From contig NZ_LT629763.1 of NCBI RefSeq assembly GCF_900105255.1, positions 2,666,001-2,730,000 on the forward strand: 64,000 bases of DNA, in the 5' to 3' direction. Within the stretch, counting starts at the first letter, position 1, and every line of letters begins with the position of its first letter. The position numbers were made by a program, and so were the translations under genes. The stretch is from Halopseudomonas sabulinigri. GTDB lineage: Bacteria > Pseudomonadota > Gammaproteobacteria > Pseudomonadales > Pseudomonadaceae. The notes beneath the pieces were generated by a model that saw only the letters and a list, made by a program, of their open reading frames with translations, was not told where the DNA came from and searched no databases. This document shows positions 1 through 64,000 of this stretch, one piece after another.

Positions 1-1
1 C

Positions 2-370
2 AGGTTATTAACGCCTGCTCAGTTCAAGAACGTATTCGATGGAGCCACCTGCAAAGCCTCAGGACCCAGTCTGCTGTTGCTTGCCAGAGAGAACGACCTG
101 GCACACGCAAGACTGGGTCTGGTTATTGCCAAGAAAAATGTCCGACGGGCAGTTGATCGCAACAAGGTCAAGCGTATCGCCCGTGAATCGTTCCGCCAGC
201 ATCGCGCTGAGCTGGGCAATCTGGACATTGTCGTGCTGGCCCGCAAGGGCGTAGGCGACCTGGACAATACTGCGCTGCATGACCTCTACCAAGGCATGTG
301 GCGCAGGCTTATCAAGACCGCTACGAAAAATCGCTCACGCACTTCTGGACCACCGTCATCCCATGCGTAG
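2..370 (+). CDS. rnpA: Ribonuclease P protein component (5' truncated by window edge)
   Basis: This is the protein subunit of RNase P, which helps the catalytic RNA bind and cleave the 5' leader of pre-tRNAs. The frame is open from base 2, so the true start and roughly the first 10 residues lie left of the window; 122 residues are visible. The visible protein begins [12 protein letters not shown], the usual RnpA N-terminal element, and carries the basic RNR-type signature as [18 protein letters not shown] near residues 54-71. A TTG at base 77 could be mistaken for the start, but the homologous residues upstream argue against it. The 3' end overlaps yidD by 8 bp, the usual rnpA-yidD arrangement. 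The gene order implies rpmH and dnaA immediately to the left. Confidence 0.95.
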
Positions 371-611
371 TCTCGCGCTCGGACTGATCAAGGTTTACCG
401 CTACGCTATCAGTCCACTGATGGCCAGCCATTGCCGTTTCTATCCCTCCTGTTCCTGCTACGCCCAGGAAGCCATTGAAGAACATGGCTTGCTCAAGGGT
501 GCGGCATTGAGTGCCCGGCGCCTGGGGCGCTGTCACCCGTGGAATCCAGGCGGGTATGATCCTGTACCCCCTTCTGACAACCGATCTTCCCAGATGGCCA
601 ACAAACCATGA
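363..611 (+). CDS. yidD: Membrane protein insertion efficiency factor YidD
   Basis: This 82-residue protein of the YidD/UPF0161 family is thought to assist insertion of inner-membrane proteins alongside YidC. The family hallmarks are visible: an N-terminal amphipathic segment, the YRYAISPL motif, the cysteine motif [11 protein letters not shown] and a later [14 protein letters not shown]. The frame is open upstream to base 279, but ATG 363 matches the normal family N-terminus ([18 protein letters not shown]). It overlaps the end of rnpA and its stop overlaps the yidC start (ATGA at 608-611), so the three are probably translationally coupled. Confidence 0.95.
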
Positions 612-2302
612 ACATGCAACGAAATATCCTCATAGCTGCCTTGCTCGTGATTACCTATCTCATGGTGTTGCAGTGGAACAAGGATTTCATGCAGCAGGAC
701 TTGCCGCCTGTTGCTGAAACCAGTGTTGCGCCGGCCGGCAATTCCGATCTGCCAACCGAAACTGCACCTCTGGCCAACGGGGACAACAGCGATGTGCCCC
801 AGCCGATTGATGCCAACGGCGATGCGAGCATCAGCGCTGCAGACCTACCAGCCAAGCAGAATGACAATCTGATTCAGGTAGCCACCGACAGCCTGAACGT
901 AACCATCAACCCGATTGGTGGCGATATCGTCTCGCTGTCGCTGCCCAAGTATCCGGCGCGCAAGGATAGACCCGACCTGCCGTTCCAGTTGATGGAGCAA
1001 TCGAGCAACCGCCTGTACGTCGCCCAGAGCGGGCTGACCGGTCGCCAGGGTCCGGACAGCAGCCAAGGCCGTGCCCGCTACACTAGCGCGCAGAGCAGCT
1101 ATCAGTTGAGCGAAGGGCAGGACAGCCTGACTGTTGACCTGAAAACCAGCAACAACGGCGTCAACTTCATCAAGCGTTACACCTTCACCCGTGATTCTTA
1201 CCTGGTGGAAGTAGATTACCTGATCGACAACCAGAGCAGCGAAGCCTGGTCCGGCAGCGCCTTTGGCCAGCTCAAACGTGACGACAGCGGAGACCCCTCC
1301 AGCTCAACCGCCACCGGCATGGCGACCTTCCTCGGCGCGGCCTACTGGAGCGCTGACAGCTCCTACACCAAGATGAAGATGGGCGAGCTGGATGACGAGA
1401 AGCTGAATGAAAAGGTCAACGGCGGCTGGATTGCCTGGCTACAGCACTATTTCGTTACCGCCTGGGTACCCGATGCCAACACCCAGCATACCTTCAGCAC
1501 CCTGAAGGACAGCAACGGCAACTACATCGTGCGCTTCACCAGCCCTTCGGTCAGCGTAGCGCCTGGTGAGCAGTCCAGCATCAAAACCCAGTTCTACGCC
1601 GGCCCAAAAATTCAGGACGATCTCAAGGCAATCTCGCCCGGCCTGGATTTGACCATCGATTACGGTTTCCTGTGGTGGATTGCGCAGCCACTGTTCGTAG
1701 TGCTGAGCTTTATCTACAGCTTTGTTGGCAACTGGGGCTGGAGCATCATCCTGCTGACCTGTCTGATCAAGCTGATCTTCTTCCCGCTGTCGGCCACCAG
1801 CTACCGCTCCATGGCCAACATGCGCCGTGTGGCTCCCAAGCTGCAAGCGCTGCGTGAGCAGCACGGCGATGACCGTCAGAAAATGTCGCAGGGCATGATG
1901 GAGCTGTACAAGAAAGAGAAGATCAATCCACTCGGTGGCTGTCTGCCGATTCTGGTACAGATGCCGGTGTTTATCTCCTTGTACTGGGTACTGATGGAAA
2001 GCGTCGAGATTCGCCAGGCTGAATGGCTGGGCTGGATCACCGACCTGTCGCTGAAAGACCCCTACTTCATTCTGCCGATCATCATGGGCGCGACCATGTT
2101 CCTGCAGCAGCAGTTGAACCCGACGCCGCCCGACCCGATGCAGGCCAAGGTGATGAAGATGCTGCCGATTGTCTTCACCTTCTTCTTCCTCTGGTTCCCG
2201 GCGGGTCTGGTGCTGTACTGGGTAGTCAACAACTGCCTGTCCATCGCGCAACAGTGGTACATTACTCGCCAGATCGAGAAGGGCGCAGCCGCCAAGAGCT
2301 GA
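608..2302 (+). CDS. yidC: Membrane protein insertase YidC
   Basis: YidC inserts and folds inner-membrane proteins, alone or with SecYEG; its clients include subunits of the ATP synthase encoded 15 kb downstream. The 564-residue length is normal for a gammaproteobacterial YidC. An N-terminal membrane segment (about residues 5-20) is followed by a low-complexity linker rich in Ala, Pro and Asp, a large periplasmic beta domain (about 90-340), and the conserved five-TM insertase core (about 350-555) with [20 protein letters not shown]. It starts with ATG 608 inside the yidD stop. A rho-independent terminator follows at 2331-2357. Confidence 0.97.
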
Positions 2303-2330
2303 TCGCCCTCGGGCGATAACAGACCCAGTC

Positions 2331-2357
2331 AAACGCCCCGTTTTCGGGGCGTTTTGC
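2331..2357 (+). terminator. Rho-independent terminator after yidC
   Basis: A perfect stem AAACGCCCCG / CGGGGCGTTT with a TTTT loop is followed by T residues. It ends the rnpA-yidD-yidC unit just before mnmE. Confidence 0.85.
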
Positions 2358-2395
2358 TTTCTGCCTGCTATCCCAGCCTATTGCCAGGAGCCACC

Positions 2396-3766
2396 ATGAA
2401 TCAGCCCTACCACGCCGACACCATAGCCGCGCTGGCCACTGCACCGGGGCAGGGTGGCGTCGGTATTATTCGGGTCTCCGGGCCGGCGGCGCTGAGCATC
2501 GCCAAGCAGATTGCCCGCCGCGAACCGCAGCCACGGCATGCGCATTACGGGCCATTCTGGTCTGGCGAGCAGGCGCTGGATCAGGGCCTGACGCTGTTCT
2601 TCCCCGGCCCGCATTCCTTTACCGGTGAAGACGTGCTGGAGCTGCAGGGTCATGGCGGCCCGGTAGTGATGGATCTGTTGCTCAAGGCCTGTCTGGCCGC
2701 AGGAGCGCGCCAGGCCCGCCCGGGGGAGTTCAGCGAACGCGCGTTTTTGAACGACAAGCTAGACCTGGCCCAGGCCGAGGCCATTGCCGATTTGATCGAG
2801 GCCAGCTCCGAGCAGGCTGCGCGCAATGCACTGAACTCCCTGCAAGGCGCGTTCTCCCAACGCGTTAACGCGCTGACCGAATCCCTGATTGCCCTGCGTA
2901 TCTATGTAGAAGCGGCCATCGACTTCCCTGAGGAAGAGATCGACTTTCTCGCCGATGGCCATGTGCTCTCGCAACTGGAAGCGGTGCAGGCCGAACTGCG
3001 CCAGGTGCAGCGTCAGGCCGGGCAGGGCGCCCTGCTGCGCGATGGCATGACCGTGGTGATTGCTGGCCGACCGAATGCCGGCAAATCCAGCCTGCTCAAT
3101 GCCCTGGCCGGGCGTGACAGCGCCATTGTCACGGATATTGCCGGCACCACGCGGGACATTCTGCGTGAGCATATTCATCTGGATGGCATGCCACTGCACA
3201 TCATCGATACCGCCGGCCTGCGCGATACCGAGGATCAGGTAGAACGCATTGGAGTAGAGCGGGCCATGGCCGCCATTGCCGAGGCCGACCGCATTCTGTT
3301 GATGGTCGATGCCAGCCAGCCAGAAGCCTCAGACCCCGCGCAGCTCTGGCCCGAATTTCTGGCGGTGAAGCCCGATCCGGCCAAGGTCACGTTGATTTAC
3401 AACAAGGTGGACATCACCGGCGACTCGGTGGGCGTCACCACCGCCACCGACGGCTCGGTCAGCCTGCGGCTGTCAGCGCGCCAGGGCGAAGGCGTCGAGT
3501 TGCTGCGTGAACACCTGAAAACCTGCATGGGCTTCGAGCAAACCGGCGAAAGCCTGTTCAGCGCTCGCCGGCGGCATCTGGATGCGCTAGATGAGGCCGC
3601 CCGCCAACTGGAGCACGGTTATCAGCAATTGACCCTGATGGGCGCCGGCGAACTGCTGGCCGAAGACCTGCGCATGGCGCAACAGTCACTCGGCAGTATC
3701 ACCGGTGCATTCAGTGCAGATGACCTGCTGGGGCGGATCTTTTCCAGTTTCTGTATTGGCAAGTAA
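2396..3766 (+). CDS. mnmE: tRNA uridine-5-carboxymethylaminomethyl modification GTPase MnmE
   Basis: MnmE works with MnmG (encoded at 11880) to modify the wobble uridine of several tRNAs. The 456-residue protein has an N-terminal folate-binding domain, an inserted G domain with P-loop GRPNAGKS (224-231), DTAGLRD (from 271) and NKVD (from 336), and the C-terminal CIGK with its catalytic cysteine. The frame is open upstream to 2354, but ATG 2396 follows a CAGGAG ribosome site and gives the normal N-terminus ([15 protein letters not shown]). In related genomes mnmE and mnmG lie close together; here about 8 kb of minus-strand genes separate them. Confidence 0.97.
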
Positions 3767-3772
3767 TCCCTG

Positions 3773-4789
<1,017 letters not shown>

Positions 4790-4801
4790 ATTCCGGCTTC
4801 C

Positions 4802-5521
4802 TTATAACGAATCCTGGTTAACGCGCTGCATCAACTGCTCGGCGCTTTCAACCCGTTCCGAGTAGCGATCAACCAGATACGCGCTGTGGTCACGTGTCAG
4901 CAGGGTAAACTTCACCAACTCCTCAAGCACATCGACTATGCGGTTGTAGTAGGCCGAGGGCTTCATCCGATCCTGCTCGTCAAACTCCATGAAAGCCTTG
5001 GCCACTGACGATTGATTGGGAATGGTCAACATGCGCATCCAGCGCCCCAGTATGCGCAGTTGATTGACCGCGTTGAACGACTGTGAACCGCCGCTTACCT
5101 GCATTACTGCCAGCGTTTTGCCCTGGGTGGGGCGTACCGCGCCAAGAGACAAGGGAATCCAGTCGATCTGTGCCTTCATGATCCCGGTCATCGCGCCATG
5201 GCGTTCGGGTGTGCACCACACCTGACCTTCTGACCACATCACCAGCTCGCGCAGCTCCTGCACCTTTGGGTGCTGCTCGTCTTCGCTATCGGGCAGAGGC
5301 AAACCACGGGGGTCAAAAATCTGCACCTCGGCGCCCATATGCAGCAACAACCGTGCGCACTCCTCGATAACCAGACGGCTGAAGGAGCGGCTGCGCAGCG
5401 AGCCATACAACAGCAGAAAGCGTGGTTTATGACGGCTGGTCGCTGCGCTGAAGTCGGCACCGGTAGGCGCGCGAAGTTGCTGTTGATCCAGATTCGGTAA
5501 ACTCAGATCGGTCAGGTTCAT
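4802..5521 (-). CDS. arsH: Arsenical resistance flavoprotein ArsH
   Basis: ArsH is an NADPH-dependent FMN oxidoreductase that in characterised bacteria oxidises trivalent organoarsenicals. This 239-residue protein contains the flavodoxin-like FMN-binding start [14 protein letters not shown] and the family blocks [20 protein letters not shown] and [17 protein letters not shown]. The frame is open further upstream to 5623, but that part lies inside arsC in another frame; ATG 5521 overlaps the arsC stop (ATGA), which indicates translational coupling. Confidence 0.93.
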
Positions 5522-5985
5522 GCTTTGGCTCCCAATGCCCGCAAGGCTGGCAGCCATTGCTCGGATTCCAGCTCGGTGAGTGCGGCCAGTTTGTGCACCC
5601 GGTCGCTGATGGTCTGCATGCACTGCGCAAACGCGTCAGCTATCTCGGCTTCACTGCCTTGCACGCTACTGGGATCGCTCAGGCCCCAATGTACCTTGGC
5701 GGCCTTACCAAACCATACCGGGCAGGATTCACCGGCAGCCGAATCGCACACCGTGATGACCAGGTCGGGCGCGAAATCTTCATGTTCATCCAAGGACTGG
5801 CTGCGCAAGTCGTCGCTGACGACGCCCGCCGCAGCAAGATGGCTCAGGGTCAATGGGTGTACCGCTTCTGCCGGCTGACTTCCGGCACTGCGTGCCTCAA
5901 TGCGGTCCCCGGCGTGATGGCGCGTCAGTGCCTCACACAGGATGCTGCGGCAACGGTTGTGGGTGCAGATATAAAGCACTTTCAT
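5518..5985 (-). CDS. arsC: Arsenate reductase, low-molecular-weight phosphatase type
   Basis: ArsC reduces arsenate to arsenite for export by Acr3. The 155-residue protein has the phosphatase-like loop CTHNRCRS (CX5R) near residue 8, and a second cysteine pair C-DSAAGES-C spaced seven residues apart, as in the thioredoxin-coupled three-cysteine relay of the pI258 type. It is not the glutaredoxin-type E. coli plasmid ArsC. It overlaps both neighbours by four bases (ATGA), so arsR-arsC-arsH reads as one transcript. The redox partner is inferred from the cysteine pattern. Confidence 0.92.
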
Positions 5986-6320
5986 GGTGTGGTCTCACAG
6001 CAGGATTCTGCAGCGTTCAAATGCAAAGAACATTCGGCCATATACAAGGGGTTGTTGCGTGCGACTGTGGTGAGCACCTCACGGGCCCAGCCGGGTAAGC
6101 ACGGATTAAGGCGGTAATACACCCAACGTCCGCGGCGCTCATCAACCAGCAGCTCGCATTTGCGCAGCTCGGCCAAATGCCGTGACACCTTTGGCTGGCT
6201 AAGCTGCAACGCGGTTTGCAAATCGCAGACACAGAGTTCCTGGGCTTGCTCAACCAACAGCAGAATCTTCAGACGGGTATCGTCTGCCAGGCATTTGAAA
6301 AACGTGAGTGGCGCAGTCAT
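5982..6320 (-). CDS. arsR: Arsenite-responsive repressor ArsR
   Basis: ArsR/SmtB-family winged-helix repressor of 112 residues that leaves DNA when it binds As(III). The metal-binding motif ELCVCDL sits in the recognition region, followed by the helix SQPKVSRHLAELRK and the wing RRGRWVYYRL. An extra Cys pair lies near the C-terminus (ESCCETTP). The start ATG follows an AGAGG ribosome site. The probable operator is the 20-bp palindrome at 6352-6371, about 30 bp upstream, so the operon is likely autoregulated. Confidence 0.93.
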   Translation of the reverse strand: MTAPLTFFKCLADDTRLKILLLVEQAQELCVCDLQTALQLSQPKVSRHLAELRKCELLVDERRGRWVYYRLNPCLPGWAREVLTTVARNNPLYMAECSLHLNAAESCCETTP

Positions 6321-6351
6321 GGCGTATTTCCTCTAACATCTGCCTAATCAT

Positions 6352-6371
6352 ATATATGAAATTTCAGATAT
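6352..6371. promoter_or_regulatory. Probable ArsR operator
   Basis: A 20-bp near-perfect palindrome, ATATATGAAATTTCAGATAT, with one mismatched pair, lies between the arsR start and the end of the MFS gene. Position and AT-rich dyad fit an ArsR-family operator over the ars promoter. The assignment is inference from position. Confidence 0.65.
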
Positions 6372-6405
6372 CAAGCCAGAACTGCGTTTTTTTGATGCCG
6401 GGTTT

Positions 6406-7776
6406 TCAGTGGCCCGAGCGTGCTACGGATTGGCGGAGGCGCAACGTACTGACGACAGCGGCTACCGCAGCGAAACTGCCGGCCGCGATAAGCGAGGCGT
6501 GGGTGCCATCGTCGCTGAACAGGTTGAATGCCAGGGCCACCAGCGCCGCGCCTGTGGTCTGCCCGACTAAACGCGCGGTACTCAGCATGCCGCTGGCACC
6601 GCCACTGCGTTGCAAGGGAGCAGAGGTCAGAATGGTGTGGTTGTTGGGTGACTGAAAGAGCCCAAAGCCGGCGCCACAGATCAGCATCCGCAACATGATC
6701 TCCAGATGGCTGGCCTGCTGCGGCAAGGCGGCCAGCAGGAAAAGACCAGTGGCAAAAACCGCCAGACCCACACCGCCAAGCAAGCCGGCGTGCAAACGGT
6801 CCAGCAGGCGCCCGGCAATTGGCGCCATGACCATGGTCGCTAGTGGCCAGGGCGTCATCAACAGACCGGTTTCAATCGCACTCAGGCCCAGGGTTTTCTG
6901 AAAGTAGAAGGGGATGGAGACCATGGCCATCATCTGCGCCACAAAGGAGCAGACCGAGGTACCGATCGACAGCGAGAAAATCGGTATGCGCAGCAAATCC
7001 ACCGGCAACAGCGGCAAAGGCTGATCGAGCTGCCGCCGGACAAAAAACCAGCCCACCAGCAGCGCGCCAAGCAACGGAAAAGCGATGCTCCAGCCAGCGT
7101 GACCCTGCGCAAATCCAGTCAGGGCCACAAAAAACAAACCAAAGGTTATCGCGTTAAGCAGCGCACTCCACTTATCGAAGCGTTGCTCCCGCGAGCCTTC
7201 GTTGGCTGGCAGGAATCGATACCCCATCACCAGGGCAAGCAAGCCGACGGGCACATTGATGGCAAATAACCAGGGCCAATCGGCGACGGCCAATACACCG
7301 GCGGCCACCGTGGGGCCCGCGGCGGCCGCTACCGCGACTATCAGGGTATTGATGGCCACGCCACGACCCAGCAAGTGCGAGGGGTAAATCAGCCGCGTCA
7401 ATGCGCCGTTCACGCTCATCACCGCCGCCGCGCCAAAGCCTTGCAGCATACGCGCTAGGGTCAGGGTCATCAGCGAATCACTCAGCGCACAAAGCACCGA
7501 CATGCTGGCAAACACGCTGAGTCCGATCAGGTAAACCTTGCGGTAGCTCCACAGATCTCCCAACGACGCCAACGACAGCAGGCTCATGGTGATGACCAGT
7601 TGGTAGGCGTTGACGATCCAGATGGAATTGGCCGCGCTGGTGCCCAGGTCGTCGGCGATGGTCGGCAACGCCACGTTGGCAATCATGCCGTCGAGCACCG
7701 CCATGGTGACGCCCAGCGCGATGGCGAAGATCGCGCCGAGGCGTTGCGGCATTGGCAGTCCGTCGGCTTGCGGCAT
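6406..7776 (-). CDS. MFS drug/solute exporter, DHA2 (14-TM) family
   Basis: A 456-residue membrane protein of the major facilitator superfamily. The N-terminus shows the DHA2 motif LDGMIANVALPTIADDLG in TM1, then the GDLWSYRKVYLIGL loop (motif A) and LARMLQGFGAAAV (motif B). The number of hydrophobic segments suggests 14 TMs, as in SmvA/QacA-type exporters. Substrate cannot be read from the sequence. It lies upstream of arsR on the same strand but is separated from it by the ars operator, so it is probably a separate unit. It might export an arsenical, but nothing in the sequence shows that. Confidence 0.85.
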   Translation of the reverse strand: MPQADGLPMPQRLGAIFAIALGVTMAVLDGMIANVALPTIADDLGTSAANSIWIVNAYQLVITMSLLSLASLGDLWSYRKVYLIGLSVFASMSVLCALSDSLMTLTLARMLQGFGAAAVMSVNGALTRLIYPSHLLGRGVAINTLIVAVAAAAGPTVAAGVLAVADWPWLFAINVPVGLLALVMGYRFLPANEGSREQRFDKWSALLNAITFGLFFVALTGFAQGHAGWSIAFPLLGALLVGWFFVRRQLDQPLPLLPVDLLRIPIFSLSIGTSVCSFVAQMMAMVSIPFYFQKTLGLSAIETGLLMTPWPLATMVMAPIAGRLLDRLHAGLLGGVGLAVFATGLFLLAALPQQASHLEIMLRMLICGAGFGLFQSPNNHTILTSAPLQRSGGASGMLSTARLVGQTTGAALVALAFNLFSDDGTHASLIAAGSFAAVAAVVSTLRLRQSVARSGH

Positions 7777-7905
7777 ACTGAGATGGCCCTTGCGAGAGGT
7801 CGCGCACCCAGGGCGCGGTGGAGCATTCAGCCCTGCAACATAGCACAGAATGTGGGCCGGTCTGCGGGCCGACCACCCTCGCAGTAACTGGGACTGCGCA
7901 GTTTG

Positions 7906-9162
7906 TCAGGGCCAGCCAAGTACCTCATGGGTCGGCGCTTCGCGCTGCAGCAGACAACGGCCGTCACGGATAGAGGCCAATACCGGAGACTGGTTCAGCA
8001 ACACCTCGTAGGGCGTAGTGCCATTGACCACCATGCAGCGTGCCGGCAGACCTGGCGCAATACCGTATTCGGCAATGTTCAAAGCGGCAGCGCCGTTATC
8101 GGTTACGATCTCCAGCGCGGTTTCTATGCGCTCGATGCCCAGCATATGGCAGGCGTGCAGGCCTACATCCAGGGTGCGCAGCAGATTGCCATTGCCCATC
8201 GGGTACCAGGGATCGCGGATCGAATCTTGACCGAAGCAGACCTTGAGACCCGCATCCAGCAGCTCGGGCACGCGGGTAATACCGCGCGACTTGGGATAAC
8301 CATCAAAGCGGCCCTGCAGATGAAGGTTCTCGGTGGGCAGGGCGACAAAGCGCAGGTCAGACTTCTGCAACAGGCGGAACAGCTTGCTGCAGTAGGCATT
8401 GTTATAGGAATGCATGGCGCAGGTGTGGCTGGCGGTCACCCGGCTGCCGTAATCCCGGCTCAGCGCTTCGGCGGCCAGCACCTCGAGAAAGCGCGAGTTG
8501 GGGTCGTCAATTTCATCGCAGTGCACATCCACCAGGCAATCATTCGCCTCGGCCAGTGCCATCAGCAGCTTCACCGATTCCACGCCATAGTCACGGGTGA
8601 ATTCGAAATGCGGAATGCCGCCGATCACATCGGCGCCCAACTCTACGGCGCGGCGCATCAGGTCCTGCCCACCGGGATAGGAAAGAATACCTTCCTGCGG
8701 AAAGGCCACAATCTGCAGGTCAATATGCTCGCGCACCCGCTCGCGTACCTCGACCATGGCCTGCAGTGCCGTGAGATCAGGGTCGGTGACATCCACATGG
8801 GTGCGCACGTACTGGATGCCGTGCGTGGCGAACAGCTTCAAGGTTTGCTCGGCGCGCTGGATCACATCCTCTCGACTCAGTGTGGCTTTGCGTTCCGCCC
8901 AGCACTCGATGCCCTCGAAGAGCGTACCGCTTCGGTTCCAGCGCGGCTCGCCAGCGGTCATCGCGGCATCCAGATGAATGTGCGGTTCTACAAAGGGCGG
9001 CAGTACCAGATTGCCGGCGGCATCCAGCTGCTGCGCTGTGGCACTCAGGCTGTCCTGCTGCAGTTCGATGGTGCTGAAACGGCCATCGCTCAAGTGCAAG
9101 GTATGTAGCCCAGGCTGGCCGCTGAGGCGGGCGTTGATGATGGCTTCAGGCTGTTGAATCAT
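7906..9162 (-). CDS. codA: Cytosine deaminase
   Basis: CodA hydrolyses cytosine to uracil and ammonia. The 418-residue protein matches the E. coli-type amidohydrolase throughout: metal ligands in PFVEPHIHLD, HVDVTD, the substrate glutamine in VAFPQEG, HCDEIDD with the catalytic Glu, SHTCAMHS, and the last catalytic Asp in CFGQDS. E. coli has GHDD at this last site, so the flanking His and the second Asp are Gln and Ser here. The start overlaps the end of the PucR-type regulator gene (ATGA), making codB-pucR-codA one operon. The product supplies pyrimidine and nitrogen. Confidence 0.93.
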   Translation of the reverse strand: MIQQPEAIINARLSGQPGLHTLHLSDGRFSTIELQQDSLSATAQQLDAAGNLVLPPFVEPHIHLDAAMTAGEPRWNRSGTLFEGIECWAERKATLSREDVIQRAEQTLKLFATHGIQYVRTHVDVTDPDLTALQAMVEVRERVREHIDLQIVAFPQEGILSYPGGQDLMRRAVELGADVIGGIPHFEFTRDYGVESVKLLMALAEANDCLVDVHCDEIDDPNSRFLEVLAAEALSRDYGSRVTASHTCAMHSYNNAYCSKLFRLLQKSDLRFVALPTENLHLQGRFDGYPKSRGITRVPELLDAGLKVCFGQDSIRDPWYPMGNGNLLRTLDVGLHACHMLGIERIETALEIVTDNGAAALNIAEYGIAPGLPARCMVVNGTTPYEVLLNQSPVLASIRDGRCLLQREAPTHEVLGWP

Positions 9163-9911
9163 GGTGCTGTCTCCAGGCAGGCTGACGCGCTGGGCAACTC
9201 GGCCAAAAGCGCGTGCAGCAGAATCAGGGTGTGTTGGTCGGTGGCCTTCTGTGGGTCCAGACCGGTCAGGCGAAAGAGTTTATCGAGTCGGTAGCGCAAT
9301 GAGTTGCGATGGCAGCCCAGCGCCTTTGCCGCAGCACTGAGATTGCCCTGATGCGCCAACCAGGCGCCCAGGCTATCGAGCAGCGGCAACAACGCGGTTA
9401 CCGGGCACTGAATAAAGGGTTGCAGAAAATCGGCCACTTCAGCTGGCGAGCCGAGCCGCTGCTGCAACCGCTCAGGCAGGCTACCGGCCAGCAGTTCCTG
9501 TTGCCGTGCCTGCTCCTGCTCGCGCTGCACTATGGCACGACTGATGGTCTCGGTAACCTGCACCATGGGCAGGGAGTAGGGTTGCTCCAGCAGCGGCATG
9601 GCCAACTGATCGGCCAGACGCAACAGGGCATTTGGCACCTGGCCTATATAGGCATCGCCGGTCAGGATCACCAACCCGGCTACCTCGCTGGCGACGGCTT
9701 CATACAGCCGCTCGGTCAGACTGCCCTGGCTGTGATGGCGGCCGATACCGGTGATGAACACCAGCTCACCACCCTTGACCCAAGGACTGAAGGAACGGTT
9801 TTCCGCCACATAGGGCCAGCGCACCACACGCTGCGCCCCTGTCAGGCCCGCACGCAACTGCATGGCGCCAAGGCCGGGCAGTTGCGGTATATCGTTACAA
9901 CGTAGCAGCAT
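9159..9911 (-). CDS. PucR-family transcriptional regulator of cytosine use
   Basis: A 250-residue regulator with an N-terminal PucR ligand-sensing domain (about residues 10-125, ending before a charged linker) and a C-terminal helix-turn-helix of the PucR/CdaR type, LSAAAKALGCHRNSLRYRLDKLFRLTGLDP. Family members control purine and pyrimidine catabolism. Being translated inside the operon between codB (3 bp upstream) and codA (4 bp overlap) suggests it controls the operon in response to cytosine or a related base; that is inference from context. It is shorter than many PucR proteins, which carry a longer middle region. Confidence 0.85.
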   Translation of the reverse strand: MLLRCNDIPQLPGLGAMQLRAGLTGAQRVVRWPYVAENRSFSPWVKGGELVFITGIGRHHSQGSLTERLYEAVASEVAGLVILTGDAYIGQVPNALLRLADQLAMPLLEQPYSLPMVQVTETISRAIVQREQEQARQQELLAGSLPERLQQRLGSPAEVADFLQPFIQCPVTALLPLLDSLGAWLAHQGNLSAAAKALGCHRNSLRYRLDKLFRLTGLDPQKATDQHTLILLHALLAELPSASACLETAP

Positions 9912-9914
9912 GAT

Positions 9915-11201
9915 TCAGAGGCTGCTCAGCGCGCTGGCGCGTCGTGCCTTGACGCCAGCCACCACGGTTTCCAGCAGGGCATAGCTGAAGGCGGCAACCA
10001 ACACACCGACCACAGGCGCGATCCAGGCCGAGGTGTAGGCCACAAAAGAGCCGATGGCGTAGGCGCTCAAACCAATCAGGTTGAATGCCGGCAGCTGTGT
10101 ACTGGCCAGATCCGGATAGGTGCCGCGATAACGCACGAAGTAATTGGCCATGATGACCCCGCCCACCGGCGGAATGAAGGTACCCAGCAGAATCAGAAAG
10201 GGTATAAGCCACTCGTACATGCCCAGCACCGCCAGCAGGGTGCCGATGGCAGCACCGACCAGGGTCACCGTCTTGCGTCGACGGGTGCGCAGCAAGTTGC
10301 AGCCGGCTACCGCGAAGTTGTAGACGGTGTTGTCCTGGGTGGTCCATAGATTAAGAAACAACATCAGAATACCCAGCGTCGCCAATCCCTGCGCCACCAT
10401 GATGTCAACGATATCGGCCTGCTGATACACCAGCGCACCCAGGGCTCCGACCAGCGTCATCAAGCCATTGCCCAGGAAGAATGCTGCCAAGGTAGCCCAT
10501 ACCGCTGTCTTGCCGGAGCGCGCAAAGCGCGTCCAGTTGGTAGCCTGGGTGCCGCCACTGACAAAGGTACCAAACACCAGGGTAATCGCCGCCGCCATGC
10601 TCAAGTCGCTGGTCGGCGCGATGCTGGTCAGGCCAGCCAGGCCACCGGCATCGGACGCGGCAATAAACATGCTGACGGCAATCAGCACAATCATCGCCGG
10701 CACGGCCACGCTCGACAGCAACTCCAGGCCCCGATAGCCAATAAAGGCGGTGACACAAAAGCCAAAGCCAAAGAGCACCATCAACGGCAGGGTGGCCCCT
10801 TCCGGCAAACCGGTCATTTTTACCAGCAGCAGCGCCATGGTCGCCGTACCCCAGGCGTACCAGCCAATCTGGGTAAAACCGAGAATAAAATCCGACAGCT
10901 TGCTGCCAATCTCACCAAAGGCATACCGGCTCATCAGCGCCGTATTCAAGCCCGAACGCGCCGCGATATAACCCAGCACCGCGGCATAAACACCCAACAA
11001 CAGATTACCAATCAACAATACCCACATCAGGGTAGCGAAATCGAAGGCCGTGCCGACAGTGCCGCCGGCCCACATGGTGGCGGTAAAGAAGGTAAACCCA
11101 AGTAGCACCAGGCCCATGGACCAAAGGCTTTTTCTGGCTGATTCGGGTACTGGGCTAAGCGGGTAATCCTGCTCCTGCGCAGTGCTGGTGGTATCTGTCA
11201 T
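9915..11201 (-). CDS. codB: Cytosine permease
   Basis: CodB imports cytosine with a cation across the inner membrane. The protein is 428 residues (E. coli CodB is about 420) with about 12 hydrophobic segments of the NCS1 family: GFTFFTATMWAGGTVG in TM1, SRYAFGEIGS, a tilted-helix segment GFTQIGWYAWG and the later QATNWTRFARSGK. It is the first gene of codB-pucR-codA. A perfect sigma-54 promoter core lies about 86 bp upstream at 11287-11302, so the operon is likely nitrogen-regulated. Confidence 0.93.
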   Translation of the reverse strand: MTDTTSTAQEQDYPLSPVPESARKSLWSMGLVLLGFTFFTATMWAGGTVGTAFDFATLMWVLLIGNLLLGVYAAVLGYIAARSGLNTALMSRYAFGEIGSKLSDFILGFTQIGWYAWGTATMALLLVKMTGLPEGATLPLMVLFGFGFCVTAFIGYRGLELLSSVAVPAMIVLIAVSMFIAASDAGGLAGLTSIAPTSDLSMAAAITLVFGTFVSGGTQATNWTRFARSGKTAVWATLAAFFLGNGLMTLVGALGALVYQQADIVDIMVAQGLATLGILMLFLNLWTTQDNTVYNFAVAGCNLLRTRRRKTVTLVGAAIGTLLAVLGMYEWLIPFLILLGTFIPPVGGVIMANYFVRYRGTYPDLASTQLPAFNLIGLSAYAIGSFVAYTSAWIAPVVGVLVAAFSYALLETVVAGVKARRASALSSL

Positions 11202-11286
11202 GGTGGCGCTCTCCTGTCATGGCATGCGTTTGCAGCCCAGCGCTAGTGCGCATGCGGCCGCCGGTTCAGTGAATCGAAGCGGATTT

Positions 11287-11302
11287 TGCAATGCCTGTGC
11301 CA
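11287..11302 (-). promoter_or_regulatory. Sigma-54 (RpoN) promoter for codB-pucR-codA
   Basis: On the minus strand the sequence reads TGGCAC-AGGCA-TTGCA, an exact match to the -24/-12 consensus TGGCAC-N5-TTGCA. It points at codB with a predicted leader of about 75 bases. Such promoters need an enhancer-binding activator; the dyad at 11349-11363 is a possible upstream site. Confidence 0.8.
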
Positions 11303-11348
11303 CACGGCGGGTTTTCTCTTCTTGGCAAACAGCGGCAGCCCACATCTT

Positions 11349-11363
11349 TGTGCATATTGCACA
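11349..11363. promoter_or_regulatory. Dyad upstream of the codB sigma-54 promoter
   Basis: Perfect inverted repeat TGTGCA-N3-TGCACA, about 50-60 bp upstream of the -24 element. It could bind the sigma-54 activator or the PucR-type protein. It does not match the NtrC consensus well, so the binder is unknown. Confidence 0.45.
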
Positions 11364-11489
11364 TATCATCCAGTCGTGTGCGCCAATTTGAGGCCGTTGC
11401 CTGCTAGCAGAGCGCCGTGATGTGCTACCTGCGCACCACTCAAACAGCAATTAAGTGATGAATTTCACGCCAATCAACACGATGAGCCC

Positions 11490-11745
11490 TGTGGAAAACC
11501 CCGCCTAAGCCAGGTCCATAACCCTGTGGGTAAGCTGCGGCGAAACCCACCTGTGGATAACAGACCTACTTATACACAGGAACAGAACCCTACTACCCAC
11601 CCCTGCAGTACCGCTTCCTAACAGGCTTATGCTTCTCGCAATGCTATGATCAATAAAGAGTTTTTTGGCTTACCCACAGAAAAACGGCTACTCATTAGTA
11701 GTAACTACATTAAGCTTTATATAATTCTTTTTCTTTTATTCTATT
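11490..11745. other. DnaA-box cluster and AT-rich tract upstream of mnmG (origin-like)
   Basis: Five 9-mers close to the DnaA box lie in about 190 bp: TTTTCCACA (minus, 11490-11498), TTACCCACA (minus, 11525-11533), TTATCCACA (minus, 11552-11560, perfect), TTATACACA (plus, 11570-11578, perfect) and TTACCCACA (plus, 11670-11678). A strongly AT-rich stretch follows at about 11680-11745, like a DNA unwinding element. Together with the codB promoter parts this accounts for the 678-bp gap between codB and mnmG. Whether it fires as an origin, titrates DnaA or only regulates mnmG cannot be told from sequence. Confidence 0.6.
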
Positions 11746-11879
11746 TCTGTATTCCTGTTCGACCTCCAGCAAAAGGCCTGTACAAAAAATGCTCAGTAGC
11801 AGCTGCATTTTTTTCTCCCTGAGCCTATAATCAGCCCCTTTTTCCGACGCCAGGCAAAACCTGAGCAACGAGGTGTTAC

Positions 11880-13778
11880 GTGGATTTTCCGAGTCGCTTT
11901 GACGTCATCGTGGTCGGCGGTGGCCATGCCGGTACCGAAGCTGCCCTGGCCGCTGCGCGTATGGGCGTTAAAACCCTGCTGCTGAGCCATAACGTCGAAA
12001 CGCTGGGTCAGATGAGTTGCAACCCCGCCATTGGCGGCATTGGCAAGAGCCATCTGGTCAAGGAAATCGACGCCCTTGGTGGCGCCATGGCGATAGCGAC
12101 CGACAAGGCCGGCATCCAGTTTCGTGTGCTCAACAGCCGCAAGGGCCCGGCGGTACGCGCCACCCGGGCGCAGGCTGACCGCGTGCTGTACAAAGCGGCT
12201 ATTCGCGAGATTCTGGAGAACCAGCCCAATCTGTGGATTTTCCAGCAGGCCTGCGACGACCTGATCGTTGAACAGGGCGAAGCCAAAGGCGTAGTGACCC
12301 AGATGGGCCTGCGTTTTCTCGCCGACAACGTGGTACTGACCACGGGGACCTTTCTCGGTGGCCTGATTCACATCGGGCTGGACAACTACTCCGGTGGTCG
12401 CGCCGGTGATCCGCCGGCCATCGCCCTGGCCAAACGCCTGCGCGAGTTGCCGCTGCGCGTTGATCGCCTGAAAACCGGGACGCCGCCGCGCATCGATGGC
12501 CGTAGTGTGGATTTCAGCAAGATGACCGCGCAGCCCGGTGATACGCCGATCCCGGTCATGTCGTTCATGGGTAACGCGCAACAGCATCCGGCCCAGGTGA
12601 ACTGCTGGATTACCTACACCAACGAGCGTACCCACGAGATCATCCGCAACAACCTGGATCGCTCGCCGATGTACACCGGCGTGATCGAAGGGGTGGGCCC
12701 ACGCTATTGCCCGTCGATCGAAGACAAGATTCATCGCTTTGCCGACAAGAACCAGCATCAGGTATTCATCGAGCCGGAAGGCCTGACTACCCACGAGCTG
12801 TATCCCAACGGTATTTCCACCTCGCTGCCATTCGACGTTCAGCTACAGATCGTGCAGTCGATTGTCGGTATGGAAAACGCGCATATCCTGCGGCCTGGTT
12901 ACGCCATCGAATACGATTATTTCAACCCGCAGGATCTGAAGTACTCGCTGGAAACCAAGGTGATTGGCGGGTTGTTCTTTGCCGGCCAGATCAACGGTAC
13001 CACCGGCTACGAAGAGGCCGCGGCGCAGGGCTTGTTGGCCGGTCTGAACGCTGCGCGTCGCGCCCAGGGTCAGGAAGCCTGGTGCCCACGTCGTGATGAG
13101 GCCTACATCGGCGTGCTGGTGGATGACCTGATCACCATGGGTACCCGCGAGCCCTATCGCATGTTCACCTCACGCGCCGAGTACCGCTTGGTGCTGCGTG
13201 AAGACAACGCCGATCTGCGCCTGACCCCCAAGGGCCGCGAACTGGGCCTGGTCGACGATGCCCGCTGGGCGGTGTTCAATACCAAGCGCGAGGCCATCGA
13301 GCAGGAAACCCAGCGCCTGCGCAGTACCTGGGTGCAGCCGGCCAGTGACATCGGCAAGGCCTACAGCGCGCGTTACAACACGCCACTCACCCACGAGTAC
13401 AACCTGCTCGACCTGCTGCGCCGCCCGGAAGTGGACTATCAGGCGTTGACCGAACTGACCGGTGCCGTGGAGATTCCGCTGGATGCCGCCGAACAGGTCG
13501 AGATTCATACCAAGTACGCCGGTTACATCGAGCGTCAGCAGGAAGAAATCGACCGTCTGCGCCAACACGAGCAGACCGCTCTGCCGCTGGATCTGGATTA
13601 CAGCGCGCTCAACGGCCTGTCCAACGAAATTCGCCACAAACTGGCGGATGTGCGCCCGCAAACACTCGGCCAGGCTTCGCGGATTCCCGGTGTGACGCCG
13701 GCGGCCGTCAGCCTGCTGCTGATTCATCTGAAAAAACGCAATGCCCTGGGTGGCAGCAAACTGGCCCAGGAGGCATAA
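11880..13778 (+). CDS. mnmG: tRNA uridine-5-carboxymethylaminomethyl modification enzyme MnmG
   Basis: FAD-dependent partner of MnmE in wobble-uridine modification (older name GidA). The 632-residue length is normal. The FAD dinucleotide fold [21 protein letters not shown] is at about residues 9-29, with the family signatures [17 protein letters not shown] and [15 protein letters not shown], and the conserved C-terminal helical domain ends near [15 protein letters not shown]. The start is GTG 11880, preceded by GAGG; no ATG fits. A TATAAT -10 element lies at 11826-11831. It heads mnmG-rsmG-parA-parB with short gaps. Confidence 0.97.
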
Positions 13779-13783
13779 CATCG

Positions 13784-14419
13784 ATGGCGGACCACGCAGC
13801 ACAACTGGCCAGCGGTGCCAGTCAGTTGGGGATCGATCTGCAACCGCAGCAAAGCGACAAGCTGCTCGCCTACCTTGGCCTGTTGAACAAGTGGAACAAG
13901 GCCTACAACCTGACCGCCGTGCGTGACCCGGATGAGATGGTCAGCCGGCATCTGCTCGACAGCCTGAGCATACTGCCCTTCGTGCAGGGCGAAACCTGGC
14001 TGGACGTTGGCAGCGGCGGCGGCATGCCCGGGGTGATTCTGGCCATCATGTGCCCTGACCAGCATTTCAGCCTGCTCGACAGCAATGGCAAGAAAACCCG
14101 CTTTCTGACCCAGGTCAAGCTGGAGCTGGGGCTGGATAATCTGCAGGTATTCAATTGCCGGGTAGAAGCACTCGAAGTCGATAAACCCTTTACCGGCATC
14201 ACCTCGCGTGCCTTCAGCGCGCTCGGCGACTTCGTCGACAAGACCCGCCAGCTGGGTAATGCAGAAACTCGCTGGCTGGCGATGAAAGGTGTGTATCCTG
14301 AGGACGAGCTGGCGGCAATGCCGGTCGACTTCACGCTGGAGCGTAGTGCAGAATTGTCGGTCCCCGGTTGCGTCGGCCACCGGCATCTGCTGATACTGCG
14401 TCGCACGGATCAGGGTTAA
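13784..14419 (+). CDS. rsmG: 16S rRNA (guanine-527-N7)-methyltransferase
   Basis: RsmG (GidB) methylates G527 of 16S rRNA using S-adenosylmethionine. The 211-residue protein has the N-terminal [13 protein letters not shown] block, the SAM-binding motif [13 protein letters not shown] near residue 74 and [11 protein letters not shown]. It starts 5 bp after mnmG, and its ribosome site (AGGAGG) lies in the last mnmG codons. Confidence 0.95.
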
Positions 14420-14436
14420 TCGTAAAGGAGGTCAAT

Positions 14437-15240
14437 GTGGGCAAGGTTTTGGCAGTGGCCAACCAGAAAGGCGGTGTGGGTAAAACCACCACCACCATCA
14501 ATCTTGCCGCCTCCCTGGCTGCGACCAAGCGCAAGGTACTGCTGATCGACCTCGACCCGCAGGGTAACGCCACCATGGGCAGTGGCATCAACAAAGCTGA
14601 TCTGGACAATTCGGTATACGAACTGCTGACCGGGCGCTGCGAATTCGATCAGGCATTACAGCGCTCCGAGCATGGCGGCTATGATCTGCTGCCCGCCAAT
14701 GGCGATCTGACCGCCGCCGAAGTTGAATTGATGAACATCAAGATGAAGGAAAGCCGGCTGCGCTACGCCTTGGTCAAGGCGCGTACCCAGTACGATTTCA
14801 TCCTCATCGACTGCCCGCCGTCGCTCAATATGCTGACGGTCAATGGCCTGGTCGCCGCCGATGGTGTGATCATTCCCATGCAATGCGAGTACTACGCACT
14901 CGAAGGCCTGTCGGCACTGGTCAACACCATCAGCCGCATCGCATCGGTGCTCAACCCCGCGCTGCAGATCGAGGGGCTGTTGCGCACCATGTACGATCCG
15001 CGCAATAGCCTGACGCTGGATGTATCCGCGCAGCTCACCGCGCATTTTGGCGACAAGCTCTATCAAACCGTAATTCCGCGCAATGTGCGTCTGGCCGAAG
15101 CCCCCAGTTTTGGTATGCCGGCATTGGCCTACGACAAGCAGTCGCGCGGCGCAGTCGCCTATCTGGCGCTGGCCGGGGAAGTAGTGCGACGTACTCGACA
15201 GGCAGCCAAAGCGGCCGCCGTGACAGATTTGAACGAATAA
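14437..15240 (+). CDS. parA: Chromosome partitioning ATPase ParA (Soj)
   Basis: ParA forms a nucleoid-bound ATPase gradient that moves ParB-parS complexes. The 267-residue protein carries the deviant Walker motif KGGVGKTT (11-18), the Walker A' DLDPQGNAT and Walker B LIDCPPS. The frame is open upstream to 14368, but GTG 14437 with an AAGGAGG site five bases before it gives the normal ParA N-terminus (MGKVLAVANQKGG). It lies 17 bp after rsmG. A matching parS site is at 29330-29345. Confidence 0.95.
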   Translation: MGKVLAVANQKGGVGKTTTTINLAASLAATKRKVLLIDLDPQGNATMGSGINKADLDNSVYELLTGRCEFDQALQRSEHGGYDLLPANGDLTAAEVELMNIKMKESRLRYALVKARTQYDFILIDCPPSLNMLTVNGLVAADGVIIPMQCEYYALEGLSALVNTISRIASVLNPALQIEGLLRTMYDPRNSLTLDVSAQLTAHFGDKLYQTVIPRNVRLAEAPSFGMPALAYDKQSRGAVAYLALAGEVVRRTRQAAKAAAVTDLNE

Positions 15241-15260
15241 CCAACAAGGACAATACCGGC

Positions 15261-16121
15261 ATGGCGGGCAAGAAACGCGGCTTGGGACGAGGACTGGATG
15301 CGCTGCTCGGGCAGGGCAACACCACCGACGGTGCGAGCAACAACCAGGATCAGCAACTCAAGGAACTGCCGGTCGACCTGATTCAGCGCGGCAAGTATCA
15401 GCCCCGCCGTGACATGGACCCGCAGGCATTGGAAGAGTTGGCGGAGTCGATCCGCGCCCAGGGCGTGATGCAGCCGATTGTCGTGCGTGCCATTGCGGAC
15501 GAACGCTACGAGATCATTGCCGGTGAGCGTCGCTGGCGCGCCACCCAACTGGCCGGACTGGATACCATACCCACGGTCATTCGTGATGTGCCCGATGAAG
15601 CCGCCATCGCCATGGCGCTGATCGAAAACATCCAGCGCGAAGATCTCAATCCGATCGAAGAAGCCATTGCCCTGCAGCGGCTGCAACAGGAGTTCGAACT
15701 CACCCAGCAGCAGGTCGCTGACGCGGTGGGCAAAAGTCGCGTCAGTATCACCAACCTGCTGCGCCTGACCAGTTTGCCCGACGATGTCAAAACCATGCTC
15801 GAACGCGGCGACCTGGAAATGGGCCATGCACGCGCGCTACTGGGCCTGCCCGCCGAACAACAGACCGCTGCCGCCCGCCAGGTGGTGGCCAAAGGGCTGA
15901 CCGTTCGTCAGACCGAGGCACTGGTGCGCCAATGGCTCAACCCCCGTCGTGATCCCGGCCAACAGCGTCTCAATCCCGACGTCGAGCGTCTGCAACAGGA
16001 CCTTGGCGAACGTTTGGGTGCCGAGGTCAAACTGCAACACGGTGCCAAGGGCAAAGGGAAACTGGTGATCAGTTACAGCTCACTGGATGAGCTCGATGGC
16101 ATTCTTGGGCATATCCGCTAA
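15261..16121 (+). CDS. parB: Chromosome partitioning protein ParB (Spo0J)
   Basis: CTP-dependent clamp protein that loads at parS and spreads along DNA. The 286-residue protein shows a basic N-terminus (KKRGLGRGLDALLG), the ParB/Srx nucleotide domain with GERRWRA (about residues 90-96), ENIQREDLNPIEEA, the helix-turn-helix QQVADAVGKSRVSITNLLRL and a C-terminal dimerisation region. It follows parA by 20 bp. The stop is followed by about 300 bp without a gene that carries the atp promoter. Confidence 0.96.
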   Translation: MAGKKRGLGRGLDALLGQGNTTDGASNNQDQQLKELPVDLIQRGKYQPRRDMDPQALEELAESIRAQGVMQPIVVRAIADERYEIIAGERRWRATQLAGLDTIPTVIRDVPDEAAIAMALIENIQREDLNPIEEAIALQRLQQEFELTQQQVADAVGKSRVSITNLLRLTSLPDDVKTMLERGDLEMGHARALLGLPAEQQTAAARQVVAKGLTVRQTEALVRQWLNPRRDPGQQRLNPDVERLQQDLGERLGAEVKLQHGAKGKGKLVISYSSLDELDGILGHIR

Positions 16122-16145
16122 GCTCCCCTGATCCTTTGCTGTCGT

Positions 16146-16164
16146 CCCAAGGCCTTGCCTTGGG
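16146..16164 (+). other. Stem-loop downstream of parB
   Basis: Perfect 8-bp stem CCCAAGGC-CTT-GCCTTGGG, 24 bp after the parB stop. It is followed by an AT-rich stretch (TCAATAATTATTA) and not by a clean T tract, so it is at best a weak terminator. Between it and the atp promoter I see nothing else. Confidence 0.4.
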
Positions 16165-16321
16165 TCAATAATTATTACAAAACATGACCGTAAAATGAGG
16201 GTATTCCAGCCTCGACCACAAGATGTAGTGGCCGGACGGCAAGCACAACCAAGTGAACGCAAACTCCCGCGAACTTCAGTCATCATGCGCCTTCGCGGGG
16301 GGGAGAGCGGCCAGCGTTTTG

Positions 16322-16350
16322 TTGATTCAGGGCAGGCGAACACATATAAT
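16322..16350 (+). promoter_or_regulatory. Sigma-70 promoter of the atp operon
   Basis: TTGATT (16322-16327) and TATAAT (16345-16350) are separated by 17 bp, a near-consensus sigma-70 promoter, about 73 bp upstream of atpI. Confidence 0.75.
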
Positions 16351-16422
16351 CACCGGCGCTTTACGGGTAGTCCGGTAATTCGATACAGACACGCAGCGTC
16401 CGGCGGGATGATCAGAGCAGTT

Positions 16423-16821
16423 ATGACGACAATGAAGACCAATGCCATTCGTCGTCCCCCGCTAGGCAAATGGTTTGCGTTCCAGGCTGGCGTAATTCTT
16501 TTAATGGGGCTGGTTTTCTGGATTAAAAGCCCCGTGGCGGCCTATTCCGCCCTGCTGGGAGGCATCATTTTCTTCCTCCCCAATGTGTATTTTGCGCTGA
16601 AGGCTTTTCGCTACAGCGGTGCGCGTGCTGCGAAGCAGATAATGGGATCATTTTACAAGGGTGAGACAGGCAAGCTCATTCTTTGCGCCATCCTCTTTGC
16701 GGTGGTGTTCAAAAGTATTAAGCCGTTAGACGTATCGGCACTGTTTCTAACATTTGCGATCATGCTGGTTACCAACTGGCTAACACCGGTAGTTTTCGGT
16801 GGTAAAGCGCAGCAAAGCTAA
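16423..16821 (+). CDS. atpI: ATP synthase accessory subunit I
   Basis: AtpI is a small membrane protein that aids assembly of the c-ring. This 132-residue protein has four hydrophobic segments and the family blocks SALLGGIIFFLPNVYFALKAFRYSGARAA and FYKGETGKLILCAILF. The frame is open upstream to 16195, but that region contains the promoter. I chose ATG 16423 by length; ATG 16408 and ATG 16432 are alternatives, and none has a strong ribosome site, consistent with low expression of this subunit. Confidence 0.85.
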   Translation: MTTMKTNAIRRPPLGKWFAFQAGVILLMGLVFWIKSPVAAYSALLGGIIFFLPNVYFALKAFRYSGARAAKQIMGSFYKGETGKLILCAILFAVVFKSIKPLDVSALFLTFAIMLVTNWLTPVVFGGKAQQS

Positions 16822-16830
16822 AGGACCTGA

Positions 16831-17712
<882 letters not shown>

Positions 17713-17785
17713 GTTGGCGCAAACGAACGATTTAGTTTTTACCGAAAACCCACAACTTGAAATTAACTGAAACTGGGAGCTTTAA

Positions 17786-18040
<255 letters not shown>

Positions 18041-18105
18041 GGTGCTCGCCGGCAACGGCGGCTCCGACTTGAAGGTATTGAATACGATAGGCAAGAGGTG
18101 AAGAC

Positions 18106-18576
18106 GTGAACATTAATTTGACGATACTGGGTCAAGCTATCGCGTTCTTCATCTTCGTGGTGTTCTGCATGAAGTATGTATGGCCTCCGGTCATCACTGC
18201 TCTGCAGGAACGCCAGAAGAAGATCGCGGATGGTCTTGCAGCCTCTGATCGGGCGGCCAAGGATCTGGAGCTGACGCAAGAAAAGTCGGCCCAGGAACTG
18301 CGTCACGCCAAAGAGCAGGCAGCAGCACTGATTGAGCAGGCCAACAAGCGTGCCAACCAGATTGTTGAAGCCTCCAAAGAGGATGCTCGCAAGGAAGGTC
18401 AGAAGATTCTGGCGCAGGCTCAGGCAGAAATCGAGCAACAGCGGGTCAAGGCCAGAGATGCTCTGCGCACTGAAATCGCTGCTATCGCTGTCGCCGGTGC
18501 CGAGAAGATTCTGGAAACTTCTGTCGATGCTGACAAGCACGGCGACATGCTGAACAAGCTGGTAGCCGAACTCTAA
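18106..18576 (+). CDS. atpF: F1Fo ATP synthase subunit b
   Basis: Peripheral stalk subunit of 156 residues: one N-terminal membrane helix (about 5-26, ending KYVWPPV) followed by a long charged coiled coil. The start is GTG 18106 with an AGAGG site; the protein begins [18 protein letters not shown], the standard subunit b start. Confidence 0.96.
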
Positions 18577-18587
18577 GCGAGGTCATC

Positions 18588-19124
18588 ATGGCAGAACTGA
18601 TTACGCTGGCCCGTCCCTACGCCAAAGCGGCATTTGAGCGGGCAAAAGCCCAACAAGCGCTGGCAGAGTGGGATGAGTTGCTGACGGCCGCCGGTCAAGT
18701 GGTGGCTGATGCAGCAACTCGACAGCTGCTGACCAATCCGGGTATTGCGGAACAGAAGAAGGCGGAGTTCATCCTCGAGTGCACCGGTAAAACGGCCAGC
18801 GAGGAACAACGCAACTTTCTGATGATTCTGGCGGAAAACCGCAGGCTCGCCCTGTTTCCCGAGATTGCAACGCTTTTCAACAGCTTCCGAGCTGATCTTG
18901 AGCGCACCATCGACATCAATGTGAGCTCGCCGTTTGAGCTGACTGAAGAACAGCAGCAGAAGCTCGCCCAGGCACTGTCAAAGAAACTCGATCGCAATGT
19001 ACAGATCGAGACGACACTGGACACATCATTGATTGGTGGATTGGTTGTTCGCACCGGCGACTTGGTTATCGACGCCTCTGTACGCGGAAAGCTGACCAAA
19101 CTGGCCGAGTCATTGGGCTCCTGA
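18588..19124 (+). CDS. atpH: F1Fo ATP synthase subunit delta
   Basis: Delta joins the b-subunit stalk to the top of F1. The 178-residue protein has the family N-terminus LARPYAKAAFERA and the C-terminal signature DTSLIGGLVVRTGDLVIDASVRGKL. It lies 11 bp after atpF. Confidence 0.96.
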   Translation: MAELITLARPYAKAAFERAKAQQALAEWDELLTAAGQVVADAATRQLLTNPGIAEQKKAEFILECTGKTASEEQRNFLMILAENRRLALFPEIATLFNSFRADLERTIDINVSSPFELTEEQQQKLAQALSKKLDRNVQIETTLDTSLIGGLVVRTGDLVIDASVRGKLTKLAESLGS

Positions 19125-19153
19125 TTTCAGCATAAGGTTTTGAGGATAAAGGC

Positions 19154-20698
19154 ATGCAACAACTGAATCCATCAGAGATCAGTGACATCATCAAGAAGCG
19201 GATCGAGCAGCTCGATATCTCTTCTCAGGCACGTAACGAAGGTACGATTCTTTCCGTATCTGACGGTATTGTGCGGATTCACGGTCTCGCCGATGTTATG
19301 TACGGGGAAATGCTTGAATTCCCTGAAGGCGTTTACGGTATGGCACTTAACCTGGAGCAGGACTCCGTAGGTGCCGTGATTCTGGGTGATTACCTGAATC
19401 TGGCCGAAGGTATGACCGTCAAGTGTACTGGTCGCATCCTGGAAGTACCGGTTGGTCCGGAACTGCTGGGCCGGGTGGTCAACACCTTGGGCGCGCCAAT
19501 TGACGGCAAGGGCGAAATCAACGCCAAGGCCACCGACGCAGTCGAGAAGGTTGCCCCAGGTGTGATCTGGCGTAAGTCCGTTGACCAACCGATCCAGACT
19601 GGTTACAAGGCGGTTGACGCCATGGTACCGGTAGGTCGTGGTCAGCGTGAGCTGATCATTGGTGACCGTCAGACTGGTAAAACCGCCATGGCGGTTGATG
19701 CGATCATCAACCAGAAAGGCTCCGGCGTTAAGTGTGTGTACGTTGCTGTAGGTCAGAAGCAGTCGACCATCGCCAACGTGGTACGCAAGCTGGAAGAGCA
19801 CGATGCCATGGCGCACACCATCATCGTCGCCGCTTCTGCTTCCGATCCGGCTTCCCTGCAGTTCCTGGCTCCTTACGCTGGCTGCACCATGGGTGAGTAC
19901 TTCCGTGATCGCGGCGAAGACGCTCTGATCATTTATGACGATCTGTCCAAGCAGGCTGTTGCCTACCGTCAGATCTCCCTGCTGCTGCGTCGTCCGCCGG
20001 GTCGTGAAGCCTACCCCGGTGACGTGTTCTATCTCCACAGCCGTCTGCTGGAGCGCGCTTCCCGCGTTTCTGAAGAATGGGTCGAGAAGTACACCAATGG
20101 CGCCGTAACTGGCAAGACAGGTTCCCTGACGGCTCTGCCGATCATCGAAACCCAAGCCGGTGACGTATCTGCTTTCGTACCGACCAACGTGATCTCGATC
20201 ACAGACGGTCAGATCTTCCTGGAATCCAACCTGTTCAACTCCGGCGTTCGTCCGGCGGTTAACGCGGGTGTATCGGTATCCCGGGTAGGTGGTGCAGCGC
20301 AGACCAAGATCATCAAGAAGCTGTCCGGTGGTATTCGTACCGCACTGGCTCAGTTCCGCGAACTGGCGGCTTTCGCCCAGTTTGCTTCTGATCTGGACGA
20401 AGCGACCCGCAAGCAGCTTGAGCACGGTCAGCGTGTTACCGAACTGATGAAGCAAGACCAGTATGCGCCCATGTCTGTTGCCGAAATGGGCATCAGCCTG
20501 TTCGCTGCCGAGAAGGGCTTCCTGACCGATGTCGAGCAGTCCAAGATCGGTGCTTTCGAGAAAGCCATGATCGCCTACTTCAAGTCTGAGCACGCAGCAC
20601 TGCTTGCCAAGATCAACGAGAAGGGCGATTACAACGACGAGATCGAAGCCGGCATCAAGTCTGGCATCGAGAAGTTCAAGGCAACCCAGAGCTGGTAA
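19154..20698 (+). CDS. atpA: F1Fo ATP synthase subunit alpha
   Basis: Non-catalytic nucleotide-binding subunit of F1, 514 residues. Walker A is GDRQTGKTA near residue 170; the C-terminal signature region has [10 protein letters not shown]. The start [20 protein letters not shown] is standard. The opposite strand is open for more than 800 codons across atpA and atpG, which reflects codon bias and not a gene. Confidence 0.98.
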
Positions 20699-20773
20699 GC
20701 CGAAGGCGGGATGTAGCGATGCTGCATCCCGCATCGTGCGATCCGGCCAAGGGCAAACCTGGAAAGGTGTGAC

Positions 20774-21637
20774 ATGGCAGGCGCAAAAGAGATTCGCGGT
20801 AAAATCGCGAGCATTAAAAGTACGCAAAAGATCACCAGCGCCATGGAAAAGGTGGCGGTCAGCAAAATGCGCAAGGCACAACAGCGCATGGCAGCCAGCC
20901 GCCCCTACGCTGAGCGTATCCAGCAGGTGATTGGCCATCTGGCCAACGCCAACCCGGAGTATCGCCACCCGTTCATGCAAGAGCGTGAAGTCAAGCGGGT
21001 GGGTTACATCGTGGTCAGCACGGATCGTGGTCTGGCGGGTGGCTTGAACACTAACCTGTTCAAGGCCCTGGTCAACAGCATGAAAGAGTGGCGTGACCGC
21101 AACGTTGAAACCGAGCTGTGTGTGATCGGTAGCAAGGGCGCTTCCTTCTTTCGCAGCTACGGCGGAAACGTTGTCGCGGCCATCAGCAACCTGGGCGAAA
21201 AGCCCGCGTTGAATGATCTGATCGGCAGCGTCAAGGTGATGCTTGATGGCTATAACGAAGGTCGCATCGACCGTCTGTACCTGGTCTCCAACGGCTTCGT
21301 CAACACGATGGTTCAGCAACCCAAGGTGGAACAGATGATTCCGCTGGTGCCCTCCGATGACGAGGAAGCACAAAAGGGTACCTGGGACTATCTGTACGAG
21401 CCCGATGCCCGGGAACTGCTGGACGGCCTGCTGGTTCGCTATATCGAATCCCAGGTATACCAGGCAGTGGTCGAAAACAACGCCTGTGAGCAAGCCGCGC
21501 GGATGATCGCAATGAAGAACGCGACCGATAACGCCGGTGAGATCATCGACAGTCTGCAGCTTATCTACAACAAAGCTCGTCAGGCAGCGATCACTCAGGA
21601 AATTTCGGAAATCGTCGGCGGCGCCGCCGCGGTTTAA
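20774..21637 (+). CDS. atpG: F1Fo ATP synthase subunit gamma
   Basis: Central rotor shaft of F1, 287 residues. The N-terminal helix starts [26 protein letters not shown] and the C-terminal helix includes [33 protein letters not shown], the two conserved ends that form the coiled-coil shaft. A 75-bp gap separates it from atpA. Confidence 0.98.
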
Positions 21638-21660
21638 CGGTAACGGTTTCAACCATTTAG

Positions 21661-23049
<1,389 letters not shown>

Positions 23050-23053
23050 TGGG

Positions 23054-23075
23054 TGCGTCCCCGGAAGGGGACGCA
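23054..23075 (+). other. GNRA-type hairpin between atpD and atpC
   Basis: Perfect stem TGCGTCCCC / GGGGACGCA closed by a GGAA tetraloop, starting 4 bp after the atpD stop and ending 16 bp before the atpC start. There is no T tract, so it is more likely an mRNA stability or translation element than a terminator. Confidence 0.7.
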
Positions 23076-23091
23076 AAACCGAGGCGAAACA

Positions 23092-23535
23092 ATGGCTATG
23101 ACAGTGCACTGCGATATCGTAAGCGCGGAAGAAGAGCTGTTTTCAGGCCTGGTTGAGCGCGTGATAGCACACGGTAACCTGGGTGATCTGGGCATCATGC
23201 CCGGCCACGCACCGCTGCTGACCGATCTCAAGCCGGGTCCCGTTCGGGTTATCAAGCAGGATGGCAGCGAAGAGGTGTTCTACATCTCCGGCGGTTTCCT
23301 GGAAGTTCAGCCCAACGTGGTCAAAGTGCTTGCCGACACAGCTCTGCGTGCCGGTGACATTGACGAAGCAGCTGCTCTGGAAGCAAAGAAAGCCGCAGAA
23401 GCGGCTCTCAACGAGAAGGGTGCCGAGTTCGATTACGGTTCGGCTTCTGCTCGTCTTGCCGAAGCGGCGGCGCAATTGCGCACCGTGCAGGAACTTCGCA
23501 AGAAATACGGTGGACCGGCGAGCAACAATCGCTGA
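23092..23535 (+). CDS. atpC: F1Fo ATP synthase subunit epsilon
   Basis: Epsilon couples rotation and inhibits ATP hydrolysis through its C-terminal helices. The 147-residue protein has the beta domain ([18 protein letters not shown]) and a helical C-terminus. The frame is open to 23053 through the hairpin, but ATG 23092 after GAGGCGAAACA gives the family N-terminus [20 protein letters not shown] long terminator follows. Confidence 0.96.
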
Positions 23536-23544
23536 GTTCTCCGG

Positions 23545-23580
23545 CAATAAAAAAGGCAGCTTCGGCTGCCTTTTTTATTG
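23545..23580 (+). terminator. Rho-independent terminator of the atp operon
   Basis: A 16-bp perfect stem with TTCG loop: GGCAGC-TTCG-GCTGCC extended by A6/T6 and ATTG. It begins 9 bp after the atpC stop and would work in either direction. Confidence 0.93.
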
Positions 23581-23733
23581 CGCCAAATACCGCCCCTGCG
23601 CACGGCTTGCTGTCTGCACGTAGTGACCAGGGTGCACGCAAGGGCCAAGGGATCGGCAAGCCGCTGCTGCCGTGCAAATCCCGGTAGGCGCAAAATCACT
23701 TGACCGGTAATACCCCGGCCCCATCCTGATAAC
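23581..23733. other. Intergenic stretch without recognised feature
   Basis: Between the atp terminator and the heptamer array I see no credible coding frame, RNA gene or clear promoter. The glmU promoter should lie here or inside the array. Confidence 0.5.
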
Positions 23734-23824
23734 GCTTGCAGCTTGCAGCTTGCAGCTTGCAGCTTGCAGCTTGCAGCTTGCAGCTTGCAGCTTGCAGCTT
23801 GCAGCTTGCAGCTTGCAGCTTGCA
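23734..23824. repeat. Thirteen tandem copies of heptamer GCTTGCA upstream of glmU
   Basis: The 91 bp are exactly 13 uninterrupted copies of GCTTGCA, ending 49 bp before the glmU start codon. Three units (21 bp) equal seven codons, so every frame stays open through the array; the frame that continues into glmU would encode repeated LQLAACS. Perfect identity of all units suggests recent slippage expansion. The unit shares the core AAGCTTGC/AGCTTGC with the palindrome between pycA and pycB at 44990-45014. Confidence 0.95.
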
Positions 23825-23873
23825 CATTTGTTATCATTCACCGCACGTTTTTACGCCAAACAGGACGTTGTTC

Positions 23874-25235
23874 ATGAATCTGCACGTTGTCATCCTTGCC
23901 GCCGGCCAGGGCACTCGCATGCGCTCTTCACTCCCCAAGGTACTGCACCCTGTGGCGGGCAAAGCCATGCTCGGGCATGTGATTGATTGTGCACGGGCGT
24001 TGTCGCCGCAGTGTATTCACGTGGTGGTAGGGCACGGTGCCGAGCAGGTACAGAAGGCATTGACTGCCCCGGACCTGAACTGGGTGCTGCAAAGTGAGCA
24101 ACTGGGCACGGGGCATGCGGTGGCGCAGGCGCTGCCGCATACCGCCGGCGCAGATCAGATTCTGGTGCTGTACGGCGATGTACCGCTGTTGCAAGCAACT
24201 ACTCTGCAGCAACTCAGCCAGCAGGCCGGTGCGCAGGCACTGGGTTTGCTGACAGTGAACATGCAGGACCCGACGGGCTACGGACGTATTCTGCGGGACG
24301 CGGCAGGGCGCGTATTGGCCATCGTAGAGCAAAAGGATGCCAGCGCGGAACAGCTGCTGATTAGTGAGGGCAATACCGGCATCATGGCCCTGCCCGGCAA
24401 GCGCGCCGGAGATTGGTTGGGCAGCCTGTCCAACCAGAACGCGCAGGGCGAATATTATCTGACCGATGTGGTTGCCCTGGCGGTGGCCGAGGCTATTCCG
24501 GTCGAGGTAGCGCATCCGGCCAGCGAGCAAGAGGTGATGGGCGCTAACAATCGCCAGCAGCTGGCGGTATTGGAGCGTGAATACCAGACCCGGCAAGCGC
24601 TGCGCCTGATGGCTGCGGGCGTTACCCTGGCCGATCCGGCACGGGTGGATGTGCGTGGCGACTTGAGCGTCGGCCAGGATATCAGTGTTGATATCAACGT
24701 GATCTTTGAAGGGCGGGTGGTCATCGGCGACAACGTGATTATCGAGGCCAACTGCGTGATTCGTGACTCGGTGATCGCCTCAGGGAGCCATATCAAAGCG
24801 TTTAGCCACCTGGAGCAGGCCGAGGTAGGGCAGGGCTGCGATGTCGGGCCCTACGCGCGGCTGCGGCCGGGCACCCAACTGGCCGCCGGCGCCAAGATCG
24901 GCAACTTCGTAGAAACCAAGAAGGCGATTATTGGCGCTGGGTCCAAGGTCAACCATCTGTCCTACATCGGCGATGCCGAGGTGGGCTGTGAGGTCAATAT
25001 CGGTGCCGGCACCATTACCTGCAATTACGATGGGGTCAACAAGCACCAGACACGCATTGAAGACGGCGCCTTTATTGGCACCAATACCGCGCTGGTTGCA
25101 CCGGTTACGGTAGGCGCCCAAGCGACCACCGCAGCCGGCTCGACTATTACCACCGACGTACCGGCTGACAGTCTTGCAGTCAGCCGTGCCCGGCAGCGCA
25201 ACATCAATGGCTGGAAGCGCCCGCAAAAGGCCTGA
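23874..25235 (+). CDS. glmU: Bifunctional N-acetylglucosamine-1-phosphate uridyltransferase / glucosamine-1-phosphate acetyltransferase
   Basis: GlmU makes UDP-N-acetylglucosamine for peptidoglycan and lipopolysaccharide. The 453-residue protein has the N-terminal nucleotidyltransferase signature [18 protein letters not shown] (from residue 8), the Mg-binding YGDVPLL, and a C-terminal left-handed beta-helix with [16 protein letters not shown] and [13 protein letters not shown]. The frame runs open upstream through the heptamer array, but ATG 23874 with AGGA eight bases before it gives the normal N-terminus ([13 protein letters not shown]). In P. aeruginosa glmR and glmS follow; here they do not. 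Confidence 0.96.
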
Positions 25236-25334
25236 GGCGCCGATAGAAAACCCTCTCGCTGCGGATAAATCACATCTATTGAAGGCTGTTCTATATTCAG
25301 GAGATGTCTTTGTCCGAGCCGGAGGTGCTTTCAC

Positions 25335-26519
25335 ATGCTTGCACAACTGTCTTCCACCCTGGGTTCGTTACAGCTACCACTGCGCATCAGCCTTGCCGGC
25401 GGCGGCAGTTTTGATCTGGGCCCCAACCCGCGGGTTACACTGGAAATTCAGGATCCCACGCTGCTGCAGGAACTGACGAGCCCCACCCTGGATAAACTGG
25501 GCGAGGCCTTTATCCAGCAGCGCTTGAACATTCGCGGTGCCATCATGGATGTGATCGCGGTGGCAGATAGACTCAGCAAGTCGCTGTTGGGCGACGACCC
25601 GGAAAGCGCGCCGCAACGCAGCGCGCATGACAAGCAGACCGACGCTGACGCCATTGCCTACCATTACGACCTCTCTAACGACTTTTATGCGCTCTGGCTG
25701 GACCCGGAGATGGTTTATTCCTGCGGTTACTTTCATGCCCCTACAGATTCACTGGCCAAGGCGCAGATCCAGAAGCTGGATCACTTGTGTCGCAAACTGC
25801 GGCTCAAGCCAGGGGAGCGCTTGCTCGATGTGGGCTGTGGCTGGGGCGGTCTGGCGCGACACGCGGCGCGAGAATACGGCGTCAGCGTATATGGCATAAC
25901 CCTTAGCAAGGCGCAGTTGCAACTGGGCCGTGAACGCGTGCAGGCTCAGGGTCTGCATGGCCAGGTGCAACTGGAACTGCAGGACTATCGCGATCTCAAG
26001 GGGCAGGGACAATTCGACAAGGTCGTCAGCGTGGGCATGTTCGAGCACGTCGGACACGCCAACCTCAATCGCTATTTCGCCATTCTGCATGATCAGGTCA
26101 AGCCCGGCGGGTTGGTGATGAACCACGGCATCACTGCCAAGCATAGCGACGGGCGCCAGGTGGGCCGCGGTGCGGGGCAATTCATTGGCCGCTATGTATT
26201 TCCGCATGGCGAACTGCCGCACCTGGCAATGGCGGTCAGCAGCATGAGTGATCAGGGGCTGGAGGTGGTGGATGTGGAAAGCCTGCGCTTGCACTATGCC
26301 CGTACGCTGGAACACTGGAGCGCCAACCTGGAAGCGCAGCTGGAACGGGCCAGCCAGTACGTGGATGACCGCGCGCTGAGAATCTGGCGTCTGTATCTGG
26401 CCGGATGCGCGTACGGCTTTGCCAGGAACTGGATGAACATCCACCAGATACTGGCGGTCAAGCCCCTGGAAAATGGTCAGCACCATCTGCCCTGGACGCG
26501 GGCGGATCTGTATCGATGA
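25335..26519 (+). CDS. cfa: Cyclopropane-fatty-acyl-phospholipid synthase
   Basis: SAM-dependent enzyme that converts unsaturated acyl chains of membrane lipids to cyclopropane chains. The 394-residue protein has an N-terminal lipid-binding region, then IAYHYDLSNDFYALWLDPE, YSCGYF, the SAM motif LLDVGCGWGGLARHAA (about 163-178), VSVGMFEHVGH and RYVFPHGELPHL. GGAGG lies about 10 bp before the ATG. An RpoS-like -10 (CTATATT) is at 25291-25297, in keeping with stationary-phase control of cfa in other bacteria, but this is a weak call. Confidence 0.92.
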   Translation: MLAQLSSTLGSLQLPLRISLAGGGSFDLGPNPRVTLEIQDPTLLQELTSPTLDKLGEAFIQQRLNIRGAIMDVIAVADRLSKSLLGDDPESAPQRSAHDKQTDADAIAYHYDLSNDFYALWLDPEMVYSCGYFHAPTDSLAKAQIQKLDHLCRKLRLKPGERLLDVGCGWGGLARHAAREYGVSVYGITLSKAQLQLGRERVQAQGLHGQVQLELQDYRDLKGQGQFDKVVSVGMFEHVGHANLNRYFAILHDQVKPGGLVMNHGITAKHSDGRQVGRGAGQFIGRYVFPHGELPHLAMAVSSMSDQGLEVVDVESLRLHYARTLEHWSANLEAQLERASQYVDDRALRIWRLYLAGCAYGFARNWMNIHQILAVKPLENGQHHLPWTRADLYR

Positions 26520-26598
26520 GCCACTCTTGATATAGCCTGAGGCCATCAACACTGCTACATTGATAAATGGACTTTCTGTTACTTGTCGGAGCGACTGT

Positions 26599-27462
26599 GT
26601 GTCTTTGATAGCCTTGGTTGAAGAAGACATTCCACTGGGCAAGGCCCTGCCCTGGAATGTCGTGGATGCGGACGGCAAGGTGCTGTTTCCGCACGGTCAC
26701 GTGATCGACAACAAGCCATTATTGGGTCAATTGCTCAAGCTGGGGCTGTTCCGCTCGGCACCCCAGCAGGAAGCTCCCGCATCGCCAGCCGCGCCGGCGG
26801 CCGGTGATGGGCAGATATCCAGCCTGGCACAGGTGCAACTCGCGCCGGGCGATCTGGTGCAGTTGCAGACACTGCACCCGACCCACGCCGAGCGTTATCA
26901 GGTACGTATGATCGGCTTTCATGCGCCCGTCAGCCTGCTGGTTACGGCGCCGATGCAACAAGGCAAACTGGTGTTTGTGAAGGAAGGCCAGCAGTTTCTG
27001 GTACGCGGCTTTGTTGGCAAGGATGCGGTGGCCTACAAGACGCGCGTGCTGAAATCCAACCTCTCGCCGTTTCCTTACCTGCATTTGGCCTATCCCGACA
27101 GTGTGCAGTCGATGCGCATCCGCAGTTCGGCACGGGTGTCGGTCGATCTGGTTACCGCTATTGTCCGCGCTGATGGCAGCCAGGGCTCAGCGCGTATGAC
27201 CGACATGAGTGTGGGCGGTGCGCGCATGTTGTCGCCCAAGCCGGTTGCGCAGAAGGAAGAACAGATCAAGTTGTCATTCCGCATCAATCCAGCCGGGCTG
27301 GATGTGTACCTGACCATCAATGCCAGGGTGCGCGCAGTCAGCAACGATGAAACCCAGCAGGGGCTGATTGCCACCGGGGTGGAGTTTGTCGACATCAGCG
27401 AGCAGGACCGCCTTTACTTGACCAACATGGTCTACCAGAACCTGCTCAAGGATAACTTGTGA
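26599..27462 (+). CDS. PilZ-domain cyclic-di-GMP-binding protein, YcgR-like
   Basis: A 287-residue protein with an N-terminal YcgR-like beta domain (about residues 75-165) and a C-terminal PilZ domain. The PilZ binding motifs are visible: an arginine-rich RIRSSARV block near 172 and DMSVGGAR near 201 (the [D/N]xSxxG pattern). YcgR-type proteins slow flagella or alter surface behaviour when c-di-GMP is high; the target here is unknown. The first 70 residues hold a further short segment and an Ala/Pro linker. I chose GTG 26599, seven bases after GGAG, over an upstream ATG at 26560 that lacks a ribosome site. It overlaps the next gene (GTGA). Confidence 0.85.
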   Translation: MSLIALVEEDIPLGKALPWNVVDADGKVLFPHGHVIDNKPLLGQLLKLGLFRSAPQQEAPASPAAPAAGDGQISSLAQVQLAPGDLVQLQTLHPTHAERYQVRMIGFHAPVSLLVTAPMQQGKLVFVKEGQQFLVRGFVGKDAVAYKTRVLKSNLSPFPYLHLAYPDSVQSMRIRSSARVSVDLVTAIVRADGSQGSARMTDMSVGGARMLSPKPVAQKEEQIKLSFRINPAGLDVYLTINARVRAVSNDETQQGLIATGVEFVDISEQDRLYLTNMVYQNLLKDNL

Positions 27463-27911
27463 GCCGCCGGCTTCTCTGGCTGGCTGGCGTACTGCTGGTC
27501 TGGCCGCCGCTCGTGGCATTGGCGGCCGAGCAACAGCTCACCCTGGGTAACCAGGTGTTCCGGTTCAGCGTGGCGGCCGACCCGGAAACGCGACGGCAGG
27601 GACTGATGGGACAGGTGTTGGCGCCGCAGACCGGCATGTTGTTTGATTTCCCGGCGGGTACACGCCCGGCGATCTGGATGCACAATATGCAGATCAGTCT
27701 GGATCTATTGTTTGTCGATGCCAGCGGGCGTATTCAACATGTGTTTGCCGAGGTACCGCCTTGCCAGCAAACGCCCTGCAGCATCTATCAAGCCAGTGAG
27801 CCAATGCGCTATGTGCTGGAGGTGCCGGCGGGCACCGCTCAGGCTTTGGGGCTCAAGCCGGGCGACCAGTTGGATGTGAGTCAGCTGCCGCCGTCTGCGC
27901 CGGCGCAATGA
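27459..27911 (+). CDS. Exported DUF192 protein
   Basis: A 150-residue protein with a signal peptide (about 1-23, ending VALAAEQ) and the DUF192 beta-barrel fold: RQGLMGQVLAPQTGMLFDFP, IWMHNMQISLDLLFVDASG and GLKPGDQLDV. The function of DUF192 proteins is not established. It starts with GTG overlapping the PilZ gene stop, so the two are cotranscribed. Its stop abuts the stop of the convergent gene at 27912. Confidence 0.88.
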   Translation: MSRRLLWLAGVLLVWPPLVALAAEQQLTLGNQVFRFSVAADPETRRQGLMGQVLAPQTGMLFDFPAGTRPAIWMHNMQISLDLLFVDASGRIQHVFAEVPPCQQTPCSIYQASEPMRYVLEVPAGTAQALGLKPGDQLDVSQLPPSAPAQ

Positions 27912-28289
27912 CTAGCGCGCCGCTGGCGCTGATTGCCACACCCCGTTGCTGACCTTCTCACAGTAGGCCTTCAATACCGGCGCATCATCGGCGTCGCTGT
28001 AATAGTGAATCGTTTGCTGATAACCGACCCCTTCAGTGCGTGCGCCTGTACAGCTGCCATAGGCGCCTTCCGGACATTCGTCGATCATGCTGATGGAGAA
28101 CGTCCGGTCGGGTATGTTCGGGTGGCAAAAATTGTTTGAAAACAGTTGCTTGGGGATTGTCATGTTTTGCTGACAGAGACGGATCGGCACTTGCTGATCG
28201 GTTGATTCGATCAGGCAGGCTTGAGCCCAGGCAGTAGCGTTGACCAGCATTAGAGCGAGCGCAGGCAGCACGAAAGCGAATCGGGTCAT
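27912..28289 (-). CDS. Small secreted cysteine-rich protein, unknown function
   Basis: A 125-residue protein with a clear signal peptide (FAFVLPALALMLVNATAWAQA). The mature part contains six cysteines, an even number that suggests disulphides in the periplasm. I recognise no domain. It lies 35 bp downstream of the COG0523 GTPase gene on the same strand and may share its transcript. Confidence 0.7.
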   Translation of the reverse strand: MTRFAFVLPALALMLVNATAWAQACLIESTDQQVPIRLCQQNMTIPKQLFSNNFCHPNIPDRTFSISMIDECPEGAYGSCTGARTEGVGYQQTIHYYSDADDAPVLKAYCEKVSNGVWQSAPAAR

Positions 28290-28324
28290 GGAGGGTAGCG
28301 TCTTTGAGCGGGCAAGCGCTTACC

Positions 28325-29311
28325 TTACTGGCTCAGCGTGGCTGCCCGCAAGCCCTGCTCCAGGGCGTTTGCCTGCGTGCTGTCGGTGACGATCAGCTCC
28401 ACTCGGTTGTCCTCGCGCCATGGGCTGTCTGTCCAGGCAATGGCGGCGCCAGGCAGCAGGTTGAAAGCTCGCCAGCCCTGATCGGTATTGACTATGCCCT
28501 TGGCGCGTTGCCAACTGGCGACCTCAAGCCAATGCTGCAGCTTGGCCAGACTGAATTGCTGTTGCGGTGACATGCGCCAGCCCAAGGAGAAGGGTGCCTG
28601 CTGCAACTGGTGCGAGAGGCGCCAATGTGCGGGGTTCAGCCAGAGGTCGGGCAGGACGGCGGGAGCTTCAGCCGCCTGCGGCAAGTCGCGGGAAGCGGAC
28701 TTACCAGGGGATTTCGGGACGGCCTGCCAGTGCAGCTCACCCTGCGTGGTAAACACCACCCTGGCTGTGGCCGGTAGTTGTTGTTGCAGGCGATGTTGGC
28801 AGCCCGCGTCAAAGCCTTCGGCCTTGTTGCACAGCAGCAGACCCGCCAGCGGCAGAGCCTGGTGTTGACTGTCGGCCAGCGGCTGTCCAGCGCTCAGGCT
28901 GGCCGCGTCCAGCACAATGATCAGCGGCTGCAGCGCCAGTACGCCCTGCCAGGGCGGCTCAGCCAATTGTCTTAACAGAGCAGCAGGGTGGCCCAGGCCA
29001 GAGGCTTCGATAAACACGCGGTCGGGTCTGGCCTTGCGCAGAAGTCGGCCCAAGCCGACCTGGAAGGGCAGGCCATTGACGCAGCACAGGCAGCCTCCCG
29101 GAATCTCGCTCAGGGTCACGCCCTGGGCAGGGTTGGCGTTGCTGCCCAGCAAGGCCCTATCGAGGCCTACCTGGCCGAACTCGTTGATCAGCAGTGCCCA
29201 GCGTTCACCAGCCGGGCGCTGACGCAACAGGCTTTGCAGCAGCGACGTCTTACCCGCGCCCAAGGGGCCGCCAATCAAGTGGGTTGGTATCTGCGTCAGC
29301 ATGGCAGGCAT
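28325..29311 (-). CDS. COG0523 / CobW-type metal-chaperone GTPase
   Basis: A 328-residue G3E-family GTPase. Visible motifs: Walker A GPLGAGKT (15-22), the switch region INEFGQVGLD, the metal-binding CLCC (74-77) in GGCLCCVNG, EASGLGHP and the NKAE base-recognition motif. The C-terminal domain follows a Pro/Ala-rich linker. Family members deliver zinc, cobalt or other metals to target enzymes; the metal here is unknown, and no Zur-like site was recognised. ATG 29302 is an alternative start. A parS site lies just upstream. Confidence 0.88.
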   Translation of the reverse strand: MPAMLTQIPTHLIGGPLGAGKTSLLQSLLRQRPAGERWALLINEFGQVGLDRALLGSNANPAQGVTLSEIPGGCLCCVNGLPFQVGLGRLLRKARPDRVFIEASGLGHPAALLRQLAEPPWQGVLALQPLIIVLDAASLSAGQPLADSQHQALPLAGLLLCNKAEGFDAGCQHRLQQQLPATARVVFTTQGELHWQAVPKSPGKSASRDLPQAAEAPAVLPDLWLNPAHWRLSHQLQQAPFSLGWRMSPQQQFSLAKLQHWLEVASWQRAKGIVNTDQGWRAFNLLPGAAIAWTDSPWREDNRVELIVTDSTQANALEQGLRAATLSQ

Positions 29312-29329
29312 GCCTGGTTGATCTGCGGT

Positions 29330-29345
29330 GGTTCCACGTGGAACC
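29330..29345. promoter_or_regulatory. parS: parS centromere site bound by ParB
   Basis: A perfect 16-bp palindrome, GGTTCCACGTGGAACC, whose core GTTCCACGTGGAAC is the conserved bacterial parS sequence. It lies in the 69-bp gap between the COG0523 and DUF3301 genes, about 13 kb from parB. I saw no second copy by eye in the window. Confidence 0.92.
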
Positions 29346-29380
29346 TTTGCCTATTGATCATAACCTTTTGATAAACAAGG

Positions 29381-29758
29381 TTAATGTATGCGGTAAATGG
29401 TTGCGCTGCGTGGTGGCTCCGCGTCTGAGCGCGGGGACCCGTCCGGGAACGGGTGGGGCGCCAGCTCCAGGTGCAGCAGCTGTTGGCCGTGCAGGTCGAT
29501 GTAACCGTCATAGCGATGCTCGCCGGTCACCGTGAACTCGAAGGCATAGCGGCGTACCAGGCCTGGCCGGCCACGCCTGTTACGGGCTAAACGTACGCCC
29601 GACAGCGCAATGCTCTCATCCAGCAGTTGAACGTCACTACGTTCACATTCGCGGCGCACCAGCTGCATGGCGCGGTCTCGCAGCCCCAGATTGCGCAACA
29701 GCCACCAGCCAATCAGGATGAGCAGCATGAGCAGCGCGACGTGGCCTAGATTGAACAC
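29381..29758 (-). CDS. DUF3301 membrane-anchored protein
   Basis: A 125-residue protein with one N-terminal membrane helix (about 5-24) and a cytoplasmic part with RRECERSDVQLLDESIALSGVRLARNRRGR and RRYAFEFTVTGEHRYDGYI, the DUF3301 pattern. Function unknown. The family is commonly found beside COG0523 GTPases in pseudomonads, as here. Confidence 0.82.
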   Translation of the reverse strand: MFNLGHVALLMLLILIGWWLLRNLGLRDRAMQLVRRECERSDVQLLDESIALSGVRLARNRRGRPGLVRRYAFEFTVTGEHRYDGYIDLHGQQLLHLELAPHPFPDGSPRSDAEPPRSATIYRIH

Positions 29759-29828
29759 CGTCTAAATCCTCTCTTTTTTCAGTAACGCGATGGTGAGCAG
29801 TATGCCATGTATCGGCGTTTCTCGACGC

Positions 29829-31022
29829 TTACAGGTCGGCTCTCCAGATACGCAGGCAGTTACGCCCGGCCGCCTTGGCGGCATACAACGCCTGATCCGC
29901 GTGCTTGAGCAGGCTATCGGCGCTGTCGTCTTCGCGCAGTTCTGCCAGCCCGGTGCTGTAACCCAGATGATAGCGCTGCTGCAGGTACGCGCAGGGCTGC
30001 CGACTGACATTCTGATGCAGCCGGTGCAGTACCTGTTGCGCCTCGCTCAGGCTGGTGTGCGGCAACAGCAGGACAAACTCTTCGCCGCCAAAGCGGGCAA
30101 AGCCGTCGGTGCTGCGCGCCTGTTGCTGGCACTGGCGGGCAAACTGCAGCAATGCCTGATCGCCCCCCAAGTGGCCCAGACGGTCGTTGAGCTGTTTGAA
30201 GTGATCCAGATCCAGCATAGCCAGGCACAGGGGTGTGCCGTGCCGTTTGGCACGCGCCATTTCCTGCACCAATTGTTCGTGGAAGGCGCGCCGATTGAGC
30301 ACGCCGGTCAATGGGTCGCGGGTGGCCAGTTCCTGCAGCTGGTCTGCCAGCAGACGACTGCGTCCGAGTACGCGTTGGGTGGTCATCAGAGTGCAGCCGA
30401 CAAAGCCCATGACCAGTGCCGGAATGGCGAAGTTGTAGGGCAACAGATAGCTGAACGATTCATACGGCTGCACATAGGGCTGATCGTGCCACCAGTCGTG
30501 ATAACCCAGATAGCCGCGCAGCAGGGTGACCAGAGAGTAAATACTGAGGCTTACTCCCACCAGCCACTGCGCCGGACGCGTTTGGCGGTCCTGTCGATTA
30601 CGCAGCAGCAGCCAGATTGCCTGCGCCGGGAGCAAGCCGGCAATGCTGGAGTACACGCCCATGAGAAAGTCGGAATTGCCGTCAAACAGCCAGTAGTGGG
30701 TATTCACCAGTGCCATGCAGCCGGCACTGGCCGGGACTGTCCACCAGGGTAGCGGCCGGCCCATGAAACGGAAAATACCCAATAAAAACAAGGCCTCGCC
30801 GGCCAGCTGTGCGGCATTGCCGAGTACGTTGAGCACGGGGTTATGGGTAATGATAAAGCCGATAAACAGGCCGATACCGGCAATCAGCGACCAGCTGCCG
30901 GCCATCCAGAGGCCCGGGCCCTGTTCGCCGGGGGCCATGAAGCGCAATGCCGTGGCACTGACCGCAATGGCCAGTAGCAGGCAAATGCCGAGCAACATCG
31001 GGGAAAAGTACAGCACACCCAT
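29829..31022 (-). CDS. Membrane diguanylate cyclase (GGDEF)
   Basis: A 397-residue protein: about six to seven membrane segments (1-210), a short linker, then a GGDEF domain. The active-site loop is GGEEF (about 312-316), a catalytically competent variant, and the inhibitory I-site RSTD sits five residues before it, so product feedback is expected. It makes c-di-GMP from two GTP. The N-terminal sensor domain is not one I can name. The nearby PilZ protein and HD-GYP protein could act on the same messenger pool. Confidence 0.92.
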   Translation of the reverse strand: MGVLYFSPMLLGICLLLAIAVSATALRFMAPGEQGPGLWMAGSWSLIAGIGLFIGFIITHNPVLNVLGNAAQLAGEALFLLGIFRFMGRPLPWWTVPASAGCMALVNTHYWLFDGNSDFLMGVYSSIAGLLPAQAIWLLLRNRQDRQTRPAQWLVGVSLSIYSLVTLLRGYLGYHDWWHDQPYVQPYESFSYLLPYNFAIPALVMGFVGCTLMTTQRVLGRSRLLADQLQELATRDPLTGVLNRRAFHEQLVQEMARAKRHGTPLCLAMLDLDHFKQLNDRLGHLGGDQALLQFARQCQQQARSTDGFARFGGEEFVLLLPHTSLSEAQQVLHRLHQNVSRQPCAYLQQRYHLGYSTGLAELREDDSADSLLKHADQALYAAKAAGRNCLRIWRADL

Positions 31023-31092
31023 AGGTCAGGCCAGCGTCCGTTTGGCGTTTGACCGGGAGTATATAACCGAAAACCTAGGAAGTGGTTACAGC

Positions 31093-31797
31093 TCAGCTAT
31101 CGGCGTGGGCCGGTTGTACGTCCAGAACGCGAATGCAGCTGGGGCTGGGGTAGTGCCAGCGCACGTTCAGATCCCAGAAGCACACGCCGTACTCGCGGCT
31201 GGGCTCGGGCTGCTGGTAAGCCGGCTTGGGGTCCTGTGCCAGGCACTGCTCGATTAGGGCAACCAGGTCGCTGTGCAGGCGCTCGGCGTGCTGGCGGGCC
31301 TGTTGCAGCGCGGCCTCGGACCACTCGACCTTGATCGGCGGTGGTGGTGCGGGTGCCAGCGCGTTGCGCGCCTCGGGCAGGCTGTCGGCATAAGGCACGT
31401 AGGGTTTGATATCCAGTATCGGCGTGCCATCGAGCAGGTCTATGCCGGATAACAACAGCTTGCCGTCGACTATGCCTTCGAGCTTGACCACCGATTGACC
31501 CAGCGGATTGGGGCGATGGGTGGCGCGGCTGGCGAACACGCCAATACGGCGGTTGCCGCCCAGCCGCGGCGGCCTGACACGCAGGTGCTTTGGGCCGCTG
31601 TCGGCGGCATGGAACACGAACAGCAGCCACAGGTGGCTGACCTGCTCAAGACCTTCCAGCGCCTCGGGTTGATTGTAGGGGGCGAACAGTTCAAGCGTGG
31701 CGGTGGCGGCAGGCGCCAGTAGCGGTTGTCGGGGAATGGCGAACTTTTCGCTGAAGCACGAGTGCAGTACACCAATGGGCGCGAAGCTGTAGCTCAC
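31093..31797 (-). CDS. trmO: tRNA (N6-threonylcarbamoyladenosine-37-N6)-methyltransferase TrmO
   Basis: TrmO (YaeB/TsaA family) methylates t6A37 of certain tRNAs using SAM. The 234-residue protein starts with the family block PIGVLHSCFSEKFAIPRQP and has HLWLLFVFH, RIGVFASRATHRPNPLGQSVVKL and DLLDGTPILDIKPYVPYAD. The frame is open to 31920, but GTG 31797, one base after the stop of the upstream hydrolase and following GGGG, gives the correct N-terminus. Confidence 0.92.
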   Translation of the reverse strand: MSYSFAPIGVLHSCFSEKFAIPRQPLLAPAATATLELFAPYNQPEALEGLEQVSHLWLLFVFHAADSGPKHLRVRPPRLGGNRRIGVFASRATHRPNPLGQSVVKLEGIVDGKLLLSGIDLLDGTPILDIKPYVPYADSLPEARNALAPAPPPPIKVEWSEAALQQARQHAERLHSDLVALIEQCLAQDPKPAYQQPEPSREYGVCFWDLNVRWHYPSPSCIRVLDVQPAHADS

Positions 31798-31798
31798 C

Positions 31799-32730
31799 TC
31801 AGACCCCGGGCAGCGGCGGGATGGCATCCGGCCGGTCAGCGGTAACCAGATGGCTGCAGTCGTCAACGTCGATGATCTGCAGGTTCTCGGCTTGCTGCGC
31901 GCTGGCGCGCATGGCCGCAACCTGTAGCACCCGGTCCTTGGTCGGGACCAGGATGGCGCCGTACTTCACGTGCTGGTAGATATCGCTGCCGGTGGTGTCC
32001 ATCCACTTTGCCAGGTCATTCATGTTGGTCACAAAGGTATGGCCGAACCGCGGGTTGAACGGCAGTGCCATGATCAGCTCGCGCTTGCGCGGGTTGTCCA
32101 GTGGCCCGAAGATCATCGCGCTGGCCGGGCTGATCGGTTGTTGCTGCCAGGCAAACAGATAGAAGGGCGCAAACCAGCGTGCCAGCGGCGGTACCGGTTT
32201 GTAGGGTTTGCCTTGGGGCAGCACCGGTGCCTCCAGAATCACCTCGACCTGCTCAAACAGGTCGGGGCGTTGACGTGCCGCCTCCAGGGTTACTGCGCCG
32301 CCGCGCGAGTGGCCGTGCACGCGCACACGAGTGCCGGTGGCCAGGTGTTCCAGCGCCTGATTGAGTACGCCGGCATCATAGGCGATGGTACCGGGGCGAC
32401 CGCCGGGGGGGTGCTCCACTCGGCGGCGGTGAAGCGCGGCTGGTTGACCGGCAAATGATAATCGGCGCTGGTCAGCATGATCAGCTGTAGCTCGGGGTCG
32501 CTGTAGTACTCGGTAAAATAGAGGAAGTTCTCGACAAAGCCGTGCATGACAATGACGGTACCGGCGGGCGCGTCGGTGCGGCTGCGCGCAATCACGGCCG
32601 AGCCAACTTGATACAGCTCGCCGGAAAAGTCGATGGCCTGTTTCTGCGGGGATTCGCGGCGTAACAACCAGCGGCGCAGACTGGTGACGATGAGCAGCAG
32701 CAGACCGATCAGGCCAATCAGAAATTGCAT
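31799..32730 (-). pseudogene. Alpha/beta hydrolase interrupted by a frameshift in a C7 tract
   Basis: Two adjoining frames make up one alpha/beta hydrolase. The first (from 32730) has an N-terminal membrane helix, then TVIVMHGF (oxyanion region) and ends its homology at FTAAEWST. The second continues PGGRPGTIAYD, the nucleophile elbow HGHSRGGAV, and a C-terminal part with IIDVDDCSHLVT that holds the likely catalytic His. The join is at 32405-32411, seven G on the + strand (C7 on the coding strand); one more C would give a single frame of about 310 codons. It may be a true inactivating deletion, a slippage-switchable gene or a sequencing error. Confidence 0.82.
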
Positions 32731-32848
32731 TGAATCCAGCTCCGATTAAGATGATGACAGTTCGACAGCATAGCGGATTGCCTGGGGGGAATGTGCCACC
32801 CGGCTGGGCGATTGTGTAACGCTAAACGGGGCAACCTGGGTGCGCCGC

Positions 32849-33394
32849 TCAAGGCCCGTCGTAGAGCGTTACCTGCGCGGCTTTCATCTGGTAGCTGGCA
32901 TCGGCCAGGGCGTTGCTGGTCTGGGCAACCTGCAACAGGCCCTCGACCAGTAGCGGCTGGTAAATGTCGCTGAGGTCGATCCCGGCTGGGTAATCCACCA
33001 GAATAATCTGGTTTGGCGGCGGCGGTGGCACGTGGATGCACGCGCCGGCGTAGGGCACCAGAAAAAACTGGGTGTAGCGCCCGGCGGCATCGCTTTCTAT
33101 GGGCACCGGGTAACCACCGATGCGAATTTGCTGCTGATCCATGGCGGCCACCACGCGGGTCGAGTACATCACCTCGGGCAGGCTGTTGTCATCCTGACGC
33201 AGGCTGGTGGTGAAGTCGCCGTTGGCGTCCGGGCCGTTGCCGTGATCCAGCTCGGGCATGTCGAGCATCGCCTGGTAGTCCTCGGCCGGCAACAGGTCGA
33301 GCCAGTCGACCTCGCGGGGCTCGGCGGCGCTGGCCTGCATAGGGATGGTCAGCAGACAAGACAGCAGGAAGGGCAGCAGGGGTTTCAGCAGCAT
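32849..33394 (-). CDS. Secreted DUF3299 protein
   Basis: A 181-residue protein with a signal peptide (about 1-23, LLSCLLTIPMQASA-AEP). The mature part shows the DUF3299 pattern: EVDWLDLLPAEDY, GGYPVPIE, FFLVPYAGACIHVPPPPPNQIILV. Function is not established; such proteins are often linked to lipoprotein or ABC-transport loci, which are not seen here. It lies 118 bp upstream of the broken hydrolase on the same strand. Confidence 0.85.
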   Translation of the reverse strand: MLLKPLLPFLLSCLLTIPMQASAAEPREVDWLDLLPAEDYQAMLDMPELDHGNGPDANGDFTTSLRQDDNSLPEVMYSTRVVAAMDQQQIRIGGYPVPIESDAAGRYTQFFLVPYAGACIHVPPPPPNQIILVDYPAGIDLSDIYQPLLVEGLLQVAQTSNALADASYQMKAAQVTLYDGP

Positions 33395-33475
33395 GGGGGT
33401 ATTTCCGCAGCGTGGTGACCAGGGTCAGACCGACGCAGTCTGCGGCGGTTCCTGCCCGCGTGCAAGCCGCCGGGC

Positions 33476-34465
33476 TTATTCGGCCCAGCGCTCCTTGATC
33501 TCGACAATGGCGTCCAGTTGGCTAAGAAAGCAGTCCACCAGCTCAGGATCAAAGTGCTTGCCGCGCTCGCTACGGATCAGCTCAACGGCTTTCTGTACCG
33601 GCCAGGCTTCCTTGTAGGGGCGCTGGCTGGTCAGGGCATCGAAGACATCGGCAATGGCCACGATGCGTCCTTCCACCGGAATGTCCTCGCCGGACAGGCC
33701 TTTCGGATAGCCCGTACCATCCCATTTTTCATGGTGCGAAAGGGCGATGCGGCGGGCCATCTGCAACAGGCTGGCGTCGTGGTCGCCAATGATCTGAGCG
33801 CCGATCTCCGGGTGTTCGCGCATGATCTGCCATTCCTGGGCGTCCAGTTTTCCGGGTTTTTGCAGTACCGCATCCGGAATGCCGATCTTGCCCACGTCGT
33901 GCATGGGCGCGGCGTGCAGTATTTCATCGGCATCCTCCTCGCTGAAGCCAGCCGCCAGCGCGATCACTCGCGAGAAGTGGCTCATGCGGATGACGTGCAG
34001 ACCGGTTTCGTTGTCCTTGTATTCCGCCGCCATGCCCAGACACTGCACTATGTTCAGGCGGGTTTCACGCAGTACATCGGCGCGTACCAGCGACAGATGC
34101 GTACGCACCCGCGCGCGAACGATCGGGCTGCTGACCGGCTTGCTGATGTAATCCACCGCGCCCAGGTCAAAGCCGCGAATCTCGTCCTCCACGTTGCTCA
34201 GGGCGGTGACGAAGATGACCGGGATGCTGTCGGTCAGTGGGTTGGCCTTGAGCCGCTCGCACACCTGGTACCCGGTCATGCCAGGCATCATCACGTCGAG
34301 CAGGATCAGGTCGGGCCGTTCGGTGCCGGCCAACTCCAGCGCCCGTTCGCCGTCGCGGGCAAACAGCAGGCGGTAATCGTCCTGCAGTATGTGCCGCAGC
34401 ACATGCAGGTTGGAGGGCTCGTCATCGACCAGTAGCAGGGTGCGGCGGGTATCTTTCAGTGGCAT
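33476..34465 (-). CDS. Response regulator with HD-GYP phosphodiesterase domain
   Basis: A 329-residue RpfG-like protein. The receiver domain (about 8-125) has acidic residues DD 14-15, phosphoacceptor D57 and K109. The HD-GYP domain (about 140-325) has HD 189-190, HHE 244-246 and DGTGYP ending at 254, so metal binding and c-di-GMP hydrolysis look intact. It starts four bases after the stop of the hybrid kinase gene, so the pair is an operon: kinase, receiver and HPt upstream, HD-GYP output here. Confidence 0.94.
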   Translation of the reverse strand: MPLKDTRRTLLLVDDEPSNLHVLRHILQDDYRLLFARDGERALELAGTERPDLILLDVMMPGMTGYQVCERLKANPLTDSIPVIFVTALSNVEDEIRGFDLGAVDYISKPVSSPIVRARVRTHLSLVRADVLRETRLNIVQCLGMAAEYKDNETGLHVIRMSHFSRVIALAAGFSEEDADEILHAAPMHDVGKIGIPDAVLQKPGKLDAQEWQIMREHPEIGAQIIGDHDASLLQMARRIALSHHEKWDGTGYPKGLSGEDIPVEGRIVAIADVFDALTSQRPYKEAWPVQKAVELIRSERGKHFDPELVDCFLSQLDAIVEIKERWAE

Positions 34466-34469
34466 GGCA

Positions 34470-37400
34470 TCAGTCTTCGTTCGGGGGCGTGCTCAGCTCG
34501 GCTTCAAGCTGTTGCACGGCCAGGACAAAATCGAAATCGTTGAGCGCCTGTTGCACCAGCTCCAGGCGTTCAGGGGCAATCAGACCATCAAGTTGCAGTA
34601 AGCGCTGCTCATTCATTTCGCCGCGTTTCAACCCGACAATCAGGCTGCTCAGCAACTGGCTGCGCTGCTGGCGCTGGGCACTGTTGAGCGCCAACGAGGC
34701 CCCTCTGGCCGTCGCCTGTTCCGCCGGCAGGCAGGCCAGCGCCGCCTGCAGAGCATCATGCAGCACCTGCACCGCAGGTATCAGGCTGCTGGCGGTTTGC
34801 TGCGGCAGGCGCTGCTCCAGATCCATTGCCAGCCGCTCCACCCGTTGCAAGCCCAGATTGGCGGCGCTGCCGCGCAGCCGATGCAGGAGCGCTGCCGCTG
34901 GCTCAGTCTGCGCATCTTTCAGTAGCGCTGCCAACTGCTCGGCGGCGTGCTGGTTGCCCTGCAGGAACTGCCGCAGGGCTTGCTCCAGCGCGCTGCGATT
35001 GCCCCAGCGCTGCTCGGCGTCCAGCCAGTTGATTGGTCCGCTGCTCGCAGTCGCCGCGCCGCGGGCTTCTGGCCCGGCGGCGGCCGTGCCATCGAGGCCC
35101 AGTACCCGGCGGATCTCCTGCTGCAACGCCTGGCGGTCAACCGGTTTGGAGGCAAAGCCTTGCATGCCGGCGGCCTTGGCGGCCTGACGGTCCTTGTCCA
35201 GCACGCTGGCAGTCAGCGCGATGATGGGGGTGGGTGGGCGACCCAGGTTAGTTTCGTAGCGGCGGATGATGCGCGTGGCCTCCAGCCCATTCACCTCGGG
35301 CATCTGCATGTCCATCAGCACCAGGTCGAAACGCTCTTCGGTAATGTGTTCGAACGCGGCCATGCCGTTCTGCGCGCTGGTGACGCTGTGACCTTCGGAC
35401 CGCAGCATGACTTCCATCAAGCGGATGTTATCGGCCACGTCGTCGGCCACCAGAATTTTCAGCGGCGGCAGGCTAATGCGGCTGCTGGCGCGGGTCTTGC
35501 CAATGGCCTGGGCCGGCGCCAGTGGCAGCAGCAGGGAGAAGCAGGAGCCCTGGCCAGGCTCGCTGGTGACGCTGATGCTGCCGCCCATCAGCTCAACCAG
35601 TTGCCGGGCGATGGTGGTACCCAGGCCGGTACCCCCGAAGCGGCGGCTCATGGAGGCGTCGGCCTGGGCGAAGGGCTCAAAGATGTGGCGGATGCGCTGT
35701 GGATCGATGCCGATACCCGTATCGCGTAGCTGGATACAGATGCCAGCCTCGTGCTGGCTGACTTGCAGATCGACCTGACCCTCCAGGGTGAACTTGATCG
35801 CATTACCCAGCAGATTGGTCAGCACCTGGCGCAGACGCAGGGCGTCACCGCTGTAGTGATGTTGCGGCAGCTGGTAGTCGAAGGTCAGCAGCAGCCCCTT
35901 CTGTGAAGCTTCCAGGCGGAACACGTCGAGCAGCTGCTGACACAGATCAAACAGCGAGAACGCCTGATTCTCCAGCTGCACCGCGCCCTTTTCCAGCTTG
36001 GCGGTGTCGAGAATATCGTTCAACAGGCCCAGCAAGGAGCGCGCTGCGTTATGCACGGTCTTGACGTGCTGTTGCTGCGCTGCGGGCAATTGCTCATCGT
36101 GCAGCAACACCTCGCTAAAGCCGATGATGGCGTTCATCGGCGTGCGAATTTCGTGGCTCATATTGGCCAGAAAGGCACCCTTGGACTCGGCCGCCTGCTC
36201 GGCGCGCTCCTTGGCCTCCAGCAGGTCGACCTCCATGCGCCGCCGCTCGCTCAGGTCGGTGGCCAGCACCACCACCTTGCGGGGTTTGCCATCCGCGTCG
36301 AGGATCGGGTTGTAATAAGCCTGGATATGCACGCCATGGCCGTCGTAATGGCGCAGGCTGAACTCCCCGGCCACGTACTCCCCCTGGCGCAGGCGGCGCC
36401 ACAGACCGGGGTCGTCATCTGCCGGCTCAAACAGCAGGGTGTAGTGTGCGCCCAACAGGCTTGAGCGAGGATAGCCGCTGAGCGTCAGAAAGGACTCGTT
36501 GACCGACACGATGCGCGCATCCAGATTCAACTCCAGCATGCCCTGCGCCCGGCTGATGGCGTGCACTATGCCCTCGAACTCGGCGTTGCGCAGCTTGCTG
36601 TCGGTAACGTCAATCATCACCCCGTCGATCCACTGCGGTGTGCCCTGGTCGTCGAAGATGCCGCTGGCGCTTTCGGCCACCCAACGCTCGCTGCCGTCAC
36701 GGTGGCGAATGCGGTACTCGACACTGTATTTTTCACGCCGTGCGATCGCCGCCATGACCAGGTCGTAGCAGCGCTGCTCGTCGTCCGGGTGAATCAGCTC
36801 GGCGAAGCTCCTGCCGTCTGCCATAAAATGCTCGGCCGGCCAGCCACACAGCGCTTCCACGGCCTCGCTGATAAACAGCATGGGCCAGTCGCCGCGCGGC
36901 AGGCAGCGAAAGGAGACGCCGGGTATGTTGGCGATCAGCGAGCTGTATTGTTGTTCGCGTTCGCGCAACTCCTGCTCCAGCGCGACCCGCTCGCTGATAT
37001 CGGAGGAAAACCCCACCAACAGATTGGCGCCGTTGACCTTGGTCTGACCCACCGCCAGGCGTACCGGAAAGGTACTGCCGTCACGCCGCAGGCCCTGCAG
37101 TTCGGTAATGTTATCCAGCGCTTGCGGTTTCTGCCCGGAGACATAATCCTGCAGGAAGCGCTGATGATTGCCGTGGGTGTCGGCGGGCATCAGGCTGCGA
37201 ATGCTGCGGCCAATGATCTCGGCGGCCTGCCAGCCGAACATGCGCTCGGCGGACCGACTGAAGTCCTGAATAACCCCCTGCTCATTGGTGGTGATGATGC
37301 CGTCGATGGCCGTATCGACGATCGCGCTGATCTTCGACTCGCGCGCGCGCAACTGCTGATAGAGCTGGCTAAAACGCACAATACCGTTGACCACGCCCAC

Positions 37401-38132
37401 CAGCCCGCCGAGTACCAGTGCGGTCAGCGCAATAATCAGACCGAGTGTCAGATGCTGGGAGTACTGCGGCTGGTAGTCACTCGGCGCAACGCCGATGAAA
37501 CGAGCCGCGGCCATGCCGCTGTAATGCATGGCTGAAATGCCCAGGCCCATCACCACCGCGGCCAACAGTAGGGCGCGTGGCGACTCCTGCGGCAAGCCGA
37601 AGCGAATCCACAGCGAGAGTATCGACAGGCTGATGGCGATGACGATGGACGCGGCAAACCAGGCAGGATCAAAGCGCAACTCGGCATCCATGCGCATGGC
37701 CAGCATGCCGCTGTAGTGCATGCAGCCGATGCCGGCGCCCACCAGCACGCCCCCGAGCAGCAGCTCCACACGGCCAAGATTGCGGCGCGCCAGCAGGGTC
37801 AGTGCGACCAGGGAGGCGGCCAGGGCGGGCAGGATAGACAACATGGTGATGGCGGGGTCGTACGCCACCGGCATGCCGATATCATGGGCCAGCATGCCGA
37901 TGAAATGCATGGCCCAGATGCCGCCACCCAGCGCGGCGGCGCCGCTAAGCAGGGCGCCGTTGCGCGTCGAGCGGGTGCTGGCCTTGCGCGCCAGCCCGGC
38001 AACCTGCAGTGCCAGCCAGGCCGCCGCAATAGCGATGATGATCGACAGCACCATCAGCGAATGATGGTGATGACCGTGCAGCAATGGGCCGGGGTTCAGT
38101 TCGGCATTGTAAAACCAGGACCCTGTCAGCAA
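34470..38132 (-). CDS. MHYT-PAS hybrid sensor histidine kinase with receiver and HPt domains
   Basis: A 1220-residue membrane kinase. The N-terminal MHYT sensor (about 1-255) repeats the motif as AMHFIGM, CMHYSGM and AMHYSGM; such domains are proposed to bind copper and sense a diatomic gas. A His cluster (H19, H21-H24) precedes it. Three PAS-like segments follow (about 270-640), then the HisKA dimerisation helix with phospho-His 660 (HEIRTPMNAIIGF), the ATPase domain, a receiver with D941 and a C-terminal HPt with a His near 1084 (LLHRLRGSAANLGL). The start is TTG 38132 with GGGAG before it; no ATG fits. Its target is most likely the HD-GYP regulator in the same operon. Confidence 0.92.
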   Translation of the reverse strand: MLTGSWFYNAELNPGPLLHGHHHHSLMVLSIIIAIAAAWLALQVAGLARKASTRSTRNGALLSGAAALGGGIWAMHFIGMLAHDIGMPVAYDPAITMLSILPALAASLVALTLLARRNLGRVELLLGGVLVGAGIGCMHYSGMLAMRMDAELRFDPAWFAASIVIAISLSILSLWIRFGLPQESPRALLLAAVVMGLGISAMHYSGMAAARFIGVAPSDYQPQYSQHLTLGLIIALTALVLGGLVGVVNGIVRFSQLYQQLRARESKISAIVDTAIDGIITTNEQGVIQDFSRSAERMFGWQAAEIIGRSIRSLMPADTHGNHQRFLQDYVSGQKPQALDNITELQGLRRDGSTFPVRLAVGQTKVNGANLLVGFSSDISERVALEQELREREQQYSSLIANIPGVSFRCLPRGDWPMLFISEAVEALCGWPAEHFMADGRSFAELIHPDDEQRCYDLVMAAIARREKYSVEYRIRHRDGSERWVAESASGIFDDQGTPQWIDGVMIDVTDSKLRNAEFEGIVHAISRAQGMLELNLDARIVSVNESFLTLSGYPRSSLLGAHYTLLFEPADDDPGLWRRLRQGEYVAGEFSLRHYDGHGVHIQAYYNPILDADGKPRKVVVLATDLSERRRMEVDLLEAKERAEQAAESKGAFLANMSHEIRTPMNAIIGFSEVLLHDEQLPAAQQQHVKTVHNAARSLLGLLNDILDTAKLEKGAVQLENQAFSLFDLCQQLLDVFRLEASQKGLLLTFDYQLPQHHYSGDALRLRQVLTNLLGNAIKFTLEGQVDLQVSQHEAGICIQLRDTGIGIDPQRIRHIFEPFAQADASMSRRFGGTGLGTTIARQLVELMGGSISVTSEPGQGSCFSLLLPLAPAQAIGKTRASSRISLPPLKILVADDVADNIRLMEVMLRSEGHSVTSAQNGMAAFEHITEERFDLVLMDMQMPEVNGLEATRIIRRYETNLGRPPTPIIALTASVLDKDRQAAKAAGMQGFASKPVDRQALQQEIRRVLGLDGTAAAGPEARGAATASSGPINWLDAEQRWGNRSALEQALRQFLQGNQHAAEQLAALLKDAQTEPAAALLHRLRGSAANLGLQRVERLAMDLEQRLPQQTASSLIPAVQVLHDALQAALACLPAEQATARGASLALNSAQRQQRSQLLSSLIVGLKRGEMNEQRLLQLDGLIAPERLELVQQALNDFDFVLAVQQLEAELSTPPNED

Positions 38133-38318
38133 GGCTTACTCCCGCTCCTTACGGTGGCTCGTTGTCGAGCTACCGCATTCGACTCTCGATCAATGGGGAC
38201 TACAGGCACATTGTCATCATAGAGCGCGTTGCACAGACTGCCTAGCAGGTCACTGGAAACGCCCTGGCGCAAACGCAGGATTAGCCATGACCCCTGGAGC
38301 AGCCAGACGATGCTGTTG

Positions 38319-38963
38319 TTACTGCAGGTTATCGGCGCTGGAAGGCGAGGCTTGAGTACCGCTCAGCAGTTGCCGCCAATGCTGACGAATGGTCTGCAGT
38401 GACCGTTCGCCACCCAGTTGGCCGCGGAACAACAGCACGCTGCCAAGCACCGTCGAGTATTGAATCAGCGCCATGGCGCGTGCGGTGCCGGGTGCAACCA
38501 GTGGCTCCAGCAGGGCTGCGCTCTGCTCGACCCGGGCGTGGTCGACGCTGGCTACCACTTGCCGGGCGTAGTCATCGCGTTGGGCATAGTCGCGAATGGC
38601 AAACTCCACCTTCATGCGTTTGAACTCCACCGCAGGACCCTCGAACATCAGCTTGAGCACGCGATCCACCTCCTGCTCGGGCGTCAGCTGAGGGTCTTGT
38701 CCCGGCTGCCAATAACGCAAGCCCTTCATGCGCAGCGCCTGCCACTGATCGAGAAACAGGTGGATAAAGCTGCCAAGGTCTTCGAAATGCCAGTAAAAGC
38801 TGCCGCGTGTCACCTTCAGGCGCTTGGCTAGTGGCAATACCCTGAGCTGATCAAAACCGCCTTCGAGAATCGCCTCGGTAGCGGCATTGAACCAGTCCTG
38901 CTGGCTGAGTACTGCACGCCCGGTCGGTCGGCCGCGGGGCTTGGGTTTGCTGGTGACGGGCAT
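38319..38963 (-). CDS. TetR-family regulator
   Basis: A 214-residue regulator with the TetR DNA-binding region near the N-terminus: GRAVLSQQDWFNAATEAILEGG, then VLPLAKRLKVTRGSFYWHF. The C-terminal ligand domain is unassigned. The frame is open to 38996, but ATG 38963 has the better, though weak, ribosome site (CGAGA). It is divergent from the acyl-CoA dehydrogenase gene, and a perfect 16-bp palindrome between them is the probable operator, so the ligand may be an acyl-CoA or fatty acid. Confidence 0.87.
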   Translation of the reverse strand: MPVTSKPKPRGRPTGRAVLSQQDWFNAATEAILEGGFDQLRVLPLAKRLKVTRGSFYWHFEDLGSFIHLFLDQWQALRMKGLRYWQPGQDPQLTPEQEVDRVLKLMFEGPAVEFKRMKVEFAIRDYAQRDDYARQVVASVDHARVEQSAALLEPLVAPGTARAMALIQYSTVLGSVLLFRGQLGGERSLQTIRQHWRQLLSGTQASPSSADNLQ

Positions 38964-39040
38964 GGCAACTGTCTCGTTGAAGCGCGAAGCCGGCATTATA
39001 AGTCAGACGAAGGCGGCGTCATATCGCTTTCCATACACAG

Positions 39041-39061
39041 TTGACAATACACATGTGTATT
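39041..39061 (+). promoter_or_regulatory. Perfect palindrome and -35 element between TetR and acyl-CoA dehydrogenase genes
   Basis: The 16-bp palindrome AATACACATGTGTATT (39046-39061) starts on the last base of a consensus TTGACA -35 box (39041-39046). A repressor bound there would block the promoter facing the dehydrogenase gene. No strong -10 is evident. Confidence 0.65.
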
Positions 39062-39123
39062 GAGATTTTGATTGCCAGGACGCCCCCAGCCGGGCGATTG
39101 CGAACCGAGTCAGGAGTTACGTC

Positions 39124-40344
39124 ATGTATCAGCAAACCGAACGGGGTCTGGATCTGCAGAAGCGCGTTGCCGCCTTTATGGATGAGCATATCTTCCCCAA
39201 TGAGCAGGCCTACGAGGAAGAAATCCGCGCCAACGAAAAGGCCGGTAATGCCTACACCACCGTCAAGCTGATGGAAGAGCTGAAGGCCAAGGCGCGTGCC
39301 GAAGGTCTGTGGAACCTGTTTCTGCCGGAAGCTGAGCACGGGCCGGGTCTGAGCAATATGGAATACGCCCCGCTGGCCGAACTGATGGGCCGGGTGCCGG
39401 GCATGTGGGCGTCCGAGGTGTTCAACTGCGGCGCGCCGGATACCGGCAATATGGAAGTGCTGGCGCGTTACGGCAGCAAGGCCCAGCAGGAGCGCTGGCT
39501 GACGCCGCTGCTCAATGGCGAGATTCGCTCCGCTTTCGCCATGACCGAGCCGTTGGTCGCCTCTTCAGATGCCACCAACATCGAAACCCGTATCGAGCGT
39601 GATGGCGACGAGTACGTGATCAATGGCCGCAAGTGGTACATCTCTGGCGCCGCCAACGAGCGCTGCGAGATCATGGTGGTGATGGGCAAGAGCGACCCCG
39701 AGCACCCCAACCGTCATCAGCAGCAATCCATGATCCTGGTGCCGATGAACACCCCCGGCGTGACCGTGTTGCGCGATATGGGTTGTTACGGCTACATGGA
39801 CCCGCCCTACGGTCACCCGGAAATTGTCTTTGATAACGTACGCGTGCCCGCCAGCAACATGCTGCTGGGCGAAGGCCGGGGCTTCGAGATCGCCCAAGGC
39901 CGCCTTGGGCCCGGCCGCATTCACCACTGCATGCGTGTGATTGGCCAGGCGGAGCGGGCGCTGGCACTGATGTGCGAACGCTTGAGCAAGCGCGTGGCCT
40001 TCCACAAGCCACTGTCGGAGCAGGGCGTCTGGCGCGAGCGGATTGCCGAGTCGCGGATCATGATCGACCAGGCGCGCTTCCTGGTGATGAACGCGGCCTA
40101 TCTGATGGATACCGTTGGCAACAAGGTGGCGGCCAAGCAGATTGCGATGATCAAGGTGGCGGCGCCGAACATGGCTTGCCAGGTGATCGATTGGGCGATT
40201 CAGGCGCACGGTGCCGGTGGTTTCTCGTCCGATTTCCCGTTGGCTCAGTTGTACGTTTACGCGCGTCACCTGCGTACCGCGGATGGTCCGGATGAGGTGC
40301 ACCGCAATGCGATTGCCAAGGCGGAGCTCAAACGCTTCCAATAA
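39124..40344 (+). CDS. Acyl-CoA dehydrogenase, ACAD10/11-like
   Basis: FAD enzyme of beta-oxidation, 406 residues. Visible: [20 protein letters not shown], the FAD and substrate loop [48 protein letters not shown] and [18 protein letters not shown]. At the position of the catalytic Glu of medium-chain enzymes the sequence is ADGPDEVHR, with Asp387; this is a feature of the ACAD10/11 group. The start ATG follows CAGGAG. It is divergent from the TetR gene. Confidence 0.92.
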
Positions 40345-40500
40345 TGGGCTGTGGGGTGATTGTTCCCACGTTCTGCGTCGGATTTGGTGTTTATTACCCG
40401 CTGTAGCGTTGTCTGATTATCCGTCTTTCGCCATAAAGGCGAAAGACTGACTACCCAGCAGCTGAAAGCTCCGTATTAACACCTGCATACAAGCGCAAAC

Positions 40501-40534
40501 AAAAAAAGGCGCAACACTCGCATGCTGCGCCTTT
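40501..40534 (-). terminator. Terminator of purEK, probably bidirectional
   Basis: Stem AAAGGCGCA / TGCGCCTTT enclosing about 12 bases. Read on the minus strand it is followed by a run of seven T, just beyond the purK stop. It could also end the convergent dehydrogenase transcript. Confidence 0.8.
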
Positions 40535-40552
40535 CTCATTACCGAGCAGGGA

Positions 40553-41635
40553 TCAATCCTTGATCAGCGCTTCCACTTCGGCAATGCGCGCTTTCAGCGT
40601 TGCCATATCTTCACAACGCAGCGTGGCGTGGCCTACCTTGCGGCCGGCCTTGAAGGCCTTGCCGTAGTGGTGCAAATGGCATTGCGCGATAGCGGTAACC
40701 TGGCTTGCGTCCGGCACTTCACCGATGAAGTTGAGCATCGCGGCTTCGCCCAGGGTGGCGGTGGAGCCCAGCGGCAGGCCGGCGATGGCGCGCAGGTGGT
40801 TCTCGAACTGACTGCACTCGCTGCCTTCAATAGTCCAGTGACCGGAGTTGTGTACGCGTGGGGCGATCTCGTTGGCTTTCAGGCCGCCGTCGACTTCAAA
40901 GAACTCAAAGGCCATGACGCCGACGTAGTCCAGCTGATCCAGCACCTTGCCGACGTAGGCTTCGGCCTGTGCTTGCAGCGGGTGCGCGGTGCTGGCCACC
41001 GAGAGCTTGAGGATGCCATTCTCGTGGGTGTTGTGTACCAGTGGGTAAAAGCGGGTCTCGCCATCGCGGGCGCGCACGGCGATCAGCGAGACTTCACCGC
41101 TGAAGGGCACAAAGCCTTCCAGAATGCAGGGCACGCTGCCCAGCTCGGCGAAGGCACCGGCCACGTCGTCAGGCGCGCGCAGGACTTTCTGGCCCTTGCC
41201 GTCGTAGCCCAGGGTGCGGGTCTTCATCACCGCCGGCAGGCCAATGCGGGCAACGGCGTCGTCCAGATCGGCCTGCGACTGAATATCGGCAAACTCCGGG
41301 GTGGGAATGCCCAGCTCGCGGAACATCGACTTCTCGAACCAGCGATCGCGGGCGATGCGCAGGGCTTCGGCGTTGGGGTAAACCGGCACAAACTGGGCGA
41401 GAAAGGCGACGGTATCGGCGGGTACGCTTTCAAACTCGAAGGTCACTACATCGACTTCATTGGCCAACTGGCGCAGTGCGGTCTGATCGTTGTAGTCCGC
41501 CAGAATGTGCTTGCCGAGGGCCTGGGCGCAGGCATCGGGCGCGGGATCGAGGAAGGCAAACTCCAGCCCTAGCGGGGTCCCAGCCAGTGCCAGCATACGG
41601 CCCAGCTGGCCGCCACCAATAACGCCGATTTTCAT
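40553..41635 (-). CDS. purK: 5-(carboxyamino)imidazole ribonucleotide synthase
   Basis: ATP-grasp enzyme of purine synthesis that adds bicarbonate to AIR, giving N5-CAIR for PurE. The 360-residue protein has the N-terminal GVIGGGQLGRMLALAG, the ATP-grasp segment VMKTRTLGYDGKGQKV and FEFFEVDGGLKANEIAPRVHNSGHWTIEG. GAGGA precedes the ATG. It follows purE by 10 bp, and its bicarbonate demand fits the carbonic anhydrase gene nearby. Confidence 0.96.
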   Translation of the reverse strand: MKIGVIGGGQLGRMLALAGTPLGLEFAFLDPAPDACAQALGKHILADYNDQTALRQLANEVDVVTFEFESVPADTVAFLAQFVPVYPNAEALRIARDRWFEKSMFRELGIPTPEFADIQSQADLDDAVARIGLPAVMKTRTLGYDGKGQKVLRAPDDVAGAFAELGSVPCILEGFVPFSGEVSLIAVRARDGETRFYPLVHNTHENGILKLSVASTAHPLQAQAEAYVGKVLDQLDYVGVMAFEFFEVDGGLKANEIAPRVHNSGHWTIEGSECSQFENHLRAIAGLPLGSTATLGEAAMLNFIGEVPDASQVTAIAQCHLHHYGKAFKAGRKVGHATLRCEDMATLKARIAEVEALIKD

Positions 41636-41645
41636 GGTCGATTCC

Positions 41646-42137
41646 TCAAGCCTGACGCGGGTCGGCGTTGTTCAGCACGTTTTCGGTTTGCTGCGCGCGA
41701 AAGTCCTGCAGCGCCTGGCTGAACTCGGGGTGCTTGCCGCCGAGAATGCTGGCTGACAGCAGTGCCGCATTGACCGCGCCGGCCTTGCCGATGGCCAGGG
41801 TGGCGACCGGCACGCCGGCGGGCATCTGCACGATGGACAGCAGCGAGTCGACACCGGACAGCATGGACGATTGCACCGGCACACCGAGTACCGGCAGATG
41901 CGTCTTGGCTGCGCACATGCCCGGCAGGTGCGCGGCGCCGCCGGCTCCCGCGATGATCACCTCGATGCCCTTGCCAGCCGCTTCTTCGGCGTACTGGAAC
42001 AGCAAGTCAGGGGTGCGGTGGGCAGACACTACCTTTACTTCGTAGGGGATACCCAGTTGATCCAGCATATCGGCCGTATGGCTCAGGGTGGACCAATCGG
42101 ACTTGGAGCCCATGATCACGCCTACCAGTGCGCTCAT
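41646..42137 (-). CDS. purE: N5-carboxyaminoimidazole ribonucleotide mutase
   Basis: PurE converts N5-CAIR to CAIR. The 163-residue protein has the class I signature [37 protein letters not shown] and the C-terminal LNNADPR. The frame is open to 42224, but ATG 42137 after GAGG gives the family N-terminus. First gene of purEK. Confidence 0.96.
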
Positions 42138-42291
42138 CTGTTTTGTGCCTCGTTCAGTGTTGCCGCCCGCAGACGGTAAAAACCAACAAGCCACGGCAGA
42201 GACCTGTCGTGGCTTGGAGAACACAGTGCGGGTGCTGCAGAGAGCGGCCCGCGCTGCAAAATAGAATCAAGCGGCGAAGTATACCCCGATT

Positions 42292-42321
42292 ACGGGCAAT
42301 ACAGAATGCTGTATTGCCCGT
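42292..42321. other. 13-bp perfect stem-loop after the carbonic anhydrase gene
   Basis: Stem ACGGGCAATACAG / CTGTATTGCCCGT with a 4-base loop, ending 4 bp from the carbonic anhydrase stop. There is no T tract on either strand. It may protect the mRNA 3' end or act as a weak terminator. Confidence 0.6.
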
Positions 42322-42325
42322 GGTC

Positions 42326-43033
42326 TCAGCGCTTGGCGCTGACCGGGTAGCGCGCCTTGGGGGTAGCCATGGGCAGCGGACCTTCGCCGATCTGGCGGAA
42401 CTTGTTGGTCTCCGCATCGTAGGCGCGAATCTGCGCAGTCTCGATGTCGTACACCCAGCCGTGGATGAACAGCTCACCGCGTGCCAGCCGCGAGGCGACC
42501 GACGGATGCGTTGCCAGGTGCTGCAGTTGGGCGATGACGTTTTCCTCGGTCATCATGCCGAGCTTTTCTTCGCTGCAGCTGCAGTTGTCTTCAACCACGA
42601 TCTTGGCGACTTCAGCGTGACGCAGCCAGGCCTTGACGGTCGGTAGCGAGTCAAGGGTTTCCGGGTTGAGTACGGCTTTCATCGCGCCGCAGTCGGAGTG
42701 ACCGCAGATGATGATGTGCTGCACGTTCAGCGCCAACACCGCGAACTCGATGGCGGTGGAGACGCCGCCCATCATCTGGCCGTAAGGCGGTACCACGTTG
42801 CCGACGTTGCGCGAGACGAACAGGTCGCCGGGTGAGCTCTGGGTGATCAGCTCGGGTGCAACGCGCGAGTCGGCGCAGGTGATGAACATGGCGCGCGGAA
42901 TCTGCTCGTGCGCCAATTGTTTGAACAGCTCCTGCTGGGTGGGATAGACCTCGTTGCGGAAGCGGTTGAAGCCATCGACGATCTGCTTGAGGGCCTCGTC
43001 GGCTGTTTCGTTGCGTCTGGAGTCGTTGTTCAT
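42326..43033 (-). CDS. Beta-class carbonic anhydrase
   Basis: Zinc enzyme interconverting CO2 and bicarbonate, 235 residues. The zinc ligands are C53 in CADSR (catalytic dyad D55-R57), H112 and C115 in CGHSDCGAM. The VSRNVGNVVPPYG block supports the class. Neighbours consume bicarbonate: purK downstream and pyruvate carboxylase upstream on the same strand. The supply role is inference from that context. Confidence 0.93.
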   Translation of the reverse strand: MNNDSRRNETADEALKQIVDGFNRFRNEVYPTQQELFKQLAHEQIPRAMFITCADSRVAPELITQSSPGDLFVSRNVGNVVPPYGQMMGGVSTAIEFAVLALNVQHIIICGHSDCGAMKAVLNPETLDSLPTVKAWLRHAEVAKIVVEDNCSCSEEKLGMMTEENVIAQLQHLATHPSVASRLARGELFIHGWVYDIETAQIRAYDAETNKFRQIGEGPLPMATPKARYPVSAKR

Positions 43034-43094
43034 ATCGCAGTCTCAATCATCAGGTTTGTACTGTTGGGATAGACGATGACCGGGTCGCATACGA

Positions 43095-43150
43095 CACCGG
43101 CGCCTGAAGGCGCCGGTGCAGTTAATTGTCAGCGGGTGTTTCCACCCGCT
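43095..43150 (-). other. Two tandem hairpins between pycB and the carbonic anhydrase gene
   Basis: CACCGGCGCC-TGAA-GGCGCCGGTG (43095-43118) and AGCGGGTG-TTTC-CACCCGCT (43131-43150) are both perfect. They lie just beyond the pycB stop. Without a T tract they look like an RNA-processing or weak termination element. Confidence 0.55.
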
Positions 43151-43162
43151 GGCGGCACCGGC

Positions 43163-44974
43163 TCAGGCTTCGATTTCGATCAGAATGTCGCCGGGGGTCA
43201 CGCGATCCCCCTTGGCAACGTTGACCGCTTTCACGGTGCCGGCGATGGCGGCCTGGATCTCACTTTCCATCTTCATCGCTTCGCTGACCAGTACCGCCTG
43301 GCCGGCTTTCACGCTGTCGCCAACGGCCACCAGCACATCCACCACGTTGCCAGGCATGCTGGTGGTCACGTGGCCGGGTTCGCTGGCCTGCTTGCGCTTG
43401 CCGCTGCCTTCGCCAACAAAGGCGTTAAGCGGTTCAAAGACGGCCTCTTCCGGCATACCGTCGAGGCTCAGGTAGAAGTGGCGCTTGCCATCGCCCTTGA
43501 CGCCCACGCCGGTGATGTCGACGCGATAGGACTCGCCGTGCACGTCGATGATGAACTCGGTAGGCACGCCGTCGCTGGCGGCCGCCGGGGCGCCTTCGCC
43601 CGGCAGCGGCAGCAGCTCTTCGGGTTTCAAGGTGCCGGCTTCGCGTTCTTCGAGGAACTTGCGGCCGATGTCCGGGAACATGGCATAGGTCAGCACGTCT
43701 TCCTCGGTCTTGGCCAGTTCGCCGACTTCACCGCGCAGGCGGTCCATCTCCGGTTTGAGCAGGTCGGCCGGGCGTACGTCGATCACTTCTTCACCGCCGA
43801 TGGCCTGGCGCTGCAGTTTCTGGTTGATCTGTCCCGGTGCCTGGCCGTAACGGCCCTGCAGGTAGAGCTTCACCTCGTTGGTGATGGTCTTGTAACGCTC
43901 GCCAGCCAGCACGTTGAATACCGCCTGGGTACCGACAATCTGCGAGGTGGGAGTGACCAGCGGCGGGAAGCCGAGGTCTTCACGCACCCGCGGGATTTCT
44001 GCGAACACGTCCTGGATGCGGTCCAGTGCGCCCTGTTCCTTCAACTGGTTGGCCAGGTTGGACATCATGCCGCCCGGCACCTGGTTGACCTGTACGCGGG
44101 TATCCACCCCGGTGAAGTCGCTTTCGTACTGGTGATACTTCTTGCGCACGGCGTGGAAGTACATGCCGATTTCCTGCAGCAGTTCCAGGTCCAGGCCGGT
44201 ATCAAATTCAGTGCCCTTGAGCGCGGCGACCATGGATTCGGTACCTGGATGGCTGGTACCCCAGGCCATGGAGGAAATCGCGGTGTCAATATGGTCGGCA
44301 CCGTTTTCGATTGCCTTGAGCTGACACATGGAAGCCAAACCCGCGGTGTCGTGCGAGTGGATGAAGACCGGCAGATCCAGCTCGGCTTTCAGCGCCTTGA
44401 CCAGTTCGCCGGTGGCAAATGGCGTCAGCAGGCCGGCCATATCCTTGATGGCGATGGAGTCGACACCCATGTCGGCCATGGCGCGGGCCTGTTTCACGAA
44501 GGCCTCGACCGTGTGCACCGGGCTGGTGGTGTAGGCAATGGTGCCCTGGGCGTGCTTGCCGGCGGCCTTGACCGCCTCGATGGCGACCTTGAGGTTGCGC
44601 ACATCGTTCATGGCATCAAAGATGCGGAACACGTCGATGCCGTTCTCGGCGGCCTTGGCGACGAAGGCTCGGACCACGTCATCGCTGTAGTGGCGGTAGC
44701 CCAGCAGGTTCTGACCACGCAGCAGCATTTGCAGGCGAGTGTTGGGCAGTGCGGCGCGCAGCTGACGCAGGCGCTCCCAGGGGTCTTCCTTGAGGAAGCG
44801 CACGCAGGCGTCGAAGGTGGCGCCGCCCCAGACTTCCAGCGACCAGTAGCCTACCTGGTCCAGCTTGCCGCAGATCGGCAGCATGTCTTCGGTGCGCAGT
44901 CGGGTGGCCAGCAGCGACTGGTGGGCGTCGCGCAGGATGGTGTCGGTTACGGTGATTTTGCGTGTGTTGCTCAT
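43163..44974 (-). CDS. pycB: Pyruvate carboxylase subunit B (carboxyltransferase and biotin carrier)
   Basis: Transfers CO2 from biotin to pyruvate, giving oxaloacetate. The 603-residue protein has the HMGL-like carboxyltransferase barrel with TDTILRDAHQSLLATR, the metal-binding HSHDTAG, a PYC/OADA conserved domain, and a C-terminal biotinyl domain with biotin lysine K568 in SEAMKMESE. Annotations may name it oxaloacetate decarboxylase alpha (oadA), but no membrane subunits are present and it is paired with a biotin carboxylase subunit. The frame is open to 45022, but ATG 44974 after GAGGAAC is the family start. Confidence 0.93.
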   Translation of the reverse strand: MSNTRKITVTDTILRDAHQSLLATRLRTEDMLPICGKLDQVGYWSLEVWGGATFDACVRFLKEDPWERLRQLRAALPNTRLQMLLRGQNLLGYRHYSDDVVRAFVAKAAENGIDVFRIFDAMNDVRNLKVAIEAVKAAGKHAQGTIAYTTSPVHTVEAFVKQARAMADMGVDSIAIKDMAGLLTPFATGELVKALKAELDLPVFIHSHDTAGLASMCQLKAIENGADHIDTAISSMAWGTSHPGTESMVAALKGTEFDTGLDLELLQEIGMYFHAVRKKYHQYESDFTGVDTRVQVNQVPGGMMSNLANQLKEQGALDRIQDVFAEIPRVREDLGFPPLVTPTSQIVGTQAVFNVLAGERYKTITNEVKLYLQGRYGQAPGQINQKLQRQAIGGEEVIDVRPADLLKPEMDRLRGEVGELAKTEEDVLTYAMFPDIGRKFLEEREAGTLKPEELLPLPGEGAPAAASDGVPTEFIIDVHGESYRVDITGVGVKGDGKRHFYLSLDGMPEEAVFEPLNAFVGEGSGKRKQASEPGHVTTSMPGNVVDVLVAVGDSVKAGQAVLVSEAMKMESEIQAAIAGTVKAVNVAKGDRVTPGDILIEIEA

Positions 44975-44989
44975 TTTATGTTCCTCATC

Positions 44990-45014
44990 AGCGGCAAGCT
45001 TGAAGCTTGCCGCT
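44990..45014. repeat. REP-like palindrome between pycA and pycB
   Basis: A perfect inverted repeat with 12-base arms AGCGGCAAGCTT / AAGCTTGCCGCT around a single G. It fills the 44-bp gap between the two pyc genes, 4 bp after the pycA stop. The arms contain the core of the heptamer array upstream of glmU. It resembles short palindromic elements common in Pseudomonas genomes. Confidence 0.75.
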
Positions 45015-45018
45015 AGTG

Positions 45019-46434
45019 TCATAGTCCGGCGTGCGCAGCAATCGCGGTGGCGATGGCCAGGGCCAATTCTTCGGGTTTGCGTTTTACCGAGTAGTTCAGC
45101 AGTTCCGGGTGCGCTTCGACAAAACTGGTGTTGAACACGCCGCTGCGGAATTCCGCGTTACGCAGAATCTCCTGGTAGTAGGGCGTGGTGGTCTTCACCC
45201 CTTGCAGACGCATGTCATCCAGCGCACGCAGGCCGCGGTCCATGGCTTCTTCCCAGGTTGGCGCCCAGACAATCAGCTTCAGGCACATGGAGTCGAAGTT
45301 CGGCGGAATGGTGTAACCGGTGTAGATCGCGGTATCCACGCGCACGCCGGGGCCGCCGGGGGCGTAATAACGGGTGATCTTGCCGAAGGAGGGGAAGAAG
45401 TTGTTCTTCGGGTCCTCGGCATTGATGCGGAACTGGATGGCAAAACCCTGGTGCTGGATGTCTTCCTGCTTGACCGACAGCGGCAGGCCAGAGGCGATGC
45501 GGATCTGCTCACGCACCACATCCATGCCGGTGATCTGCTCGGTAATGGTGTGCTCAACCTGCACCCGGGTATTCATTTCCATGAAGTAGACCTCGCCTTC
45601 GGCGAGCAGGAACTCCACGGTACCGGCGTTCTCGTAGCCCACCGCCTGCGCTGCCTTGACCGCCAGGTCGCCGATGTAGGCGCGCTGTTCGGGGGTCAGC
45701 TGCGGGCTGGGGGCGATTTCGATCAGCTTCTGATTACGCCGCTGGATCGAGCAGTCGCGCTCGAACAGGTGCACGGTGTTGCCATGACTGTCGGCCAGAA
45801 TTTGCGCCTCGATGTGCTTGGGATTGACGATGCACTTCTCGAGGAAAATATCGGCAGAACCGAAGGCTTTGGTCGCCTCGGAGATAACCCGTGGCCAAGC
45901 CTGCTCCAGTTCGGCCTTGTCGTTGCAGCGGCGAATGCCGCGCCCGCCACCACCGGAGGTGGCCTTGAGCATCACCGGGTAACCAACGCGGTCGGCTTCG
46001 CGCAGCGCTTCGGCCAGGTCGGCCAGGTTGTCTTCGGTGCCGGGGGTCACCGGCACGCCAGCGGCGATCATGCTGCGGCGGGCCTGGGTCTTGTCACCCA
46101 TGCGGGTAATTACATCGCCAGACGGGCCGATGAACTTGACCCCGCGTTCGGCGCAGATGTGCGCCAGCTCGGCATTTTCAGACAGAAAACCGTACCCGGG
46201 ATGCAGGGCATCACAGCCGGTTTCAACCGCCAGATTCACCAGCTGACGTGGATTGAGATAGCCGGCCAGCGGGTCGCTGCCGACATTGTAGGATTCATCG
46301 GCGCGTTTTACATGCAGGGCGTAACGGTCGGCGTCGGTATAAATCGCGACCGAGGTAATGCCCATCTCGGCGCAGGCGCGGACGATGCGAACCGCGATTT
46401 CACCACGGTTGGCAATCAGGATTTTCTTGATCAC
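45019..46434 (-). CDS. pycA: Pyruvate carboxylase subunit A (biotin carboxylase)
   Basis: ATP-dependent carboxylation of the biotin carried by PycB. The 471-residue protein shows KKILIANRGEIAVRIVRA at the start, the ATP-grasp glycine loop KATSGGGGRGIRR, LFERDCSIQRRNQKLIE, FMEMNTRVQVEHTITE and GFAIQFRINAEDP. The start is GTG 46434 after GAGGA. It heads pycAB and is divergent from pycR, the usual pseudomonad layout of the split enzyme. Confidence 0.95.
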   Translation of the reverse strand: MIKKILIANRGEIAVRIVRACAEMGITSVAIYTDADRYALHVKRADESYNVGSDPLAGYLNPRQLVNLAVETGCDALHPGYGFLSENAELAHICAERGVKFIGPSGDVITRMGDKTQARRSMIAAGVPVTPGTEDNLADLAEALREADRVGYPVMLKATSGGGGRGIRRCNDKAELEQAWPRVISEATKAFGSADIFLEKCIVNPKHIEAQILADSHGNTVHLFERDCSIQRRNQKLIEIAPSPQLTPEQRAYIGDLAVKAAQAVGYENAGTVEFLLAEGEVYFMEMNTRVQVEHTITEQITGMDVVREQIRIASGLPLSVKQEDIQHQGFAIQFRINAEDPKNNFFPSFGKITRYYAPGGPGVRVDTAIYTGYTIPPNFDSMCLKLIVWAPTWEEAMDRGLRALDDMRLQGVKTTTPYYQEILRNAEFRSGVFNTSFVEAHPELLNYSVKRKPEELALAIATAIAAHAGL

Positions 46435-46605
46435 GTACGCGTTCCTCGTGTGGGTGATCGAGTGGAGGCTCGAACAGCATTGTGTAAAACCTGCTTAAAG
46501 CCTTCGTATCACCGCGCCGGTGCGTGGCCGACGGGTAATACATTGCAAAATATTTCTCTGCTTACCCTAGGTGGCTGGCCTGCGCATGTGAAATGAATAA
46601 TATTT

Positions 46606-46646
46606 GGCTTATCTATAAGTAATTGCTTATGTATGCGCTATAAGCC
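46606..46646. promoter_or_regulatory. Repeated CTTAT/ATAAG motifs in the pycR-pycA intergenic region
   Basis: GGCTTAT (46606-46612) and ATAAGCC (46640-46646) form an inverted pair 27 bases apart. Inside lie further copies: CTTAT-N2-ATAAG (46608-46619) and another CTTAT. The cluster sits 65 bp upstream of pycR in an otherwise GC-rich genome, and is a plausible PycR binding region of the LysR type. Confidence 0.5.
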
Positions 46647-46710
46647 ATCATTTTCGCCGGTTGGCGCGCGCTCGCCGCGCCGGTAAAAGTACCCATTCAG
46701 GTTAGACCAT

Positions 46711-47646
46711 ATGCGTAAATCCCTGCTGCGGATGACCCTGCGCCAACTGCAGGTGTTTCGTGCCGTGTGCGCCAGCCGTTCCTACAGCCGCGCGGCGGAA
46801 GCCATGTCGCTTACCCAGCCGGCGGTCAGTTTGCAGATTCGCCAGCTGGAGGAGCAGGTGGGGCTGCCGCTCTTCGAGTATGTGGGGCGCAAGCTGTACT
46901 TGACCGAAGCGGCGGAATCTCTGCTGCAGGCCAGTGGCGATATCTTCGACCGTCTGGACAGCCTCGAAATGAACCTTTCCAGCCTGCAGGGCAGCCTGCG
47001 CGGTGAGTTGCGACTGGCGGCGGCGAGCAGCATTCAGTATGTGCTGCCCCACCTGTTGGCGGCGTTTCGCCAGCGCTTCCCGGAGGTCAGTTTTCACGTC
47101 GAGGTCGCCAGCCGCGCGCAGATCATTCAGCGGCTGGCGGACAACCGCGACGACCTGGTGCTGATGGGCTTGGTGCCGGCCGATCGTGCGCTGGAGTTCT
47201 TTCCGTTTCTGAATAACCCGATTGTCGCGGTGGCGGCGCCGGATCATCCGCTGGCTGGCCAGCAACAGTTACCCCTCTCGCGGCTGGAGTCGAGCATGGT
47301 GTTGCAGCGCGAAGCGGGCTCTGGGATTCGCAAGGCCTGCGACGAGTTTTTGCAGCTCAAGCGCGTGCACCTGCAGCAAACGATGCAGCTGGGCTCGACC
47401 GAGGCGCTGGTGCAGGGCGCCATTGCCGGGCTGGGCGTGGCGTTGGTGCCGGGCCACGCGGCAGCGCCCTATATTCGTCACGGCGAGCTGGTTTGTCTGA
47501 ATGTGGTGGAGCTGCCGCTGATGCGCAGCTGGTGCGCTGTGCACGCGCGCGGCAAGCGCCTCAGCCCGGTGGCGGAGGCGTTTCTGGGCTTTCTGCGAGA
47601 GGAGCGGGCGTTGATCCGCCGGTTGGCGGAGCCCTTTGAACCCTGA
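46711..47646 (+). CDS. pycR: LysR-family regulator of pyruvate carboxylase
   Basis: A 311-residue LysR regulator: N-terminal helix-turn-helix TLRQLQVFRAVCASRSYSRAAEAMSLTQPAVSLQIRQLEEQ (about 9-49), then a linker helix and a periplasmic-binding-protein-like effector domain. It is divergent from pycAB, matching PycR of P. aeruginosa in position and family. The effector is unknown. Confidence 0.88.
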   Translation: MRKSLLRMTLRQLQVFRAVCASRSYSRAAEAMSLTQPAVSLQIRQLEEQVGLPLFEYVGRKLYLTEAAESLLQASGDIFDRLDSLEMNLSSLQGSLRGELRLAAASSIQYVLPHLLAAFRQRFPEVSFHVEVASRAQIIQRLADNRDDLVLMGLVPADRALEFFPFLNNPIVAVAAPDHPLAGQQQLPLSRLESSMVLQREAGSGIRKACDEFLQLKRVHLQQTMQLGSTEALVQGAIAGLGVALVPGHAAAPYIRHGELVCLNVVELPLMRSWCAVHARGKRLSPVAEAFLGFLREERALIRRLAEPFEP

Positions 47647-47661
47647 GCCCCGAGCCGCGTC

Positions 47662-47868
47662 TCAGTAAAGGCGCTGGCTGCGGTGGTGATCAGTTTGGCC
47701 GAGCAATTCCGGAAAGTCGCAGAAAGTGGCCTGCAGGCTCTGACTTTCGCGGTAGTCTTCGATGGCGCGCCGATAGGCCATGCGCCGTTTATCTTCCTGG
47801 CGGCGCCGCTCGCGGCGCACGTTGTTACTGGAGCTGCTGTCACTAAGGTAGTCTGGATCAAAGGCCAT
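47662..47868 (-). CDS. Small conserved basic protein, possibly PA3496 family
   Basis: A 68-residue protein with a Ser-rich N-terminal part and the basic helix RRERRRQEDKRRMAYRRAIEDYRE, then DFPELLG. It has GGAGA before its ATG. The pattern recalls the PA3496 family described as putative envelope integrity proteins, but I hold that name only loosely. It is convergent with pycR. Confidence 0.6.
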   Translation of the reverse strand: MAFDPDYLSDSSSSNNVRRERRRQEDKRRMAYRRAIEDYRESQSLQATFCDFPELLGQTDHHRSQRLY

Positions 47869-48074
47869 GGGGCTGTCTCCGCGTCACTGAGTGTTGGCAA
47901 GGAACCGGCGGCCACCCAACTGCCTTTGCGGGTTTGCCAGCGGTTCCGTAACGCGCCCATCATGAGTGCTCCGGGATGACGCGATGATGACAGCCACAGA
48001 CCGTCTGTCGGCCCAGGCGAACGGCTCCGCGCCGTGCCAGCGCAATAATAAAAAACGCTAAACAGGAGTAGCGC

Positions 48075-49184
48075 ATGTTCGAGCTGGACCGACACCTGGC
48101 ACAGGATATTGTCGACCGCGCCATGGCGATCCTGCCCTACAACGTCAATGTCATGGACCGCCAGGGGCTGATCATTGGCAGCGGTGACAGCAGCCGCATC
48201 GATACCCGCCACGAGGGCGCGCAGCTGGTGCTGGCCAATCAGCGGGTCGTGGCGCTGGATGAGCAGGCAGCGGCCTGTCTGCAGGGCGTCAAGCCGGGTA
48301 TCAACCTGCCGCTGCTGCACGCCGGGCGGCTGGTTGGCGTACTCGGCATCACCGGCGACCCCGATCAGGTGCGACCCTTCGCCGAGCTGCTGCGCATGAC
48401 CGCCGAGATGCTGGTCGAGCAGCGGGTGCTGCAGGCCGAGCAGCATTGGCGCGGTCAGCAGCAGGAGGCCTGGCTGGTCAATCTGCTGGATCGCAAATAC
48501 GCAATCGAAAGTCTGACCGAGGACGCCGAGCGCCTGCGCATGCGCTGGAACTGGCCGCTGCAACCTTGCCTGATTTGCCTGTCGGCGGAGACCGATCATC
48601 AGCACGCTCAAGGCCAGTTGGTAACGCAGATGCGGGCCCGCCACCCGGCCGATATTGTGCTGCCATTGGGTTTGCACGATGTGCTCTGGCTACGCAGCGG
48701 CAAATCGCATGCGCCCAAGCTCAGTTGGCTGGAACAGGTAGACAAGCGCGAATGGCCGGTGGGGCGACTGTTGATCGCTGAGGCCATCGATAGTCTGGCG
48801 GACCTGCGCGAAGCCACCGAGGCGCTGCTCAACCTGCGTGATTACGCCCAGGATCTGCGTCTCTCCGAGCGGCTGATTCGGTTGGCCGACTACCGCCTGG
48901 CGGTGCTGTTACACCATCTGCAACCCTCTTGGACGGTGCACCAGTTGCTGGCGCCGCTGGAGCCGCTGCTTCAGGCCGATGGCAATGGTCAATTGCTGCA
49001 CACCCTGCGTGTCTGGCTGGCGCACAACGGCCACGCGCAGAGCTGCGCCGCGGCGCTGGCGATCCACCGCAATAGCCTGCGTTATCGTCTGGAGCGCATC
49101 GCCGAGATCACCGGGCTGAATCTGGATGCCATGCCACATCGCGTGCTGTTGAGTATTGGCCTGTCTTTGCTTCCGGAAAAATAG
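48075..49184 (+). CDS. CdaR/SdaR-family regulator of glycerate use
   Basis: A 369-residue regulator: N-terminal sugar-diacid recognition domain (about 1-135, starting LDRHLAQDIVDRAMAILPYNVNVMD), a middle region, and a C-terminal PucR/CdaR helix-turn-helix HSQSCAAALAIHRNSLRYRLERIAEITGLN (written from about residue 318; the first residues read NGHAQSCAAALA). E. coli CdaR activates glucarate, galactarate and glycerate genes. The next two genes, a GntP permease and glycerate kinase, are the likely targets. Confidence 0.9.
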   Translation: MFELDRHLAQDIVDRAMAILPYNVNVMDRQGLIIGSGDSSRIDTRHEGAQLVLANQRVVALDEQAAACLQGVKPGINLPLLHAGRLVGVLGITGDPDQVRPFAELLRMTAEMLVEQRVLQAEQHWRGQQQEAWLVNLLDRKYAIESLTEDAERLRMRWNWPLQPCLICLSAETDHQHAQGQLVTQMRARHPADIVLPLGLHDVLWLRSGKSHAPKLSWLEQVDKREWPVGRLLIAEAIDSLADLREATEALLNLRDYAQDLRLSERLIRLADYRLAVLLHHLQPSWTVHQLLAPLEPLLQADGNGQLLHTLRVWLAHNGHAQSCAAALAIHRNSLRYRLERIAEITGLNLDAMPHRVLLSIGLSLLPEK

Positions 49185-49359
49185 GCCGCACGCGGCTTGG
49201 GCGTCTGCCCATATACGGCAGGCGAATTAGTCTTTTTTATTGTGCGGATGCATAGGGTAATTGCGCCGCGGCTGGGCAACAATGGTTGCTTGGCTGCGCC
49301 CTGAGTGGGCTGTAGCCCGTTCACCCATACCGGCAAACACAATAAAAAGGAGTTCAGTC

Positions 49360-50718
49360 ATGGGTCTGGTCCTGATTCTGGTCGCCCTGATCGCGTTTAT
49401 CGTCCTGGCGACCGCCCGCCTTAAATTGCATCCCTTTCTTGCCCTGCTCGCTGCCGCCCTATTGGCTGGTTTTGCCTATCAGGTGCCGACCATGGAGATC
49501 GTCAAGACCATCACCGGCGGCTTTGGCGGCATTCTTGGTTACATCGGCATCGTGATTGTGCTGGGGACCATCATTGGCGTGATTCTCGAGCGCAGCGGCG
49601 CGGCCATCACCATGGCCGAAACCGTCATCAAGCTGCTGGGTGAGCGCTTCCCGACGTTGACCATGTCGATCATCGGCTATCTGGTGTCGATCCCGGTGTT
49701 CTGCGACTCCGGCTACGTGATTCTCAACTCGCTGAAAAACGCCCTGGCGGCGCGCATGAAGATTTCGGTGATTGCCATGAGCGTGGCGCTGGCGACCGGT
49801 CTGTACGCCTCGCATACCTTTGTACCGCCAACCCCCGGCCCGATTGCCGCCGCCGGCAACCTGGGGCTGGAGAATAACCTGGGCCTGGTGATTCTGGTCG
49901 GTCTGGTGGTCTCCATGGTCACCGCGCTGGCCGGCATGCTTTGGGCCAACCGCTTTATCGGCAAGGACATTCCGCTGGAGGACAACGGCGCCCAGGTGAT
50001 GGATGCCGAAGACTATGAGCAGATACGCGCCAAATACGGTGTGTTGCCCAGCCCGGCCAAGGCCTTTGCGCCCATCTTCCTGCCGATCGGCTTGATCTGT
50101 CTCGGTACGCTGGCCAACCTGCCGGCCAAGCCGGTGGGCGAGGGCTTCCTGTACACGCTGCTTGCGTTTCTGGGTCAACCGGTGGTGGCGCTGGCGGTCG
50201 GCCTGGGTCTGGCCTGCACGCTGCTGCGCTCGGATAACAAGCGGGAAGAGTTCCACGAGCGCGTGGTGGAAGGTATTCAGGCCGCCGCGCCGATTCTGCT
50301 GATTACCGGCGCCGGCGGCGCCTTTGGCGCCATGCTGAAAATCACCCCGCTGGGCGATTATCTGGGTGCGACACTGTCGGCGCTGGGCATTGGTATCTTC
50401 ATGCCCTTTATCGTCTCCGCCGCGCTGAAGTCAGCGCAGGGCTCCACCACGGTGGCGCTGGTCACCACCTCCGCCCTGGTAGCACCGCTGCTGGGCCAAC
50501 TGGGGCTGGATAGCGAGATGGGCCGGGTGCTCTGCGTGATGGCCATCGGGGCCGGGGCAATGACGGTGTCACATGCCAACGACAGCTTCTTCTGGGTGGT
50601 GACCCAGTTCAGCCGCATGAGCGTCGGCACGGCCTATAAAGCCCAGACCATGGGTACCCTGATGCAGGGCATCGCCGGCATCATCACCGTGTGGCTGCTG
50701 AGTCTGGTACTGCTCTGA
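49360..50718 (+). CDS. GntP-family gluconate/glycerate permease
   Basis: A 452-residue transporter with about 12-14 hydrophobic segments. The GntP family signatures are visible: GFGGILGYIGIVIVLGTIIGVILE, PVFCDSGYVIL, HTFVPPTPGPIAAAG, SAQGSTTVALVTT and SHANDSFFWVVTQFS. AAGGAG lies eight bases before ATG 49360; upstream codons in this frame belong to the leader. Pairing with glycerate kinase favours glycerate as substrate, but gluconate cannot be excluded. Confidence 0.9.
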   Translation: MGLVLILVALIAFIVLATARLKLHPFLALLAAALLAGFAYQVPTMEIVKTITGGFGGILGYIGIVIVLGTIIGVILERSGAAITMAETVIKLLGERFPTLTMSIIGYLVSIPVFCDSGYVILNSLKNALAARMKISVIAMSVALATGLYASHTFVPPTPGPIAAAGNLGLENNLGLVILVGLVVSMVTALAGMLWANRFIGKDIPLEDNGAQVMDAEDYEQIRAKYGVLPSPAKAFAPIFLPIGLICLGTLANLPAKPVGEGFLYTLLAFLGQPVVALAVGLGLACTLLRSDNKREEFHERVVEGIQAAAPILLITGAGGAFGAMLKITPLGDYLGATLSALGIGIFMPFIVSAALKSAQGSTTVALVTTSALVAPLLGQLGLDSEMGRVLCVMAIGAGAMTVSHANDSFFWVVTQFSRMSVGTAYKAQTMGTLMQGIAGIITVWLLSLVLL

Positions 50719-51872
50719 TGAAACTGGTTATTGCCCCTGACTCCTTCAAGGAAAGCCTCAGCGCCAGCGCCGTGGCCGAAGCCATCGCCACCGGCTGGGC
50801 ACGGGTGTATCCCGATGCCGAGCTGCTGCTCTGCCCGATGGCCGACGGCGGTGAAGGCACGGTGGACGCGGTACTCGCGGTCACCGCCGGCGAGCGCCGT
50901 GAATGCCAGGTACAAGGCCCGCTGGGCGCACCGGTCACGGCGCACTGGGGTTGGCTGCCGGGGCAGCAGGCAATGGTCGAAATGGCGTCGGCCAGCGGTT
51001 TGCACCTGGTGGCGCCGCAGCAACGCGATGTGCTGCGGGCCAGCAGCCATGGTACTGGCGAGCTGATCCTCGCAGCGCTGGATGCTGGCGCGCGGCGGCT
51101 GGTGTTGGGCCTGGGCGGTAGTGCCACTAACGATGGCGGTGCCGGCTTGCTGCAGGCGCTGGGTGTGCGTTTTCTGGGCGCCGATGGCAATGAACTGCCA
51201 GCGGGCGGCGCGGAGCTGCAGCAACTGCAGCACATCGACCTGACCGGGCTGGACACCCGTCTGGCGCGGCTCGAAGTGATGGTCGCCGCCGACGTGGACA
51301 ACCCGCTGTGCGGCCCCCAGGGCGCCTCGGCGATTTTTGGCCCGCAAAAGGGCGCCAGTGAGCAGCAGGTGGCGCAGCTGGATCAGGCGCTGGCGCATTT
51401 TGCCGATGTGATGAGCGCCACCCTGGGCGAAGATGTGCGGCATTGTCCCGGTGTGGGCGCTGCCGGCGGCCTGGGTTTTGCCGCCAAGGCGGTGCTCAAG
51501 GCGCAGTTTCGTCCCGGCGTGGAGCTGGTGGCTGAGCTGTGCGGCCTGGCCGACATGCTGCAAGGGGCCGATCTGGTTATCACCGGCGAAGGCCGGCTGG
51601 ATGGCCAGAGCCTGCACGGCAAGACGCCAGTCGGCGTGGCGCGGCTGGCACGCAGCGCGGGGGTGCCGGTGATCGCTTTGGCCGGTAGTCTGGGGGAAGG
51701 CTATCAACGGCTGTACGCCGAAGGTATTGCTGCGGCCTTCAGCCTGGCGCCCGGCCCGCTGACGCTGGAGCAGGCGATGACAGAAGCTGCTGCCCAGTTG
51801 ACCGCGCGCGCCGCCGATCTGGCGCGGCTGTGGCAGATTGCGGGTAACGCGAGCCTGTCTCAGGCGCGATAA
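50718..51872 (+). CDS. glxK: Glycerate kinase
   Basis: Phosphorylates glycerate (to 2-phosphoglycerate in the GarK/GlxK family). The 384-residue protein begins MKLVIAPDSFKESLSASAVAEAI, then CPMADGGEGTVDA, GLGGSATNDGGAGLLQALG, DVDNPLCGPQGAS and ITGEGRLDGQSLHGKTP, all hallmarks of this family. The start overlaps the permease stop by one base (TGATG). Confidence 0.94.
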   Translation: MKLVIAPDSFKESLSASAVAEAIATGWARVYPDAELLLCPMADGGEGTVDAVLAVTAGERRECQVQGPLGAPVTAHWGWLPGQQAMVEMASASGLHLVAPQQRDVLRASSHGTGELILAALDAGARRLVLGLGGSATNDGGAGLLQALGVRFLGADGNELPAGGAELQQLQHIDLTGLDTRLARLEVMVAADVDNPLCGPQGASAIFGPQKGASEQQVAQLDQALAHFADVMSATLGEDVRHCPGVGAAGGLGFAAKAVLKAQFRPGVELVAELCGLADMLQGADLVITGEGRLDGQSLHGKTPVGVARLARSAGVPVIALAGSLGEGYQRLYAEGIAAAFSLAPGPLTLEQAMTEAAAQLTARAADLARLWQIAGNASLSQAR

Positions 51873-51913
51873 AAACGCCTCTCGCCTCAGCACGACAGCT
51901 GCTGCGAGGGGCG
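51871..51913 (-). terminator. Terminator after the haem peroxidase gene
   Basis: Stem CGCCTCTCGC / GCGAGGGGCG (one G-T pair) with an 18-base loop region. On the minus strand it is followed by five T. It starts 29 bp beyond the peroxidase stop and abuts the convergent glxK stop. Confidence 0.65.
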
Positions 51914-51941
51914 CGGTTACTGCTCAAAGTGGTACAGCTGT

Positions 51942-53363
51942 TCAGACGGTCAGCATCTGATAGATTGACGTCACCCCATTGCTGCCGACGCGGTCGGCGG
52001 AATCCAAGGGTGACCAGTTGCGGTTGGAGCCCATGAAGGAGCGGTGATCCAGTTCCAGCAGGCCGATTATGACTTCCGCGACCAGTCGTGCGCCGACCGG
52101 GCCCAGGCCTTCGCCCTTGCTGAAGCTCTTCTCGCCGTCCATACGGCCGATCACCCGGCCCTCGGCCAGCAGGTAAAGCCACAACGGCGTCGCCTTGGGC
52201 AGACCCAGCTTGGCGCCCGCTTCACGCACCTTGGCAATATCACTGGCCGTGATCTCCGCGGCGCCGCTGGCGGCCATGCATTCGGCGACCTGCTCGCCGG
52301 AGGGCACCAGAAAGACCTGCGCACGCAACAGGTTGCGTACCGCCAGCGAACGCTCGAAGGCGGGGGTGCTGGGGTCCATGAATGGGAGGTCGAGCAGCGC
52401 GCTGGCCAGCTTGGTATCCACCTGGCCGGCGCGCTCGTAGTCGCCGTTGCCGCTGTCGAACAGGCTTTCCCAGTCGACCACGCCATCGGCGCTGGCAACC
52501 GGGCTGAAGCCGCGACCCAACGCCGAGCTGGGGCTGAACAAGACATGCTGCGTGCCGCCGGGCTGCACGCGCATCTTCTGCGGAATCATGGTGTGGCCGA
52601 AGCGGTAGGCGGCGGTGGCAAACTCGATGGGAATGTAGGCGCCGTGGCTGCCATCGCATTCCGGCCGATACACCTTGCGCCCGTCGGCGAGAATGTCATC
52701 CACCACCCAATCACCACAAATCGTGCGCAGAAACTCGTTTACCACCAGCCATTGATAGTGCCAGGTGGTGACGCGGCGCGCGTCTTCCCATTCGCTGTGT
52801 ACGTTGGCGTAAACGTGGTTGTGAAAGCGCAGCATGGCCAGCTGCAGCTGGGAAATGACGCGGTTCTCGTCATTGCGCGGATCGCCGATGATGGCCGTGC
52901 CTTTGGCCGAGCGCGGCAAATCATGGTGGCGCAGGTCGTTCGGGTCGCCGGCATCGGCATAGTCGCTGCCGGTGAGCAGCTTGTGGCCATCGTAGAGGTA
53001 GGGATGCGCCTCAGGGCCATCGCCGTAGATGCAGTCGAGATCCAGTGATGGGGTGCGGACGTTGGTGATCTCGCCGGGTTCATTGTTGTTGCGCAGCGAT
53101 GAGCTGGCATCCAGGGTGATGTCGTGATCGACGAACTGGCCAAAGAAAATCAGCCCGGCGGCGACGTTCTTGGTCAGGTTGGGTAACCCGGTATCCTCCA
53201 TCACGCCACCGGCCTTGCCGATATCGTGAAGCAGGGTGGGGTTGAGGTAGAGCGGGGGAAGTTGCGGGAACAGGCGACCGAAGCGGTCGGCGCGGTTTTC
53301 ACCAAACAGGCAGAGATGACTCATACCCTTGAACGGCACGGTACCGTGATGTTGAACAGCCAT
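51942..53363 (-). CDS. Animal-type haem peroxidase (peroxidase-cyclooxygenase superfamily)
   Basis: A 473-residue protein of the peroxidasin/myeloperoxidase superfamily. Distal Q76 and H80 lie in FFGQFVDHD, the calcium-site region follows in LDLDCIYGDGP, the catalytic Arg is probably in IGDPRNDEN, and the proximal His in AAYRFGHTMIP. No signal peptide is visible, so the protein is cytoplasmic or leaves by a non-Sec route. The frame is open to 53429, but ATG 53363 with AAGGAG is the better start. The physiological substrate is unknown; halide oxidation is a possibility from the family. Confidence 0.88.
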   Translation of the reverse strand: MAVQHHGTVPFKGMSHLCLFGENRADRFGRLFPQLPPLYLNPTLLHDIGKAGGVMEDTGLPNLTKNVAAGLIFFGQFVDHDITLDASSSLRNNNEPGEITNVRTPSLDLDCIYGDGPEAHPYLYDGHKLLTGSDYADAGDPNDLRHHDLPRSAKGTAIIGDPRNDENRVISQLQLAMLRFHNHVYANVHSEWEDARRVTTWHYQWLVVNEFLRTICGDWVVDDILADGRKVYRPECDGSHGAYIPIEFATAAYRFGHTMIPQKMRVQPGGTQHVLFSPSSALGRGFSPVASADGVVDWESLFDSGNGDYERAGQVDTKLASALLDLPFMDPSTPAFERSLAVRNLLRAQVFLVPSGEQVAECMAASGAAEITASDIAKVREAGAKLGLPKATPLWLYLLAEGRVIGRMDGEKSFSKGEGLGPVGARLVAEVIIGLLELDHRSFMGSNRNWSPLDSADRVGSNGVTSIYQMLTV

Positions 53364-53496
53364 AGCGCTATCTCCTTTAGGGCGTTGGGCTTGTTGTTCT
53401 GCGTGGCTAAACACAGGCTCGCGCTGCACAACTCCAATCTGCGCAGCGGACAGCAGCGTTAGTAAATCTAGGCCTGTGATGCGGTTAACACAAGTT

Positions 53497-53526
53497 ATTG
53501 ATTTTCAATGTTAATTCAATATCAAT
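53497..53526. promoter_or_regulatory. AT-rich inverted repeat in the peroxidase/cold-shock intergenic region
   Basis: ATTGATTTTCAAT and ATTCAATATCAAT form an inverted repeat (11 of 13 positions) around a 4-base spacer. It lies about 135 bp upstream of the peroxidase gene and 105 bp upstream of the divergent gene. The rest of this gap shows only a possible TATAAA -10 at 53585-53590. Confidence 0.45.
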
Positions 53527-53630
53527 GAGACACTGTTTTGGAATGACTCAGTGTTGTTTTGACGGCGAATCAATGGCGCCGTGGTATAAAACGCCGACCC
53601 ACAGGGCTGCAATCGAGGAAGGCACGGCAG

Positions 53631-54361
53631 ATGGAATTGCGCGGCAAACTGATCAACTGGAACGACGACAAGGGCTTTGGCTTCATACAGCCGGCGGACG
53701 GCAGCGAGCGGCTGTTCGTGCATATTTCAGCGGTGCGTGGGGATTCTCGCCCGACAGCAGGCAGCACGGTGTATTACCTTGCCGGCCAGGATGAGCGCGG
53801 CAGGCCGCGAGCAGAACACATGCGCGGTGAAGGGCTGAGCATCGACCGCGCTGCGATCAGGCGTAAACCGCAGGCAAGCGAGAAAGGCGCCGCTAAAAAG
53901 CCAAGGTCAGCGCCGGCCAGGGTTGCCCGCCCACGGCGCACCGGGCGACCGCAAGCGGGTATCCGCCAGCTGCCTTTGAAGCTGCTGGTGTTGGCTCTGC
54001 TGCTGGTGTTGCCATTGTTGGGCAGCCTCAACGTACTGACGCGGCAGGCGGCGCTCTGGCCGCTGATGGCTTATCTATTGGTCTGCATCGCCAGCTTTCT
54101 GCAGTACGCCATCGACAAGCGCAGGGCCGAGAGCGGCCGCTGGCGTACCCCGGAAAACACCCTGCATATCACCGAGCTGCTGGGAGGCTGGCCCGGCGCG
54201 TTGATCGCCCAGCAGGTGTTTCGTCACAAGACCCGCAAGGTCCCGTTTCAGGTGGTGTTCTGGCTGATCGTGCTGCTACATCAGGCCTTCTGGTTCGACT
54301 GGTTGCTGCTGGGCGCGCGCTACAGCGGCAGCGCCCTGCAACAACTGGGTCTGATTGGCGC

Positions 54362-54365
<4 letters not shown>
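53631..54365 (+). CDS. Cold-shock domain / DUF1294 membrane fusion protein
   Basis: A 244-residue protein. Residues 1-70 are a cold-shock domain with both RNA-binding motifs (KGFGFI, LFVHIS). A basic Ala/Lys/Arg-rich linker (about 75-115) leads to the DUF1294 membrane domain with about three to four hydrophobic segments, [37 protein letters not shown]. This fusion is widespread in proteobacteria; its role is unknown. It overlaps the convergent ybiT stop by 4 bp. Confidence 0.9.
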
Positions 54366-55951
<1,586 letters not shown>

Positions 55952-56125
55952 GGCAGAATCCTGCTGGAGATAAAAGTGAATGAGCACGCCGCAGAGGACG
56001 GGCGGCGCATTGTACTGGCAACGGCCCAGCGTTGACAGGGTAGCGGTAGCAGCCGCGACCAAAGGCGGTTTGCCAGTGGCCCGGCAATGCAGTACTTTTG
56101 CATGCGCTAATCATTCTCGTTCGCA

Positions 56126-56848
56126 ATGGAGTTGGTGTTGTTGGCAGCCCAATCACAAATTCTCGCCATCGAAGACGACCCAGTCCTCGGGGCGCATTTG
56201 AAGGCCTCGCTGGAGCAGGGCGGCTTTGCCGTGACCCTGGCGGCCGATGGCGAGTCGGGACTGTCGCTGGCCAGTCGCGATCGCTATGACCTGATTCTGC
56301 TGGATGTGATGTTACCGGGGGTTGACGGCATGGAGGTGCTCAGCCGCTTGCGCCGTGAACGTTCCACACCGGTACTGATGATGTCGGCGCAGGGCGATGA
56401 AGGGCATCGCATCAGTGGTTTTGATCGCGGCGCCGATGATTACCTGCCCAAGCCCTTTGGCACCCGCGAACTGCAGGTGCGAATTGCTGCCATCCTGCGG
56501 CGGGTGGCCTATGAGCGCAGTCACACGCGGGTGCCTCCTGCAACAGGAGAGTCGGCAACGTTGTGGCTGGACGAACGGTTGTTGCGAGCCCGCTATGGTG
56601 AACACTGGTTGCCGTTCACACCCACTGAGTTTCGCCTCTTGCAGGTGCTGTTCGATAACCTCGGCGAGGTGCAGAGCAAGGCATTTCTCTACCAGCAGGT
56701 GTTGCATCGGGGTTTTTCCCGTCATGATCGGGTGCTGGATATGCACGTCAGCAATCTACGCCGCAAATTGACCGAGGCGGGGGTCGAGCATCTGCGTCTT
56801 GAGTCGGTCTGGGGGCAGGGTTATCTGCTCAGCGAGCAGGCTAGCTGA
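56126..56848 (+). CDS. OmpR-family response regulator
   Basis: A 240-residue regulator: receiver domain with acidic residues near 16-18, phosphoacceptor D60 (LILLDVMLPG) and KPFG, then a winged-helix domain (about 140-236) with FTPTEFRLLQVLFDN and DMHVSNLRRKL. It is coupled to the next gene by TGATG. Position upstream of a catecholate-type receptor gene resembles the PfeR-PfeS-PfeA arrangement, so control of that receptor is likely but inferred. Confidence 0.9.
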   Translation: MELVLLAAQSQILAIEDDPVLGAHLKASLEQGGFAVTLAADGESGLSLASRDRYDLILLDVMLPGVDGMEVLSRLRRERSTPVLMMSAQGDEGHRISGFDRGADDYLPKPFGTRELQVRIAAILRRVAYERSHTRVPPATGESATLWLDERLLRARYGEHWLPFTPTEFRLLQVLFDNLGEVQSKAFLYQQVLHRGFSRHDRVLDMHVSNLRRKLTEAGVEHLRLESVWGQGYLLSEQAS

Positions 56849-58176
56849 TGCCGGGGCCGCGCTCGCTGTTCTGGCGGTTGGTATTGCTGGTGGCCGGTTT
56901 CTGCCTGAGTTTGATCTGGGCCACCAACTACCTGAGCACGCGGATCGATCAGTACGTATCGCACCTGCCGGAGGCCAGCCTGCGGGAGCTGCGCGGCTAC
57001 GCCAGCGAGGCGGCTGCCGCCGCCGCTGCTGGCCCAGATGCACTGCGCGGCTGGCAGACCAACAACGCAGTGCTGTCGCCGGAGCTGTTGGTGGTGCTGG
57101 GCGCAGACCGGGAGCCCCTGCCCGGCCAGCAGCTGAGCGACACGCAACGTGACAGGCTGTCGTTCGTGCGCGGCTACGATCGACCGATGAGCATGCGCGG
57201 CGACGGACGACCGATGATCGCTGTTCCCATGCCGGATGAGGCGCAGCTGGTGCTGCGCTTGCCCGCGCACCTGACCCCCTGGGGGCAACGGGTCTGGTTG
57301 AATGCGCTGTTGCTGTACCTGGTACCCGGATTGCTCTCGGTACTGTTCTGCGTATTGCTGTACATGCTGCTGATTTCGCCGCTTGAGCGCCTGCGCCGGC
57401 AGGCCACCGCGATGCAGGCAGACCCCTTGCAAAACCTGCTGTCGCCGGCCCTGGCGCGGCGCCGCGATGAACTTGGCGAGCTGGGCCGGGCACTGGACTA
57501 CCTGACGCGGCGGCTGCGCCAATCCATTGCCCAGCAGCGGCAGCTGCTGCGTGATGTGTCGCACGAGCTGCGCACCCCGTTGAGCCGCCTGCGGGTGGCG
57601 GCAGAAAGCGAGCTGAGTGTGCTGGAGCTACGCGAGCGGCTGGAGCGCGAGTGCGCCGTGATGCAGACGTTGGTGGATGGCACCCTGGAGCTGGCCTGGC
57701 TCGACAGTGAGCCGGGCCAGTTGCCTTGTGAGGCGATAGACGTCAACGCGCTATGGGAGGTGCTGCGTGAGGACGCCTTGTTCGAGTCGGGCTGGACGGC
57801 GGATCGGATCTGCAGCCAGGTGCCGGCCGCCTGCCGGGTGCACGGCCACCTCAACGGCCTGGCGCAGGCGCTGGAAAACGTCTTGCGCAACGCCATTCGC
57901 CACTCGCCCCCCGGTGGCAGGGTCAGTCTCTGTGCCGAACGCGATGGCGCGCACTGGGTCTTGTGCATTGCCGACCAGGGCAGCGGCGTGGCGCCGGAGC
58001 ATCTGCAGCTGATTTTTCGCCCCTTCGCCCGCCTTAACGCTGCGCGCCCGGGTGGCGACGGGTTTGGCCTGGGGCTGGCCATCGCTGAAGGTCAGATTCG
58101 CTTGCAGCAAGGCCGACTGTGGGCTGAAAACGGCGCGCCCGGGCTGCGCATCAAGCTGCGCTTACAGGCTGTATAG
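56848..58176 (+). CDS. Sensor histidine kinase partnered with the OmpR-type regulator
   Basis: A 442-residue membrane kinase: TM1 about 9-27, a periplasmic domain of about 125 residues, TM2 about 153-175, HAMP, HisKA with phospho-His 239 (DVSHELRTPLSRLR) and an ATPase domain with ENVLRNAIRHSPPGG, DQGSGV and GDGFGLGLAI. It overlaps the regulator gene. The stop is 26 bp before a Fur-like box and the TonB receptor gene. It may sense the siderophore in the periplasm, as PfeS does; this is inference. Confidence 0.9.
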   Translation: MPGPRSLFWRLVLLVAGFCLSLIWATNYLSTRIDQYVSHLPEASLRELRGYASEAAAAAAAGPDALRGWQTNNAVLSPELLVVLGADREPLPGQQLSDTQRDRLSFVRGYDRPMSMRGDGRPMIAVPMPDEAQLVLRLPAHLTPWGQRVWLNALLLYLVPGLLSVLFCVLLYMLLISPLERLRRQATAMQADPLQNLLSPALARRRDELGELGRALDYLTRRLRQSIAQQRQLLRDVSHELRTPLSRLRVAAESELSVLELRERLERECAVMQTLVDGTLELAWLDSEPGQLPCEAIDVNALWEVLREDALFESGWTADRICSQVPAACRVHGHLNGLAQALENVLRNAIRHSPPGGRVSLCAERDGAHWVLCIADQGSGVAPEHLQLIFRPFARLNAARPGGDGFGLGLAIAEGQIRLQQGRLWAENGAPGLRIKLRLQAV

Positions 58177-58202
58177 ATTGTAAATGCGCTTTACTCTCAA
58201 AT

Positions 58203-58221
58203 AAGAATTAATATCATTCGC
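58203..58221. promoter_or_regulatory. Fur-like box upstream of the first TonB receptor
   Basis: On the minus strand the 19-mer GCGAATGATATTAATTCTT agrees with the Fur consensus at 13 of 19 positions. It lies about 85 bp upstream of the receptor start, where iron repression is expected. Confidence 0.6.
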
Positions 58222-58306
58222 TCCTGTTTCGGGTTTGCCCACGCCTTAGGGAAGGGCGCAGGGCTTGCCCGCAGTGCTGTTTCAGGCCAATACGGGAGGA
58301 GGGTGC

Positions 58307-60376
58307 ATGGGGAATTTCAGACAACATCGACTGATTTGCGCGATTGCCGCAGCCACAGCCACTATGGGGCTCAGCGCTGGCGCTGTCGCAGAGAACGTAA
58401 CGGACGCCACCACGCAGACCACCGAGCTGGCGCCGATCACGGTAATTAGCGCCGCCGGCTATGAGCAGAACATCGCTGATGCGCCTGCCAGCATTTCCGT
58501 GGTCACCCGCGAGCAGCTGGAAAAACAGTCCTACACCGACATCACCGACGCCGTGCGCAACATCCCCGGCGTGTTTGTGACCGGCGGCGGCAACATGCAG
58601 GACATCAGCATTCGCGGCATGGACAGCACCTACACTCTGTTCCTGGTCGACGGTCGGCCGATCTCATCCGGCCGTATGGTCAACACCAACGGTGCTGATG
58701 GCGGCAAGCAGATAGGTCTGCCACCGCTGTCGATGGTTGAGCGCATCGAGGTGATTCGTGGGCCCATGTCGTCACTGTACGGCTCCGAAGCCATGGGCGG
58801 GGTGATCAACATCATCACCCGCCGCGGCGGTGACGAGTGGCACGGCACTATCAACACCGAATACACCAGCGCCTTGAACGACATCAGCAGCGACGCCCAG
58901 CAGGTTGATTTCTACCTCGGCGGCCCGCTGGTGGAAGGTCTGCTGGGGGCGCAGTTCACCGGCACCTACGTGGGCACCGATGAAAGCGATTACATCGGCG
59001 GTGGCGACAGCGCCGCGAGCATGCCGGAAAGCACGCGCAAGCAGGGCGGCGCCGAGTTCTACCTCACGCCCAACGAGCAAAACCGCTTCACCCTGGGATA
59101 TACCGCCTCCACGCTGAAATACACCCACACCCCCGGCGAGAGCATTGCGGCCGACGCCGATGCCTCGACCTACCGTTATGAAAAAGACGTTTATACCCTG
59201 GGCCACGATGGCAACTACGGTGATCTGATCGTTAACAGCTTTCTGCAGCACGACGTCTCCGACAAACCGGGCACCGGCAGCACCAAGCAGGAAGAAGTCA
59301 GCCTGCTCAATAGCCAGGCCAGCTACTTCTGGGGCGAGCATGTGGTGACCTTTGGTGGCCAGTACAAGCAGGAAGAGTTTGTTGATGAAACCAATGGCCT
59401 GCTGACTTCAAATATTCCCGGCGCGGTGAAAAGTGTCGATCGCTGGATTGCCGCACTCTACACCGAGGTCGATTGGGCCATGACCGACAGCCTGTCGGTG
59501 ACCACCGGCTTGCGTTACAACGATGACGAGCTGTTTGGTGGCGAGCTGTCGCCGCGCTTGTATGGGGTCTATCGGCTGAACCCCGAGTGGACCCTCAAGG
59601 GCGGTGTATCCACCGGTTATCGCCAGCCAACCCTATCCGACGCCACCGAGGGCTTTGGCCGTGGCACCGGTGGCGGTGGCTCGCCAGCACCGCACCCGCG
59701 CGCGCTGATCATCGGTAACTCCGAGTTGAAGCCGGAAACCAGCACCAACTACGAGGTCGGTTATGTCTACGACAACCAGCACCTTGGCCTGAATACCAGC
59801 GCCATGCTGTTTCACACCATCTACAAGGACAAGATCGCCGAAGATCGCCTGTGTGAAAGCCCGGCCGGTGATCGTAACGATCCCAGCACCTGGACCTGCG
59901 CCTTCGGCGGCAACAACTACTACTTCTTGAGTACTCGCAAGAACATTGCCGAGGCCTATATGCAGGGCGTGGAGCTGACGCTGGATTATCGCTTCCTGCC
60001 GGATTGGAGTGTCTCCAGCAGCTACACCTTCACCAAATCCGAGCAGCAGACGGGTGAGTTCGCGGGCGAGCCGCTGAACAAGCAGCCACGGCACATGCTC
60101 AACGGCCTGCTGAAATGGGCCGTCAATCCGCGGCTGAACGCCTGGCTGCAGGGTAACTATCGCAGCGAAACCTCCGATTACATGGGCCGCACCAGCATGT
60201 CCGAGGGCACGCCGGGCTACGGCTTTGTCGATCTGGGTGGTGTGTATCAACTGACCGAGACGGTCAACGTCAAGGCGGGTTTGTACAACGTGGCTGACAA
60301 GGAAGTCACCAATGACGACTACGGCGTGGTGCTCGACGGGCGTCGCCTCACGGTTGGCTTGACGGTCGATTTCTGA
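58307..60376 (+). CDS. TonB-dependent siderophore receptor, CirA/FepA type
   Basis: Outer-membrane receptor of 689 residues. A signal peptide (about 1-28, ending AGAVAE) is followed by a plug domain with SAAGYEQNIADAPASISVVTREQLE, ISIRGMDSTYTLFLVDGRP and IEVIRGPMSSLYGSEAMGGVINIITRR, then a beta barrel ending in the expected aromatic residue (GLTVDF). It resembles catecholate receptors more than hydroxamate ones. The start follows GGGAGGAGGG. No FecR-type signalling extension is seen, which fits control by the two-component pair. Confidence 0.92.
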   Translation: MGNFRQHRLICAIAAATATMGLSAGAVAENVTDATTQTTELAPITVISAAGYEQNIADAPASISVVTREQLEKQSYTDITDAVRNIPGVFVTGGGNMQDISIRGMDSTYTLFLVDGRPISSGRMVNTNGADGGKQIGLPPLSMVERIEVIRGPMSSLYGSEAMGGVINIITRRGGDEWHGTINTEYTSALNDISSDAQQVDFYLGGPLVEGLLGAQFTGTYVGTDESDYIGGGDSAASMPESTRKQGGAEFYLTPNEQNRFTLGYTASTLKYTHTPGESIAADADASTYRYEKDVYTLGHDGNYGDLIVNSFLQHDVSDKPGTGSTKQEEVSLLNSQASYFWGEHVVTFGGQYKQEEFVDETNGLLTSNIPGAVKSVDRWIAALYTEVDWAMTDSLSVTTGLRYNDDELFGGELSPRLYGVYRLNPEWTLKGGVSTGYRQPTLSDATEGFGRGTGGGGSPAPHPRALIIGNSELKPETSTNYEVGYVYDNQHLGLNTSAMLFHTIYKDKIAEDRLCESPAGDRNDPSTWTCAFGGNNYYFLSTRKNIAEAYMQGVELTLDYRFLPDWSVSSSYTFTKSEQQTGEFAGEPLNKQPRHMLNGLLKWAVNPRLNAWLQGNYRSETSDYMGRTSMSEGTPGYGFVDLGGVYQLTETVNVKAGLYNVADKEVTNDDYGVVLDGRRLTVGLTVDF

Positions 60377-60423
60377 GTGAACCGGCCTCGCCTGGCGCGG
60401 CCATGATGCATTACCTGTAAACA

Positions 60424-60451
60424 GGCGCCCTGCGGTTTCACCGGGGGCGCC
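60424..60451 (+). other. Intercistronic hairpin after the first TonB receptor
   Basis: Outer stem GGCGCCC / GGGCGCC with inner stem CGGT-TTC-ACCG and a bulge. It has no T tract and lies between the receptor and DUF3649 genes, where it could set differential mRNA stability. Confidence 0.5.
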
Positions 60452-60496
60452 CGCTGCGTTGTAGCGCGGGCCAGCGGCCGTGCAAGAGAGCTGATC

Positions 60497-60799
60497 ATGA
60501 ACAAAGCGGTAACTAACTCCACAACCAGACTCTGGCCCGCCACGCTGGCGCGCGCTCTGCTGGCAGTAGTGGGCGGTTATGCCTTCACCTACAGCGTGAC
60601 CGCCGCGCTGGCCCGTCTGCTACCGGGTGAGCGGATAGACGCGGCCATCAGCGCTACGCTGTTGTCCTTTCTGGTTTACACCGGCTATGTGCTCTGGGTT
60701 TATGCGGTGCCGCTGCGGCGCGGCCTGCTCAGTCTGCTGGCGATTGTGCCGTTGGTATCGATCGGCTTCTGGCCGCACCTGTTTTCAGGAGCGGCATAA
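60497..60799 (+). CDS. DUF3649 membrane protein
   Basis: A 100-residue protein with about three membrane segments and the family pattern VVGGYAFTYSVTAALARLLP and GYVLWVYAV. Such proteins sit beside PepSY proteins and siderophore receptors; their molecular role is unknown. Its last base overlaps the start of the PepSY gene. Confidence 0.83.
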   Translation: MNKAVTNSTTRLWPATLARALLAVVGGYAFTYSVTAALARLLPGERIDAAISATLLSFLVYTGYVLWVYAVPLRRGLLSLLAIVPLVSIGFWPHLFSGAA

Positions 60800-62376
60800 T
60801 GGCCAAGCAAGCTTCACTGACGCAATCGATGTCTGGCCTGCACACCTGGGCGGGGCTGATCCTCGGCTGGCTGCTGTTTGCCATCTTCCTCACCGGCACC
60901 CTGGCGGTATTCGACAAGGAGCTGAACTGGTGGATGCAGCCCGAGTTGCGTGACAGCGGGCTGGATCAGGCCAGCGCCGTGCAGGTGGCCGAAGACTGGC
61001 TGCGGGCGAAGCATGCCGGCGCCAGTGCCTGGAACATCAGCCTGCCGACCGAACGCGGCCCGTCCCTGAGTGTCTCGGCAGGGGAACAGCGGCGCGGTCA
61101 GCGCACGGTTGTTGACCCGCTCAGTGGCGAGGTCGTAACGCCGCGCGAGACGTTGGGTGGCAACTTCTTCTTCCACTTTCACTACACCCTGCACATGCCG
61201 CGCAGTGTCGGCATCTGGGTGGTTGGCTTTGCCGCCATGGCGATGCTGGTCACGCTCATCAGCGGCATCATCATCCACAAGAAAATCTTCAAGGATTTCT
61301 TTACCTTCCGCCCGGCCAAGGGGCAGCGCAGCTGGCTGGATGGTCACAACGCCAGCGCCGTATTGCTGCTGCCGTTTCATCTGATGATTACCTACACCGG
61401 GCTGGCAATCTTCTTTCTGATCTACATGCCGGCCGCGGCAGACGCGCTCTACGGCGGTGATCGGCAGGCGCTGTTCAGCGAGCTGCGCGGCGGGGGTGAG
61501 CAACAGGAGCGGGGCGTTCGGCCCGGTGAAGGTGGCCGCGCTGTACGTGACCAGGCGCCAGCCGCGAGCATGCTGCCGCTGGCGTCCTTTATCGAGCGCG
61601 GTGAAGCCTATTACGGCACCGGCATGTTGGGCTCGCTATCGGTCACTAACCCGGATCGCGCCAATGCCCGCGTAGAAGTGCGCCCCGTACTGGGCAGCCG
61701 GCTGGAGCTGACCAAGGGCGAGTCGCTGAGCTTCAATGCGCTGACCGGCGAGCCACTCGGTACACCCACGCCGACCCGGGCTACGCTGCTCACGCAGAAG
61801 GTCATGGCGGGGCTGCATTTTGCCCAGTTTGGTGGCTATGCCATGCGCTGGATCTACTTTATCTGCGGTCTGATCAGCTGCGCGATGATCGCCAGCGGGC
61901 TGGTGCTCTATACCGTAAAACGCCGCCGACAGGCGAAGACGCAAACCACCTGGCTGCGTCAGGCGGAGTGGCTGAACGTAGCGGTGGTCAGTGGCGTGAT
62001 GCTGGCCTGTACCGCCCTGTTGTGGGGGAACCGCCTGCTGCCGGTGACCTTGGGTGAGCGCGAGACCTGGGAGCTGCGGGTGTTCTTTGGTAGCTGGCTG
62101 CTGGCGCTGCTGCATGCACGCGTGCGCCCGCCACTGCCGGCCTGGACCGAACAGCTGGCGCTGACAGGACTGTTGTTGCTGGCGTTGCCCTTGCTTGATC
62201 TGCTCTGCACGCGGGAATCGCTGGATAGCCTGCGCCTCGGCGTAGACGCCGGCGCGGCCGCCCTGGGGGCGACGCTGCTGTGGGCGAGCTTCCGCGTGGC
62301 CTCACGCCCGGTAGTGGATACCACCACGGCTCGGCGCGGCAATGCCCGGGCGGCGGCCAGGGGCGTCACGCCATGA
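60799..62376 (+). CDS. PepSY-associated membrane protein of siderophore uptake
   Basis: A 525-residue inner-membrane protein with TMs near residues 18-38, 130-160, 185-210, 345-375 and a C-terminal set. HTWAGLILGWLLFAIFLTGTLAVFD is the typical PepSY_TM start, and the His pairs in FFFHFHYTLHM and HLMITYTG recall haem-binding ferric-siderophore reductases such as FoxB/PiuB relatives. An extra Gly/Arg-rich insert lies near 230-250. It overlaps both neighbours by 1-4 bases. Confidence 0.87.
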   Translation: MAKQASLTQSMSGLHTWAGLILGWLLFAIFLTGTLAVFDKELNWWMQPELRDSGLDQASAVQVAEDWLRAKHAGASAWNISLPTERGPSLSVSAGEQRRGQRTVVDPLSGEVVTPRETLGGNFFFHFHYTLHMPRSVGIWVVGFAAMAMLVTLISGIIIHKKIFKDFFTFRPAKGQRSWLDGHNASAVLLLPFHLMITYTGLAIFFLIYMPAAADALYGGDRQALFSELRGGGEQQERGVRPGEGGRAVRDQAPAASMLPLASFIERGEAYYGTGMLGSLSVTNPDRANARVEVRPVLGSRLELTKGESLSFNALTGEPLGTPTPTRATLLTQKVMAGLHFAQFGGYAMRWIYFICGLISCAMIASGLVLYTVKRRRQAKTQTTWLRQAEWLNVAVVSGVMLACTALLWGNRLLPVTLGERETWELRVFFGSWLLALLHARVRPPLPAWTEQLALTGLLLLALPLLDLLCTRESLDSLRLGVDAGAAALGATLLWASFRVASRPVVDTTTARRGNARAAARGVTP

Positions 62377-62708
62377 GCCTGAGTCTGCTTGGCCTCGCCC
62401 TGGCGCTTACCTACAGCGGCATGCTCGCCTTATGTCTGGCCATGGAGCGGCACTGGAAGCAGCTTGCCGCCGGCTGGCCGGCCAGTTGGCGCCGTGCCTG
62501 TCGGCCACTGGGCTGTCTGTTGCTGTTGCTCGCCTGCTATCTGATGAGGCAGCTATGGCCGCCGGCCATGGCCTGGGTAGCCTGGCTAGGTTTGATGTCG
62601 CTGAGCGGCGCCAGCCTGCTGTTCCTGCTGCCCTACGCACCCCGCCTGGTGCTCGGGCTACCGCTGTTAGCCGCGCTGCTAGCGGGGTTGAGTACACTCT
62701 GGTCGTGA
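62373..62708 (+). CDS. DUF3325 membrane protein
   Basis: A 111-residue protein with three to four membrane segments (LLGLALALTYSGMLALCLAMERH at the start). DUF3325 genes commonly end DUF3649-PepSY-DUF3325 sets in iron-uptake loci. The frame is open to 62280, but ATG 62373 overlaps the PepSY stop (ATGA). Confidence 0.83.
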   Translation: MSLSLLGLALALTYSGMLALCLAMERHWKQLAAGWPASWRRACRPLGCLLLLLACYLMRQLWPPAMAWVAWLGLMSLSGASLLFLLPYAPRLVLGLPLLAALLAGLSTLWS

Positions 62709-62805
62709 CCGGTGAGTGGTGCCTTAGCCTGGCCGGTTGAACCTGGCCGCTGAGGTCGCCAGCACCTTTGGTCATGCGGTGGCTGGCCTTTGTGCGCGCG
62801 CCCTG

Positions 62806-62824
62806 TATAATGCGAATCGTTCAC
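62806..62824 (+). promoter_or_regulatory. Fur-like box overlapping a -10 element upstream of the second TonB receptor
   Basis: TATAATGCGAATCGTTCAC matches the Fur consensus at 13 of 19 positions, and its first six bases form a perfect -10 hexamer. It lies 69 bp upstream of the start codon. Confidence 0.6.
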
Positions 62825-62892
62825 ATTATTAATGATTCTGCTGTTGCGGTTTGGCCTCGGCTGAATCCGCACGCCATTCAGAGAGCCGCCCT

Positions 62893-64000
62893 ATGAGTCC
62901 TTCCCTCGTGTTCAAGCGCACCGCGCTGTCGCTTGCCCTGTCTTCCGTGTTTGTCAGTGCGCTGACCCAGGCGCAGGAAGTCGATGAGCAAACCACTGAT
63001 GCTGTCGAGCTGCCTTCCATGACCGTCAGCGCCAGCGCTGACGCCTCGGCCGATGGCCTGCCCCCGGCTTATGCTGGTGGCCAGGTGGCGGCGGGGTCGC
63101 GGGTGGGCATTCTGGGCAACCAGGACTACATGGAAACGCCCTTCACCACCACCAGTTACACGCAGACGCTGATTCAGGATCAGCAGGCTGCGAGTATTGG
63201 TGACGTGTTGTTGAACGACCCTGCGGTGCGGGTGGCGCGCGGCTTCGGTAACTTCCAGCAGGTGTATATGGTGCGCGGTCTGCCGATCTTCTCGGACGAT
63301 ATCAGCTATAACGGCCTTTACGGCCTGCTGCCACGCCAGTACATGGGCACCGAGTTTGTCGAGCGGGTTGAAGTGCTGCGCGGGGCCAATGCCTTTCTCA
63401 ATGGTGCTGCGCCGGGTGGCAGCGGCTTGGGTGGGGCGATCAACATCGTGCCCAAGCGCGCACCCAACGAGGACTTGAACGAGGTTACTGCGGGCGTACG
63501 CTCCGGCGGTCAGTACTACACCGCCGGTGACTTTGGCCGCCGGTTCGCCGACGATCGCATCGGTGTGCGCCTGAATATGGCGCGTCGCGATGGCGATGTG
63601 GCAGTGGATGGCGAGTCCGGCGAGCTGGGTCTGTTGGCGCTGGGCGCCGATTATCGCGGCGACAACCTGCGCATTTCCGCCGACCTGGGTTATCAGAACC
63701 ACGAGGTGGACGCTGGCCAGCCGAATATCACCATTGGTGCCGGCGTACCTGTGCCCTCCGCGCCTGACGCCGATAAAAGTGTGGCGCAGAGCTGGACCTA
63801 CTCCAACGCCGAGGACACCTTTGGCACCCTGCGCGCTGAATACGACTTCAACGACTACGTGACCGGCTGGCTGGCCGGCGGTGTGCGCACCAGCGAGGAA
63901 GAGGGCAACTTCGCCAATCCGACCGTTATCAATACTGCGGGCGACACCAACGCCTACCGCTTCTACAACGTGCGCGAAGACGAGGTAGTCACCGGCGACA
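62893..64000 (+). CDS. TonB-dependent siderophore receptor (3' truncated by window edge)
   Basis: The first 369 residues of an outer-membrane receptor. A signal peptide (about 1-28, ALSLALSSVFVSALTQAQ) is followed by a plug domain with METPFTTTSYTQTLI, IGDVLLNDPAVRVARGFGNFQQVYMVRGLP and VERVEVLRGANAFLNGAAPGGSGLGGAINIVPKR, the pattern of ferric-siderophore receptors of the FhuE/FoxA/FpvA branch. There is no clear N-terminal signalling domain. The start ATG 62893 follows GAGAG. The frame is open to the last base. Confidence 0.9.
   Translation, partial: MSPSLVFKRTALSLALSSVFVSALTQAQEVDEQTTDAVELPSMTVSASADASADGLPPAYAGGQVAAGSRVGILGNQDYMETPFTTTSYTQTLIQDQQAASIGDVLLNDPAVRVARGFGNFQQVYMVRGLPIFSDDISYNGLYGLLPRQYMGTEFVERVEVLRGANAFLNGAAPGGSGLGGAINIVPKRAPNEDLNEVTAGVRSGGQYYTAGDFGRRFADDRIGVRLNMARRDGDVAVDGESGELGLLALGADYRGDNLRISADLGYQNHEVDAGQPNITIGAGVPVPSAPDADKSVAQSWTYSNAEDTFGTLRAEYDFNDYVTGWLAGGVRTSEEEGNFANPTVINTAGDTNAYRFYNVREDEVVTGD

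Follow-up and report, generated by a model that had tools for sequence, protein, structure and literature searches.

A single origin is generally assumed for a bacterial chromosome. What, then, is the dense group of DnaA boxes directly upstream of mnmG in Halopseudomonas sabulinigri, on the same chromosome as the origin beside dnaA: a second origin, the remains of one, a store of DnaA or part of a promoter? The genome of H. sabulinigri consists of one contig of 4.03 Mb, from which a stretch of 64,000 nucleotides (the window; positions 2,666,001 to 2,730,000 of the forward strand) was analysed together with its flank and with related genomes. The origin between dnaA and rpmH is referred to as oriC1; it lies just outside the left end of the window, 12 kb from the site upstream of mnmG, which is referred to as oriC2.

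The DnaA-box array upstream of mnmG

Mismatches were counted against the DnaA box consensus TTATNCACA. The non-coding DNA between the codB and mnmG open reading frames contained five boxes within 189 bp (11490-11678), two of which were perfect, followed by an AT-rich tract:

11490..11498, minus strand, DnaA box A, the outer box of the array (TTTTCCACA)
11525..11533, minus strand, DnaA-box-like 9-mer between A and B (TTACCCACA)
11552..11560, minus strand, DnaA box B, perfect (TTATCCACA), 62 bp from A
11570..11578, plus strand, DnaA box C, perfect (TTATACACA), 18 bp from B, with which it forms a convergent pair
11670..11678, plus strand, DnaA box D (TTACCCACA), 100 bp from C and 180 bp from A, adjoining the AT-rich tract
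11690..11749, no strand, AT-rich tract (78% AT), candidate for the DNA unwinding element (DUE)

Some relatives, but not others, had the 9-mer between A and B at the same place. Allowing one mismatch, the 64 kb contained 19 sites, below the shuffled mean of 24.3, so the unusual signal was the clustering of the boxes. The fullest 189-bp window held one, two or three boxes in 112, 365 and 23 of 500 shuffles, respectively, and four or five boxes in none of them. The sequence-only reading of the window had described five boxes, two of them perfect, next to AT-rich DNA, and this was confirmed. The AT content of the tract compares with a window average of 39%, and the two most AT-rich 60-mer places in 72 kb were located at oriC2 (0.82) and at the dnaA/rpmH origin (0.83).

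Of the surrounding genes, yidC, mnmE, the inserted genes, mnmG and rsmG were named by family search and rpmH by tblastn:

C1:2663754-2665211, minus strand, dnaA, just left of the window
3773..11201, minus strand, block between mnmE and the oriC2 array (family search)
11880..13778, plus strand, mnmG (gidA; TIGR00136, 933.8 bits), directly downstream of oriC2
13784..14419, plus strand, rsmG (gidB; TIGR00138)
14368-15240 and 15261-16121, reading frames after rsmG (open reading frame list)

The position of dnaA agreed with the earlier placement of the usual pseudomonad origin to the left of the window. The mnmG start codon began 202 bp past the last base of box D. The two reading frames after rsmG are presumably parA and parB, as judged by gene order. 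Origin-associated genes flanked oriC2 on both sides, with mnmG and rsmG to the right and mnmE, yidC, rpmH and dnaA to the left. Two perfect matches to the parS consensus were located beyond dnaA; the reversed control gave three matches at up to one mismatch.

A matching array at the dnaA-proximal origin

The boxes of oriC1 were located at rpmH -367 (-), -305 (-), -287 (+) and -187 (+), and those of oriC2 at mnmG -390 (-), -328 (-), -310 (+) and -210 (+), with box A corresponding to the box at rpmH -367. The two sites shared the order, orientation and spacing of their boxes (A minus, 62 bp, B minus, 18 bp, C plus, 100 bp, D plus), followed by AT-rich DNA on the side of the co-directional gene. 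Both arrays ended in the same variant box D (TTACCCACA), followed by GAAAA. In an ungapped alignment, 118 of 210 positions were identical, compared with a background mean of 52.6 (sd 6.4) and a next best value of 85 over 143,580 registers on both strands of 72 kb. A whole-genome scan recovered the convergent B-C pair at up to one mismatch at oriC1 and oriC2 only; two further sites required three mismatches, and the reversed control gave one. By its geometry and its similarity outside the boxes, and as far as sequence comparison can tell, oriC2 is a paralogue of oriC1.

Apart from lying beside mnmG rather than rpmH and dnaA, oriC2 differed from the dnaA-proximal origin of Pseudomonas, located between rpmH and dnaA, in one component:

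C1:2665342 (7342-7350 of locus L006), plus strand, extra perfect box of oriC1, upstream of box A, 658 bp left of the window start

No perfect plus-strand box was present within 140 bp upstream of box A at oriC2 of H. sabulinigri.

Conservation across the Pseudomonadaceae

The family set comprised the best 80 of 566 confirmed loci, that is, the nearest relatives, metagenome-assembled genomes included; the statements on loci below refer to these 80. Upstream of mnmG, 77 of them had enough DNA for analysis and, together with H. sabulinigri, gave a sample of 78. Regions were scored with a four-box template (62/80/180, tolerance 1, maximum 32). All 78 mnmG-side regions scored 26-31, although they are not 78 independent observations because the loci are related, and 64 of 65 rpmH-side regions scored 25-31. 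The 525 control windows, drawn from mostly coding DNA downstream of mnmG in these loci, reached 21 at most. The spacing was 62/80/179 or 62/80/180 in 73 of 78 mnmG-side and 58 of 65 rpmH-side regions, corresponding to 62/18/99-100 between successive boxes. The comparison of box spacing across the Pseudomonadaceae that had been suggested for this site found it conserved in the loci examined and equal to that of the dnaA-side origin.

The sample included P. aeruginosa PA7, with an array upstream of mnmG scoring 27. The single rpmH-side exception was Pseudomonas sp. N040 (L082), which scored 20 on the rpmH side and 26 on the mnmG side and may use its origins differently.

A separate, independent set of 59 genomes of the family was searched for just the B-C pair. 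With one mismatch allowed, each of the six genomes of the genus contained two such pairs, which lay on the same contig and were separated by 4.4 to 12 kb. With two mismatches allowed, at least one pair was found in 51 of the 59 genomes and none in eight, with the reversed control matching some genomes too. One family genome without a B-C match (G104) had the A-B-D spacing at both places, namely 62/179 next to dnaA and 62/178 next to mnmG.

A perfect plus-strand box within 140 bp upstream of box A was present in 64 of 64 rpmH-side loci, most commonly 85 bp from A, versus 10 of 78 mnmG-side loci. Since this box is mostly confined to oriC1, the two sites are not equivalent. It likely constitutes a functional difference between the copies, and its distribution indicates that oriC2 is probably subordinate to oriC1.

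Sequence constraint on the arrays

Outside the Halopseudomonas group (n=55), mnmG-side pairwise identity was 0.81-0.94 in the boxes, 0.55 between them and 0.59 in the AT tract, and dropped to 0.28, near chance, beyond box A. The Halopseudomonas group (n=16) gave 0.83-0.99, 0.51, 0.55 and 0.26, respectively. The rpmH side (n=44) was alike, with a weaker box C (0.69) and a flank of 0.38. The AT tract was somewhat better conserved on the mnmG side than on the rpmH side, with 0.59 versus 0.50 outside Halopseudomonas and 0.55 versus 0.53 within the group.

These values bear on the suggestion of the sequence-only reading that the site might be an active or relic second origin or a titration site. 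A decaying relic of an old origin would fit the expectation that a second copy decays unless it is used. It is contradicted by the conservation of boxes and geometry, with the four-box array kept in all 78 loci next to a flank of near-random identity, and we regard it as barely credible. The suggestion of an origin-like second site was supported.

Within genomes, oriC1 and oriC2 were 0.53-0.54 identical, versus 0.26 in shifted register (64 genomes). In the same genomes the box-free 85 bp before box D shared 0.43 (background 0.25), and the DNA beyond box A 0.255 (background 0.250). Gene conversion between the copies was considered and is not claimed, because relatedness could explain the slight excess of within-genome over cross-genome similarity (0.540 versus 0.526, permutation p 0.034; 0.529 versus 0.515, 0 of 5000 permutations).

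In the segment from box C to box D, the two sides had TCTCTGTACAC and AAGGCCT at equal positions of their commonest-base consensus, mainly in L042-L105. Exact copies of CTGTACAC were present in 19 of 78 mnmG-side and 11 of 64 rpmH-side loci, and exact copies of AAGGCCT in 17 of 78 and 4 of 64, respectively; neither motif was found in oriC1 or oriC2 of H. sabulinigri. A conserved IHF site was rejected as a candidate, as loose IHF matches at the same place occurred in only 10 of 78 mnmG-side and 3 of 64 rpmH-side loci.

Box A stood at a steady distance from the mnmG start codon (370-432 bp in 78 of 78 loci), and 12 of the 71 loci that showed rpmH had a gap between rpmH and its array that exceeded the median by 1.3 to 7.6 kb. 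A steady distance would also be expected if boxes and AT-rich DNA formed a DnaA-controlled promoter region that tunes mnmG transcription. We consider such a role very unlikely, since the same geometry precedes rpmH, an unrelated gene, and since the E. coli gidA promoter is described as free of DnaA boxes (PMC5835720). A simple sigma-70 scan of 11200-11900 gave no site, which says little because the promoter of mnmG itself was also missed.

Genes inserted to the left of oriC2

The block at 3773..11201 encoded Acr3, ArsH, a low-molecular-weight (LMW) phosphatase, an ArsR-type regulator, an MFS transporter, cytosine deaminase, a PucR-type regulator and cytosine permease. It placed arsenic resistance genes (acr3, arsH, LMW phosphatase and ArsR-type regulator genes, 3773-6320) between mnmE and oriC2. 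Five of the 80 named loci had parts of the block in common with H. sabulinigri: counterparts of codB, of its regulator and of codA were present in L041, L029, L034, L026 and L027, those of the MFS gene in L029, L034, L026 and L027, and those of acr3 in L026 and L027. The arsH gene and two small ars-type genes were found in H. sabulinigri only, at a threshold that may miss small proteins. The cytosine deaminase, PucR-type regulator and cytosine permease genes (7906-11201) adjoined the left of the array in all five loci that have them, and the genes behind this trio differed among the five. The insertion between mnmE and oriC2 looks stepwise, as if genes accrete at the left edge of the array. 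The array itself was intact beside the block, in line with the earlier remark that the site survives despite foreign genes on its left. A plasmid source was not indicated, as the plasmid collection gave no match.

Strand skew and use of the two copies

In 20-kb samples, GC skew was negative to the left of the region and positive to the right; because the sign changes across the region, both oriC1 and oriC2 lie in the origin region. The local change point, at window 18.0 kb with a bootstrap interval of 15-22 kb, coincided with neither site. Raw skew kept its negative sign between oriC1 and roughly window 16 kb, which would suit the mnmG-side site as the main origin of the lineage, as in E. coli, with the dnaA-side cluster being secondary; the better conserved AT tract on the mnmG side points the same way. 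At fourfold sites over 73 loci, in contrast, yidC was leading-like (-0.018), though mnmE (-0.130) was not: mnmE fell between the leading and lagging means, as did mnmG (-0.108), which lies to the right of both origins. The reference means from mechanically called ORFs of H. sabulinigri were 0.010 for leading (n=71) and -0.182 for lagging genes (n=54). Fourfold skew is confounded because the intervening genes carry gene-specific bias, and GC skew was set aside as an arbiter between oriC1 and oriC2. In two papers the origin of Pseudomonas is located at dnaA (PMC3642087, PMC3596284). We regard a main origin at mnmG as highly improbable.

Occurrence beyond the family

The other families of the order were represented by 31 genomes, one per family (four more were dropped), of which 28 were available for the dnaA side. 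The commonest mnmG-side box pairs were C-D at 99 bp (six genomes) and B-D at 117 bp (five genomes); B-C at 18 bp (four of 31) shared third place with one unrelated pair. Taken together, the twelve template pairs totalled 19 on the mnmG side, where shuffles gave a mean of 0.12 and a maximum of 2; an expectation of approximately 3.5 from the same sequences is fairer because boxes cluster anyway. Pairs including box A were each found on the mnmG side in none of the 31 genomes. On the dnaA side, pairs totalled 13 against an expectation of approximately 3.8, with A-D at 179-180 in four of the 28 genomes. The full template reached at least 25 in 4 of 31 mnmG-side and 2 of 28 dnaA-side regions, and shuffles reached 24. 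Judged by these spacings, part of the geometry beside mnmG (B, C and D) is older than the Pseudomonadaceae. In a genome of another family of the order (G092, L195), an array located approximately 0.4-0.6 kb upstream of mnmG scored 30 of 32, and the B-C-D spacing was present on the dnaA side as well.

Among 50 genomes from other orders of the class, template pairs totalled 1 on the mnmG side and 4 on the dnaA side, and no array scored above 23; at least three boxes in 760 bp were present in 7 of 50 mnmG-side and 12 of 50 dnaA-side regions. The outer A-D frame had been expected to be general in the class. Two perfect boxes at the A-D distance were found in only 4 of 281 class genomes (reversed control 1), in a search that was insensitive because H. 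sabulinigri itself failed to match.

Comparison with E. coli oriC and other known systems

The sequence-only reading had pointed out that E. coli keeps oriC next to mnmG, and oriC2 indeed occupied the same place relative to this gene as the E. coli origin between mnmG and mioC, directly upstream and with AT-rich DNA between boxes and gene. The outer boxes of E. coli oriC, R4 (-) and R1 (+), are 180 bp apart, equal to the A-D distance of oriC2. With box D masked, the R1 position ranked 32nd of 9802 places in a 5-kb E. coli stretch for the mnmG-side profile and 2nd for the rpmH-side profile. The inner box R2 lies at +74 in E. coli, versus +62 for box B of oriC2, and E. coli oriC contains 11 GATC sites versus one at oriC2; because of these two differences, oriC2 was not filed as E. 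coli-type. As one shared distance and weak similarity are involved, the sequences are suggestive of common descent with E. coli oriC and not proof of it.

A second autonomously replicating element of P. aeruginosa was reportedly described by Yee and Smith in 1990 and by Jiang et al. in 2006, and this element presumably corresponds to the mnmG-side site. The earlier statement that Pseudomonas has more than one autonomously replicating region is supported by a review, in which P. aeruginosa has two autonomously replicating elements, only one of them essential under laboratory conditions (PMC4403523, citing Jiang et al. 2006). The likeness to oriC2 lies in an additional origin on the chromosome of a pseudomonad, and origin-like elements of this kind are already known from Pseudomonas. 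The literature searched, covering few subscription papers, yielded no paper naming the mnmG-side site as the second P. aeruginosa origin, nor one on the geometry shared by both sites across the family or on the mnmG placement.

Proposed role of oriC2

Our preferred reading, held with moderate confidence from the comparison of sequences, is that the chromosomal origin exists in two copies, of which oriC2 is the second, paralogous to oriC1 and maintained by selection. DnaA would fill boxes A to D at oriC2 as at oriC1, and a DnaA filament would extend from box D into the AT-rich tract, where the strands would open on the mnmG side and helicase could be loaded. During normal growth, oriC1 would probably perform most initiation, and oriC2 could act as a backup or secondary origin and, in addition, retain DnaA in the vicinity of oriC1.

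The datA and DARS elements of E. coli are clusters of DnaA boxes in non-coding DNA at a distance from dnaA; oriC2 resembles them in both respects, but they are not known to be copies of oriC. Acting in their manner, oriC2 could be a DnaA reservoir or regulator with origin-like geometry, titrating DnaA or altering its nucleotide state near oriC1 without ever opening. This explanation is possible, if rather unlikely. It is consistent with boxes better conserved than spacers, with the absence of the extra perfect oriC1 box from 68 of 78 mnmG-side copies among the best 80 of 566 loci, and with only one of the P. aeruginosa origins being reported as essential. Titration alone, however, needs neither an AT-rich tract on the same side, nor a spacing shared with oriC1, nor a steady distance to mnmG.

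Returning to oriC2 as a second origin copy, a wider version is tentative: the two matching pseudomonad origins may be as old as the family and older, the mnmG copy may be the orthologue of E. coli oriC, both may stem from one duplicated origin, and both may be able to fire. If this were true, the 'dnaA-type' and 'mnmG-type' origins of Gammaproteobacteria would be one duplicated origin, with lineages relying on different copies. The same spacing in different sequence at two sites suggests that box order and distances are the constrained parts of the orisome. For the Pseudomonadaceae, a family-wide second origin layout at mnmG, the gene that also borders oriC in E. coli, would offer a ready test of natural two-origin chromosomes and of the move of the origin between dnaA and mnmG.
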